This document shows, one piece after another, positions 1 through 64,000 of a stretch of 64,000 bases of DNA. Each line of letters starts with the position of its first letter. Position 1 is the first letter of the stretch. The notes beneath the pieces were generated by a model. That model ran no database searches and was not told where the DNA came from. It saw nothing but the letters and a program-made list of their open reading frames with translations. The DNA is from Pyropia yezoensis (taxonomy: Eukaryota; Rhodophyta; Bangiophyceae; Bangiales; Bangiaceae), in the NCBI GenBank assembly GCA_009829735.1, contig CM020618.1, positions 28,000,894 through 28,064,893 of the forward strand. The letters run 5' to 3'. A program made the translations under genes and the position numbers.

Positions 1-123
1 ATCTCGCTCCACCCCCCCCCATCCCCTCCCCCGTCCCCCTCCGCTTCCGCTTCCCTTTCTTCCCCCCCCCGGATCTCTGCTCTTCCCCCCCCCTCTTCCC
101 TTCCACCCTCCTTCCCCTCGACT

Positions 124-792
124 ATGGCGCCAGCTCGGGGCCGCCGCCTGTTCCCCTCTGCGGCCGTCGCGGTCACGGCGGCCCTCTTCCTCTGCGCAGA
201 CGCCGCACCCTCCGTCTCCAGTGGCGTGTCCACCCCCTTTGTCCCCCCCATGTGGTGCAGCGTGATGAGCTGTGCCGAGGCGGGCGCCGCCGCCGAGTGC
301 CTCAACGACGCATCTGCCACCATCACGTGCGCCGAGTACGCTGCCTACGAGGGCGTGTGTGGGGATGCGGCGGTGGCGTGCCTCGGCGCTGACCTCCCCC
401 GCCCCCCCCGGTGCAGCATCGGCGACTCAGACTGTGAGGGCGACGCAGAGGGCTGCGCCGCCGCCGCCGCGTCGTGCCTCCACGGCTTTGAGGGGGCCGC
501 CGCGTCGGCGACGCCGCCGCCGCCGTCACGGCCGTCGGTACCGCGGCCGGGGTGTGTGGACCACCCCGCCGACGGGGGCCCGGTGTGCCCCGCGTACCGC
601 ACCTGCATGTCGGCGGCGGACTGTGGGAAGTGGGCGGGGGCGGCCATGGCGTGCGTCGCGCCCGCGGGGGAGCGGCAGTGCACGCCCAGCCGGTGCCGCC
701 AGATGGCGGAGGGCGGCCTTGGCTGCAAGCCGGCCGGCGCGTGCACCCGTGACTGCCGGCCGGGGGGGTACTGCACGCCTCTCTACTGCTGA
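124..792 (+). CDS. Small secreted cysteine-rich protein, unknown function
   Basis: A 222-residue single-exon protein. The start has basic residues followed by a hydrophobic stretch (about residues 10-27) ending near an Ala-Asp-Ala-Ala site, so a cleaved signal peptide is likely. The mature part contains 22 cysteines, an even number consistent with disulfide bonding. They fall in two clusters (about residues 42-115 and 143-222) joined by a Pro/Ser/Thr linker near residues 127-142. The second cluster has short Cys spacings and ends in Cys. No membrane segment follows. I do not recognise the family; a cell-wall or extracellular-matrix protein is a guess. The ATG at 124 is used because it begins the signal-like segment and follows a C/T-rich leader. 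Confidence 0.7.
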   Translation: MAPARGRRLFPSAAVAVTAALFLCADAAPSVSSGVSTPFVPPMWCSVMSCAEAGAAAECLNDASATITCAEYAAYEGVCGDAAVACLGADLPRPPRCSIGDSDCEGDAEGCAAAAASCLHGFEGAAASATPPPPSRPSVPRPGCVDHPADGGPVCPAYRTCMSAADCGKWAGAAMACVAPAGERQCTPSRCRQMAEGGLGCKPAGACTRDCRPGGYCTPLYC

Positions 793-2263
793 CGTGGCGG
801 TGCCCGGGCGCCACGTGGGCCCATGGGTACGCGCGGGGGACGGCGTTTGGACGGGTACGCACCCCACCGTGGCTGCCTTGAGGAGAACTGATTTGGAGGG
901 AGGCAGGCGGGAAGGGAGGGGGCGGGGGGGAGGGTGGGGGGGGGGTGAATAGGGGGGAGCGGGGCGCCTGCCACGCTCTTGATTTTTTTCTTTACCGTCC
1001 TGACTGGGTCCGCCCCCTGCCTATGCCCGCCCGCCTCGCCGCGGCGGCAGCAGTGTGGGACAACTGTGCACAACTGGAGGCCCCGCCGGGTCAAACGACA
1101 CGGTCGTAGCAACAGGAAGCCCGCGCGCCGCGGTCACGCTGCGCGCGGGCGCGCCACCCACCGCGGACACACGCCGCTGCCGCCGCTGCTGCTGCTCGTC
1201 ACGCTCCCCCAGCCCCCAGCCCCACGGAAGGGCGGGCGGGGTGGAGGGGGAAGGGGGGGAAGTGCTCCCAGCTGTCTTTCCGTCGACCCTTCGCGACGTT
1301 TCCCTCCCCCACCCGTCGCCTTTGCCGCCCGGCGAACCATGCAGCCAGCCCGGGCGACCACCCAGCAGCGCGGGCAGCATCGCCATGTGCCCCCCCCCGC
1401 GCTGCGGTCTGCTGCCGTTCGTGTCTTAAGCGTCAAACAAAGACCAGGGGGTCGCACCCTGACACAGCTGCTCGGTGGGAGGTGTCCGTCGCGCCGCAAG
1501 GATGGCAGACAGAAAACCGAATGAGAGAACAGTATGTATGTATGTACAGTACATTCAGTCAGTACAGGGTGGTGAGTTCGGTGGCGTTGGCAGCACACTC
1601 CGTGGTCCCCACGCCAACGGCGGGTGCTCGGACGAGGCGTGAAGGGCTGCAGCATCCCGCCCCACCCACCTCCTTCCCGCGCCTCGTCGCAACCGGGGTT
1701 TTAAAGCCACCGGGGTCTTGACGCCTGGCTGGAGGGGAGGGGCCGTTTTGATCAGACAGGGAAAGTGGTGCGCCGCCAACCGTCTCAGTTGTATGTAGAG
1801 TACATACTGCGTGTATGTACTGTACATACGGTACAGTACCTGCATACCACAAAGGCGGTACAAAGAAAGGACTGGAAAGGCCGTTCGTGAAAGGACTGGA
1901 AGACTAAATTAACGTTGGGCTGCCAATACGATGTTTCGCTGCCCGTGTTAGTTGAGGCTGTGTAAAATATTATGGGTGCTACTTTGTTTTACACGGCGTC
2001 GCGGTGCGGGCTCCCCACGGCCAAGACGACAGGCGACAGGCGTTCTCTTGGTGGTCACGTCGACGAACTGCCGTTGCAACCACCGTGCAGGCACAGGGGC
2101 AGGCAACCTTGTTCGTCCTTTCTCTTCACCCCCGCCCTTCCCTCTCCTCCTTTCTTTCCTCGCCCTCCTTCTGGTTTTCTTTCTTTCTCCGTCCTCTGGT
2201 TCCCCTTCTTTCTTCCTCCCCTGGCTCCATTGTCTCCCCCCCTGTTGCGCTCCGGTGTGCGCC
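793..2263. other. Intergenic spacer and 5' region of KRR1
   Basis: No convincing gene. The overlapping open frames here (for example 979-1524 +, 1134-1655 -) are Pro/Arg/Gly low complexity without domains. The spacer contains a 15-bp inverted repeat pair (1540-1554 and 1815-1829) and, from about 2110 to 2245, a CT-rich stretch just before the KRR1 start, which is likely 5' leader or core promoter. Confidence 0.5.
1540..1829. repeat. Perfect 15-bp inverted repeats bounding a 290-bp segment
   Basis: GTATGTACAGTACAT at 1540-1554 has its exact reverse complement at 1815-1829. More TGTAC-rich palindromic sequence flanks both arms. This could be a small MITE-like element or paired regulatory sites upstream of KRR1. 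No target duplication is evident. A related core occurs near 59815-59827. Confidence 0.45.
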
Positions 2264-3400
2264 ATGCCTCCCGCAGCGGCCGCGTCGGCCGCGGACCCCC
2301 TCCCACCTAAGCCCAAAAAGGACAAGAACAAGTACCGAAAGGACAAGCCATGGGACCACGCGGGCATTGACCACTGGGCGGTGGAGCCGTTCAAGCCCGA
2401 GCAGGCGGCGGGCCCGCTGGTTGAGGAGTCGTCCTTTGCCACCCTCTTCCCCCAGTACCGCGAAAAGTACCTGCGTGACGTGTGGCCGCTGGTGAAGCGC
2501 GCGATGGAGCCGTACGGGGTGGCGGCCAAGCTGGACCTCGTCGAGGGCTCCATGACCGTCTCGACGACGCGCAAGACGTTTGACCCGTTCATCATCATCA
2601 AGGCGCGTGACGTGCTCAAGCTTCTCGCCCGCTCAGTGCCGCTGCAGCAGGCGGCCAAGGCGCTGCAGGACGGCACGGACACCGACATTATCAAGCTAGG
2701 GGGGCTCGTCGCCAACAAGGAGCGGTTTGTCAAGCGCCGCGCGAGGCTGCTGGGGCCCAACGGCTCGACCCTGAAGGCCATTGAGCTGCTGACCAACTGC
2801 TACATGCTCGTGCAGGGCAACACGGTCGCCGCGATGGGTCCCTTCCAGGGCCTCAAGCAGCTGCGCAAGATTGTGGAGGACTGCCTGACCAACACGGCGC
2901 ACCCCATCTACGCCATCAAAGCGCTGATGATCAAGCGGGAGCTGGCCAAGGACCCAGCACTGGCCGAGGAGAGCTGGGACCGCTTCCTCCCCAAATTTAA
3001 GAAGAAGAGCGTGAAGAAGAAGGCGGCGCCGACAGCCGCGGCGGATGCGGCCAAGAAGGCAGCAAAGAAGGCGGCCCGGGCGGCCGAGGCTGGCGGCAGC
3101 GTCTTCCCACCCCTCCCGCCGCCATCCAAGGTGGACATGCAGCTCGAGAGCGGCGAGTACTTTCTGAGCGAGCGCGCGAAAAAGGAGCGCCGCGCAGAGG
3201 AGCGGGAGGCCAAGGCGGCGGTGAAAAAGGCCGAGGCCGCCACCCGACGTGCGGCGGCATACGTGCCCCCGCCGGCGGCGGAGAGTGCCAAGGACAAGGC
3301 TACGGCGGCGGCGGCCAAGCGGAAACGCGAGGAGGAGGGGCCGTCCCTGGCCGAGCTCACCGACAAGGCCAAACGCCGGGGCAAGCGGCGGAAGGCTTGA
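2264..3400 (+). CDS. KRR1: KRR1-like small-subunit processome component (KH-domain protein)
   Basis: A 378-residue single-exon protein that is a close match in layout to eukaryotic KRR1, a nucleolar factor needed for 18S rRNA processing and 40S assembly. After a basic Lys-rich start come the conserved block [12 protein letters not shown] (about 27-38), [15 protein letters not shown] (about 56-70), a first KH-type fold (about 80-140), and a second KH-like region with [15 protein letters not shown] (about 157-171) and the following [12 protein letters not shown] segment. The C-terminal third is Lys/Ala/Arg-rich, as in the family. The frame stays open upstream to 1952, but the ATG at 2264 begins the family-like protein and has a good start context (gccATGc). 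It converges on the SET1-like gene downstream. Confidence 0.93.
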
Positions 3401-3940
3401 GGCCAAGGGGCGGGGCGAGGCGGGGCGAGGCGGGGCGGGGACGGGGGCGCGGAGGGGAGGGAGTGGGGGAACATTTTTGTGCCGAACTGCGTTTTCATAA
3501 AATCCATCTCCCTACTTTGGCAAGCCACACCCGGCACCCCCACACAGCCTGCCACACAGAGAGGGCGGCTTCAAGAAAAAAAGAAGGCAGTCCGTCAAAA
3601 AAACAACAAAACGTGGCGAGATGCGTGCGCCATGCGCGCGCCCCACGCCGCGCGCGCACCGACAGCGTCGTCAGCACGACGCGAGCCGGCGGCGGCGGCA
3701 CGGCGCGGCAGGGACCCCACATTGACGGCCGCCGTCGGCTGCCACCCTCACCTCAACCCGCTGGGCGTCCCCCCTATCCACCGCGGTTGCACGCATCTCC
3801 CTCTCCCCCCTCCCCCCCCTTCTCTCCTTGCACCCGCCGGCGCCTCTTGACTGTCTCATCAACCCGCGCTCGACCGCCCTCTGCCTGCCGCCGCCGCCCC
3901 TGCTACGGCGCCCGCCCTGCCGCGCGCACGGGGGCCGCCC
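3401..3940. other. Convergent 3' spacer between KRR1 and SET1-like genes
   Basis: 540 bp of C/G-rich sequence between two stop codons. It holds a short direct repeat (ggcgaggcgggg, about 3414-3440), an A-rich stretch at 3574-3611 and C-rich sequence. No gene is visible; it should contain both 3' UTRs. Confidence 0.5.
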
Positions 3941-6900
3941 TCAGTTGAGCGACCCCCGGCAGGACGCGGCGCCACACAAGCACGGGATCTTGTCGTCCTC
4001 AAACTCAAACTTGTAGTCGTACGTCAGCTCCTCGGCCGCCTCGATGCGGGCCTTGGCGTAGAAGACAATCTTGGGCGCCCCGTCGACGGAGATGACGCGG
4101 GCAACTACGTTGGGCTCGCACGAGTGGTTGATGAAGCGCGCAACGGCGCCCTTGCGCGTCGCGTCAATCACCGTGTCGCTGTTGAGACGAAACATGTAGC
4201 TGTCGCCCTGGCCCTGCCGCACATAGGACAGCTCCCGCACGTCCGACACGAGGCGGCGGAGGAGCTCGCCCACGTACTCGACCACAAAGTCACCCGCCTC
4301 GACGGGCTCGGCCGCAAACAGGCCGTAGCCGTGGATGAGGGACTTGGCAAACCGCACCGCCTTGGCCCGGTGGGTGAGCGCATTGACCGACAGGAGCTCG
4401 GGGCGGAGGCGGAGCTCGCCGAGGCCCCGCCGCAGGCTCCGCGTCCGCGTTCGCGCCGCGCGCGCAGACACCTCGTCGAGGAGCGCGTCGGTCGTGTCGC
4501 CGCTGCCGTCGCCGCCGACGCTGCCGCCGCCGCCAACGCCGCCGCCACCACCCCCATCGGCCGACCCGCCAACGGCGCCGCTGGCGCCACCGCAGGCGCC
4601 AGCTCCCACCCGCCGGCCGTCGGCGGCCATGACGAGCGCAACAGCGGCGGCGCCGACGCCCGCGCGGGCCTTCGCGCCGAGGCCCCCGAGCGCCCCGCCC
4701 CCCAAAAAGGATGGCGCTGCCCGCGCGGTGGCCGCCCCCGGGTGGCCCGCGCCGAGCGCCATCCACGCCGGGCCTGACGCGGCGGCGCGCCCCCGTCGCC
4801 GCGCCTCCTCCACCGTGTCGGTCCGGGCGCAGGTGAGGGCGTTGATCGCCAGTTGCCGCGCGTCATCTTCCTCGGTGGGCTCCCCCGTGTACGTGCCAAG
4901 CGGGGGGGCAACCGGGGTCGTGGGGGCCGGAGAGGAGGGCGGGGGGTGCGCCACAAGGGCATCCGGGGGGGTGGAGGGGGATGCCACCGCCGCCGCGGGC
5001 GGCGGAGGGGAGGGAGGGGCTGCAGATCGGACCTTTGCCGCCGCGGTCGCAGCCGCAGCCGACGCGTCGGCAGCCGCCATCGCCTCTGCCGTCTCGACCG
5101 CGTTGGCCGCCTCGGTCGTCTCGGCCACCACCGCCGTCTCGGCCTCCTGAATGGCCGCGGCGGCCGCGTCGGCCACGGCAACCGCTTGGCGGACGGCTGC
5201 CCGTGTCGTTGGGCGCGCCGACACTGCCGGGCCGGCCGACGTGCCCCGACTGGGCGTCCGCTTTTTGGGGCGCACAACCGCGGGCGCCGCGTCCCCGGCT
5301 ACGACTACTGCCTCACCTGTGGCTTCTTCGAGAAAGGCCGCCGCCCGCCTCGTCACGCGTGCCGGCGGCAGCGTGGCCACGAGCGCAGTGGGTGGGCCAC
5401 CTCGCTTGGGTGCTTTGGGCTTGGCCGCTGCCGCCTTGGCCGTCGTGGGCGCCTCGGCCGCCACGGGTGCCGCGACCCCCTGCTTGGCTCCACGGCGGCC
5501 GGGGGCCGAGGTGTCGGCAACTGCCCCACCGGCGCGATCGGCCCCGTCGTCAGCGTCGCCGTCCGCCCCTTCGTCATCGCTGCCGAAAAAGGTCTCCCGC
5601 AGTTCGTCTGAGTCGGAACCGACATCGGACGCCGCGGCGGTGGCAGCGGCGGCGGCGGCGGTAGTGGCGGCGGCGGTAGTGGCGGCGGCGGTAGTGGCGG
5701 CGGCGGCCGGCTCGCAGCCGGCGCCGAGGAGCGCCAGCTCCTCCACCGCCTCCTCGTCGGTTGATGACGTCAGGCCCGATCGGGGCAGCGCCGCCGCCCC
5801 CGCCGGCCGGCCACGGGCGGGGTAAGCGCTTTTGCCCGCCGCCGCCGCCGCTCCTTCCGACGACCCTGACGTCGACGAGCTGGACGCCGATGGCGTTGAC
5901 GCCGCCGCCGCCGCCCCCGCTAGCGGCAGCGGCGGCGGCAGTGGCGACACGGGGCGGGGGGAGACGGACCGCCGCGGGCGGCGGCTGCGGCTGCGGCTGT
6001 GGCTGCGGCTGTGGCTGCGGCTGCGGCTGCGGCTTTGGGTGCGGCCGCGAGGGCGGTCGCCGCCGCTCGACGAGTGGCCGCTCTCGTCGCGGCGGACCAC
6101 GGCGTGGCGGCGGCGGCTGCCGCCGCCGCCGCCCCCACCGCCCCACGCCGAGCTCCCACGGCTGCCGCCGCCGCGGCCGCGGCTACGCGCTCGCCCCCGC
6201 CGGCCGCGGCTGTCGGTGCGGCCGCGACTACGGCTGCGGCTGCCCCGTGGCCGCCGAGACCAACGGCCGCCGCCGTCGTCGCTGCCGCTGCGGCTGCGGC
6301 TGATTGCTGCGTGACGACCACGGCTGCCGCTGCGACCGCGGTGGCTGCGGCTGCGGCTGCGGCTGCGGCAGCGGCCATCGCTACGGCCGGCCAAGTCGCT
6401 GCCTCGGCCGTGGCTGTCGCGGGGTTGGCGAGCTCGCCAGCCGCCGCTACTGCCGCCGGCAGGGGAGGAGCCCCTGCTGAGGTGGCGGCTGCGGCTGCGG
6501 CTGCGGCTGTGGTTGCGGTTGCGGCCGCGGCGGCTGTGACTGCGGCTGCGGCTGTGGCTGCGGCTGCGGCTGCGGCTGCGGCTGCGGCTGCGGCTGCGGC
6601 TGCGGCTTCGGCTGCGGCGCCTGTGGTGCCGCCGCTCCCGCCGCCCTCCGCTGCCGCGCCCTCCGCTGCCGCGCCCTCCGCTGCCGCGCCCTCCGCTGCC
6701 GCGCCCTCCGCTGCCGCGCCCTCCGCTGCCGCGCCCTCCGCTGCCGCGCCCTCCGCCGCCGCGCCCTCCGCTGCCGCGCCCTCCGCTGCCGCGCCGACCG
6801 CTGCCGCGCCCACTGCTGACACGCCTGCCGCTGCCGCGGCTGGCGCCGCCGGCGCCGTCGGAACGGCGCTCTCCCGACGGCGACGAATGAGGCACGGGAG

Positions 6901-9900
6901 AACGTAGGCTCCCACCGCTCCGCGGCGCCCGCCGCGGTGGAACCGACATGGCATGACGGGGGGAGCGGGAGCGACCCCGCCGCGACCAGTCGCGGTCGGC
7001 GCTGTGGCTGCGGCTACGGTGACGGGACCGGCCGTCACGGTCGCGGTCACGGTCGCGGTCGCGGTCGCGGCCCCGGTCGCGGTCGCGGTCGCGGGCGCGG
7101 TCGCGGTCGCGGTCGCGGTCGCGGTCGCGGTCGCGGTCGCGGTCGCGGTCGCGGTCGCGGTCGCGGTCGCGGTCGCGGTCGCGGTCGCGGTGCCGCACAC
7201 GCTCGCGGTCACGACGGTCACGGTCACGGTCACGGTCGCGGTCGCGGTCGCGGTCACGGTCGCGGTCACGGTGATGGTGGCGATCGCGGTCGCGAACACG
7301 GCCCCGGTCCCGGTCCCGGATCCGATCCCGATCACGATCGCGGTCACGGTCGCGGTCGCGGTCGTCGTCACGCCCGCGAACCCGGTCGCGGTCACGCTGC
7401 CGGTGGTGCTCCCGATCACGCCCCCGGTCGCGCTCCCGGTAGAGCTCCCGGTCGCGCTCCCTATCCCTCTCTTCGTCGCGCTCCCGGTCCCCTGGCCGAT
7501 GGCCGCTGCCCCTCCGCACCGGCGGCGGCAGCGGTGACAGCGGTGGCGTCGCCGATGCCACCGCCAACCCAGCTGGAGACCGCTCCCGTGTCAGATGCGG
7601 GGCGAGCACGGTACGCTGAAAGCGGGGCACAGCCAGTTCCGCGGCGCCGCCCCCACCGCCCTGCGCGGCATGGCCAAAAGGCGACGAGTATCCGGCGGGG
7701 GATGCGGCCAGCGGTGGTGGTGGCGGTGGCGACGACAGTGGCAGCTGCGGCGGCGGCGGAGATCGCGGAGCGTCTGCCACCCGCGAAGCGACGCGGGGCG
7801 GCCTGGGCGACAAGCTGCGTCCACGACCTGGCGGCGTGCGATGGTACCGCCGCGACGCCGACCCCGACAGTGACGCAGATGCGGCCGACGCGGACCTCGA
7901 CCGTGACAGCGGCCGATGGCGCAGCCGCCCGCGGCTGCCACTGCCGTCGCGCCCCCCAGCCGCCGCCACCCGCGCGGGCTCTGGTGACCGTCGCCGGCAG
8001 CCGCTGCTGACTACTGGCGGTGAGTGCGGCCGTGCTGGGCGCTCTGGCCGCGACGACCGGAGGGTGCCCTCGCTCATGGCCGCGGCGGGACGGGCAAAGC
8101 GGCCGCCAACGCCGCCGCGGCCGTCGACAGGCGGCAGCGGGAGAGCCGACGAGGAGTAGGACAACGCCACGGCCGGTGTGGATAGGAGAGGCACCCCGGC
8201 AGCCGCGGCAGCGGCAGCGGTGGCACGAGCGGGCGTCACTCGCCGAGGTGGTAGGGGCGACAGCGTTGACACACCTACCGTGGACGCGACAGGGGAGCCG
8301 CGGACGTTGCGGCCACCCACTGCTGGGGCACGGGCGCCACCTGGTGGCGAAACGTCTTGTACGGGGGTGGCGGCTGGAGCGGAGGCAGCGGCGGTCGCGG
8401 CACCCGCAGCGGCAGCAGCGGCGGTTTTGGCGGCTGCAGCCACTCCAAAAGCAGCGGGCGACGCCAGCGCGGCCTTCACCACTCGCCCAGTCTCAACATC
8501 CACAATGGACCGCAGCACGTCATGGACGACTGCGTCGATGAGGAGCGGCGTCAGCAGGCCCACGGTAGCGGTGAGCACTTCCTCCCGGGTCTGTGGCAGC
8601 GGCGGGGGGTCGCCTTCGCCATCGCCGTCGCTACGGGGACCAGCTGCATCACTGCCGCCAGCCGTGGCGGCGCCGGCAGTGGCAGCACCATCCTGATCAG
8701 CAGAGGCGCCGGCGGGTGCCGCCGCCCCGGCGGTCGACGGGGCGGCCGCCGACACTCGCGGGCGCTTGCGCGGCGACACGGGTGCGGCGGAGGACGGCGG
8801 GAGCCTCCCTCCTGCCGCCGCCGCCGCTCCCGCGGCGGCCGCAGCGGTGGACCGCGCCGCCGCGGGCAGCAGCGTCCCAAAGGTCCCCAACGAGCGCGCC
8901 GGGCCGCTGCCACCCCTCCCTGCCACATAGGCTGCGGGCAGCGCGCCCCCCGTCGGCCGCAACGTTGGCTGCGGGGCTGGCGGGCTCCGCGAGACCCGCG
9001 GTCGCTTGCGCTGAGGGTCTCCGTCTGGGGGTTGATCTCCCCCCGGCGGCGCGACGCGGCCGGTGGGCGAAGCCACCACGGCGCGAAAGGTGGCGGTGAG
9101 CGGGTCGGCGGCGGCGCGTACCTCGGCGCCGTTGATCTGGCGGCCGTTCAAGGCGGCCACGGCGGCGCGGCCAGCGGGGACGTTGGCAAAGTACGCCAGC
9201 GCCACGCGCCGCGGGGAGTCGGCGCCGCGGCCGCGGTCACGGCGGCGGCGGCCGCCGCCGCCACTCCCCCGCTCGTCGGCGACCGGCGCGAGCGTCACCC
9301 GGACCAGTTTTTTGACGCGGTTGGCCAGCTCCTGCCGCAGCGACGCCTCGGTTGTGGACGGGTGGAGGTTGGACAGCATGACCACCCGCTCATCGTCGGT
9401 GGGCTGATAGCGAACGGCGGGGGTGCCCCAGGCGGGGAGCCGCTGCGTGCCCGCCCTTGCCTTTTGTACCGCCGCCAGCTGGGCAGAAACATACGAGACG
9501 CCCCCTCGGTCACCGCCGTCCCAGGCGCCCCAATGCCGCGGGTCGGGCGACTGCAGCGTTGGGGACGCGCCCTGCGGTCGGCCCCCGCCGCCGCCACCGC
9601 CACCGTCGCAACCCCCACCATCCGCTGTACCCAGGCCGTGCATCCCCGCCACAGGCGGGCGTGGGCTTACCGCGACGGGCCAGCCCCCCTCCCCCGCCGT
9701 CCGCTCACCAGGCAGCTGGTAGGGTGCGGCCGTGAGTGCGGGTCCGTGTGGTCCCCGCCCGCCTATCCGCCACCCTCCTGGAGGGACATGCCGCGGCGGC
9801 AGTGGGGGGAGCGAGGCAGGCGGGGGATGGCGACCAGGTGCGCCAGAGGGAGATGAAGGGGTACGAGGAGAAGGATGGGATGGAGGAGGCATGGAAGGAG

Positions 9901-10222
9901 AGGGCGGAGGAGGAAGATTCGGGTGCGACGGGAGGGACGCCCTTGAGGGCCACCGCATGGGAGAGGGGGTGGGTGGGGTGCCGCCTCCTGACCGCGCCCC
10001 CATTGCCACCCTTCCGCCCAAGCCTGCCGACGCGGCCGCCGCCCTTGCTGCAGCGACGGCCGTCGCGTGGTGCGCGACAGCAGCGTCGGACGACAAGGCA
10101 CCCCCTACCACCCGCCGGTTACCGCCCCCTTCCCGTGCGCCGCGAGCGGGGGTGACGCCGGCTCGACCGCTGGTTGGCCGCCCAGCGCCAACAAATGACC
10201 GCCCCGTCCCGCCACCGCTGAA

Positions 10223-10261
<39 letters not shown>

Positions 10262-11503
10262 GCCGCTGCGGCCCACCCCGTACCCCCCGCCATCCCCGCT
10301 GCCTCCCCCGCTACCACCGTCGCCGCCGCCGCTGCGACCGCGACTGCCAGCGGCTGCCCCGCCCCTCCCCGCATCGGGCCCCGAGTTGGAGAATCGCGAC
10401 AGCCGTCGCGCGTCGATGCCGCCATGCCAGCTGTCCCGCGCGGAAATGTCGGCTGCGGAACTGGGTAGCTGCACGACCGCCCCGGGGGCCGCGAGCTGCG
10501 GGGATGAAGGGTGCGGGAGGGCGGTGCGCGGGGCGGCGCGGAGACCCGCACCGCCGGCCGCCGCCAACGAGGGCGATCGGGGCGGGGGCGCGCGGTGCAG
10601 CGCCGGCGACCTCGCCGCCGCAGCGCGTGCGAGCGCCCAGTGCGCCAGCATCGGGTCTGCCACGGGGGGGGCTCCCAGCGGCAGCAGCCCGCCGGCGTGG
10701 ACGCCGCCACCGGCGCGGTAGACGCCGGCACCACCGGCGCCACCTCCCAAGGGGTGGGCGCCGCTTCCGTACCCGCCGCCGATGCCGACGCCGAGCGGGC
10801 CACCATCGGCGTCGAGGGGGGTGTCCTCACCCCCCAGCGCGCCACCAGCGGGAGGCTGCGCCGCGCGGCCGCCACCGCCGCCGCTGCCACCGTCGGCGCG
10901 CCCTCCCTTTTGCCGCCCGCCGTCGCCAGGTGCGCCCCCCCTGTTGGGCGGCATCGGCGGTGGCGTCAGCGGCAGCGGCAGTGGCGGCGGCAGCCCAGCC
11001 GAGGGGGGAAGGAACGGGGCGAACCCGCCGGTCGCTGCCCCGCTGTGGCCGCCACCACTGTCGGCGCCACCGCCACCGCCACCGCCACGGCCGCCGGGAG
11101 CAAAACCGCCACCGCCGACGCCAAGCCGCGAACCCCCAGAGTGGGGGAGGTAGCCACCACCGCCCGCCCCGCTCCCGATGCCGTGCATCATGACGGCGGG
11201 GGGGCCGCCGCGGCTGCCACCACTGCCATACGGCGGGGGCTCGGCGCCACCGCCGCCACCCCCACTGCCGTCGGCGCCCCCGCACAGCTGGGGCGGTAGC
11301 GGCGAAGGCGGGGTGGGAACCCCCCTATCGGCGGCCCCAGCGGCACCACCTCCCCCACCCTCACCCCCTGCCAATAGGGACACGTCGCCGCCGCCGCCGC
11401 CGTCGCCGCCGCCGCTGTCGCCGCCGACGCCACTGTCGGGCCGGGAGGCCAGCCACGCCGGCAGCACATCTGGGTGGGGCGCTGGTGGGGGCGGCGGGGA
11501 TCG

Positions 11504-11536
<33 letters not shown>

Positions 11537-11719
11537 CACGGCCGCCGCCGCCACCACCGCTGCCGCGGCCGCGGCCGCTGCCGCTGCCGCCGGTGGCCGA
11601 CGGTGGGCCCCGCGGGCGCCGGCCGGAGGGCATGCGCGCAGGGCGGCGGCGGTCGGGCTCGGAGGGGCGCGCCGACCATCCGCGTCCGCCCACTGCCGGC
11701 CTGGGGGGGGGGCGCACAT
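3941..11719 (-). CDS. SET1: SET1/COMPASS-type H3K4 methyltransferase with RRM and giant RS/RD region
   Basis: A very large intronless protein (2,592 residues from the ATG at 11719; the frame is open to 12028, but that extension is Pro/Ser leader-like). Residue positions are approximate. 1-350 is Gly/Pro/Ser low complexity. 778-878 is an RRM (begins near ERVVMLSNLHPST). 1406-1913 is built from Arg-Asp and Arg-Ser dipeptide arrays and GRGSGG repeats. 2410-2450 is an n-SET-like lead-in. 2450-2575 is the SET domain with HGYGLFAAEPV, the cofactor motif FINHSCEPN and the catalytic-region motif LTYDYKF. It ends with a post-SET cysteine cluster (CLCGAASCRG) at the C-terminus. RRM plus n-SET/SET/post-SET is the SET1/SETD1 architecture, the catalytic subunit of COMPASS that methylates histone H3 lysine 4 in the nucleus. 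The RS/RD block is unusual and could bind RNA-processing factors. A 33-nt poly-C run near 11502-11534 makes the exact N-terminus uncertain. Confidence 0.9.
5970..6620 (-). repeat. GGCTGC hexanucleotide arrays coding Arg-Ser dipeptides
   Basis: Interrupted runs of the 6-bp unit GGCTGC (plus strand), mainly 5978-6035, 6285-6370 and 6482-6612. Read from the minus strand they encode alternating Ser and Arg within the SET1-like protein. Copy number is likely variable. Confidence 0.8.
6650..6800 (-). repeat. 15-bp tandem repeat coding Gly-Arg-Gly-Ser-Gly
   Basis: About ten nearly identical copies of the unit CTCCGCTGCCGCGCC, with one variant (Ccgc for Ctgc) and decay at the right end. It lies inside the SET1-like frame and keeps it open because the unit is a multiple of three. 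Confidence 0.85.
7035..7195 (-). repeat. GGTCGC hexanucleotide array coding Arg-Asp dipeptides
   Basis: More than twenty copies of GGTCGC with few changes, flanked on the right (to about 7400) by decayed copies. On the minus strand it codes a long Arg-Asp alternation in the SET1-like protein. Confidence 0.85.
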
Positions 11720-12089
11720 GCGGCGGGCGGGCCCAAAGAAAAAGAGGTGGGCTGGGCCGGCGGCTGGGTGGCGGTGGGGGGCGAAGGGGGAGGGGAAGGA
11801 GGGGGGGGGGGGGGGCAGCGAGAAGTAAAAAAGAGTGAGAGAGAGCGCAGGGTGGGGAAAGGGGGGGGAGGCGGGAGGGCGGGAGGGGAGAGGACGACGA
11901 GGAGGGGGGATGGAAGAGGGGTCGACGGAAGGGGGGCGAGGGAAGAGGGGTCGACAGAGCGGGGGGGTTGGCAACGAGGGGTACACCGCGGCGTGCAGCC
12001 GCACCTGAACCCCCCGGCGTCTAACCACCTGCGGGCGCCGGCGTTAGGAGAGTAGGGAGAAGGCGGGGAGGGGGGAGCAAGGGGAAGAC

Positions 12090-12215
12090 GTAGGGGGGGG
12101 GGGGGGGGGGAAGGAAGCGGGGGGGGGGGGGGAAGGAAAAAGCGGGGGGGGGGGGGGGGAAGGAAAAAGCGGGGGGGGGGGGGGGGGAAGGAAAAAGCGG
12201 GGGGGGGGGGGGAAG
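12090..12215. repeat. Poly-G minisatellite with AAGGAAAAAGC spacers
   Basis: Four to five units, each a run of about 14-17 G followed by AAGGAAAAAGC or a variant. It sits about 370-500 bp upstream of the SET1-like start. Runs this long can form G-quadruplex structures and are error-prone in sequencing, so unit lengths are approximate. Confidence 0.8.
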
Positions 12216-12654
12216 GTAGCGGGTGGGGAGTCGCGCTGGCGATGATGGACGCCACCGCGGCGTGCGCGGCGGCGCGGTGGTGCGCCGGTCGGCGGCGCGC
12301 GGCGTGCCCGCGCCCCCTTTGGGGCGAGTGGCCGCGCGGGGAGCGCGGCGCCACGAGCGGGGAAATGCTCACAATTATTGCAGATCGTGTGCGTGGCCGT
12401 CTCTTTTCGCCCGTCATTTATTTTCACCCAATAAAGTAGGAGAAGAGTGGGCAGGTCGCGGCGGCGGCGGCGCACGCACGCCCTCCTCCAGGAGAGAGCG
12501 TGACACGTGGAACTGCAGCGCGCGCACTGAAGAGGAGCCGCGCGGCGGCGTCGGCGTCGGCGGCGGCGGCGTTGCGATGGTGGAGGCAGCGGCATGCGGT
12601 GATCCCGCTCCCTCTTTGCGGTCGGCGCGGTGCGGGGAGAGGGCGGCGGCAGTG

Positions 12655-12730
12655 GTGGCGGTGGCGATGGCGGTGGCGGTAGAGGAGGAGGTGGCGGTGG
12701 CGGTGGCGGTGGCGGTGCGGTGGCGGTGGC

Positions 12731-12764
<34 letters not shown>

Positions 12765-12775
12765 TACAGCGGGCT
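12655..12775. repeat. GGCGGT hexanucleotide microsatellite
   Basis: About fifteen copies of GGCGGT with interruptions (a GAGGAGGAG block near 12682-12693 and one phase slip). It is intergenic. Confidence 0.8.
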
Positions 12776-13199
12776 TCCAGGGGGTCGGGCCGCCCTGCCC
12801 AGGGGGGGGCGCGCGGAGGGGGGCTGCCGTTGCCGCCGCCACGCGTGCCTGGCCGGGGGGATGGCGATGCCCTCGCAGTGGCTGGACGAGGCTGGTCGAC
12901 GCAGGGGACCGCCACGCGCGTGCACGCTGGCTGCGGCTCGTGTGTGGTTCATTTTGGGGGAGGGGTGAGAGATGGCGGGCGGCGTGGGATCGCGTGCCAC
13001 GATGAGGCAGGCAAGACCAGCGGCGCAACACGCGGCTGAACAGAGGTAAAGGTCCAGGTGCCATCGGGGACACCGAGGTAGAGTTAAAATATATAGCAGA
13101 GCAGAAAAGAGAGAGTAGGAAGAGGATGCGGCCACAACAGGAGAAGACCAGGGCAAGCCCCGCGCATCTCGACAGAGGGGGCAGATGGGGGGGGGGAGC

Positions 13200-15665
13200 C
13201 TACCCCCCGCCGCCCGCGCCACCCCCTCCGCGCTCGCGGTCGCTCCCCCCCCCCCCGTCACTGTCGACTGACGAGTAGATGGAGCACTCTGACGCCGCGT
13301 CGACGAGCTCCAGCACAGCAACGGCCCCACCACCACCGCCACCGCCACCGCCGCCGGCGCCCCCACCCACCAGCACCGTCATGGGGCTCCGCGGTGCGAC
13401 CGCAGCGTCCATCGCGGGAGGGGCGGCCTTTTCCCCGCCACCGCCGTGGGCGGCCATCACCCCCACCAGCGTCGGCGCGCAGCCGCCCAAGCTGCCGGCG
13501 GCGCCGGCACCGCCGCCAACGTGGCGGCGGCCACCCCCCCCCCCGCCGTCGCTGCCGCCCCCTCCGCCGCCGCTGCAGGCGCCACCCCCCTCGGTGGCGC
13601 TCCCAGTGGGGAGCCCCCGTGCTGCCGCCGCGGCCGCCACCCGCCACGTGCGGGACAGCACCCCCGCCACGCGCGCTTCCACCGCCGCCACCGCCACCGC
13701 CGTGGCGGCTGCCGTGGCGGCAACCGCGGCGGTGGCGGGGCTCGCGGCGCCCGGCGGCCGGCGTGCCGCCCAGCGGCGGCCCCACTGGGCGACGCACCCC
13801 ACCACAACCACCGCCACCCCCCCCCACTGGCGGCCATTCAGCCCGTGCGCGTACACCGCGTCGCTGACAATGACCGAACAAAACTGGCGGGCCGTCATCA
13901 GCGCCGCGTACGCGAGCGCCCCCCACCCCTGCAGGATCACATTGATCGCCCACTGGGACGCGACGGTGACGGCCGACAGGGCGGCCACGTCGGCGGCAAC
14001 GCCGTCGTGGGCGCCCACATAGGCGGCCGCCCGGCCGAGCCCCCCGCCCGCCACCAGCAGCGCCCCCGACCCGACCGCCGCGGCCGCATTGATCCAAAAC
14101 AGCTGCTGCGCAACGGTGGTGCGGTGGCGGCGGAAGAGCGCCGCCTGCGCGGTGCTGGTGGCCGCGTCGGCCAGCAGGTAGATGGCGAGCAGCAGCAAGC
14201 CAACGCCCACGTCGGCCGTCGCGCCAATCGCCGCCACGTTGCCGCCGCCCAGGACGAGCCCACAGCCCGCCGCCACCACCACCGCCGTCACATAGTCACC
14301 CGGCGTGTAGCCGCCGCTACCCCTGCCGCCGCCGCCGCCACCGCTGCTGCTGCCAGCCGTGCAGCTGCTGCCGCCAGCCCCACTACTCGCGGCGGCGCCG
14401 GCGGCCGAGGCGGCGGTGGCTCGCCCCCGCAGCGCCGCCCCCACCGTGGACAGCAGCATGACGGCCAGCACCTTGTTGCACTTTCCCAGCGCCACTGCCG
14501 GGAAGGTCAGGTGCCGCAGCGCCTCGTACTGCGCACACGTGGCCACCACGTTGCTGGCCGCCACGCCCGCGTAGGCCGCCAGCGGCGCGGCGGGCGACAC
14601 GAGCGCGCGGATGCCCCCGGGGGAGGCACCCGCCGCGGCGGCGGCCGCCGCAAACGCCACCGCCGCCAACCGGTTGGCGGCAACGAGCGCGAGGGAGTCG
14701 GGAAAGGGGCCCCCACCCCCCGCGGGGTGGGGGGGCACCGGCGCCCCAGCCGCGGCGGCGGCGGCGGCGGCGGCGTCGGTGGCGGCCAGGCCAGACGCCG
14801 ATGGGGGATAGACGGTGGTCATGAGGCGCTCCTGTAGCAGCGAGTAGGCCATGAGGGACGCAAACAGGGTGGCGGCGGCAACAGCGCCACAGCGGGTGGT
14901 CGGGGGCGGGGGAGGGGGGTAGGCAGGGGCGGATGCGGCTTTGCTGATGGGCGCCCCCCCCGCGTCTCCCTTCCAACAGGCGCCCTTCCCGCCGTCGGCG
15001 CCAGTGGCGCCGCCTCCGTGGCGCATCCGCCGGGGGGAGGACGTCTCGCCCGCCGCCATGGCAGCGCTACACGCCCAGGGCGCGGCAGCGGTGGCGGTAG
15101 CGGTGGCGGTGGCGGCGGCGGTGGCGGTGGCGGCGGTGGCGCTTGCGGTAGTGGCAGAGGTGGGAGCACAGGCGGTAGCAGTAGCGGTGGCGGTGGTGGT
15201 GCGGTAGCCCTGCGGTGGCGGGGCGGCCACCGGTGGCGGCGCGAGTGGGGTGGTGATGGGCAGCGGGGCGGCGGCGGAGGCGGCCAGCGGCGCCCACCCG
15301 CCCGCCGCGCGGGCCAGCCACACGGGGAGGGTGCGGCGCCAGCGGGGGGACGGCGCCCATGGCGACAGGGCGCCCTTACCCGCCGCCGCCGCCGCCCCCA
15401 TGGTCATGGGCATTGCCGCCGCCGACGCCGCCGCCGCCGCTGCCGCCGCTGCCGTCGATGCCACCGCGTCGGGACCCGCCGGCGCTCCGCCTCCGCCTCC
15501 CCAGTCCCCCCCGCCCCCACCTACAATGGGCCGGCATAGCCCGTGCGTGCACGCCGTCGCGTCGGCACTACCCATCGACGCGGCGGCAGTGATATGGGGG
15601 GGGGGGGGGGGGGGGGGGTGGTTGGCCTTCCAGCCGGGGGCGCCGGCGGTCGGCGACGCGGTCAT
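13200..15665 (-). CDS. PAPS transporter-like SLC35B-family protein with long low-complexity extensions
   Basis: An 821-residue single-exon protein from the ATG at 15665; an in-frame ATG at 15059 would give 620 residues. Residues about 261-630 are a multi-pass transporter core. The first helix leads into YSLLQERLMTTVY. The motif SNVVATCAQYEALRHLTFP, followed by GKCNKVLAVMLLSTV, is the block shared by PAPST1/SLC35B2-type proteins. Later come GLLLLAIYLLADAATSTAQA and ALMTARQFCSVIVSDAVYAH with a final helix at about 610-630. Family members move adenosine 3'-phosphate 5'-phosphosulfate into the Golgi lumen for sulfotransferases, which would suit an alga making sulfated galactans. The N-terminal 260 residues and the C-terminal 190 residues are Ala/Gly/Pro-rich and atypical. 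The substrate is inferred from sequence resemblance; another UAA-family nucleotide-sugar substrate is possible. A 22-nt poly-G near 15597-15618 makes the long N-terminus uncertain. Confidence 0.78.
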   Translation of the reverse strand: MTASPTAGAPGWKANHPPPPPPPHITAAASMGSADATACTHGLCRPIVGGGGGDWGGGGGAPAGPDAVASTAAAAAAAAASAAAMPMTMGAAAAAGKGALSPWAPSPRWRRTLPVWLARAAGGWAPLAASAAAPLPITTPLAPPPVAAPPPQGYRTTTATATATACAPTSATTASATAATATAAATATATATAAAPWACSAAMAAGETSSPRRMRHGGGATGADGGKGACWKGDAGGAPISKAASAPAYPPPPPPTTRCGAVAAATLFASLMAYSLLQERLMTTVYPPSASGLAATDAAAAAAAAAGAPVPPHPAGGGGPFPDSLALVAANRLAAVAFAAAAAAAGASPGGIRALVSPAAPLAAYAGVAASNVVATCAQYEALRHLTFPAVALGKCNKVLAVMLLSTVGAALRGRATAASAAGAAASSGAGGSSCTAGSSSGGGGGGRGSGGYTPGDYVTAVVVAAGCGLVLGGGNVAAIGATADVGVGLLLLAIYLLADAATSTAQAALFRRHRTTVAQQLFWINAAAAVGSGALLVAGGGLGRAAAYVGAHDGVAADVAALSAVTVASQWAINVILQGWGALAYAALMTARQFCSVIVSDAVYAHGLNGRQWGGVAVVVVGCVAQWGRRWAARRPPGAASPATAAVAATAAATAVAVAAVEARVAGVLSRTWRVAAAAAARGLPTGSATEGGGACSGGGGGGSDGGGGGGRRHVGGGAGAAGSLGGCAPTLVGVMAAHGGGGEKAAPPAMDAAVAPRSPMTVLVGGGAGGGGGGGGGGAVAVLELVDAASECSIYSSVDSDGGGGSDRERGGGGAGGGG

Positions 15666-17442
15666 ATGCGAGAGGGGCAGGCGGGGGGAAGCGGGGAGAC
15701 GGAGGGGCAATCGTGGGGGGGGGTGGACGGGGGGTGGGTGGGCGGCGGATTGGTAGGGGGGTAACTGCGTTGCCCCAATGCCAGCACGGCTTGATGCAGG
15801 GGAGAGTGAAGGAGGAGGTGGGGGGGGGGGGTAAGCGTAGGAGGGTTGAGGATGGGTGGGCGGGACGGGGACGGGTGGGAGGCGGGAGGGAGGGAGGGAG
15901 GGAGGGAGGGAGGGAGGGAGGGGTGGAGGGACGGGGCGGGAGGGGGGGGGAAGGGGGGCAAGGGAACACGGGTGGCCAGGCAGTGGATGCCCCGCCCCGG
16001 GGGGGTGTGGGTGATCACGGTGACAGTGGTGGCGGGCGGTGGTGCGCCCACCGGGACGGGGGTGGGTGCCACGGCGACGGGGTGGCGGTCGCAGTGGCGG
16101 CGGCGGCGGCGGCTGCGGGGCGGGCGGCGCGGGGTGGTGGGGGAGGGAGTTGTGGCCGGGGTGAGAGGCGGTGAGGGGGGGGGGGGGGGCGTCCTCGTCC
16201 CCCGCCAGCCACGCTCTCTTCGGCGGCTCGCCGCCCTCGCGCCCGACCGCGCGCGCGCGCGGGGCCCCAAACGGCGCGCGGCACCAGGCTGGCCACGCGA
16301 CGGCACACCAGCGTGGCCACGCCACGCTGGCGGTGGCGCCGTCCTGGGGCGGGCGGCCGCCCCCCCCGCCGCCGCTTACGGCGCGCCGCGAGCGCGCGAC
16401 CGGAACCCGGCCAGGGGAGTTGTGTGCCAGGGAGGGAGGGGGGGGGGGGGCGTGTGGTGGGTGGTGCCTGGGCTGCTGGGGGGGGAGAGGGAGTGGGGAC
16501 CGAGTACACCGGCGGCGCGCGTGTGCCGCGGATGGCTCCCCCCCCCCAGGCCGCCAGGCCCGCGGAGGCCCGCCCCCCCCCAACGTGCCTTGCTTTCTCC
16601 TCATGCAGGTGGCTGGTGCCACGTGCGGGGCGGATGGCACCTTGCCAAGCAGACACGAGAGCGGTGGTGGGTTTGGGTGGTGCGCCGCGGCTGCCTGGCA
16701 AACCCCGCTGTCTGTGCCGCGGCAACCCCCGTCCCACCGACGGCGCCGCTGCCGAGTCTGGCCCCAACCCCCGTGCGGCACTGTAACTAGGATAGGCTAC
16801 CCTGTTTGCCCCCGCGCCCCCCCCTGCCGGCCTGTCTGGCCCTGCGCCTCCGCGGCGCTCTATTTGTCTGCGACAGGGACCCTGTTTGCCCCGCGCTCGC
16901 CCCGCCGTGCCCCCCCCCCCCCCCGGAGCCCCTCGCCGCGTTCCGCCGGTGCCCCGCTGTCCAGCTCCCGCCCCCCCTTCCTCCCCGGCCCCCTTTCCCC
17001 AGCGTCTGCCCGGCCCCCGTCACCGTTGAGACGAGGCCAACAGCCGGCAGGTAGAGGACGAGCGAGTGGGGGTGGTGCGGCTGGCTGTGGCTGTCCATCC
17101 TCGTTGCACGCCCGCCGGTTGGTTCCACCTTCCCCTCTCCCCCACCCACCGAGAGAGAGGCTGTGGAGGCGAACCAGGTCGCACGATCCGGCCCGCCCCC
17201 GCCCGCCCCCCCTCAGCCCAGCCCGCCCGGCCGCCCACCCGGCCATCGTCCGTACGATCGTCAGCGGGCAATCCAGTCGGACCACCGCTGCGTCCAGTCG
17301 GACCACCGCTGGGCTTGGGCCGTGCAAGCCAGGCGCTGGGAGAGCGCCCGTCGCTCGGGCGGTTCGGCCACGAAATGTGGGAGTCCCGCCATAAATAGAT
17401 ACGCAAAATGGCCGACAAACATCGTCGGGGAAACGAACCACT
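15666..17442. other. Intergenic spacer, simple sequence only
   Basis: No gene supported. It contains a GGGA tract (about 15884-15922), poly-G runs, and a 20-bp tandem pair (about 17266-17306, core CAGTCGGACCACCGCTG). The 407-codon plus frame from 16171 is Pro/Arg/Ala low complexity and has no domain. Confidence 0.45.
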
Positions 17443-17595
17443 CGTACTGGGGCTTACTGTGCTTCCTGAACAATGTGGATGTTGAAGGGACGTGAGAGGT
17501 GGGATCCATTGGTCCAGACAGCGATTTTCATCACCTTCACGTACCGTCAACATCCTTTTTTTACAGGAAGCACTATACTGGGGCGTACTGGGGCT
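17443..17595. mobile_element. Small hairpin (foldback/MITE-like) element with 12-bp direct repeats
   Basis: CGTACTGGGGCT occurs exactly at 17443-17454 and 17584-17595. Between them lie imperfect inverted arms, about 17459-17501 and 17532-17573, sharing GTGCTTCCTG and GGATGTTGA blocks in opposite orientation. The total is about 153 bp with no coding. Direct repeats outside inverted arms suggest a small non-autonomous transposon and target duplication; the 12-bp length is an observation and the mechanism is not established. Confidence 0.5.
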
Positions 17596-18144
17596 CAGAT
17601 CGTGTCCTGAGCTCCCCCATCAGCATGGGCGTGGTGCTGGCGTGCTTGAATTGCGGGCGAATGCGTGCCGAGTCCATCGGAAGGTGGGCTACTACTCTCC
17701 GGGCTCTCAGATCCTGGCCGAGACCAGTCTGTTGGCAGTCAAAGAGCGGCCTACAAGTGGTGCACACGGCAGGAATTTGAGTGCCAGGGGAGAAATCACC
17801 GCTGCGTCTGACGCGTCTGTCACACTTCGCAGCACACACGTGGGCTGCGCCGATCCAGAGCCTTCCCTCCGTGCACTACGTAGATTTGCCTGTCGCCGAC
17901 AGAAGGACTTGTCACGCGTCGACGACGCGATCCGCTGTGAACCAGCTCGGGAGGGTGGTCTTGGCCAACGGGGCATCCTTCGCTCGTTGCGTGGTGCCTT
18001 TCCCCTCTCGCGGGCCCGTTCCCGAAGCTCCCCCCCCCTACTCGCAGCCCCGCCCCCCGGCGCGGCGCTCTGGACGAGCCCAGGCACAAGGGCCCGTCAC
18101 CCGCACGGGGCCCACCCCGACCACCCCTTGCATGCCAGCAAACA
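17596..18144. other. Unannotated spacer
   Basis: No gene, RNA or repeat recognised between the hairpin element and the minisatellite. Frames in it are short or continue into simple sequence. Confidence 0.4.
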
Positions 18145-18870
18145 TTTCCCTATTCCTGGCGGGGGCGGCCGCCACCACACCGCGCCTGCCGCCGGCCGTG
18201 ACCTCCCTGCTGGCCACGGCGGCCGCCACGACCACCACCGTCTTTTTGTCGCCGGCGGTGACCTCCCCGCTGGCCGCGGCGGCGGCCACGGCCACCACGC
18301 TCTTTTGAGCACCGGCGGTATCCTTCGTGCTAGTCGGGACGGCCGCCACCTCCACCACGTACCTGCCACCGGCTGTGACCCCCCTGCTGGCCGCGGCTGC
18401 GGCCACGACGACCACCCTCTTCATGTCGCCGGCGGTCATCCCCCTTGCTTGCGGCGAGCGGCGCCACCACCACCACGCTCTCCTTGGCGCCGGCAGCAAC
18501 CCTCTTGCTGGTGGGGGCCGCCGCCACCACCACTACGTGTCCACCGCCGGCGGTCACCCCCCTTCCTGGCGGCGAGCGGCGCCACCACCACCACGCTCTC
18601 CTTGGCGCCGGCGGCCACCCTCTTGCTGGTAGGGGCGGCCGCCACCACCACCACGTGCCTGCCGCCGGCGGTCACTTTTCTTCTGGCCGCGGCGGCATCC
18701 ACGACCACTACCCTCTTGTTGTCGCCGCCGGTGACTTTTCTGCTGACCGCCGCGGCGGCCACGATCACCACCATTTTTTTTGGCGCCGGCGGTGACCCCT
18801 TTTGCTGGCGGCCGGGGCCGCCACTACCATCCTTTTTTTGTCGCCGGCGGCCACCCCCGCACTGGCTGCG
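18145..18870. repeat. Minisatellite of roughly 60-66-bp units
   Basis: About a dozen degenerate units built on gccgccaccaccaccacg followed by a gccggcggt-type core. It is open in several frames. On the minus strand it reads as repeats such as VVVVAAAVASREVTAG, and the end of the copy A transposase frame (stop at 18765) runs into it. Confidence 0.7.
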
Positions 18871-21800
18871 CCCCCCACCGGCCACCGCGCCACCCCGACG
18901 CGCCGACTACGAGCCGCCACTCTACTGGTGGCTCCCCTCATCACCACGACGACGTCAAAAACCTCGCAACGAGAGTAATTTGACGAAGAGTCTTCCTCGC
19001 CTTCATCACCATCCATAGCTCCTGTCCCTTGCGTAGCGAAGCAGTTCACAAAAATTCTTGCAGCGCAGAGCTCCTCGCTTTTGTTTGGCACCTCGTCCGG
19101 CATGACTGTGATCCTGTGCCGTGTGCTGAGGTCCTCCCAGTCATGCTCCACTACCAGGTAGCTGACGATGTCCTGCTGCCTCAGTACATCCAGGGAAGCA
19201 GCGTTCCCACCAGGGGTGACGTCCCACCGCAGGCGCTTGCACCCGTGCTGCGTCAGCACGCAACGAGGGTCGGCTGCGGCTTTCGTTGCTCGTCGTAACA
19301 TCAGTCGCTGCCACGTACCCGTGCGGTTGCACAGGACCAGGGCAGCTTGCCCAACCCGTAGCTCTCCGTCTTCCGCCCGATAGCGCACCCAGTCGAACCA
19401 TGATGATCCGTGAAAACACGGAGACGCCCGGATGGTGTACTGCGACCTACCGCGTTGTACAGGCGCAGTACCGAAGTGCATTCTGGACTGGGGACAAACC
19501 ATGACGGTGTCCTCACAGCCAAGTGCGCTCGCGAGACCCGGAAGGAAGCGGTTGGCAGCCATCCAGGCGACTGACCGCTTCCTAGTGTATCGGTGCCACA
19601 CCCGGCGACCTCCACCACGTGTTTGGCGGGGCACGCTTCGTGGAGGGGGCGATCGCGACTCGGCGCCGCCGTCGTCGCTTCTTTCCGAGCACCGGGACTC
19701 ATCGTTCTCCTCCAGGAGGGCGGCGTGCACCTGCTCGTTGATGATCAGCTGCTCAACAACCTGGTCCCTTCTCTTGTTTGTAGTTCGGTATGCCGCCTTC
19801 ACAGCTTTGTGAAGCGACTCGTTAAACGCACTGTCGACGTCAAACACGTTACCTCGTAGGCGAAACTCGTCCAGTAAGTGTGCCGAAACGCGATGGAGCT
19901 TAGTAGTATGAGCAGGACCCAGTACAGGCTGGAAGTGGTCAACCACCCACTCGTGTGCCTTCTTTGCCAGTGGAGCAGCCTCAGTCAAGGTGACGCCTTG
20001 ACTGCCGGGGCCACTTGCAGAGAAAAGAAAGTTGGTCAGCGCAACCAACTCACAGACGCACTGCAATAGTGCGCGGTGCTCGTCGCCATCACCAACAGGA
20101 CTGACGACGCCCGCTACAGCAAACGGCAGGTACGGCAAGGCACGACGGTGCGCACTCCCAGTAAGGGTTGCCTGCTTGACCGTCTCGAGAACGAAGTACC
20201 CTGGGTAGACGTACGGAACACGCAGGCGGCGCGATGCGAACTTGAAGCGTAGGTTCATGGCTCGCTCTGTGTTGGTGACGCTGTCGAACCGCGCGCGCCC
20301 TCCTTCGCCTGCTACTCTTCTCAGCGTCACTGGTACGCTGTTGGCGACCTTCCTTTTTACACCGGTGTCCATCACCTGGGAGAAGAAATGGTAGAGCGCA
20401 GAGCGTAGGCACAGTACAGAAACACGTCCAGCATAAACCAGTCAGTACATCATCCATGTACAGGGTCACACTGAGCACGAAGCAAAAACATGGAGCACGG
20501 TGCACCCCAGTAGTGATGAGGGACACGTTCTCAAGGCAACGTACGTGTAAGCGGTCAAACCCAGGTAGACGGTACAGCATGCGTAGGCCGTTTCCGCGGC
20601 CGGCCCAGGACGCTAAAGCGGGTACATTGCTGTTGAGACTGTGCTCCAGCTCCACCTCGGCTCGCCTCGCTTGCGACCCCCAGTACGTCCCCATCGTGGA
20701 ATTGCGCAGCTGAGCCCCAACAGTCTCGTCGACATCGCGAGCCGGGGCCGTCGCACTGGCTGCCGAGCATGAGTCGTCCCGTGACACCTTGCCAGGTGTA
20801 CATGGGTAAAGACAGCCGGCTGCCTTGAGGCACATTACCGCTTGCTCTTCTGGCTGGTCACAGACGTGCAGGAGCACCCGAGGAGACACCCGTACGCGGC
20901 CGCCGTCAGAAAGATCCATCCACGCCCCTTTGTGGCTGGCCTGGATTGCAGTACGAAAAGTCAGGTGCAGTACACGCTGCAGTAGCTCCGCCCGCACCTC
21001 TTGCCCCTTTCGAGTCTCCAGGAGCTTTCCCTCCACCTGAGGGATGTAGGCGATGGTGACCCAGCTCTCTTTGGCACTACTGGTATTCAGCACACGCATG
21101 CGCAGAGGGTACGCAGACACTGCGCCGCTGCTGGACAGCACCGGTGCATCCGAGTAGACATGGAGTGCAAGGACGCGGGTACCGGTCCGCATGGTACCAA
21201 GGACGTGTGTCTTCTGCTCCTTGTACATCTCCCCATCCCACGGACCCCGCAGTAAGGACGGCTGCGCCCCCTCAGTACCGTTGTCCATCTCGGGCGCCTC
21301 GGCGGGGGGAGTGTCCCAGCTCATGTCTTGAGGATCAGTACGCATCAGCTCGTCTTGGGCAGCGGCTAAAGCGTCACGGAAGCACACTGCGTACATGCGC
21401 CCGTCCACGCCCGTCCACAGTCAATGTCACCTTCTGCCAATTCAATGGGGCGATGAGAGCGCGCCTGAAGCGCCGTACTGCAGCAATGAACCGGTTCGGG
21501 GAGCGAAACGTTTCCGTGAACGGCGCCCTGGCAGCGCCGGTGGCCGCTTCCACCTTCCTCGTGTACGCGTACTGCCTCTTCAGGCCCTTTTGAGACAGCC
21601 CGAAACTGTTGCTGGCAGTACACGCATTCACAAAGACGTGCCACAGGCTATCCTTGGTCGAAGGCGTCCTACCTTCGGAGCCGCCTCCCCCGCCAGGCGG
21701 AACACAAAAAGCGGTCGTGGCGCGTGCGGCATCCCCGTACCGCTCGTAGAGGTTGTAGACCTGAGTACACAGGTCACGGTCACGGCTCAGAGCCGATGCT

Positions 21801-22324
21801 GGCTGTGGCTCCGACCCTCGCCCTCCACCACCCGCACGAGCAGCGTCGGTAGCAGACCAGGGGGAATCTCCAGCTGCAGCTGCACTGGAGCATTCATCGT
21901 CCCCAGCGCCAGTACCGGAGTCCGTGCCGTGCCCAAGTCTCCTACCCCGCCGACGCGTTCTGCGCGGGTACCCTTGGCCAGCACGGCGGGCCCGTCGTGC
22001 GCGTTTGGACGGCGCGCGCTTCCGAGAGCTGCCTCTACGAGGAGATTCTAAGGGGTTGGTAAGTGCTCGAGATAGCTCCAGGAAAACAGGCGACTCCAGC
22101 CCAATCACATCTCTAACACACTCCCCTGAACCTCTTCTCGCGCTGCTCTCCCGCGTGTCCTCATTCCTCGACTCGTACTCGTCACCAGACTCAATGCAGA
22201 CGGTATTGACGGCAGGCAGGACGGGGTCACGCAGTCGGTTGTGCATTGCTCCTACCTGTCGCGTCTCGCCCAATGCACTCTTCAACACACGACCGCAGCC
22301 GGGTACTCGGCATACGACACCCAT
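18765..22324 (-). pseudogene. CACTA/Plavaka-like transposase, copy A (frameshifted)
   Basis: A two-exon transposase. The ATG at 22324 opens with CRVPGCG, matching the zinc-finger start of copies B and C, but the third ligand position has Gln instead of His. Basic and Ser-rich linkers follow. Exon 1 runs to 20545, the intron is 20376-20544 (GT...AG), and exon 2 starts at 20375. Recognisable blocks are LALHVYSD...AVSAYPLRMR...VTIAYIPQ, GFDRLH|VMDTGV across the intron, and TTNKRRDQVVEQL with SSWFDWVRYRAEDGE in the C-terminal half. These pair block by block with copies B/C and resemble the Plavaka branch of CACTA DDE transposases. A 10-bp tandem duplication (GCCCGTCCAC at 21399-21408 and 21409-21418) shifts the frame in exon 1; without it both halves are in one frame. 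The C-terminus runs into the minisatellite. Terminal inverted repeats were not found. Confidence 0.72.
20376..20544 (-). other. Intron of copy A transposase
   Basis: A 169-bp intron with donor GTACGT and acceptor CAG, phase 0. It sits exactly where copies B and C carry a 206-bp intron (after the DRLH motif), so this splice site is conserved in the family. Confidence 0.75.
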
Positions 22325-22594
22325 GATCCAACCCCGCGGACGCGACCACGACGGGGTGCAGTGAGGTGACCGCGAAGCGCAGAGAACGTCGCCAGCCGCG
22401 GCAGGGGCGAAGAGGACGACGACGGTCCCAGATACCCGGCGGACCAGTACCACGGGGCGTCCGATTGAACCAGGTTCGTTTTCGAACTTTTTGAATTGGA
22501 AGTAGCCCAGGTTCACCCCTTCCTCGAAGACTGCTTACTGGCTGGCACACGAGGAGGCACCGTGCGCACCGTCAGCCGCCGTATGCGCTCGCGT

Positions 22595-23062
22595 TGTGGC
22601 AGTATTGACCCCCAGGTAGGGGGCAACACGTGCCATGCAAGGGGCGGCAGGCCACTAGCCTGACCCGTTCCTCCCCCTGCATTTGGGTCCATATTCCCTA
22701 AGTTTGGGATAGTTAGCTTAGTAGTAAATCCAGCTTGGATTTGAGGGTTTTCTGCATTTATCGTCTTGAATTTTCGTGTGGCCCGGTGGGCAGGTGCTGG
22801 GGTGGGAGATTCTAAGTGGCGAGATTCTGAGGGGACCCTGGGGGGATAAGGGGAGGGACAGCGGGGCTTGGCCTTGCTTCCCCGTCCCGACCAAGAAACT
22901 GTTGGCCCACACACCATCTTCTTGTTTGTCAGTGGGGGGATTGCCCCACAACAGGGATAGAGTGTGTGCGACTTGCACTTCTTCCGGTTCCCCCGACACG
23001 GGAGGCAGCCCTTGTGCACCGCCCCAACTTGGGTGTCGCGTGCGCGAGAGGTTTTTGCCACA
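22595..23062 (+). repeat. LTR (468 bp) of the truncated element
   Basis: The ends TGTGGCA and TGCCACA are inverted complements. It is nearly identical to both LTRs of the 45417-50435 element, with scattered substitutions. Confidence 0.88.
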
Positions 23063-23358
23063 TTTGGTGGAGCAGCAGGGGACAGAGGTAAACTGTACCT
23101 CCGGGTGCACCCGGGTGTAGGGGGCCCTCTGTCTCAGAGGAACGGTGGACTTGGACCGTGTCATACGGATCGTTAGCCAACATGGCCGGTTCGGACCCCC
23201 CGTCGTCCGGGGAGTACACGGGCGATGCACGTGTGGCGTTTGTGGCCCTCGTTCCTCCTCCGGAGACAGCGGAGTGCTGGCCTACGTTGGGGCGTCAGCG
23301 GATCGTTGGTCGGCCGTCACGGGATGGCGGGCCTTGCTGGCGGCCCGTTGTTGACTGA
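22595..23358 (+). mobile_element. Truncated LTR retroelement: 5' LTR, PBS and gag stub
   Basis: The LTR (22595-23062, TGTGGCA...TGCCACA, 468 bp) is the same family and length as the LTRs at 45417 and 49968. It is followed by TTT and the primer-binding-like sequence TGGTGGAGCAGCAGG (23065-23079), then a leader shared with the larger element. An ATG at 23182 opens a 58-codon gag-like stub (MAGSDPPSSGEYTG...) ending at 23358. In the larger element the matching position reads ACG. The rest of the element is absent; the next sequence is the tandem array. No 5-bp target duplication is visible, as expected for a truncated copy. Confidence 0.8.
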
Positions 23359-23449
23359 CCAAGGGAGGCGGTTGTACCCCCCTGGACTTGGTGCCCTTGG
23401 ATTTGACTGTTTTCTATGCATTTGTCTCTTCTCGATTTTCCTTTCGTAT

Positions 23450-25660
23450 TTTCGCGCCCCGCCGGCGCGGCCGCCCCCCACCGGGAACAGCCGCCCGAAC
23501 GCCGGTACCAACCGCGCCTCACAGGTAGCGGCCGCCCTCACACAGGTAGTGGCCGCCCCCTACCTGTAGCAGCCTCCCCCACGCCGTGACAAGCCGCCCC
23601 CCACCGGTTGCACCCGCCCATCACCGGTAGCAGCCGCCCCCCCGCCGGTAGCGGCCGCCCCCTCCCGGTAGCAGCTCCCGCCCCGGCGGTACCCGCCGCC
23701 CCCCACCTGTAGCAGCCTCCCCCACGCCGTGACAAGCCGCCCCCCACCGGTTGCACCCGCCCATCACCGGTAGCAGCCGCCCCCCCGCCGGTAGCGGCCG
23801 CCCCCTCCCGGTAGCAGCTCCCGCCCCGGCGGTACCCGCCGCCCCCCACCCGTAGCAGCCGCCCCTCCATCGGAAACAGCCACCCGCCCCCGGTAGTACC
23901 CGCCCTTCCGGCCACAGCAGCAGCGCCCCACCAGTAGCAGCCACCCCCCCGCCCGCCGCGGCCGTCCGCTACCGACACCAGGCGCCCCCCCGCCGGTAAC
24001 GGCCGCCCGCTACCGGTAGCGGCCGCCCCCCCAACGGTAGCGGCCGCCCCCCACCGGTAGCAGGCTTCCCCCCGCCAGTAGCACCCCGCCGGTAGAAGCC
24101 GGCCCCCCGCCGGTGTCGGGCGCCCCCCACAGGTAGCGGCCCTCCCCCCGCCGGTGGTAGCCGCCACCCCACCGGTTGCGGCCGCCACCCCGCCGGTCGA
24201 GGACGCCCCCCACCGGTAGTGGCGACCCTCCCGCCGGCCGCGGCCGCCCCCCACAGGTAGCGGCCGCCCCCCCGCCGGTCGCCGCCGCCCCACACCGGTA
24301 GCGGCCCCTCTTGCCTGTTCTAGCCGCCCTCCACCTGTAGGAGCCAGACGACCGCCGTTACCAGCCGCCCCCCACCGGTAGCAGCCGCTTGCCAAGAGAA
24401 GCGGCCACCCCATTGCCAGTAGTTGCCGCCTCCGCCGCGATAGCAGCCACCTTCCCGCCGGTCGAGGGCGCTACCCACCGGTAGCGACCGCCCCCCTGCC
24501 GGCCACGGCCGCCCCGCACCGGTAGCGGCCGCCCTCCCGCCGGAAGCGGCCGACGCCCACATGTAGCGGCCGCCCCCCGCCTTTACCAGCCGCCCCCACC
24601 TGTACCAGCCGCCACCCCGCGGGTAGCAGCCGCCCCCCACCGATAGCAGCCGCCCCCCCGTCCGCAACAGCCGGCGACTAGCCGGTAGCAGCCGCCCCAT
24701 CACCGGTAGAGGCCGCCCCCCCGCCGGTCGCGCCCGCCCCCCACCAGTAGCGGCGACGCTCCCGCCGGCCGCAGCCGCCCCCCACCGGTAGCGGTCGCCC
24801 CCCCGCCGGTTGCGGCCGCCCCCCAGCGGTATCGGCCGCCCTTTCGCCTGTTCCAGCCGCCCTCCACCTGAAGCAGCCGGCCGACCGCCGTTACCAGCCG
24901 CCCCGCACCGGTAGCAGCCGCTTACCACAGGAAGCGGCGACCGCCTTGCCGGATGTAGCCGCTACCGCCCCGGCAGCAGCCGCCTTCCCGTCGGTCAAGG
25001 CCGCTCCCCACCGGTAGTGGCCGCCCCCCTGCCGGCCGCGGCCGCCCCGCACCGGTAGCTGCCGCCCCCCCGCCTGAAACAGCCGCCCCGCCCCTGAAGC
25101 AGCCGCCCCCCCGTCCGCAGCAGCCGGCGGCTAGCCGGTATCGGCCGCCCCCCCACAAGAAGCGGCCGCCCCCCTGCCGGCCGCGGCCGCCCCCCACATG
25201 TAGCGGCTGCCCCCCCACCTGTACCAGCCGCCCCCCACCTGTATCAGCCCCCCCACCGCTGGTAGCAGCCGCCGCCCACCAATAGCAGCCGCCCCGCCGT
25301 CCGCAGCAGCCGGCGGCTAGCCGGTAGCGGCCGCCCCCCCACCGGTAGCGGCCGCCCCCCCGCCGGTCGCGGCTGCCCCCCCCCAGTAGCGGCCGCCCCC
25401 ACGCCGGCCGCGGCCGCCCACCCGCCGATACCAGCCGCCCCCGACCGGAAGCAGCCGCCCCCGCGTCCGCAGCAGCCGGCGGCTAGCCGGTAGCGGCCGC
25501 CCCGCCGCCGGTAGCGGCCGCCCCCCACCTGTAGCAGCCGCCCACCCGCCGGCAGCCGCCCCCGACCGGTAGCAGCCGCCCCCCCGTCCGCAGCAGCCGC
25601 CCCCTCGCTGGTACCAGCCGCTCCCCCACCGGTAGCGGCCGTCGCCCCCGCTGCAGCGTC
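23450..25660. repeat. GC-rich tandem array (CCGGTAGCGGCCGCCCC-type units)
   Basis: About 2.2 kb of degenerate 18-27-bp units carrying CCGGTAGCAGCCGCCCC or CCGGTAGCGGCCGCCCC, with many GCGGCCGC sites. Higher-order structure is visible: a segment starting at 23563 repeats 143 bp later at 23706, and a block with GTCCGCAGCAGCCGGCGGCTA recurs near 25110, 25295 and 25465. Long minus-strand frames (Gly/Tyr/Arg) are by-products of the repeat. Confidence 0.8.
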
Positions 25661-27589
25661 CGGCGACAGGCCGCAGTCTGGCGCGTGGCGGCAACGGTAC
25701 GCTCGCCCGCGTCCCATTTATGGCGCCTGACCCAGCCCCTTTGGCTGGCCCGCTACCTCCGTGTTGCTGTAGACACCATCCCCCTGCATGCCTGAGTCAT
25801 CCCCCGTGGCCTCTTGCCACTTCCGGCATCTCCCATGGCCTTAGCGGTCTATCGTCGGCCGTAGCTGCGCCCCCCAGACGAGTCAATTTCCCAGTGTGAC
25901 GAACTTGCAGGCTGATAAAGACGAATCCGCAGGCTGCGGGCCTCGCGCGAGCGAACATGCAGTCTGCAAGTTCAAACAATTATATCCTACCTCCTTGACC
26001 AGCCGCGGCAACAGGATCGAAGATAGGGCTCGGCAATTGTCAGAGACTCGACTACAAAGTACGACCTTTGACGATGCCGCCTCCACCCCCCCGCCACAAA
26101 ACGTGTCAGTCCTCCACCGCGATGGGCGGGTGCCGGGCGCGGGTGGGTGGCGTTGTCCACCCCGCGCTCCGCGGCGCCAACTCCCCCACCATGACGGTGG
26201 GTGTGGCCCCCTCACCCCCCCACACCCCTTCCCTCCCCCCCCCCCTGCAGGGTCCGCACTGCGGCCTACACACTCGCTGAGCGGGTATCGAGGGAGGGGG
26301 GGTGGCGGCCGCTACTGCTCCACCGCCATCCCCCCCGTCCACGGGTTTGCAGAGGAGAAGGGGTCTCCCGTCCACTGATGCGTGCTGGGCACCGCTGAGC
26401 ACCAGCGCTGCAGGACGCCCATAGCCTCCCCCCACGCACAGGCTGCGTGTCGTCCGCCATACCGGGCCGGCGCGCCGCCAGACAGACGCCGCCTGACTAC
26501 CACGTGGCGACTTTTTCTACTCTTTTAGGGGACCCGCAGGGCGGGCTCGTGCGAAAGGCGGCCATGCCTCGGGGCCCACAGCCCCCCTCCCAAAGCACCG
26601 GGTCCCCACAGGCCTCCCTGCGCAGCGTACAGCGTCCAGCATGGTTGTGTTGTTGCGACGCAAAGCGGCACCCCCCACACGGCTCCCTGGCAATGACGGA
26701 AAGAGTGTGGCAGGGGCGTGCGAGCACACAGCGGACGCGAATGGTTGGGAGGTTAAGTCCCCCACCCACCGCCATCTTTCCCCCGCTCTCCGCAGGAGGG
26801 AGGGCGGGGCGGAGGGGGGGAAGGGAGGAGGGGGGGAAGGGAGGAGGGGGGCGGGCACCACGGTCGGTGCAGGCAGGCGTGGTGCGGCGGACGGACAGCG
26901 TCGGCCATCGCAAGGCAGATGAATGACGCAGGGAGGGCTGAGAAGCGGTCAGATGGCATCGTCGGCGACCGGAACCACTGTATTTCAGTGCATGTTTTCC
27001 TGCATTTCAACACCTGTTTGAAATGCAGTAAATACAGGCAGATGCTTGCAACTCAGGCACCGAAAAAGGGTAGCAAAGATGGTCTGATGCAACATACACC
27101 ACGTGTATTGCATCCCATAACACACCTCAATGCAAGCTAGATTGCAGTGTGAAACACAATGAGTTGAATAGGCCACTACAGGGCGTATCCGGCACATGCC
27201 GGATGACGCCGGATGACGGCCCATTTTATTCCGGTCCTTGTGGAACTGCTCATTCAATTTTGTTTACTTCAGTTGTTGCTCAGAAACAGATCACAGAGGC
27301 GGGCCACCTGGAGCTGCCTGATCAGGGGAATAGACACAGACACGGTCAGACACTACAGACAGACACAGTCACAGCCACTCGCCACATCGACGTCAGTGCC
27401 TCGCCACAGTGTCTGGGCCGCGCCCGACACACACCGTCAGACACCGCCACAGACACACACGGTCGTCGGGTCCACCTGACATCCCCCCCCACGTGCACCA
27501 CAACAGCATCCGCCTCCCATACACACGCCAACCTTCACCACCACAGAGGCTGTCACTCTCTTACCTGTCCACTTCACCGCCACCACCGC
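25661..27589. other. Intergenic spacer with small palindromes
   Basis: No gene supported. Short frames lack domains. It contains a perfect hairpin at 27000-27028, a near-palindrome at about 27087-27115 (GATGCAA...TTGCATC) and a tandem ccggatgacg pair at about 27200-27220. CA/GACA-rich sequence runs at 27310-27480. Confidence 0.45.
27000..27028. repeat. Perfect 11-bp hairpin
   Basis: CTGCATTTCAA (27000-27010) and TTGAAATGCAG (27018-27028) with a 7-nt loop. An outer pair CTGTATTT/AAATACAG lies at 26978-26985 and 27030-27037. Confidence 0.6.
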
Positions 27590-28440
27590 GCCAGCCACCA
27601 CTGACAGCCGCCACGCCACCCCAACTCCGCTGCGGTAACCGCCCTGTGCCGAGCCGCCCACCAACAACGCCACGAGAGGTGCCACCTGCGGACGCTAACC
27701 ACAATTGCAGCCACCACCCGCACAGCAGCCCATCTTCACCACCGTGTCAGCGGCGCCCGTGCATCCCGCCCCGCCGCGGCAGCCACCACCCGCCCAGCCC
27801 CCCACAAAACCGCCCGAGGCAGCCGTTGCACGTGCGGCTTGCACCGCCGTGGCAGCTGACACCCGTTCAGGCCACCCGCCCGGCTGCCCCCCTCGACCAC
27901 CGAGGCAGCGGCGCCTGTGCAGTCCGCACAGCCGCGGCAGCCACCGCGCGCCGAGCACCACCCGCCAAGCCGCCCACGAAAACCACGGCGGCAGCCGTCG
28001 CCCGTGCAGCTTGCACCGCCGCGGCATTTGCCACCCGACCAGGCCACCCGCCCAGCCAACGTCCTCCGCCACCGCGGCAGTGGCCCGTGCATCTCGCACG
28101 CACTTTCGCGGCATCCACTCCGAGCCCACCGCGCACCGACGCCACGGTGAAAGCGGCGCCCGCGCAGATAGCGCCGCCGCGGCGGCTGCCGCACGTCCTG
28201 CTGCCCCCGAGCAGCACATTGGCAGTCGCCACCCACCAGACCCCCGACCGACACCAACGCGCCACCACTCGTCCAGCCACCCTCCATCACCACCGAGGCA
28301 GCCGTCGCCCACCCGCACCGCCGCGGCAGCTGCCGTCCGCCCAGGCCATCCGCCCAGGCGTCAGTGACGCCCGCGCCTTCACAGCAGCTGCCGCCCGTCC
28401 AGTCGCCCAACAAAAGCACCGTGGCAGCCGCTGCTAGCGG
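27590..28440. repeat. Degenerate GC-rich tandem repeats
   Basis: Irregular repeats of roughly 90-100 bp built on gcagccgtcgcccgtgcagcttgcaccgccg-like and ccacccgcccagcc-like modules (plus strand). Frames on both strands are repeat by-products. The period is only approximate by eye. Confidence 0.5.
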
Positions 28441-28598
28441 CCCCCCGTGCATCAGGACCGCCGCGGAAGCCGCCGCACACTTGATGTCCACTACCACCAT
28501 TGCGACGGCATATCGGACATACAGGGACATACAGGGACATACAATGACACACAAGCAAACACAGGAATTAGCAAGGTAGCAATGATCATTGAACACTG

Positions 28599-31500
28599 TC
28601 ACGCACTGCCACTCTCATCCTCATCCCCACTCTGCCGACCATCCCCACTCTCACCCGAGCCACGACATTGTTCACTCCCACCATCGCCATCTTCCTCGGC
28701 CTCCTCGTCCTCATCCTCCCCCTCCTCATCCTCTCCCTCCTCCTCCTCGCCCTCCTCCTCCTCTCCCTCCTCCTCCTCTCCCTCCTCCTCCTCGCCCTCC
28801 TCCTCCTCGCCCTCCTCCTCCTCGCCCTCCTCCTCCTCGCCCTCCTCTTTCTCCTCCTCCTCCTCCTCCTCCTCCTCACCTACACTACCCTCCCCCTCAG
28901 CCTCTTCACTGGGGGCCCCCCCGTCATCACCCTCCTCCATCTCCGAGGACGCGTCACTTCCTTCACCCTCTTCCTCCTCCACGATCTGCAGGTCCTCATC
29001 ACTTTCCAGCTCCATCTTGACCTTTACTCCAGGCACACTGTCGCGCATTTGCTCAGTCGACATCAGCCGCTGCATGCGCAGCTCGTCCCGCGACTTCGTC
29101 GCGACCGTGACAGACGGCGGCGTCACGAGCACGACCTCGTCGTCTGACGTGAAGTCCGACTCCTCCTCAATTGTGGAGTCGCACAGGTGCCGCAGGGTCT
29201 CCTTCTGCTTGTCCTCGTCGCCGTTGAACTTCCGCTTGGCACCCCGCCGAGCGGCAAACGTTCGGGTCCCCAAGGTCACTTCCGGGTCCTTCAGCGAAGC
29301 GCAGTCGTCCTCGTCCACGTCCGTCTTAAAAAGCCGTACCCATACACTGTCCGGCGAGCGCGCAGACTCGTAGAGAGCCGCCAGCTCCTCGCAGAAAATG
29401 GCACGGTGGGACGGGGTCAGGCCGCGAAACACCTTCTGCTTCCCGTCCCTACCCAGCGACTACAGCAGTAGCTGGGCGCGCACCTGCACACATAAGACAG
29501 GAAAAGGGACAACACAACACACACCAACCGTATACATCCACGACACAGAAGAAGCGACAGAGCACGAGCCAACCACACAGTACCATGTGTCAGGCCCAGA
29601 TCGGAGGTAGGAACTGGCACTGCGTGACAGCGACTCACAATGAATCGCAGAGAGATACAGTACGATGGAGTGCGGTACAAATGATATAGTACCCGGCACA
29701 GCACAATGTAGTGCGATGCAAGGAGATGCGCTAACCTATAAAACAGCGCAGACGAATGCAACAACTTACCTTGGCGAGAATGATGGCCAGTTGACAGAGC
29801 CGCAACCGCAGCACTACGCGTCCCTTATGGATCCCCGTTGTCTTCGCGTTGTCAACGTCGAGGTTGCGGATGAACTCAGCTGCAATCTGACACAGCGCCA
29901 GGCGACCCTTCTTTGTCTTCAGGTACCGCCTGCCACGCAGCCACCACCGCGCCGCCTTCGCCCGGGTATCCTGGGCACGCGCCTTTTCACGGGCTTCCTC
30001 GCCCTCGCCCCGCACCCCGTCCTCTCCTTCATCGTCTTCGTCCGGTGGCGTAAACCCGGCTGAGTCGTAGAACTTCGCATGGTACTGCCACCGATGGATG
30101 ATCCAGCGCGTGAGCGCGCCGTAGACGGCCGACCGCGCCATCCCACAGAGCCCGAGGAGGTCATTTACCCGCCTCTTGCTCCCCGACCCACCTTCCTTCG
30201 GCTTCTCCTTGTGCTTCCGGGGCACCGTCTCGGCCACAGTGTGGCGCAACTCCTTTGCCCGCTCCAGGCTGGCGGGGGCCGCCGCCATGATGGACGCCAG
30301 GTACATGGCGTCGGCATCTTCAGCACAGAGGAAGACGTCGTCAGCGTCCTCGGGCGCCGCCATCCCGTGGTTGACGCGGGCGCTGACCTCCGCCCGAACT
30401 GCGACGGCAAGGTCGATCCCCTCTTTCTCGTCCGGGTGCCGTGCCGGCCCCTTGCCCTTCTTCGACTGGCGAGGCTTCTTGTGCATGGGGGGGTAGGCCT
30501 TGTCCGCGTCGCCGTCGGCGGGGTCCTCGACGGGGTGCCCAGGAACTGGGCTTGCAGGTAAGAGCGCTGCTGCGGTAGGCGCGCGGCGCTTGCCAACCCC
30601 TGCACCGGGTGGTCGTCGGACCAAGGCCCCCCCCTTCTTCATCGCACGCACTACAGCAGGCACCCGCGCTTTAAAAGCGCGCACAGGAGCGCGTGCCGTT
30701 GTCGACGCGGCCGCGGCAGCCCCCGCACCACCCGCAGATGCAGCCGGGACTGGCAGAGTGCGGTGCTACGCCGGGCGTCCGACAACCACCGGAGGTACAG
30801 CGACAGCCGGGGACTTGCCTGCGCGAGGCATGCCACCCGCTGGCCCCCCCTCCCTCGCCCCACCAGCCTTGGCCGCGCCGCCCACCTTGCCCTGCACAGG
30901 CGTCTTGCGCCGTTCTGCAGGGGCTGTGGCGCTGGCCGGGCGGGTGCTCCGCTTCTGTTGTGCGGCCGCCTCGGCGGCTGCGGCGTCCTCCGAGTCGCTA
31001 CTGGACCGCCCGCTGGCGGATGTCGACGGCGACTTCGGCGGCGGTGGCTTCTTCCGCTTCTTTTGCAGCTTCTTTGCAGGTACAACCGCCTTGGCCGGCC
31101 TCTTGGGGGCCTTTGCCATGGTAGCCGCCGCCCTCAATGGAGGGCCCGCGGTGCCCTCCGCCTCTTTGGGAAGAGCCGACTTCTTGGGCGCTTTCGGACG
31201 AGGGGCAGGCGCAGGCGTGGCATCCTCCGCACGTCCCTGGGGGGGGTGGAATCAGGAAAGATGAGGGGGGTGGGGATTGGAGATCGAAGGAGGGGGGGGG
31301 GGGAGGGGGGGCGGGGGCGATGGGGGGGGAGGAGGGCGTCAAGACACTGCTTGTGAGGCTGCAGGTAAGGATCCGGAACATACAGTATCATACAACGTGA
31401 AATACAGGCCTGTACAACCAGCAGCACACAAATACAACACGCGACAAGTACGGGGTCGTGGCGTTGCGCGACGTGGACTCCGACGCTACGTACCTGTTGC

Positions 31501-33650
31501 TTTGTCTTCGCCACCGCCTTCGCCGGTCGGGGAGGCGCTTCCGCAGGTGTCTGTTCATCCGTGTCAGCTGGTGCCTGTTTCTCCGTGCTCGCCTCCTGAG
31601 AAAGTACCATGGCGAGGGGATCAAGCAGGACGCGCGGGGGGGGGGGGGGGGGGGGGGGGGGGGAATGCTCGAGAGGGGCAGTCGGCGGACGGTGGACAGC
31701 CAAAGTCTTACGGAAGACGGAAGAGGGAGTAGGGTCAGTCCCCTGAATACATACAAACATACAACACATTGCACGCAACACAGCGCATTGCGTGGGCCTG
31801 CACCCGACCGGGCAGTATCGCCAAGCACACCACAGCAAGCAGAACAAAAGTGTAAACGTACCTGTTGGTTCTGCTTCGCCACCGCTTTTGGCGGACTGCG
31901 CACGGATACCAGCTTGGCTCTACGGCGTGAGGTGAAAGCTGCAACCGCCATCGCGGATGCGACCGCCTTTGCAGCCCGGCGCGCAGGCGCGACTGGCTTC
32001 TTCACCGCAGACTTCTGTTGAGAAGGGACAAAAGACAGGGAGGGTGATGAACGACATTCCAAAGAACCAGAAGCAACGTGAAACAGTTGCGGGGAGCAGG
32101 GTTGGCTGGCAAGTCAGCACATAATTTCCCTCCAACGAGCAGGGTCACGCGCACCATAACAGCACAGCATGTCCAAGACAAGCAAAAAGCATGGAGTGGT
32201 GCAGTTGTCGAGGCGTACCAGTTGCTACCCTTTGCCCACGGCCTTCCGCCGCATCGGTGGCTTTCGACCACCTGTCTTCTTGGTCTGCTACGCTCTAGAC
32301 ACGGAGGCCAGTGAAGACAACGAGGCGATCATGCGCGTGAGTGACGGTTAGCATGTGATACAACAACTGGACCCAGGATTGGAACTGGCGCGTCGCGAGT
32401 TGCACAGAGATACAATGAGACGTGGCGAAAGGCAATCCCGTACAATGTGACACGGTCAGACACAACAGAATCCAACAAACACAACGCAGTACACAATATG
32501 TCCATACCTTCACCGTGGCAGCCGACCTCAACCGTTGTCGCGGGCTTACGGTCCGCTTCTCAGCGGCTGTTGGCGTTGGTACAGGGGCGCCGTCCCCCGA
32601 TGAGTCTCCCACAACGGTATCAGCAGGCACAACGCCGGGACCGTCTCCATCGCGGGGTGCCGTATCTGCTGCTTCCACACCATCAAGTGGTGCTTTGTCG
32701 GCCTGCTCGTCGTTGCCAACAGCGACTCCGGCGTCACCAAAAACGCCGCCTGTGCCGTCATCGGTCACTTCCCCAGCGTCGGTTCCACCGCCACCGTCCT
32801 GGTTTAGCGGCAGCGTCAGCGCGCTGGCCGCGTGCGCCGCGCGCAACGCGTCGGTTGCCCCTTCCGGGGTGAGGGTCGTCTGCCTCATCCCGGTGTCACT
32901 ACCCTCAGTGTCCGTGAAGGGATGACCCGGCGGCCGCGCAGTAGTTGCAACTGTCGACAGGAGGGGCGTCGTCACAGGGGGCGTCACCACCGGCAAGTCA
33001 GCGCCGTCGCCGCCGCCGCAGGACTGGCCGAAGAGGCGACTGGCCGCCAAAGTGGCTGCCGCCTCCAGCCGCACGGCCTCCGACTCGATCGGCGCGGAAG
33101 GCGCGGCCGACGTCGTCGCCGCTGCCCCACTCGGTGTCGCCGTGGGCGTTGCCGCCGGGGCGAGCACGGCCCCTGGCGCGGCCGCCGTGGTAGCCGCCGC
33201 ACAGACCGGCGCGGTGGGCGGGGACGCCGCCGTCCGGGTCGGGGTGGCGGGCCCGGCCGCCGTGCTTGCCGCCGCCAGGAGTGGCGCCGTTGACGCCTCC
33301 GCCTCGGTACCCGCCGCACAGACCGGCGCTGTAGGCGGGGACGCCGCCGTCCCGGTCGGGGTGGCGGGCGCGGCCGCCGTGATTGCAACCGCCGACCAGA
33401 TCGTTGCGGTGGGCGCGGCCGTCGAGGTTGCCACTGCCGACCCGATCGGTGCGGCGGGCGCGGCCGCCGAAGTTGCCGCCGCCGTCTGGACCGGGGTGGC
33501 GGGCGCTGCCGCCGCAGTATCCGCCTCGCAGACCGGCGCGGTTAGCGGGGACGCTGCCGTCCGGGTCGGTGTGGCGGGCGCGGCCGCCGTGGCCGGTAGT
33601 GCCCCGGTCCCCGGGCCCGCGCGTGAAGCATCGTTGTCCGTTGTGTCCGT
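28599..33650 (-). CDS. Multi-exon gene of unknown function: Ala-rich start, Lys/Pro modules, acidic tail
   Basis: I do not recognise the family. Exons that keep frame across GT-AG junctions, in transcript order: about 33650-32508 (Ala/Pro/Thr-rich repeats, ends AATVK), a short one from 32284, 32014-31862, 31595-31494, 31236-29770 and 29459-28599. The small exons share a module like PKAVAK or PAKAV, so they look like repeated exons. Exon 31236-29770 has one in-frame TAG (30766-30768). Its second half holds the only globular-looking part, around RRVNDLLGLCGMARSAVYGA, RWIIHRWQYHAKFYDSAG and KKGRLALCQIAAEFIRNLD. The last exon begins SLGRDGKQKVFRGLTPSHRA and ends in a long Glu run built from 15-bp repeats. 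Basic start and acidic tail suggest a nuclear protein. It lies head-to-head with the copy B transposase and might be a second transposon gene (TnpA-like), but no homology shows this. The true 5' end was not found. Confidence 0.5.
28690..28885 (-). repeat. Tandem repeat coding the poly-Glu tail
   Basis: Units of 15 bp (CTCCTCCTCGCCCTC and variants, plus strand) that code Glu-Glu-Glu-Gly-Glu repeats on the minus strand, inside the last exon of the unknown gene. Confidence 0.7.
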
Positions 33651-34352
33651 GGGGGGGGGGCGCGTGTGGGCAGCTTGCTGTTGGGGCAGTATCGGCGTAG
33701 TTGTCGCAGGGGGCAGATCGGTGCGCGTGGGGTGGGGGGAGGGGGGGGTGGAAGGGGGGGGGGGGGGGGGGATGTCATCACGTGAGTGTGTGTTGCAGGC
33801 CCTCGAACAGCAAGTACGTGCGCTTCACCACAGGTACAGGCGCTTGAGCTGTGGGATCGGCGCCTGGCACGGTACACGCAAGGACGAAGGCCCGCTGTCT
33901 TGACCTGTTTCGGCGTGTGACTCCTTCAAGGGCCAGCGACCTGCTGTTGTGCCCTGTGTTGCACCGGCCAGGTATGGGGCCACCCTGCGACGCCTTGCAG
34001 GGGTGAACTCGCTGTATGCCCCTCAGTGGCTGTCGGGAGGGTGGCTGTGTGGTGCATTGCAAGGTCCAGTGGGAGCTCCGAAGGGGTGGTGTGCCAGGGG
34101 GGGGGGGGGGGGGGGGAGCAGGGAGGCGCCGGGGAGGGCAGGGGGGAGGGGTTGGTGCCCGCAGCTATTGTGTCCACAAATAGGTGTATGCGGGGCCAGT
34201 TCGTGGTGGCGGATTGCAGTGATTGGTCGGACGAGCGAATATAACGTGGAGCTTGCTCGACCGGGTGTCCCGATCAGATTCTCTGCGGTCACAGCTCTAA
34301 AATGAGACACGTACTTACAAAACGTTTTTTGTGATTAACGACATGTAACAAC
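33651..34352. other. Spacer between the head-to-head unknown gene and transposase
   Basis: It contains poly-G runs (about 33754-33771 and 34098-34118). No gene recognised. It would hold the 5' end of the minus-strand gene and the promoter of the plus-strand transposase. Confidence 0.4.
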
Positions 34353-34362
34353 TATATAAAGG
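34353..34362 (+). promoter_or_regulatory. TATA box-like element of copy B
   Basis: TATATAAAGG in an AT-richer stretch than its surroundings, 24 bp before the ATG at 34386. The same element precedes copy C. Position and sequence fit a core promoter; function is inferred. Confidence 0.5.
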
Positions 34363-34385
34363 ACTGTAAGTTATTAACTTCGTCT

Positions 34386-37300
34386 ATGTCTTTGAGTGCG
34401 GTGAACTCACGGTGGAAAGAGACTCTTGGAGCCCGTTTACGTATCGACCAACCAGAACAAGGCGTGTGCATACTTTGCAGGACAAAATCCGTATTTCTTC
34501 AGACTTCACGAACACATCACACTCCCACGGCACTTGAATGATACATGCTGCTCCTTATCCCTACTTGGAAGCTCCGTAGTCCTGCGTGTACGGTGGGGTA
34601 TTTTTGCCAACAACCGTGATGAAGTAAATAGAGGAGGGGAGATTGTGCCATGAGAGATGCTGTGTATCTCCTTGTGCACGATCTGCGGTGGGGCCGGCGC
34701 ACCATGCTCGCCACACACAGCAATTCTGCTCACTGCAAAGCGTGTCCACAGGTGCGGGGCGCGGGTGTGACGAGAGCTGGTTGCCAAACTGGGGTGAGCT
34801 CGTTGTCGGACTGCCCCATTGTCCTGCACTCCGTCGACCGATCACGGATATTGCTCGCGAGCGGGAGGATTGATCCTCAACCCCGGACTCGGCGGCTGGA
34901 ACGGCGTGTGTCCTCTATGCCTGGGGCGCGCGTGTTTCCGTCGTCCGTGTGTACCTTGGCGTGGGTGTGCACCGGGGTCATCGCTTTTCGTTGGCGAAGC
35001 CACGTGGTTCATCTGAGTTGCAGTGCGTTGCAATTGTCAATGCACGGAGATGCAATGTGCTACACAACGGCGGTGAACAACTGTGATGATCGATTGTCCT
35101 GTGTTCGACTGCGGGGAGCAGTTTGTGTACTCCATTTTATTGGGTCGCCACCTACGGAGGCGCCATGCCTTTGATGGGCGACGTCCCGTCGACGATCCCG
35201 GGAATGCTCGTGGAGAAGGCTGCGGTGATGCCGATCCAGTTGGAGGCGCAGCAGGCGGGGGCGATACAGTCGGTGGCGGTGGTGAAGATGCTGGTAGTGT
35301 GGCTGGAGGTGGTATGGGCGAAGAGGATGGAGGCCCTCACCCTAACGATCTTGGAGACGACTGTGCAAGCTCGGTCGGGACAAGTGACGGGTGAGAGCAG
35401 TGACTCGGATGGATTCATGGACGAGGATCGCAGTGAACCTGGTGACGAGACGGACGAGGAGGGGGTACTACCAAGCGATGACACTGGTTCAACTGTCGCA
35501 GAGGAACCTGTGGATCCATGCGAATGGGGCAGAAGGCGAGTCGTGGAGGATCACGCCTTGTCCAAGTTGTACGTCATCATCCCGACTGTGGGCATCGGGC
35601 AGAAGGCGAGTGACGACGTGGAGGATCACGCCTTGTCCTTGTACTCCCTTGCCGCTCGTCATCATCCGGGGGAAGTGGATATTGGAGCAGGCGACCGGGC
35701 CTCGTTGTGCGGGCAAGTGTGGGACTACTACACGCACTGCCGTGCGCCAGCAACTCCGTGTATCACCCTGCAACGTTTGCTTCATCCCACACGCACGTGT
35801 CTGCATTTAGGTCTCCTGCAACGAGACAGTTCTTGACGTTTGTACGTCTGGTGGCACTGGTGTGTCGAAGGGTGAGGTCGCCCGGCTCTATCGCCTTTGT
35901 CGACGGGTCGAAGACGGGACCGGCTCGACTACCAGACCCATCAAGGACGCCTTCAAGTCTCCAACCGCCATCAAAGAGGCTGTTCAGAAGGAGAAGAAGC
36001 GACTGTTGCAGTCGCTTGGATGGAAGGAGGCCGACGCTCCTACCGTGCTTGGACCGCAGGGATCATCTTCCGCAGTGGCATGGCGGAGGTCATGAAGGCA
36101 GTCGCCTCGGCACCAGTTATTCGTTGGGAGCGTGGAGGTGGTACCTGCAACTGTCGAGAGGGTGTGCGCTACGACCGACCCAACTGTGATACAAGCAAAG
36201 GCAGTGTGTTGCAAGGCGACCCAAGCAATGTCGAGAGTCCTCGGGTTGAAAGAGGTTGCCGCGCTTGCACTCCTGAACTCGACGAGTGTGGCGAGCCGCG
36301 GCTTTCACCGATGCAGAACGACGACGTGTTACGTGACTGCTTCGATGGGAAAGCGTACGAGGCCCAGAGAGCCGATGTGCTCAAAGTTCTCGGCATGGGT
36401 GCGCTCATGTTGGCCTTGGCTCTTTACTCGGACGGTACTGTCGTGACCACCTCTGGAGGTAAGACATGCCACTTGCCACCTTTGGCGACCATTGGGTCAT
36501 TCTGCAGTATGTGGCGCCACAGCTTCGTCAGCGTTGCGTTGATACGTATGTGCGTCGCCTTGTATTGTGGAGGTGTTGCATCGACTTGCATTTTGTTGTA
36601 TCTTGTTGCGTTGCACGATGTGTACCGTACTGACATCGTGTCCGCATATTTGGTCACCACCATGCCTTTCCACAGGTGTGTCTGCTTACCCGATAAGAAT
36701 GAGGATTATGAACTTGTTGTCGCGTGTGCCTGTTTGGGTGACTGTGGCATATGTTCCACAGGTGTGGGCAGACTTCCAGAAGTGCTCGGCATCCAACGCC
36801 GCTGCAGCGCGTGCGCAGGTGTTGCAGCACACGCTCAACCTGGCCTTTGGCGACCTTGCGTGCGAGTCACTTCGGCGTTGCAGTTACCATGCTGGACGGT
36901 ACGCAAGGCATTGTATCGCCTCGCGTCGTACTGTATGTCAGTGATCAGCTGAGGAACGAGACATTGTGTGTCTGAAGAGGCACGGTACGGCCTTCAGCTG
37001 TACACCTTGTATGGCTCCTTTAAGCAGCTGTGGTCGTCGGCCGAGTGTGCCACACAAGCAGCGCAACGTGTTGAAGATGGTGGGCAAGCAACTCAAGGGA
37101 GCTCGAATGAGAGGGTCCTATGGTGCGGGTGTCGTGATTGATGCAATGGGAGATGAAGTATAGTATCCACTGTATCGTACCTGCACTGGCAGCTGGGCGG
37201 GTCTGGGCTCCGGGTGTCTTCTGCTCTACAAAATATTCGGATTCGACCGCCTGCATGTACGTTTACCATTTCGTTTATGTTTGTGTGGGTAGTGTGCTGT

Positions 37301-37607
37301 TGTTGATTGTATGTCGCTGCATGTCGCTGTCTTCCGTACGAGGTAACTGTGTATGTTTGTCATTCCCTGTATGTTCTTGCCACTTACTAATCATGTACGT
37401 GACGAGACAGACGTCCCACCGCAATGCACTCTTTGTTATGGCCTGGTCGTCTCGTTCGCCAGGTGATCGATCTTGGTATCTGTCGGGATCTGACAAAGGG
37501 CGTGTACAACTACGCGAAGGCGACTGCGCGACAGGGACTTCTCCTCCATGGGACAGACACCGAGTCGATACGTCACGCTAACAAGCGGTTCCGCTTCGCG
37601 TGCCGCA
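34386..37607 (+). pseudogene. CACTA/Plavaka-like transposase, copy B (cut by assembly gap)
   Basis: N-terminal frames carry zinc-finger-like pairs: VCILC near 34470, CTIC and CPLC motifs, and CPVFDC...GRHLRRRH from the ATG at 35086 (Cys-x4-Cys-x12-His-x4-His), followed by an acidic Gly/Asp/Ser stretch. The core exon ends at 36458 in LALYSDGTVVTTSGG. Intron 36459-36675 (GTAAGA...CAG) leads to VSAYPIRMRIMNLLSRVPV and VTVAYVPQV. Intron 37257-37462 follows DRLH, and the last exon starts VIDLGICRDLTKG before the N gap at 37608. Single-base G-run differences against copy C break the frame in places (for example after TSDG near 35394). In the family such proteins are nuclear DDE transposases that cut and move their own element. 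How the N-terminal exons join is not resolved. Confidence 0.68.
36459..36675 (+). other. Intron present in copies B and C, absent in copy A
   Basis: A 217-bp intron, donor GTAAGA, acceptor CCACAG, splitting a Gly codon in the TTSGG|VSAYPIRM region. In copy C it is 43222-43439. Copy A is contiguous here (SSGAVSAYPLRM). Confidence 0.72.
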
Positions 37608-38107
37608 NNNNNNNNNNNNNNNNNNNNNNNNNNNNNNNNNNNNNNNNNNNNNNNNNNNNNNNNNNNNNNNNNNNNNNNNNNNNNNNNNNNNNNNNNNNNN
37701 NNNNNNNNNNNNNNNNNNNNNNNNNNNNNNNNNNNNNNNNNNNNNNNNNNNNNNNNNNNNNNNNNNNNNNNNNNNNNNNNNNNNNNNNNNNNNNNNNNNN
37801 NNNNNNNNNNNNNNNNNNNNNNNNNNNNNNNNNNNNNNNNNNNNNNNNNNNNNNNNNNNNNNNNNNNNNNNNNNNNNNNNNNNNNNNNNNNNNNNNNNNN
37901 NNNNNNNNNNNNNNNNNNNNNNNNNNNNNNNNNNNNNNNNNNNNNNNNNNNNNNNNNNNNNNNNNNNNNNNNNNNNNNNNNNNNNNNNNNNNNNNNNNNN
38001 NNNNNNNNNNNNNNNNNNNNNNNNNNNNNNNNNNNNNNNNNNNNNNNNNNNNNNNNNNNNNNNNNNNNNNNNNNNNNNNNNNNNNNNNNNNNNNNNNNNN
38101 NNNNNNN
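37608..38107. other. Assembly gap, exactly 500 N
   Basis: A run of 500 N, a typical placeholder for a gap of unknown size. It separates the two copies of the 6.1-kb segment. Confidence 0.99.
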
Positions 38108-40255
38108 TGCTTTGTCTTCGCCACCGCCTTCGCCGGTCGGGAGGCGCTTCCGCAGGTGTCTGTTTCATCCGTGTCAGCTGGTGCCTGTTTCTCCGTGCTC
38201 GCCTCCTGAGAAAGTACCATGGCGAGGGGATCAAGCAGGACGCGGGGGGGGGGGGGGGGGGGAATGCTCGAGAGGGGCAGTCGGCGGACGGTGGACAGCC
38301 AAAGTCTTACGGAAGACGGAGAGGGAGTAGGGTCAGTCCCCTGAATACATACAAACATACAACACATTGCACGCAACACAGCGCATTGCGTGGGCCTGCA
38401 CCCGACCGGGCAGTATCGCCAAGCACACCACAGCAAGCAGAACAAAAGTGTAAACGTACCTGTTGGTTCTGCTTCGCCACCGCTTTTGGCGGACTGCGCA
38501 CGGATACCAGCTTGGCTCTACGGCGTGAGGTGAAAGCTGCAACCGCCATCGCGGATGCGACCGCCTTTGCAGCCCGGCGCGCAGGCGCGACTGGCTTCTT
38601 CACCGCAGACTTCTGTTGAGAAGGGACAAAAGACAGGGAGGGTGATGAACGACATTCCAAAGAACCAGAAGCAACGTGAAACAGTTGCGGGGAGCAGGGT
38701 TGGCTGGCAAGTCAGCACATAATTTCCCTCCAACGAGCAGGGTCACGCGCACCATAACAGCACAGCATGTCCAAGACAAGCAAAAAGCATGGAGTGGTGC
38801 AGTTGTCGAGGCGTACCAGTTGCTTCCCTTTGCCCACGGCCTTCCGCCGCATCGGTGGCTTTCGACCACCTGTCTTCTTGGTCTGCTACGCTCTAGACAC
38901 GGAGGCCAGTGAAGACAACGAGGCGATCATGGCGCGTGGAGTGACGGTTAGCATGTGATACAACAACTGGACCCAGGATTGGAACTGGCGCGTCGCGAGT
39001 TGCACAGAGATACAATGAGACGTGGCGAAAGGCAATCCCGTACAATGTGACACGGGTCAGACACAACAGAATCCAACAAACACAACGCAGTACACAATAT
39101 GTCCATACCTTCACCGTGGCAGCCGACCTCAACCGTTGTCGCGGGCTTACGGTCCGCTTCTCAGCGGCTGTTGGCGTTGGTACAGGGGGCGCCGTCCCCC
39201 GATGAGTCTCCCACAACGGTATCAGCAGGCACAACGGCCGGGGACCGTCTCCATCGCGGGGTGCCGTATCTGCTGCTTCCACACCATCAAGTGGTGCTTT
39301 GTCGGGCCTGCTCGTCGTTGCCAACAGCGACTCCGGCGTCACCAAAAACGCCGCCTGTGCCGTCATCGGTCACTTCCCCAGCGTCGGTTCCACCGCCACC
39401 GTCCTGGTTTAGCGGCAGCGTCAGCGCGCTGGCCGCGTGCGCCGCGCGCAACGCGTCGGTTGCCCCTTCCGGGGTGAGGGTCGTCTGCCTCATCCCGGTG
39501 TCACTACCCTCAGTGTCCGTGAAGGGATGACCCGGCGGCCGCGCAGTAGTTGCAACTGTCGACAGGAGGGGCGTCGTCACAGGGGGCGTCACCACCGGCA
39601 AGTCAGCGCCGTCGCCGCCGCCGCAGGACTGGCCGAAGAGGCGACTGGCCGCCAAAGTGGCTGCCGCCTCCAGCCGCACGGCCTCCGACTCGATCGGCGC
39701 GGAAGGCGCGGCCGACGTCGTCGCCGCTGCCCCACTCGGTGTCGCCGTGGGCGTTGCCGCCGGGGCGAGCACGGCCCCTGGCGCGGCCGCCGTGGTAGCC
39801 GCCGCACAGACCGGCGCGGTGGGCGGGGACGCCGCCGTCCGGGTCGGGGTGGCGGGCCCGGCCGCCGTGCTTGCCGCCGCCAGGAGTGGCGCCGTTGACG
39901 CCTCCGCCTCGGTACCCGCCGCACAGACCGGCGCTGTAGGCGGGGACGCCGCCGTCCCGGTCGGGGTGGCGGGCGCGGCCGCCGTGATTGCAACCGCCGA
40001 CCAGATCGTTGCGGTGGGCGCGGCCGTCGAGGTTGCCACTGCCGACCCGATCGGTGCGGCGGGCGCGGCCGCCGAAGTTGCCGCCGCCGTCTGGACCGGG
40101 GTGGCGGGCGCTGCCGCCGCAGTATCCGCCTCGCAGACCGGCGCGGTTAGCGGGGACGCTGCCGTCCGGGTCGGTGTGGCGGGCGCGGCCGCCGTGGCCG
40201 GTAGTGCCCCGGTCCCCGGGCCCGCGCGTGAAGCATCGTTGTCCGTTGTGTCCGT
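38108..40255 (-). pseudogene. Duplicate 5' part of the unknown multi-exon gene
   Basis: Repeats the 5' exons of the 28599-33650 gene: Ala/Pro/Thr-rich exon (ends at 39109), short Lys/Pro exons and part of the fourth exon, cut off by the N gap. Extra bases in G runs (for example near 39235-39307) break the first exon's frame where the upstream copy is intact. It has no 3' exons. It is most likely an assembly duplicate rather than a second gene. Confidence 0.6.
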
Positions 40256-40700
40256 GGGGGGGGGCGCGTGTGGGCAGCTTGCTGTTGGGGCAGTATCGGC
40301 GTAGTTGTCGCAGGGGGCAGATCGGTGCGCGTGGGGTGGGGGAGGGGGGGGTGGAAGGGGGGGGGGGGGGGGGGGATGTCATCACGTGAGTGTGTGTTGC
40401 AGGCCCTCGAACAGCAAGTACGTGCGCTTCACCACAGGTACAGGCGCTTGAGCTGTGGGATCGGCGCCTGGCACGGTACACGCAAGGACGAAGGCCCGCT
40501 GTCTTGACCTGTTTCGGCGTGTGACTCCTTCAAGGGCCAGCGACCTGCTGTTGTGCCCTGTGTTGCACCGGCCAGGTATGGGGCCACCCTGCGACGCCTT
40601 GCAGGGGTGAACTCGCTGTATGCCCCTCAGTGGCTGTCGGGGAGGGTGGCTGTGTGGTGCATTGCAAGGTCCAGTGGGAGCTCCGAAGGGGTGTGTGCCA

Positions 40701-40740
<40 letters not shown>

Positions 40741-40957
40741 GGGCAGGGGGGAGGGGTTGGTGCCCGCAGCTATTGTGTCCACAAATAGGTGTATGCGGGG
40801 CCAGTTCGTGGTGGCGGATTGCAGTGATTGGTCGGACGAGCGAATATAACGTGGAGCTTGCTCGACCGGGTGTCCCGATCAGATTCTCTGCGGTCACAGC
40901 TCTAAAATGAGACACGTACTTACAAAACGTTTTTTGTGATTAACGACATGTAACAAC

Positions 40958-40967
40958 TATATAAAGG
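40958..40967 (+). promoter_or_regulatory. TATA box-like element of copy C
   Basis: TATATAAAGG, 24 bp before the ATG at 40991, identical to the one preceding copy B. Confidence 0.5.
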
Positions 40968-42135
40968 ACTGTAAGTTATTAACTTCGTCTATGTCTTTGA
41001 GTGCGGTGAACTCACCGTTGAAAGAGACTCTTGGAGCCCGTTTACGTATCGACCAACCAGAACAAGGCGTGTGCATACTTTGCAGGACAAAATCCGTAGT
41101 TCTTCAGACTTCACGAACACATTCACACTCCCACGGCACTTGAATGATACATGCTGCTCCTTATCCCTACTTGGAAGCTCCGTAGTCCTGCGTGTACGGT
41201 GGGGTACTTTGCCAACAACCGTGATGAAGTAAATAGAGGAGGGGAGATTGTGCCATGAGAGATGCTGTGTATCTCCTTGTGCACGATCTGCGGTGGGGCC
41301 GGCGCACCATGCTCGCCACACACAGCTATTCTGCTCACTGCAAAGCGTGTTCACAGGTGCGGGGCGCGGGTGTGACGAGAGCTGGTTGCCTAACTGGGGT
41401 GAGCTCGTTTTCGGACTGCCCCATTGTCCTGCACTCCGTCGACCGATCACGGATATTGCTCGCGAGCGGGAGGATTGATCCTCAACCCCGGACTCGGCGG
41501 CTGGAACGGCGTGTGTCCTCTATGCCTGGGGCGCGCGTGTTTCCGTCGTCCGTGTGTACCTTGGCGTGGGAGTGCACCGGGGTCATCGCTATTTTCGTTG
41601 GCGAAGCCACGTGGTTCATCTGCGTTGCGGTGCGTTGCAATTGTCAATGCACGGAGATGCAATGTGCTACACAACGGCGGTGAACCACTGTGATGATCGA
41701 TTGTCCTGTGTTCGACTGCGGGGAGCAGTTTGTGTACTCCATTTTATTGGGTCGCCACCTACGGAGGCGCCATGCCTTTGATGGGCGACGTCCCGTCGAC
41801 GATCCCGGGAATGCTCGTGGAGAAGGCTGCGGTGATGCCGATCCAGTTGGAGGCGCAGCAGGCGGGGGCGATACAGTCGGTGGCGGTGGTGAAGATGCTG
41901 GTAGTGTGGCTGGAGGTGGTATGGGCGAAGAGGATGGAGGCCCTCACCCTAACGATCTTGGAGACGACTGTGCAAGCTCGGTCGGGACAAGTGACGGTGA
42001 GAGCAGTGACTCGGATGGATTCATGGACGAGGATCGCAGTGAACCTGGTGACGAGACGGACGAGGAGGGGGTACTACCAAGCGATCACACTGGTTCAACT
42101 GTCGCAGAGGACGCGTGTGCTGCGACCTGTGGATC

Positions 42136-42516
42136 CATGCGAATTGGGGCAGAAGGCGAGTCGAGCGAGCCCGCGGACAACGTGGAGGATCACGCCTTGT
42201 CCAAGTTGTACTCCCTTGCCGCTCGTCATCATCCGGGGGAAGTGGATATTGGAGCAGGCGACCTTGGGGCCTCGTTGTGCGGGCAAGTGTGGGACTACTA
42301 CAACGCACTGCCGTGCGCCAGCAACTTGAATGGGGGCAGAAGGCGAGTCGAGCGAGCCCGCGGACGACGTGGAGGATCACGCCTTGTCCATGTTGTACTC
42401 CCTTGCCGCTCGTCATCATCCGGGGGAAGTGGATATTGGAGCAGGCGACCTTGGGGCCTCGTTGTGCGGGCAAGTATGGGACTACTACATCGCACTGCCG
42501 TGCGCCAGCAACTTCA
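42136..42516 (+). repeat. Tandem duplication of a 63-codon block in copy C
   Basis: Two successive copies of about 189 bp starting gcagaaggcgagtcgagcg. Both read GAEGESSEPAD and end near YY(N/I)ALPCASN. In copy B the same place is a scrambled shorter version, as if the repeat collapsed in assembly. Confidence 0.7.
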
Positions 42517-45411
42517 TGTATCACCCTGCAACGTTTGCTTCAACCCACACGCACGTGTCTGCATTTAGGTCTCCTGCAACGAGACAGTTCTTATGCCACG
42601 TTTGTACGTCTGGTGGCACTGGTGTGTCGAAGGGTGAGGTCGCCCGGCTCTATCGCCTTTGTCGACGGGTCGAAGACGGGACCGGCTCGACTACCACACC
42701 CATCAAGGACGCCTCCAAGTCTCCAACCGCCATCAAAGAGGCTGTTCAGAAGGAGAAGAAGCGACTGTTGCAGTCGCTTGGATGGAAGGAGGCCGACGCT
42801 CCTACCTTGCTTGGACCACAGCGGATCATCTTCCGCAGTGGCATGGCGGAGGTCATGAAGGCAGTCGCCTCGGCACCAGTTATTAGTTGGGAGCGTGGAG
42901 GTGGTACCTGCAACTGTCGAGAGGGTGTGCGCTACGACCGACCCAACTGTGATACAAGCAAAGGCAGTGTGTCGCAAGGCGACCCAAGCAATGTCGAGAG
43001 TCCTCGGGTTGAAAGAGGTTGCCGCGATTGCACTCCTGAACTCGACGAGTGTGGCGAGCCGCGGCTTTCACCGATGCAGAACGACGACGTGTTACGTGAC
43101 TGCTTCGATGGGAAAGCGTACGAGGCCCAGAGAGCCGATGTGCTCAAAGTTCTCGGCATGGGTGCGCTCATGTTGGCCTTGGCTCTTTACTCGGACGGTA
43201 CTGTCGTGACCACCTCTGGAGGTAAGACATGCCACTTGCCACCTTTGGCGACCATTGGGCTCATTCTGGAGTATGTGGCGCCACAGCTTCGTCAGCGTTG
43301 CGTTGATACGTATGTGCGTCGCCTTGTATTGTGGAGGTGTTGCATCGACTTGCATTTTGTTGTATCTTGTTGTGTTGCACGATGTGTACCGTACTGACAT
43401 CGTGTCCGCATATTTGGTCACCACCATGCCTTTCCACAGGTGTGTCTGCTTACCCGATAAGAATGAGGATTATGAACTTGTAGTCGCGTGTGCCTGTTTG
43501 GGTGACTGTGGCATATGTTCCACAGGTGTGGGCAGACTTCCAGAAGTGCTCGGCATCCAACGCCGCTGCAGCGCGTGCGCAGGTGTTGCAGCACACGCTC
43601 AACCTGGCCTTTGGCGACCTTGTGCGTGCGAGTCACTTCGGCGTTGCAGTTACCATGCTGGACGGTACGCAAGGCATTGTATCGCCTCGCGTCGTACTGT
43701 ATGTCAGTGATCAGCTTGAGGAACGAGACATTGTGCGTCTGAAGAGGCACGGTACGGCCTTCAGCTGTACACCTTGTATGGCTCCTTTAAGCAGCTGTGG
43801 TCGTCGGCCGAGTGTGCCACACAAGCAGCGCAACGTGTTGAAGATGGTGGGCGACCATCTCAAGGGAGCTCGAATGAGAGGGTCCTATGGTGCGGATGTC
43901 GTGATTGATGCAGTGGAGATGAAGTATAGTATCCACTGTATCGTACCTGCACTGGCAGCTTGGGCGGGTCTGGGCTCCGGGTGTCTTCTGCTCTACAAAA
44001 TATTCGGATTCGACCGCCTGCATGTACGTTTACCATTTCGTTTATGTTTGTGTGGGTAGTGTGCTGTTGCTGACTGTATGTCGCTGCATGTCGCTGTCTT
44101 CCGTACGAGGTAACTGTGTATGTTTGTTATTCCCTGTATGTTCTTGCCACTTGATAATCATGTACGTGACGAGACAGACGTCCCACCGCAATGCACTCTC
44201 TGTTATGGCCTGGTCGTTTCGTTCGCCAGGTGATCGATCTTGGTATCTGTCGGGATCTGACAAAGGGCGTGTACAACTACGCGAAGGCGACTGCGCGACA
44301 GGGACTTCTCCTCCATGGGACAGACACCGAGTCGATACGTCACGCTAACAAGCGGTTCCGCTTCGCGTGCCGCACCCATCACGTCCCCTCTGTGGCCCCC
44401 GGCTACTTCATTAAGCCGGGTGTGTTGCAAGCCACGCTGAAAGGAAAGGAGCACCGCGACGCTGTGCATTTCCTGCCTTTTGCGGTTTCAGGCTTGTTTG
44501 GGCGAGGTGCGCCCGGTCGTCGATTCCATGGGATATTGACATGGAGCATCTGTGAGCTGGCAGCGCTGCTCAGGGACTTCTTCGATCCGCGGGCGAAGAC
44601 GTGGCGCGATGCCAAGGACCTGTGCGAGCGGTTTTCAGATTGGGTTGAGAATGACTTCCACGAGCTGTTTGGCGAGACCAACACGAGCAAGGTGCATCGC
44701 ACTGTATCTCATCTCAAAGATGAGTTCTTGTTGCGCGCGAGTGTGATTGGCGGCAACACAGGCGCAAACGAGGCGCTGCATAAGTACGTGAAGCGGGCCT
44801 TCCAGCTCACCAACAAGAACCGCGGACATGCAGCGCTACAGATGGTGTTCGCTGAGCAGATATTGACCCTCATCTCGCCTTTGGAGGCGGAGCAGAAAGC
44901 AGTCAGGCGGGAGGGCAACCGGCGCAGGCGGGTAAGGACACGCGGCAGGCCGTGCTCAGCTGGTGACCTCGCGGTTGACCTAAGCCTGCCTAAGCTCTGC
45001 GACGCATTGCAATGTGATGCATCTGACTGTGTCGTCTTGCAGTCCGGTGTGTGGCTCTCGGAGGAGGTGCCGCGAAAGGCGGACGGACGTCGGTCGACTT
45101 TATGGGCGACAGCCAATCTCAAGGGCCGTCCTTGGTTTGACTGGGTGAACTACCGGGCGTACGACGGCTCGGAGCGATACGGACGAGCCCGTGTCTTGGT
45201 AGTGAGCCTGAACGGGTCGGTCCGCAGAACTGTGGTCGTCGAGCGCGCAGAAGCAACAACTGCAGTACCGGACTGCCCTTTTTCTGCCTATGGGTGCACC
45301 CGGCTGCGTTGGGTCCATCAGCAGGGTTGTACTGAGGCAGACCTTGAAGCCATTGATTTGAGTGCCATTACGAAGGTGCTCTGTGTTGAGCTCGACTGGG
45401 ACGATTGGGTG

Positions 45412-45416
45412 ACGCG
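45412..45416. repeat. Target-site duplication, left (ACGCG)
   Basis: ACGCG directly before the LTR. The same five bases follow the other LTR at 50436-50440. Confidence 0.9.
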
Positions 45417-45884
45417 TGTGGCAAAAACCACTCGCACACACAGTACCCAAGTTGGGGCGGTGTGCGAGGGCTGCCTCCCGTGTCGGGGGAACCGGAAGAA
45501 GTGCAAGTCGCACACACTCTATCCCTGTTGTGGGGCAATCCCCCCACGGACAAACAAGAAGATGGTGTGTGGTCCAACAGTTTCTTGGTCGGGACGGGGA
45601 CGCAGGGCCAAGCCCCGCTGTCCCTCCCCTTATCCCCCCAGGGTCCACTCAGAATCTCGCCACTCAGAATCTCCCACCCCAGCACCTGCCCACCGGGCCA
45701 CACGAAAATTCAAGACGATAAATGCAGAAAACCCTCAAATCCAAGTTGGATTTACTACTAAGCTAACTATCCCGAACTTAGGGAATATGGACCCAAATGC
45801 AGGGGGAGGAACGGATCAGGCTAGTGGCCTGCCGCCCCTTGCATGGCACGTGTTGCCCCCTACCTGGGGGTCAATACTGCCACA
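45417..45884 (-). repeat. 3' LTR (468 bp)
   Basis: Downstream LTR of the minus-strand element. By eye it matches the other LTR with no obvious differences, which suggests a fairly recent insertion. Confidence 0.9.
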
Positions 45885-45897
45885 CTCCCCTCTCCTC
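45885..45897 (-). promoter_or_regulatory. Polypurine tract
   Basis: GAGGAGAGGGGAG on the minus strand, directly upstream of the 3' LTR, where plus-strand DNA priming occurs in LTR elements. Confidence 0.75.
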
Positions 45898-46226
45898 AGT
45901 TCCGACCGACCCGGTCGGCCCTGTGAGGGGGTGCGTAAACGCACGTCTCGGCGTTGGGGGGGGACGCGACTTGCTGTCCCCCATCGAGTACGTAACGCGG
46001 ATGTGGAGGCGGTCACGTTGACCGCCCCTCTCCTCAAGCTTGCCCACTCGGCAGCTTGCTCTCCTCGGTTCACACTTCACCATCACCACCACCTCCCCTT
46101 CACCTTCCACTGGGCCGCCCCACGCTGGGGAGGCCACCCGTATACCCACGATCCGAGTCCCTCTCAACTCGAGGCGGGTCTCGTGCTGCGATAGCCAGAG
46201 CGTCTCTCCCCAACTTGGGGAGAGCC

Positions 46227-48170
46227 ATGGCGACCCCGGGAGTGGAGACGGACTCTCTAGATGAGCGTATGGAGGACACCAGCTACGGTGCAGCACCCGC
46301 CGGGACTTCCGGCGGGGGCTCCGCGATCGCTCCGGGGGGTGGGACTCCCGCGTCACCCGGCTTTGGGTTGACGGCAGGATCTCCCCCGGAGGCGGGACAA
46401 GTTGTCCCGCGTGAGGCCTTGGGGCGGTGGTTTTACCCCGCTTGGCCTCTGTATGAGGAGGGGTTGACTGTTCTTCGCTGTGGCCGACTCGGCGCAGCGA
46501 TGGGTCGGGTATGGGACCGCCTACGGGAGAAGTATCCCCGTAGGGTCGGGTTCCCTGCCGGCTTCAGGACGGACCAGTTTGCCTTCCTGGACGACGAGGA
46601 GGTCGAGGACGTGCAGCGGGCCAAGGCCATGGTGGACCGCGGGGGAACTATCCCGGGTCCCGGCGACTTGCCGACCTTCACTTGGGACGCGGTGGCAACT
46701 CGCCCCCCGTACCTTCACGAGGCCGATCCGCACACTCATCACTTTGATGTGCGGATGGAGAAGGACTTCCGGCGAGGTCCCTACTTGGTGACCTCGGCTC
46801 AACTTGAGTTTCCTCAGCAGTCTGCTGCCAGTAAGGAGCAATACTACCCGAAGAAGCCCGAGTGGTGGCCTCAAGTTGAGGTCCCCTACGGGTTCCCGGC
46901 ATTGTTGCCACGGTTGCTTGACCACTTCGGCTCCGTCATGTTGACGGCTGGCCCTGATCATCTGGTGTGGGCCATGTTGGCCACCCAGTGGCTCCTCGAG
47001 GTCATGTCGACCTGGGTGTCATGTGTTCAGCGGCGGGGGATGCTCTGGCATCTCCCCCTCCGGCTCATCCAGGGTTTGGAACAGCTCACCCCTCAGCTAG
47101 TTGCTGAGGGGCGCTCGTCAGGACAACTCACTCTACTTGAGGAGATGCTCCGCCTCCACAAGTTTATCGAGTGGGAGAGCATTGAGCACAAGTTGCGCCG
47201 CCCCACTCGGGGGCCCAAGGACGATGGCGCACTTCGCCAGTTCGTGTGGGTCGCTCGTGAACTTCACGACGGCCGTGTGGTCCTACGAGAGGGGTTGGGC
47301 ATCGGGGACTACCCGTATGCCCCGGGGGTGGATCGTCACACTGCGCCACCCCCGGACAAGCCCATAGTTATGGCTGTGCCCTCATATGATGACCATATGA
47401 CTCAACCTACTGCGGGGGCCCCAAGTCGGGGTCGCAGTTACACCCGGGTACCGCCACCTCGGCGGGCCCCTCCGCTTCCTCCTGTTCCTTTCCAACTTCA
47501 CGGGAACATCCCGATCAGCGTGGCCGTGGAGTCTTCCACCCCGGTGTCCCCCAACTTGGGGGCCACCCTCCTGACGGTATACCCCAAGTTGGTGTTGCCG
47601 CCCACGCCTCTAACCTCAGAGATGATGATCACCACGTTGGTGCGCACCATTTCCTGGTTGGCCGCGTCGACCGCAACCCTACAGAGTTCCGAGACTCCTC
47701 AACTTGAGGAGCGCGTTCGTACTGCAGTGGCGACCGCGAGTTGCGAGTCGGTGGCGGAGTTTATGACAGCCGAGTTGGCTCGCATTGGGGCTATTATGCC
47801 CCAGCCAGCCCCACTTGGGCGTGGCAAACGTCGCGCGAGCCGGGCATACTCGCCTCCTCGCCGTCGTCGCCGACACTCGCGGCGCTCTCCTTCCGTATCG
47901 GAAGACGAGTTGTCTTACTCCGTTTCGGAGTCCTCTACCCCGTCGGAGACGGAGTCTGTCCAGCGTCTGCGTCGCAAACTTGCGCGCAAGACCAGGCAGA
48001 AGAGTGGCCACGGTCGGCGCCACTTGCGCGACCGTGAGGGACGCGACGGTTCCGACTTGGAGCCGCCGCCCCCTCCAACAAGTGGAGACCGTTATCGGCG
48101 TGGGTCTCGCCGCTCGCCTCCACGTGAGGGCGAGGGCCGTGGAGTGGGAGAGTCTAGCATGCGTGCCTAG
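46227..48170 (+). CDS. Antisense ORF of the LTR retroelement, unknown function
   Basis: An intact 647-codon frame on the strand opposite pol, between pol and the 3' LTR. The ATG at 46227 is preferred because the upstream in-frame sequence (open to 46056) is Pro/Ser filler and the ATG context is good. Residues about 1-60 are Gly/Ala/Pro-rich. About 65-400 is globular-looking with many Trp/Tyr/Leu (GRWFYPAWPLYEEG, KKPEWWPQVEVPYGFPALLP, MLWHLPLRLIQGLEQL). About 400-500 is Pro-rich, and about 540-647 is an Arg/Ser-rich tail (RRRRRHSRRSPS) resembling nucleic-acid-binding tails. No enzyme motif or zinc knuckle is seen. Plant Tat/Ogre-type elements are known to carry extra, sometimes antisense, ORFs in this position; a captured host gene or a capsid-like protein are alternatives. 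Many short hairpins lie within the coding sequence, including at its stop codon. Confidence 0.62.
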   Translation: MATPGVETDSLDERMEDTSYGAAPAGTSGGGSAIAPGGGTPASPGFGLTAGSPPEAGQVVPREALGRWFYPAWPLYEEGLTVLRCGRLGAAMGRVWDRLREKYPRRVGFPAGFRTDQFAFLDDEEVEDVQRAKAMVDRGGTIPGPGDLPTFTWDAVATRPPYLHEADPHTHHFDVRMEKDFRRGPYLVTSAQLEFPQQSAASKEQYYPKKPEWWPQVEVPYGFPALLPRLLDHFGSVMLTAGPDHLVWAMLATQWLLEVMSTWVSCVQRRGMLWHLPLRLIQGLEQLTPQLVAEGRSSGQLTLLEEMLRLHKFIEWESIEHKLRRPTRGPKDDGALRQFVWVARELHDGRVVLREGLGIGDYPYAPGVDRHTAPPPDKPIVMAVPSYDDHMTQPTAGAPSRGRSYTRVPPPRRAPPLPPVPFQLHGNIPISVAVESSTPVSPNLGATLLTVYPKLVLPPTPLTSEMMITTLVRTISWLAASTATLQSSETPQLEERVRTAVATASCESVAEFMTAELARIGAIMPQPAPLGRGKRRASRAYSPPRRRRRHSRRSPSVSEDELSYSVSESSTPSETESVQRLRRKLARKTRQKSGHGRRHLRDREGRDGSDLEPPPPPTSGDRYRRGSRRSPPREGEGRGVGESSMRA

Positions 48171-48281
48171 TTGGCAGCTGCCTTTGTTGTGAGAGTGTGA
48201 GGATTAGGGCTGTAGTTAAAAGCCACTCTGCGTACCACTTCGACTTGAAGCACTCTCTTGGCACTGTTGCTCGGCCTTCCC

Positions 48282-49277
48282 TCACGTTGAGGGAGGGCTG
48301 TTAGGGTCTATCTCATTCCGGACACAGTACGCCCGGACCTTCTCAGCGGGAAGGTCCTCCACATACTCCCACGTATCATCCTTGGCTTCGTAGCCAAACC
48401 AACGCACCCTCAACATGAGGCGGTCAGTATCCTCATCCCAGCCGTGGTCGATGAACTTGTCGAACACGTACTCCTGCGGGCCCTGTTTGGCTGCAGGCAG
48501 CGAGGGCAGGCGCCACGTTTTCAAAGCACGCGCCCAAGCTGGGTCGCCTGCAGGCGGTGGTGCAACTTTGACCACGTCCTGTCCGTTCACTGTGCGGACC
48601 CCATCGTCACTTTCGATGGTGAAGCGCCGCCCATCAGTACGAAGGACCTGGTACGGCCCCTTCGTCTGGAACACCAACTTACCCCCAGTTGGGGTGTGTG
48701 AGTGGACCAATACCCAGTCACCCTGCTCGGGGACATGCTTGGCGTTGCGCACCTTTTTGTCAAAGGTACGCTTGTAGCGCTTTTGTGCTTTGTCCATCTC
48801 AGCCCTGACTTTAGGGATGAGGTTTTCAAGCCTAGCAGCGAACTCCGCCTTACTCTCAGTAGGAGTGGGCGTACTGCCACCATCCTCCCTAGTTGGGAGC
48901 GGCCGCCGCACGGCAATAGACCGCACGCGACGGGGGGTCACAAAAGCGAGGGGTACTTCCCCGGTAGATGAGTGAACCTGCGAATTGTAGGCAGTGGTAA
49001 GAATAGAAATGTATTGGTCCCACGTTTTCACATGCTCACTCACATAGTGGCGCAGCTGCCTAACAATAGTTTTGTTGAAGCGCTCCTTGACGAGGGCCCT
49101 TGAACGGGGCCCTCCCCTATACGGTTGTTGGCGTATAGGGGGTACACCGGGTTTCAACTCGATCCGGTGTTGGGTGGCTCTCATGAGTCCCAATTGACCA
49201 TCCCACAACTTGTGATATTGGTCCAAGAGGCGTTCAACTTGAACCCTCAACCTGGGTGGAACACCCTCCATGTTCAC
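48282..49277 (-). pseudogene. Internally deleted pol: RT start fused to integrase C-terminus and chromodomain
   Basis: A 331-codon frame (first ATG at 49271). The first 50 residues (LLDQYHKLWDGQLG, HRIELKPGVPPIRQQPYR) match the segment just before the reverse-transcriptase core of Ty3/gypsy pol. After SRALVK the text jumps directly to ERFNKTIVRQLRHYVSEH and AYNSQVHSSTGEVPLAF, the end of the integrase catalytic region. A basic linker and GDWVLVHSHTP follow, and the last 60 residues (LMLRVRWFGYEAKDDTWEY) form a chromodomain, which in chromoviruses guides integration to marked chromatin. The catalytic reverse transcriptase, RNase H and most of the integrase core are missing, yet the joint is in frame and the rest is open, so a DNA/chromatin-binding remnant protein is conceivable. 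Confidence 0.8.
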
Positions 49278-49950
49278 ATGGGGACGAGGAGAGGCGGCCG
49301 ACTTGGCTTGGTGCTTCTCCTTTCCGGACCTCGGGTCGCTACTCGCGGCCGCGTTGAGGGTGGCCGCTACTACCGGTCCCTCATGTTGGTCGATATAGCC
49401 GAACTTGGCTCCCGATCAAAGATACTTTCTTTGAGGGTGGCGGGGGTAGCAACTTGCTACGACCCCTGTCACAGGCTCGAGCCCATCACCGACGAGTGAA
49501 GGTCCGCCGTCTTCCACCCGCCTAGTTGGCGACGGCTCTATGCCGAAGTTGAATCCAACCCGAGTGGATCTCGCGGGGACAGTCCTCTCACCTTGGGACG
49601 TTCCCTTTGAGTGTACCACCCGGTGGCCGAAGTGCGAACCACCGGTCCGAGAAAGACCCTCAGGGTGAACACCCGACTGGGTCGGGGTGGCATACCGCCC
49701 GCACCGATACCCACGGCCCTGCTGGCTGGAGTGCCTCTAGCACCTCCGCGACCCCAGGTACACCCTGTGTCTGGCCAGTATTCAAAGGCGCCGGGGTAAA
49801 GTCGTCACCGGAGAGTTTCCCGAACGTCGGGAGGTCCGATCCAGCCGTGTTGGCTAACGATCCACACGACACAGTCCAAGACCACCGTTCCTCTGAGACA
49901 GAGGGCCCCCTACACCCGGGTGCACCCGGAGGTAAAGTTTACCTCTGTCC

Positions 49951-49965
49951 CCTGCTGCTCCACCA
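49951..49965 (-). promoter_or_regulatory. Primer-binding site
   Basis: TGGTGGAGCAGCAGG on the minus strand, beginning two bases after the 5' LTR. The leading TGG would pair with a tRNA CCA end. The same sequence follows the LTR at 23065. The tRNA was not identified. Confidence 0.6.
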
Positions 49966-49967
49966 AA

Positions 49968-50435
49968 TGTGGCAAAAACCACTCGCACACACAGTACCCA
50001 AGTTGGGGCGGTGTGCGAGGGCTGCCTCCCGTGTCGGGGGAACCGGAAGAAGTGCAAGTCGCACACACTCTATCCCTGTTGTGGGGCAATCCCCCCACGG
50101 ACAAACAAGAAGATGGTGTGTGGTCCAACAGTTTCTTGGTCGGGACGGGGACGCAGGGCCAAGCCCCGCTGTCCCTCCCCTTATCCCCCCAGGGTCCACT
50201 CAGAATCTCGCCACTCAGAATCTCCCACCCCAGCACCTGCCCACCGGGCCACACGAAAATTCAAGACGATAAATGCAGAAAACCCTCAAATCCAAGTTGG
50301 ATTTACTACTAAGCTAACTATCCCGAACTTAGGGAATATGGACCCAAATGCAGGGGGAGGAACGGATCAGGCTAGTGGCCTGCCGCCCCTTGCATGGCAC
50401 GTGTTGCCCCCTACCTGGGGGTCAATACTGCCACA
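49968..50435 (-). repeat. 5' LTR (468 bp)
   Basis: Upstream LTR of the minus-strand element, TGTGGCA...TGCCACA, flanked by ACGCG. Confidence 0.9.
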
Positions 50436-50440
50436 ACGCG
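50436..50440. repeat. Target-site duplication, right (ACGCG)
   Basis: Matches 45412-45416 exactly. The transposase reading frame resumes right after it. Confidence 0.9.
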
Positions 50441-50531
50441 GAACGGCCTCATCGACTTTCCGACAACGCACCCGATCGATGCAAGTGACCCCCACCAGCG
50501 ACGCTTCTTCGTCAACGCATTTGCTTCTTAG

Positions 50532-53500
50532 GCTGCTTTGTCGTACGTGTCTTTCAATGTCTTGCTCTGCAATCCTCTGTATACACATAGCATTTGATTG
50601 CAACTCGGGAATACTGCCATTCTGTCTTTTCCATACTGTCATTGTGCGCCTCGGGAGTGTGTTCTCTGGTGCTTGCTTGTATGGCCATGTATCGACTTGA
50701 ATGTTTCTCTCTGAAGCGACTATGAGCGATTGTGCCAAGTGGAAGTGTGTATGTTGAGCGTCTTGCTCCCGTCGTCATTTTTCCTCACGTTCCATGAGCT
50801 GATTTGATGAATCAAGGGCCCTTCTTGGAAAGGGGGTCGACATGGGCAAGTGAGAGGGCTGGAGGGCGGGTAGGACGGTGGGTCGGACAGCATCCGCAGC
50901 TGCGATTGACCATGATTTGAAGGGTCAGACAAAGATTCCGGGAAAGAGGGGTGGGGATGGCTCAGGACGTAGCGAGGAGAGGCCATCGAGTAGAATCTTC
51001 AATCATGGTCGGGTGAGCTCACAGGCTCTTGATCTCCGCGACTGCACCAAGTCGATAGTCCTCCGACTTGGGCAAAGAAACGACCGTATCCCTCACCAAG
51101 GATGATTCTCGGGAGGTGCATTGTGTGGGAATGTGAGAGGCGCGCGAGCCAGGAACCGGATCATCGCATATGGAGGGTCGTGGTGCGATTTGGGACACGC
51201 TGAGTCCAGAATCAGCTCACTGGCGTCGGTAGATGCGCAACTGAGCATGTTGAGGAGGGGGTGTCAAAAAGTAGCCTCCGTGAATGGAGGCTCGGGCGAG
51301 GCTGTGTGGTCAATCAGATGTCGTGAAACGTCCGGACCGCGCGATCGGAAGAATTGGTGGACTCTTCAGCGATGTATTTTAAACGAAGATGACACTGGCG
51401 GCCGGGCGCGTACGCGTGGAGAACGAAAGGTCGATGTTCCGTCGTCCGCGACTCGACCAGCTTGTCCGATGCGACTGTCGGAGTCGCGATGGCCAGTTTG
51501 TGAGGAGCGGTGATATGCATGAAGGATCTGTGTTGCAGCGCAATACAAGAAGATGCGGCGATACACAAGTCATGACATGTATTGCAGTGGTGCTCTTTTT
51601 TCATCAGTGGACGGTCTTCGCTTGATGTTGCAGTACGTTGCAGTAGAAACTTGTGAAATACAACGCCATGTAGTGTTTGTGATTGAGTTGCATGTGGTTC
51701 CGGTCGCCGACGATGCACTACTGGGAGTTGTGCAGTGTACAGTACCGGTCGAGACCTTCTGTGCAGTAGCCAGTCAGGTTCAAATGTCGACCATTCTCGA
51801 TGAGATCCTCGGTCTCTGTGTACTGCATGCGATGCACGACATACCACTTTGTAGAGGAGACTAAGGGGAGTCAGATGGTACTTTTTATTTTTTGAGTGCT
51901 CTTGTTCTCTCTGAGCTATGAGGAGAGAAGGCAAAAGTACTGTCAGTTATCTGCTCACTAATGTCGACCACGTCTTGGGGCCAATGGGGGTGCCCGATCT
52001 GCTCACCGTCGCGGGCTGCGGTGCGCTGCAAGCGAATCATTGTTGCTGAGTGCGGCCCGACCATTCCTTTGATGCCACAAGGGTGCCGTATGTCTCCGGG
52101 AATAATACACTCCGTAGCAGAGAAAAGAGCACAGCAAAAAGAGAGTTGAGACTCACGCCTTGATGCATGACAAGAAAAACAACGGCGTCTATGTGTATCC
52201 ATTGCTGGAAGGCCTGATGCCCAGGCCATGTGTGCTTCTCTTGTTCTTGACTTGGAAGTAGCAGACGAAAAGAACAGAAAATACTGCGGTCACGACTCTG
52301 CCTCCTCGGGGCCTCCAGGAGACCCTGGTGTGGTCAACATTTTGGGCAGTGGTCGACATTGCAAACAGGACAGCTATCCGAGACTATCTGTATATTCTGT
52401 ACCAGGGTGCCGGCAGGTGAACGAAATGCACGCCCACAACCTGCCATGACAAGCAGTGGCAACCAATGAAACTATACGCTGCTCCAATTCATTACCATGC
52501 GAGTGTCTAGATACCTTCCGAAGTGAATATGGCTGTGGCTGTCCCGGTGGCGGATCGCAACCCGCGATTCGGCAGGGAGCTGTAAGCAGCGTGCCAGGTC
52601 GCGCCGGTGCCAACCAGGCCCGCTTCTCGGCTGGGCTTGCAGGGCCCAAGCCCAGATGGGGTCCGACTGCCCCTAGCCGGCCAGAAATCGTGGAGAAGAA
52701 GCCGCGTCCGCGGACAACGTAAATTGCTTGGCGTATTAAAGTAACCCCTACTCTAATCGACAAACGGCTGGGAAAGGCTCTGTATTAGACCGGAGTCGGG
52801 GTCCTGAGGCGTCTCACGTTTTGGTCTTGTGGGCGTACCGCGACAGCCAATGGCAGAGAAGAGCTCGGGCAGTTGAGGAGCGTTGCTCACGAGGGACCTC
52901 GTGTGAGTCTGGGGCACTGGGGACAGTGACAGAAAGGACTTAGAGCGACCCGCTCGGTCGTTTCTGAAGGCAGTCCTGCAGCTTGAGGAGACGCAAGGGA
53001 CCAAGCAGGCCAGGGTCTTGATCTCGGCCGTAAAGGACCTCTTCGGCCCAGTGTCTGGCCGATCTGCCAGCCGATCAGTGGCGTGGTGGGGGACCGAATC
53101 TGTTTTGGCGCTGATCAGCCTGGTGGCCGCCTGCTGTGCCGGCGGCTCGCCGGGTGTGGAGGAGTGCCGTGGCTGTCTTGGTGGTCGGCTTGGTCGCGAC
53201 CTGTAGAAGCTTCGGCTTGGCTAGGACTGCCTGCTGTGCCGTCCTCTTGGACGGGGCATAGTACAGCCGCTGCTTTGTCTTATATCGTTCTTATGGGGCT
53301 GCGCTCCGTGCCGACGGCCGTTGGGGGGGGTAGAGACCCGCCCACATCCGCAGTCGGCCGGGCGGATCCGTGGATCCGCGGCGCCAAATTGCGGTGCAGC
53401 CCGCCAATACTGACCCTCACCAGGAAAGTACAACGACTGTATCATCGAGTGGTCGGCTCGTGTGGTCTGCGAACCCTGATTGATCTCGAGTCTGCACACA

Positions 53501-55949
53501 TGCCTCCTGAGCTGCACACCAATTCGCTATGGTGCGTTGCACAAAAAAGATACATGGAGGTTGTTCTCGGTTCGGGCCCAGGCAGGAGACCGGCCATGAC
53601 GGGGTCCGCGGCCGCCATGCTGACAGAAGGATCACAGAGCCCCACGAGAAATCATCAGTCTCCCGGCCGGTGTACCTCTCTCAGGGGCACCCTGGGTGGA
53701 CCGGTGTCTGTCGGCCCTGAAACGGGGCCATCCTTTTCGCACTTTTTTGCCCGGCTCAGGGGTCGGTCCGGGCCCATGTGCTAACTGAAGCTCGTAAGAG
53801 GGGTGCTTGATTTTGGGGAGGAGCCCGGGGAAGGCTGGAGGCCATTGTTTTTGCGGACCTTTTTCCGTGTGCGGGTCCCTGTTTTTGAGAACGCTGTTCT
53901 TGGGGGAAATGTTCCATGTCATGGGCTCGTTTGATTCGTCCACGAAAAAAACCTGGTCCTCATGTGCCCCTTGCATGTTCAGGCATCTCTGGCAGGGCTT
54001 CCCCCGCCTCTTGATGAAGGAGCCTCTCCCCACCCCACGCCTAGTGAAGGTGTGCAGCCTGGGTTTCTTTACACTAGCCTTTTCAAAGACACGTGCAGCC
54101 CTGTGAGTGGCTGAGAAGAAAATTGGGGTTTTTTCATGACCCCAATTTTCACCCCACGCCACAGAGGCCGTGAGGGACGGTCGGGCGCAGCCCCGGTGAC
54201 GCGGTCACCCGGACCTTGCGCATGAGTGTGTCCCCGCGATTGAATCTACCCAACCCCTTGCACGACATTACCACCCCTCCCCCCCCTCCCGTCGCCTGGA
54301 CGCCTCCCCCTTCAACCCCCCCCCCGCCTGGGTCTGAAGATGACAGCCCTTCCCCCATCAATAACTCCATTCCTGTCGCTGTCACCCCGGGCATTCTCAG
54401 ACATCTCTGAGATGCCCCGGGGAAGCGTCTGCAGGTGTACTATGAGGGTCGAAAAGCCTCCGAGATGCAGAGGACAGTACATCTGCCACAGGTGGTAGAG
54501 TCACAGTCAGGGGGGGACTGCACCTCCCCCGAGACGTGAAAAGACGCCCCCTGCGCCGGGCCCACCCCTGTTTGACCTCGCCAATCCCGGGTGTGGCGGG
54601 TAGTGAGCCTTTGGGGGGTGCGCCGGGCGAGGGTGGTGGCTTTTGGGCGCTGTGCGAGGGGATGAGGTGGGGCGGGTGGCACTTCACCAAGGTGTGGTGT
54701 TTTGTTCCGGCAGCCGTTCCTCGAGGAACGGTTGACTCTCCACTATGCATTCTCTTGTAATCTTTTCTATTCTCACCTGCCCCACACGGCCGCGACAACG
54801 GGTGCAGGTGAACACGTGTACATTGTTCAACTTCCTGTGGCCCAACGGAAGAAATACACCTGACACCGCGCTCTTGAGCCAATGCGGGGACGGAATTGCC
54901 TCTCAAAGCGATAGAATTGATCATCGTCGGCCAATGAGGAGACGAGGGAGCCCGTGAAACCCAGGCTGCACAAGAAAGCCCTCTTAACTAGGCGTGCCCC
55001 GTCCCCTCCTGGACCCCTCTCCTGGACTGGACGCCTTCGGGAGGTATAACTTCACCCACCCCACGCTCGCCGCGGCGTTCCCCGATGCCGGGACTTCGGC
55101 GGGGCACCTTCCGTGCACAGAGGGCGGCCGAGCGGGCAGCAGAGCACAGAGGGAAATTTGTCCGCACGCGCCAACGTGCGCGACCAGTGGGGGCGATCGG
55201 GACCGCGCAGCGCGAATCTGTGGCATGGGGGTGGTGATGGCTCATCTTAGAGGAGAGGCGGGCAGCGCGAAGGCCCTTGCTGCTTTTTTGTCCGTAAAGC
55301 AGACTGTGTCTCTCCAGAGACCCCCCAAAATCAGCTCCAGCAACGCCCTGCTTCTACATCCCCTCTTCCCACTCGCACCAAGCCAAGTGCTCAGCCAAGC
55401 CAAACAGCTCCCGCTTGCCCGGGAGAGCCTCCGAGTCCGCCTCGCCGTCACCCTGAGCTAGGCCGGGGCAGGCCTGCCCCCCCTACGACGACAAAATCAG
55501 CGCCGGCGGCGCCAGTACCACCGCCTCCATCGACGCCGTCGCCCACCCCTTTCCATGTACAACAGTTATTTTACCCCAGCTGCCGTGCCCCCAGGCCGCC
55601 TAGAGCTCTCTTCATACCCCCGCTCCCTCTCTCCCACTATCAACCCATTTAAGAGCGCATGTCGCTTTCTCGGGCACCCTCCCTCGATCAAAAACCATCC
55701 CCGCCGCCGCCACCAGGCGCCCCCCCTCACCCCTCAACAAAAAAGGTCGTCAACCTCTGCCCCTCTCTCCCCCCAAAAATCGTAGCCATCACCGCCGCTG
55801 CAGCCACGGTCACCATGGCCGCCTCGACAGCCACGGCGGCCGCCACGATGGGCATCGAGACGCGCGGGGTCGCCGCCACCGCGGGCATCGGCACAGGCAG
55901 GGTGGCGAGCACCTCCGCCTCGGCTGCCGGGCCGGCCGCCACAGCAGCC
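50532..55949. other. Gene-poor spacer with scattered hairpins
   Basis: No gene supported. 50532-52740 is less GC-rich and has many TTGCA/TGCAAT words like the introns and spacers of the transposon region, so it may be remnant transposon sequence. Perfect hairpins occur at 52631-52655 and 54118-54150. All open frames are short or Pro-rich without domains. Confidence 0.4.
54118..54150. repeat. Perfect 12-bp hairpin
   Basis: GAAAATTGGGGT (54118-54129) and its complement ACCCCAATTTTC (54139-54150) with a 9-nt loop. It could form an RNA stem-loop or be a transposon end; nothing nearby decides. Confidence 0.6.
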
Positions 55950-56340
55950 GACGCCACCAGTGTCGTCGCCGTCCCGGCCGCCGCCGACATCGCCGCCGCC
56001 GCCCCCCCCCCCCCCCCGCCCCCCCCCGCCGCCGCCTCTCCCCGCCCGTCCCCCCAACGTGCCTGCGACGCTGCTGCCGTCGACGCCGGCGCCGCCACTG
56101 ACATCGCCGAGCCCCCCCCGCCACCGTCGTCCCCCCCCTCCCCCCCCCAAACTCGCCGTCGTCGCCGCTGCCGTCGACGTGGCCACCGCCGCCGACGTCG
56201 CCGCCGCCGCCGATGTCGCCGCCGCCGCAGCCGCCGCCGCCGCCGCCGTCGCCGCCGTCGCTGCTGCTGCCGCCGCCGTCCTCGCCATCTTCGTCGTCGT
56301 CGTCACCGTCGCCGTCGCTGTGCCCGCCATCGTCGACGCT
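55950..56340. repeat. GCC/GTC trinucleotide-rich tract
   Basis: Irregular GCC, CCG and GTC repeats. The 294-codon plus frame across it (55659-56543) is Ala/Pro/Arg simple sequence and was not called a gene. Confidence 0.6.
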
Positions 56341-57031
56341 ACCCGCGGCAGAGGCCCGACCCCCCGTGTCGTGGCCTACCCCACCGCATGTACCCCCCTC
56401 CCGCTGTCCCACTAGATGAGCACGCTGGCAGGGTTTCCCGAAAGGGACCCACCACAACTCATGAGGGGCCCATTACACCGGGGCATACCGTCAAGGCACC
56501 CGATTGGCTCAGGCCTGCGGCCCGAATGTTGTCGGAGGAATGAGAAAAGAACGCTCCGTGTATCTTTTTTCTGCAACGCACCATAAGAGCCCATCTTACA
56601 ACGTCGAACCCGACCTCAATATTGCGAATTGGAAACGACAACGTGTACACTGCTGAGTGACTACGGGACGAGGTTGCCGCTACCAGGTCGAGCTCGTGGC
56701 GCCGAGCTGCAAAAGAGCCCGAGGACTTGCGCTGAACGGGGTCTACAAGTCGAGTCAGGGCCCACAATCTCCCACTCCACTGGAGTTCGACTTTTTAGTC
56801 GCGAACATAGGCGTCCTGTTCATTTCCCATCGAGGGCAGTCGAGGGCACCGTTTCGGCGAAATGAAACCGTGAAGCGCGGATGACCAGGTACTCGGCGTG
56901 TCAAAACGTGCCGATCGTCCTTCGATTGACCTTCAAAACAGCTGCGATTGTCCCGGAATGTCACTAAGAGTGAGCTACTATGAGCCAATCTGCATGCGAT
57001 CGTCTTAACTTCTGGCTAATCGAGCGATCGA
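56341..57031. other. Spacer, no feature recognised
   Basis: Mixed-composition sequence without a recognisable gene or RNA. A TTAAATTTTTA stretch lies slightly downstream at about 57081-57091. Confidence 0.4.
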
Positions 57032-57880
57032 GTGCGCCACGTGGACTGCAATAGGGCACATATCTGTGTCCAGGAGCCCATTAAATTTTTACCGTGCGCG
57101 GCGGTTCCGGACGTGGCCGCCGGTCCATGGTCCGACAAGAGAGTCCCCGTCACTCGTGCACTGAGGTCGAGTGACGGATGGCTTTCGTTCGCGTCACGTG
57201 GCAAGATAGAGTGTGGATTTTGTGGTGTACGCGGAGGCGTGACACACGTCGCGCACACGGCGCGCCATGGGCGTCTCGCCCACACCGTCTGGCAATGCCC
57301 CGGACACGCCGCGTGAGGGCGTTGGGCACCGCGGTGGGGGGGGCTCTGCCGGCTTGTGGCAGCCGCGGGCCTCACGTTGCTCGTCGTGGACACGTTCTGC
57401 CTGTGTCGCACGTGCGCGGGGCGTAAGTTGCGGAAGGAATCGTTGGGCGATAACGGGTCGTGGGCTCCACACAAGGGGCATCGCCCATGATGGGGAGGTG
57501 GGGCTGCTGCCTGGTTTGTGACTCAGGAGGGAATTGTGCTATGGGACTCATCCGCGCGTTCATGACCCATGCCCCGTGATACGTAAGAAGAGGGACCTCT
57601 GCATACGTTGCGTTTGTCCGAACGGGTTGTGGGACGCAAACAGCGCCGAGAAACTATCCATTCCCTCGGTTGCCGATGCGTACAGGCACCCCCCCCAACA
57701 GTGTGTTGCCACCCGCACTCGCTGTGCCACAGCCGAGAGTTTTTCTGCGAGGTGGCAGATTGTGACATGCGCTTGGAGTCCACGGGGTGGCACTCCTGTG
57801 TGTCACTGGTGACGTGCATGTCACACGCGGGGGCGTCTCCCACGCGGGGGGGCCCTCTAGCGTGGAGGGTAAGGGGGGGG
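57032..57880 (+). pseudogene. Possible zinc-finger remnant related to the transposase N-terminus
   Basis: Short plus-strand frames carry Cys/His pairs: CGFCGVRGGVTHVAH with WQCPGHA (about 57210-57310), LCIRCVCPNG (about 57600) and CEVADCDMRLESTGWHS (about 57747-57800). The series of separate finger-like frames in the same order recalls the N-terminal region of transposase copies B and C (CILC, CTIC, CPLC, CPVFDC). No transposase core follows. A non-LTR retroelement C-terminus is an alternative for the first motif. This is weak evidence. Confidence 0.3.
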
Positions 57881-57910
57881 ATAGTCGTTTGTCGAGTGTC
57901 TCGTGGGGCC

Positions 57911-58002
57911 TAGGGAGAGGGGTGGGCTGAGCTGTGGATGGGTCGCGCGCGAGGGGTAGGGAGAAGGGTGGGTCGAGCTGTGGACGGGCCGCGCGCGAGG
58001 GC
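57911..58002. repeat. 46-bp tandem duplication
   Basis: Two units starting tagggaga(g/a)gggtggg at 57911 and 57957, each ending in cgcgcgcgagg, with a few differences. Confidence 0.7.
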
Positions 58003-61000
58003 TCCTGAGGGTGCACGGCTGCCGGGCACCCCCCCCGCCAGCGTCTGCTCGCCAGCGCCTGGGCACCCCTTGGGCGGCCGTCGGGCGGCCCAGCTGTCGT
58101 TGCCCGGCGGCCAGCCGGCTGGCAAGGCACCGGCCGACAAGGTCGCCTGGGCCGCCCAAGCAGGATTGGGCAGGCCCCAACCCACTAGGAGCTTGTGTGT
58201 CAGAGTGGAGCAAGCGGCGGCCGCTCGACGCGACAGGGGTGTCGAAGGCGGGGTGGGGGGGGGGCGTCCCCCCCCCACACACCACCCTCGGGTGGCCCCC
58301 AGAGCTGTCAAACAACGTTTAGGGCACTCCGGGCGCTGTTTTTGTGGGCGCGTTCTATGGCCGGGCGGCGGCCCGTCGCGAGCCACCCGGCACGTCTATG
58401 TAAATGCGGCGGGCGTCGCGTTCTTCGCCGCCCATAACGCTGCGCCGGTGGCGTTCGTTTGTGGTCTGGTCTCCAACTGTGACCTAGCATGTATAAATCT
58501 TTTTCCATTCCCAGCGTCTTACTTTGAATACAATGCGTACTTGGGCGTCAGCACCTGCCAACTGCAGCCGCCTACTTGGGCTGCATAATGGCTGTTGCTT
58601 CCGCTTGGCCTCGGAGTGCCCAAGGTTCAGCCGCACTTCTGTGTGGGCCTCAGCGATGGCTGCTCAACCATTCTGCTTCTTCCTACAGGTTGCGCCGCCG
58701 TCCCCGCCAGTAACGGGCGGCCTCCTGAGAACTGGCGGGCAAGGCAATGACTCCAAGCCCGCCCGGCGTGGACCTTGGCGACAGTACCACGACTGTCATG
58801 ATATCAGGAAGCACATGTGCCACGGGACGACATGAAAATCGGCAGGAGAGCTGGGCCGTCGGGACTAGTGCACAGACGACGAACGGATAGACGGACAAGA
58901 TTGTCCAGACGGGCAGCTTGACTATTTTTGTAAACGAGGGAGAGGGGCGACCGGGATGGGGTCCGGTAGCAACAAGACCACCCTTTTTCACACCTTGTAC
59001 AACTCCAGCAAGGGATAGGGGGCGCAAGTGAATCGAACTCGGGGGGGTGTGCAGCCGACTACTCTTGAGGGCGGGTCGCTAGGTCAGGAGATGAGTGGAG
59101 TGCGGTGGAAAAGGGGGGGGCCTTTGCACAGGGTACCTGCGGAAGGTGGGTGCTTAGGGCAGGGGGGTGTTTTCTTGCCTTTGAGGCGACGCGTCGGCAT
59201 GGTTGTTCGTCGTGGAGAGCGCACAGTGTGAAGCACAAGTTGGTCCCATGGGTCGTGTTCCTCCAGCAAATTATTTTTTCGAGACTCAATAAAGCCGAGA
59301 GAGTCCCAGGAAGCAGCCTAATCGATGCCGATCGTTCCGTAACTCGTCCAAAGACGATGGGCACTGCCTCAAGTTACATCTGTTGTGCAGGGATTTGTGT
59401 GACGTCCACGGCGGTACGTAGTCGTATATGTGCAAGGACCTCTCATGATTTCATTGGGTGACATCCTGTCGGAGATTCTTATGCTCGCGCGGGGGGGACA
59501 ACAGCTTTTTATGCGCGTTTGAGCAAGAGTTCAGTGTTTTTTGTGCGGTTTGACTCGCGCGTTTTCACAGCTGCGCCGAGGCGACGGAGCACGTCTGAGC
59601 AAAAAGAAAAAACAGGCCCGAGCAACCGATTTTGTGACACCGCTTGAAGCCGCGCACGGCCGCTGCCCCTCCCCCCTCCCTATCTGACGACTCTGCCACG
59701 CAGTTTTGGAGAGACCAATCAGCCACCGCCTCCCCCCTCCCTTGCCGCCCACCACTCTCCCTCCCAACGATATCCGGCTGCTTGCTGCGTTCCGTACAGT
59801 ACAGTCTACGGTACTGTATGTACAGTAGAGTATATACACTAGTCTGGTGCCCGGTTTGACCCACGCTAGCACACACCCCCGAGCCGCCGCGGTGCGGGAG
59901 AGACGGTTCTTCCCCCGCACAGCACCCGTGTTCTTGTCTGTACCCCCCTATCCGGTACCCTACTGTAGCCTTCTCGATCGATATGGGGGGGCTCGTCAGC
60001 GAGCGAGTGGTGTGCCCCCTCTCCCCACAACCAACGCTGCTTGTCGGGGGAGGGGGCACCCTCTCCCCCACACCCCGCGCACACACACGCCCACCAGCGA
60101 CGGCCGACAGCCGGCGGTCACGCCCCCCCCCACCCCCTCCCCGGTGAGGCCGGCCATCGGGCCCATCGGCCAGACCCCCCCCCCCCCCCTCCCCCCACTC
60201 CCCCTCTCTCTCCCACATGAGGCTCGCGAGGGCCGCGGCGGTGTCCACCCCCCCCCCCCCCCCACAACCACCTGAGAAAACACTGGAGACTCTGTGTGTC
60301 CCGTCGCGTGCAAGGACGGCAGGCAGGCAGCGCGGGGCGCGGCCGGCCTCGTGGCGGCCACCACTGCTTGCGCTTCCCCCCCCCCCCCCCCCTACCGGTG
60401 CGCGCTTGTATAGCCCGTCTGGCTGGGCGGGAGGGAGAGACCGTATCCGATACCCCCCCCCTCACCAGCGTGTGTGTGGGCGGCTGGGGGGGTTGCTTCT
60501 CTGCCGATCTTACCGCCGGCCGGGGTGTGTCGACGATCGCCACCCCCGCCCCCCTCCCCCTCCGCTCCTGCCCCGTCGACGCTACGGCCTGCCTCCCATC
60601 CCCCCCCCCCCCACCCCCCCTCCCACCCCACCCCTCACCCACCCACCCACCCACCCACTCCACTCTTTTTTTTTCTTTTTTTTTTTCTCCACCTTGAGAG
60701 ACACCAACGGCTTTCCCACCCGTCGTAGGTACTCTTCCCCGCTCTCTCTCTCCTCCCTCCCTCCCTCCCTCCCCCCCCCTCCCCCTCCCGCCCCCCTTCC
60801 CCCCCCCCCCCCCCCCGCCGCGCCCCTATCTACCTACCTATCAACTCCCCAAACCACATCCCCCTTTCGCCACACGTCTCGCGTCTGCACCTTTGAGGTC
60901 GGGACGCTTCCGGTGCCTGCCCCCCCCCCCCCCCCGCCCCCCCGAGCGGCGACCTTCTGCCACCCCCCCCCGCCGAGTGGGGACCTGCTGCCCCTGCCCA

Positions 61001-61139
61001 CGCGCCACCACCCACGACCACCACCACACACACCCCCCCAACCCCCCCCCCCCCCCCTCCTGCCTCAACCCGCCCGCCCTGCCCCCCCCCCCACACCCAC
61101 CCCCCCCCCACCACCGCTGCGCCCGTCCCGTGCTCCTGG

Positions 61140-61290
61140 GCGTCGACGGGCCGACCGGCTGGCCCACCGACCGACCGACTGGCCGACCCACCGGCCGGCC
61201 GACGGGCCGACCGGCCGACCAGCCGACCGACCGACAGACCGACAGACCGGCCGACAGACCGGCGGCCGACCGGCCGACCGACGACGCCCG
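61140..61290. repeat. Tetranucleotide GACC/GGCC/GACA repeats
   Basis: Interspersed CCGA, CCGG and CAGA tetramers with no coding value. Confidence 0.6.
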
Positions 61291-62620
61291 TTGGGCGTTG
61301 AAGCCTCAACCCCCCCCCCCCCCCCCCCACCCACGCGCCACACGCGCTGATTGCCATCCTCCCCCCCCCCCTTTCCACCACCACCACCACCACCACCACC
61401 CCCCCCCCCCCTCCTACCCCACTTCTGTGACCACTCCCCAAGACGTAGCCCGCTCTGCTTCCCCCCCCCCCCCCCCACCGGCCCCCCCCTCCCGCTCCAC
61501 CGTCTGCCAAAACGGTCCCACGACAGCGGCAGGCCGCCTGGTTTATCGCAACGCCCCTCTTCCCCCCCCCCCCCCCTCTCCCCCCACGGCCGAGCCGGAG
61601 AGTACGCATCGGGGGTTGGCGGCGCGCAACGCCACGGGCGGCTGGCCCTCGTCGGTTGCGGCGTGGGGGGGGGGGGGGGGGGGGTGTGCGTGGGCTCCTT
61701 CCCTCCCTCGCAGTTTCCCCCCCCCCCTCCCCCCTCCCCCCCGTTGAGGAGGTGCCGTAGACTCTTTTGGGCGGCGTCGGTGCCATTCCCAGTGTGGCCC
61801 CCTCCCCCCCCTCCCCCCCCCCCCCCGCCCCACCCACCGGCTGGGGTCCTTGCTCCCCACCACTCCCCCGTCTCTTTCCTTCCCTTTCCCCCCCCCCCCC
61901 TCCCCCCCCCCCACCGCCTCCTTACGGTGGATTCTCCCCCCAACGGTCCCGCAGCCGCGTCGGCCAGGTGGACGGTGGGCGGGGAGCGAGGCGGCCGCCT
62001 CCGTGGGCAGTGTGCTGCGCTGCTGGGGCCCACCCACAGCAGCTGGCGGGCGGCTGTGGGGGCGGTCGACCGGCCGGCCGGCCCGGCGGGCGGGGGCGGC
62101 CGGCGGGCCACAGCCGGCCAGCCAGCTGGCCAGCCGGTATCTAGAACGCGGCCGGTAGGACGGTCGGCCGGCCGGCCGGCCGGGGCGGGCGGGGCGGGCG
62201 TGTCTGTGGCGCGGTGGCTGCCTCGTCGTTGGACGGCGCCAAGCGGCGGCCGCCTTGCGCAGGCCCCCGCGGCGGCCGCGGCGGGCCGCCGCGCCACCCA
62301 CACCCGCCAGCCGCCGCGGGTGGGGGGTGCTGTCGGGCCGCGCCGCTGCCGCCGGCGGGCAGCGACCGCAGCGACAGCAGCAGCGACAGCGGCAAACAGC
62401 GGCAGCGGCGGCGGCAAACGGCGGCGGCGGCGTGCGACGGCGGCGGCGGCGGGGGCGGCAGCTGCGGCGGCAGCTGCGGTGCACGGGGTGGGTGTGGCCA
62501 GTGCCGGTCGCCACTGCGCTCCCACCGGCAGTGCCGCCGTGGCCGCGGCGGCGGCGGCGGCCGTCGGCGTGGCCCCACTGCCCCGTACGGGGGTGCGCGC
62601 CCGTCTGCCGCCCGCCGTTT

Positions 62621-62651
<31 letters not shown>

Positions 62652-63354
62652 CACCTTTCTCCAAGGAGGGTGGCCGGCCGCAGCGGCGCGCTTCCACTGT
62701 TCCCACGCCTCTTGCCCCCCCCTTCCCGCGCCCCAACCCCCCCCGCCAACGACCCGCTGTTGGGCCACTGCGGTCGGTAGAAGATCTACCTACCTACCCG
62801 CCGCGCGGCGACGTCCCTAGGTGCCACCGCCGGCTCCCCCCCCCCCCCTCCCCCCCTTTTTCCCCCCAAAAACACCCCCCCGCCCCACACACCCCCCCGT
62901 CCCCGCCCCGTCTGCGGCGCGCGCGCGCGCGCGCGCGCCACTGGGCCAACCGACCGGCCCGGGCCGGCCGTCTCTGTCGCCTACCTTACCCGGCCCCGCG
63001 GGCAGGGTGGTCTGGTCAGTCTGCCCCTCTCGTCACACTTGCCCGCGCGCTGCTGCTGCGCTGCACACACCCCATTCCCACGCTCCCCGCTACCCATCCT
63101 CCCCTACCACCACCACCACCACCACCACCACCCCCCCCCCACCGTGTCCCAGTCACACGCTGTTTTCCGTTCCATTCCACCCCCGACGCGACCCCACCAC
63201 CACCACCACTGCCGGCCCGCGGCCCGCCCCCTTTTTGTTTCTGGTCCGTCTCTGCCTCCCCCGTCGGGGGCGCAATCTACGTAGGCACACCCCACGGCCG
63301 CGCGCCCGCGCGCCGTGCGGCGGGGCGGGCGTGGCGAGGCGGGAGCAGACGGCC

Positions 63355-63428
63355 AGACGGGCCAGACGGGCCGGGCGGCCGGGCGAGCGGCCGGGCGGGC
63401 GGGCGGGCGGGCGGGCGGGCGGGCGGCC
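63355..63428. repeat. GGGC/GGCC tetranucleotide repeats
   Basis: Tandem ggccagac, ggccgggc and gggc units. A related GGCC run lies at about 62158-62192. Confidence 0.6.
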
Positions 63429-64000
63429 CCGCGCAGCGTCTGCCGCCGCTCAGTGGCACCCGTCACGCGGCCGCGCTCGGCAGCGCCGCCTGCCAGTCGC
63501 GCGGGGGGGGGGGGGGGGGGTTGGGCGGGAGTCCTCGGAGGGCGCGGGGGGGGGGGGGGGGGGGTGAGGGGTGCGGACGCACACGTCCGCGGCGTGTGCG
63601 GGCGTGTGTGAAGCGTTGCCGGCCGTGAACCCCCCCCCCCCCCCCCCCCTCGGCTGGTTACCACGTGCGTAGCCACCCGTCTGCCGCCGGCCTGGGGAGT
63701 TACCCCTTGTACCCGCCGCCGCGTCGACGTGCCGGTCGCTGCCGCTCCCCAGACGGTGGCCGTGACCCCTTGGCGCACCTCCCCGCCTTCCCCCACCCCC
63801 CCCTCCCCCCCCCCTCACCCGCCCCGTCCCGTCCCGTCCCGCCCCCTCTGCCTCCTTTCCCCCCCTCTTTGCCTTCCCCGCGGTCTCCTTGTCCCCCCCC
63901 CTCTCTCCTTCCCTCCCCTCCCCTCTCTCTCTCTCTCCCTCCCCCCCCCGCGCCGGTGATTGACCATGGCAGCACCACCCTCTGCCGTTCCCCCGCCCCC

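What the first reader, a model, noticed from the sequence alone, without database searches (positions are those of the whole stretch)
45737..49531. A hairpin family with a constant loop and variable stems inside one retroelement
Seen directly: more than twenty short inverted repeats whose arms differ completely (for example CCCGCCGG, GCGGGAC, CCCCTCAGC, GTAGC, AAATCC) but whose 5-nt loop is almost always N-A-(C/G)-T-T (AACTT, AAGTT, GACTT, TAGTT, GAGTT, CAGTT, CACTT). Arms of 6-9 bp with a 5-nt loop should occur about once in 5 kb by chance; about ten are visible here. They cross the LTR, pol, the antisense ORF and its stop codon (48168-48170). A constant loop with changing stems suggests selection for RNA or single-strand DNA structure, or an insertion/gene-conversion process that creates palindromes around ASTT. 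I know of no described retroelement with this feature.
Basis: seen in the sequence. Interest (0 to 1): 0.9.

Follow-up and report, generated by a model that had tools for sequence, protein, structure and literature searches.

The report
Constant-loop hairpin array in seaweed retrotransposon
A jumping gene in a red seaweed carries dozens of small fold-back sequences that share one five-letter loop while their stems differ, and natural selection appears to keep them, which suggests a dispersed self-recognition code.

Summary
The loop rule is AASTT with at most one deviation beside S. In a full-length copy 88 of 231 such cores have perfect arms of 3 bp or more, against 4% for loops with two deviations, about 2% beyond, and 2.9 hairpins per shuffled sequence. 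Arms are arbitrary but complementary. Relative to other families the hairpins arose by substitution, not insertion. Against an older lineage, hairpin positions change at about half the outside rate or less, also at third codon positions; look-alike hairpins with other loops, and cores without stems, do not. A sister family (pol 59% identical) uses the same code at mostly different places; 27 loci of other families lack it. Compensation is seen at single sites, but a global pair count is not above control, and some lineages show no conservation. Best reading: dispersed recognition hairpins for a loop-reading, probably element-encoded protein, perhaps for genomic-RNA recognition or packaging. 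RNA versus DNA is unresolved.

The parts
45417..45884 (-). 3' LTR (in pol sense), 468 bp
   Evidence: direct repeat with spacing 4551; identical to the other LTR over the 451 bp searched; 468-bp extent from the alignment to L009
49968..50435 (-). 5' LTR (in pol sense), 468 bp
45412..45416 (.). 5-bp target-site duplication ACGCG, left copy (right copy 50436-50440)
   Evidence: read from the sequence and from the flanks
46227..48170 (+). antisense ORF (647 aa plus stop), intact here; homologues in the sister family and in two of three tested stretches of hairpin-poor families
   Evidence: third-position bias of changes; tblastn; no Pfam match
48282..49415 (-). integrase remnant (377-aa open frame) of the deleted pol; gag and most of pol are missing from this short copy
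45737..45753 (.). hairpin AAATCC|AAGTT|GGATTT, in the LTR (second LTR copy 50288-50304)
46008..46026 (.). hairpin GGCGGTC|ACGTT|GACCGCC
46204..46224 (.). hairpin CTCTCCCC|AACTT|GGGGAGAG just upstream of the antisense ORF start
46296..46316 (.). hairpin CCCGCCGG|GACTT|CCGGCGGG
46392..46410 (.). hairpin GCGGGAC|AAGTT|GTCCCGC
46933..46947 (.). hairpin CCGTC|ATGTT|GACGG
47089..47111 (.). hairpin CCCCTCAGC|TAGTT|GCTGAGGGG
47225..47239 (.). hairpin TGGCG|CACTT|CGCCA
47255..47269 (.). hairpin TCGTG|AACTT|CACGA
47548..47562 (.). hairpin CCCCC|AACTT|GGGGG
47695..47711 (.). hairpin CTCCTC|AACTT|GAGGAG
47902..47916 (.). hairpin AAGAC|GAGTT|GTCTT
48164..48176 (.). hairpin TGCC|TAGTT|GGCA, contains the stop codon of the antisense ORF
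48278..48294 (.). hairpin TCCCTC|ACGTT|GAGGGA at the end of the integrase frame
48681..48695 (.). hairpin ACCCC|CAGTT|GGGGT
48885..48899 (.). hairpin CTCCC|TAGTT|GGGAG
49062..49076 (.). hairpin AACAA|TAGTT|TTGTT inside the conserved integrase motif NKTIV
49416..49434 (.). hairpin TCAAAGA|TACTT|TCTTTGA, in a segment without match in the long copy
49446..49460 (.). hairpin GTAGC|AACTT|GCTAC, same segment
49818..49832 (.). hairpin TCCCG|AACGT|CGGGA (pol sense TCCCG|ACGTT|CGGGA); in the long lineage the homologous stem is CCCCG/CGGGG around TCGTC
   Evidence: (there for the short copy L018)
49929..49945 (.). hairpin GAGGTA|AAGTT|TACCTC next to the 5' LTR

Best explanation
The element carries a dispersed array of small hairpins, 88 in a full-length copy, that share one loop code (AASTT, at most one deviation) and have free but complementary stems. 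Shown here: the array exists, the loop code is sharp, stems arose by substitution, hairpins are kept at synonymous sites against an older lineage, and a sister family uses the same code mostly at other places. Inferred: the loops are read by one protein, probably element-encoded (the zinc-knuckle Gag is the first candidate, the antisense-ORF product the second). Many weak sites together would let it recognise the element's own nucleic acid, most likely genomic RNA for packaging into virus-like particles. The stem matters only as a scaffold that presents the loop, so its sequence is free to follow the coding need.
For: Loop code: stems of 3 bp or more at 17 of 41 exact cores, 71 of 190 with one deviation, 35 of 813 with two, about 2% beyond. 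Arms pair at offsets 3-6 in 52-62% of 169 cores against 27-34% from column composition. Older lineage vs L009: 23 of 1205 hairpin positions changed vs 296 of 7125 outside, p=6e-5; third codon positions 13 of 397 vs 196 of 2328, p=1.4e-4. Control hairpins with other loops, 100 of 2032 vs 217 of 5643, and cores without stems, 44 of 858 vs 273 of 6817, are not conserved. Short stems have G+C-richer inner pairs (0.86, 0.80, 0.74, 0.63 for 3, 4, 5, 6+ bp; short vs long p=0.013), controls do not follow this order. Local folding pairs stems of 58 hairpins better than of 68 control hairpins (0.72 vs 0.38 in pol sense). Sister family: 30 hairpins vs 2.8 in shuffles, 4 of 32 mapped centres shared, two of them with a compensated pair. 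The deleted short element keeps a dense array (49 in 4551 bp). In pol sense, AASTN cores are stem-flanked more often than NASTT cores, 45 of 119 vs 21 of 88, p=0.036, with the same direction in gag-pol and antisense-ORF regions of both families (LTR and 3' stretch of L009, 1 of 5 vs 2 of 4, not pooled), as expected if the genomic strand is read. Both hairpin-bearing families have a Gag zinc knuckle at or above the Pfam cut-off.
Against: No G-U tolerance: among cores with three of four pairs, G-T mismatches are not commoner than A-C (9 vs 14 in L009, 9 vs 9 in the sister), unlike typical RNA helices. Both strands fold equally well. Many stems have only 3-4 bp. No binding protein is shown; the antisense ORF also occurs in hairpin-poor families. 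Global compensation is not above control. The G+C trade-off is absent in the sister. No conservation excess in the sister family's lineages (12 of 119 vs 137 of 1857; 8 of 74 vs 100 of 1392), in the window copy (9 of 540 vs 51 of 2545), in the gag part of the older lineage (4 of 185 vs 45 of 1683), or at the 5% level in the six-lineage comparison (7 of 148 vs 145 of 1611, p=0.09).
Confidence: 0.4

Rival explanations
1. The hairpins work at DNA level: a DNA-binding protein (element- or host-encoded) recognises the AASTT core in a palindromic or extruded context on chromosomal DNA or cDNA, for instance for anti-silencing or regulation.
For: The core is nearly strand-symmetric; G-T mismatches are no better tolerated than A-C; both strands fold equally; the array covers the LTR and coding regions alike.
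Against: Arbitrary arms cannot be read as a duplex sequence, and stems of 3-5 bp are too short for cruciform extrusion (general knowledge, recalled). The length versus G+C trade-off in this family and the weak AASTN bias fit a folded single strand better.
Confidence: 0.25
2. A mutational process makes them: template switching at AASTT during reverse transcription copies one arm into the other.
For: Arms are arbitrary and perfectly complementary; many copies are recent (the 104 listed integrase matches are 99-100% identical, a capped list); hairpins turn over between lineages.
Against: Hairpin positions change less, not more, than others against the older lineage, including at third codon positions. 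No coupled two-arm change there for stems of 4 bp or more. Cores are denser in this family than in others (180 in 9.6 kb vs 33-43 in 3.3 kb), so core and stem seem to come together (inference). No gap excess at hairpins against other families.
Confidence: 0.12
3. A host factor reads the loops (RNA decay, modification or silencing), or the hairpins tune pairing between sense and antisense transcripts; the element uses or tolerates this.
For: An antisense ORF is present, so antisense transcripts are plausible; Watson-Crick-only pairing would be expected if both strands must fold.
Against: Twenty-seven loci of other families of the same genome lack the hairpins (0 of 2289 cores with stems of 4 bp or more), and at least two such families have an antisense ORF.
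Confidence: 0.18
4. Chance, base composition, codon usage or a protein motif.
For: Cores are frequent in this element; the rest of the window shows a slight excess too (10 of 606 cores with 4 bp or more vs 0.64% for other loops, p=0.007).
Against: 88 hairpins vs 2.9 in shuffles; hairpins fall in all codon phases and in non-coding parts; loci of other families serve as controls.
Confidence: 0.01

Closest known systems
Dispersed RNA packaging signals of single-stranded RNA viruses (packaging-signal hypothesis, PMC6281560, passages seen)
   Same: Multiple dispersed stem-loops share a coat-protein recognition motif while the rest varies.
   Different: Here the element is a retrotransposon, the loop rule is shared by dozens of perfect stems, G-U pairs are not favoured, and no binding to a coat protein is shown.
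Yeast Ty1/Ty3 genomic RNA packaging determinants (PMC4974528 passages; PMC11381356 abstract start and one passage)
   Same: LTR retrotransposon genomic RNA recognised by Gag.
   Different: The review passages say that Gag sites in Ty1/Ty3 RNA are not precisely defined; none of the passages seen describes a dispersed constant-loop array.
VANC anti-silencing motifs of Arabidopsis VANDAL elements (PMC10398659, passages seen)
   Same: An element-specific motif repeated many times within the element, read by an element-encoded protein.
   Different: VANC targets are short motifs in tandem repeats of non-coding regions; here hairpins are dispersed through coding regions with variable arms.
Plant LTR retrotransposons with antisense ORFs between pol and 3' LTR (Grande, RIRE2, Retand; PMC7264820, passages seen)
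   Same: Same position and orientation of an extra ORF without known domain.
   Different: The word hairpin is absent from the main text of that review; the ORF here also occurs in hairpin-poor families.

Membership tests
Ty3/gypsy LTR retrotransposon | RT, RNase H and integrase in that order | tested here: met
   RVT_1, RT_RNaseH, Integrase_H2C2 in L009 frame 1 and rve in frame 2 (a stop parts the two in L009, other copies have one 1380-aa frame); one frame in the sister
Ty3/gypsy LTR retrotransposon | LTRs with TG...CA ends and a short target-site duplication | tested here: met
   468-bp LTRs, 5-bp duplication in the window copy
Chromovirus subgroup | chromodomain at the integrase end | tested here: inconclusive
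   Chromo E=2.4e-4, 21.4 bits, below the curated 25.1; 16.7 bits in the sister
Antisense-ORF LTR retrotransposons | intact ORF antisense between pol and 3' LTR, kept in most copies | tested here: met
   724-aa stop-to-stop frame in 12 of 14 fetched stretches L009-L022 and in the window copy; exceptions are L015 (longest 459) and L021, whose stretch does not reach that region
Dispersed packaging signals | many dispersed stem-loops with a shared loop motif, kept by selection | tested here: met
   conservation not seen in every lineage
Dispersed packaging signals | binding to the coat or Gag protein and effect on packaging | not testable with these tools
   needs binding and packaging experiments
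VANC-like anti-silencing targets | motifs in tandem repeats of non-coding regions | tested here: not met
   4-10 hairpins per kb in LTR, UTRs, gag, pol and antisense ORF alike
Small inserted palindromes (MITE-like) | insertion relative to empty homologous sites | tested here: not met
   gap fraction 0.0045 at hairpin residues vs 0.0082 elsewhere in pol

The most novel reading that the evidence does not exclude
A mobile element clade has written a degenerate structural barcode, hairpins with an AASTT loop and free stems, over its whole genome, and a dedicated protein reads it. The code is shared between families whose pol proteins are only 59% identical, while individual sites come and go, so that selection acts on the number of sites more than on their places. 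This would be a self-recognition system of retroelements that works in coding sequence without fixing the coding sequence.
Probability: 0.4. Interest if true: 0.92.

Novelty: categorically new. Interest (0 to 1): 0.86.

Why it matters
How Gag picks the right RNA is poorly defined for LTR retrotransposons; the review passages seen say the Gag sites in Ty1/Ty3 RNA are not precisely defined. This element offers dozens of natural sites per copy with one loop code, a sister family with fewer sites and relatives without them in the same genome, and a compact deleted derivative that keeps the array. That makes the idea of dispersed recognition hairpins directly testable with short synthetic RNAs or DNAs. 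If the mechanism turned out to be packaging, the rating would fall to a new variant of a known kind; as a sequence feature of retroelements I found no description of it in the listings (open-licence library only).

Tried and rejected
Chance and composition: rejected by shuffles and by loci of other families. Insertion of ready-made palindromes: rejected by homology to other families without gap excess. A fixed palindromic protein site: rejected because arms vary freely. The element's own target site: flanks of the copies do not generally show hairpins (read by eye). Regular spacing: minimum 27 nt apart from one pair at 13, excess at 27-38 nt (first core definition); periods near 31 do not pass the multiple-test threshold, while a 7-nt signal passes it in one of four settings; not pursued. 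Co-occurrence of hairpins with the antisense ORF: not supported, hairpin-poor families have it too. Structure of the antisense-ORF protein: AlphaFold with three sequences gave mean pLDDT 33, unusable, so no fold search was made. Relatives in viral contigs: none confirmed. Young copies as a neutral control: their differences are also biased to third positions and away from hairpins, so they are not neutral and cannot separate selection from a motif-specific mutational cold spot; the other-loop control speaks against the latter. In one search the minus-strand ORF coordinates of L062 were printed unconverted; one search gives them correctly and only those are used.


Full report
What it is. The window element lies at 45417-50435, has two 468-bp LTRs, identical over the 451 bp searched, and a 5-bp duplication ACGCG. 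Its pol runs on the minus strand. It is a short derivative: against the full-length copy L009 (LTR starts 8910 bp apart) it lacks gag and most of pol, and keeps an integrase remnant and an intact antisense ORF of 647 codons. The full-length pol has RT, RNase H and integrase domains and a weak chromodomain. The three large contigs are 43.6, 34.3 and 29.4 Mb, which equals the scaffold sizes given for Pyropia yezoensis in PMC7423979 (passages); the naming rests on that match. The family is large: a 23-mer from it has 1226 matches with up to 3 mismatches against 7 for the reversed control, and the 104 integrase matches that were scored and listed are 99-100% identical.

The observation. Perfect stems with 5-nt loops of the NASTT type are confirmed. 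Unbiased counting in L009 gives a sharp rule: stems of 3 bp or more flank 17 of 41 exact AASTT cores, 71 of 190 cores with one deviation, 35 of 813 with two, 49 of 2101 with three, 44 of 2147 with four, and 64 of 3594 centres that are not C or G. The full-length element with one LTR thus has 88 hairpins; 100 shuffles give 2.9 on average and 7 at most. Among loops of 0-9 nt only odd lengths are enriched, as expected for palindromes centred on one base. The rest of the window has a slight excess of such cores with 4 bp or more (10 of 606 against 0.64%, p=0.007), far below the element (60 of 240 in L009).

Arms. At offsets 3 to 6 from the centre 52-62% of 169 AASTN/NASTT cores pair, against 27-34% expected from the column composition. 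Sixty-nine of 169 have 3 bp or more, with 25 different inner trimers. The inner three pairs are richer in G+C when the stem is short (0.86, 0.80, 0.74, 0.63 for 3, 4, 5 and 6+ bp; 4 or less vs 5 or more p=0.013); control hairpins with other loops do not show this order. The sister family does not show it either (0.67, 0.67, 0.72, 0.67; n=30). Local folding gives the stems of 58 hairpins a mean pairing probability of 0.72 in pol sense and 0.77 in antisense, of 68 control hairpins 0.38 and 0.35.

Not insertions. In the pol protein alignment with 27 loci of other families (three of 30 loci dropped because they hold nested copies of this family), hairpin residues show no more gaps than other residues (0.0045 vs 0.0082), and some hairpins sit in conserved motifs by choice of synonymous codons, for example NKTIV at L009 position 5823. 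Identity of hairpin residues to those families is a little lower (0.40 vs 0.47), so some hairpins changed the protein.

Selection. An older copy (L053 plus L061, one element) differs from L009 by 4.4% and 3.4% in its two pieces, with almost no gaps; in the part checked (L053) its frames are intact and changes are mostly at third positions. With the first core definition hairpin positions changed at 11 of 815 against 317 of 7676, third positions 7 of 260 against 202 of 2465. With the refined code and whole loops the numbers are 23 of 1205 against 296 of 7125 (p=6e-5) and 13 of 397 against 196 of 2328 (p=1.4e-4). The same ascertainment with other loops gives 100 of 2032 against 217 of 5643, and cores without stems 44 of 858 against 273 of 6817, so neither the stem nor the core alone is conserved. 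Four integrase-region lineages give 23 of 930 against 254 of 6274 (p=0.017); the six-lineage count with the first definition gives 7 of 148 against 145 of 1611 (p=0.09). Against this: the window copy shows no clear deficit (9 of 540 vs 51 of 2545), nor does the gag part of the older lineage (4 of 185 vs 45 of 1683), nor do lineages of the sister family (12 of 119 vs 137 of 1857 and 8 of 74 vs 100 of 1392). Positions in related copies are not independent, so p-values that pool copies are rough.

A second family. A protein search with P0005 led to a sister family (L062-L066; pol 59% identical, LTR 539 bp, antisense ORF of 581 codons, stop to stop, with 30% identity over 124 residues to ours). 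It follows the same rule: 25 of 167 cores in L062 have 3 bp or more, 17 of 167 have 4 bp or more against 0.6% for other loops (p=1e-14); 30 hairpins in the one-LTR element against 2.8 in shuffles. By contrast, 0 of 2289 cores in 27 loci of other families have stems of 4 bp or more, and 29 of 2289 have 3 bp or more, the background rate; three 4.5-kb downstream stretches of such families have 1 hairpin of 3 bp or more in 256 cores. How many distinct families the 27 loci stand for was not counted. In pol, 35 hairpins of L009 and 12 of L062 share 4 centres of 32 mapped, where random placement would give 0.1; two of the four are simply conserved sequence. Two further compensated pairs (5' region of long against short lineage, where the control loops also show one; L062 4019 against L063 and L064) have one partner outside the code. 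A global count of double changes gives 10 of 32 still paired, control 33 of 104; restricted to sites with a code loop in one family and at most two deviations in the other it is 5 of 8. So compensation is not shown statistically. Most sites differ between the families: the class is kept, the places mostly are not.

RNA or DNA. G-T mismatches are not favoured over A-C, which speaks against a plain RNA helix in one strand. AASTN cores in pol sense are stem-flanked more often than NASTT cores (45 of 119 vs 21 of 88, p=0.036), which speaks weakly for the genomic strand. The question stays open.

Mechanism. Many weak, dispersed, equivalent sites under selection, whose position seems to matter little and which a deleted derivative keeps, suggest recognition by a protein that reads the loop. 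Gag with its zinc knuckle is the first candidate, because both hairpin-bearing families have a knuckle at or above the Pfam cut-off (25.0 and 21.0 bits, cut-off 20.8); the one Gag-like frame from a hairpin-poor neighbourhood that I tested has only a weak zf-CCHC_2 hit, a single case. The antisense-ORF product is a second candidate, but its relatives occur in two of three tested stretches of hairpin-poor families. Packaging of genomic RNA is the use that best fits arrays of this kind in RNA viruses (PMC6281560, passages); this step is inference.

Literature. Searches of the held library listed no retroelement with such an array that I could recognise from titles and abstract starts; beyond those only the named passages were seen.

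Noticed in passing
L023-L052 (27 loci of other families): AASTT-like cores with stems of 4 bp or more are absent (0 of 2289) where the rate of other loops predicts about 6 (p=0.004); loop-5 palindromes as a whole are rarer there than other loop lengths. The loci are related to each other, so this may be one event.
   Followed up: partly
window 46227-48170; L062:4908-6650; L067:799-2787; L068: An antisense ORF after pol recurs in several Ty3/gypsy families of this genome with 25-30% identity over part of its length and no Pfam match in those tested; here its changes are biased to third positions.
   Followed up: partly
window 49416-49473: A segment of 58 bp in the short element without match in the long copy contains two code hairpins that fill more than half of it.
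   Followed up: partly
L009 and L015 flanks: These copies are flanked by sequence that matches the inside of other copies of the same family, as if nested; for L015 the joint lies beside the hairpin at L009 position 7660.
   Followed up: no
L009 hairpin centres: Neighbouring hairpins keep at least 27 nt apart (one exception at 13) with an excess at 27-38 nt.
   Followed up: partly
window 42141-42514: Tandem duplication of a 187-bp unit, 97% identical.
   Followed up: no
window 44170-45416: A long open frame without Pfam match runs up to the insertion point of the element and on into its LTR.
   Followed up: no
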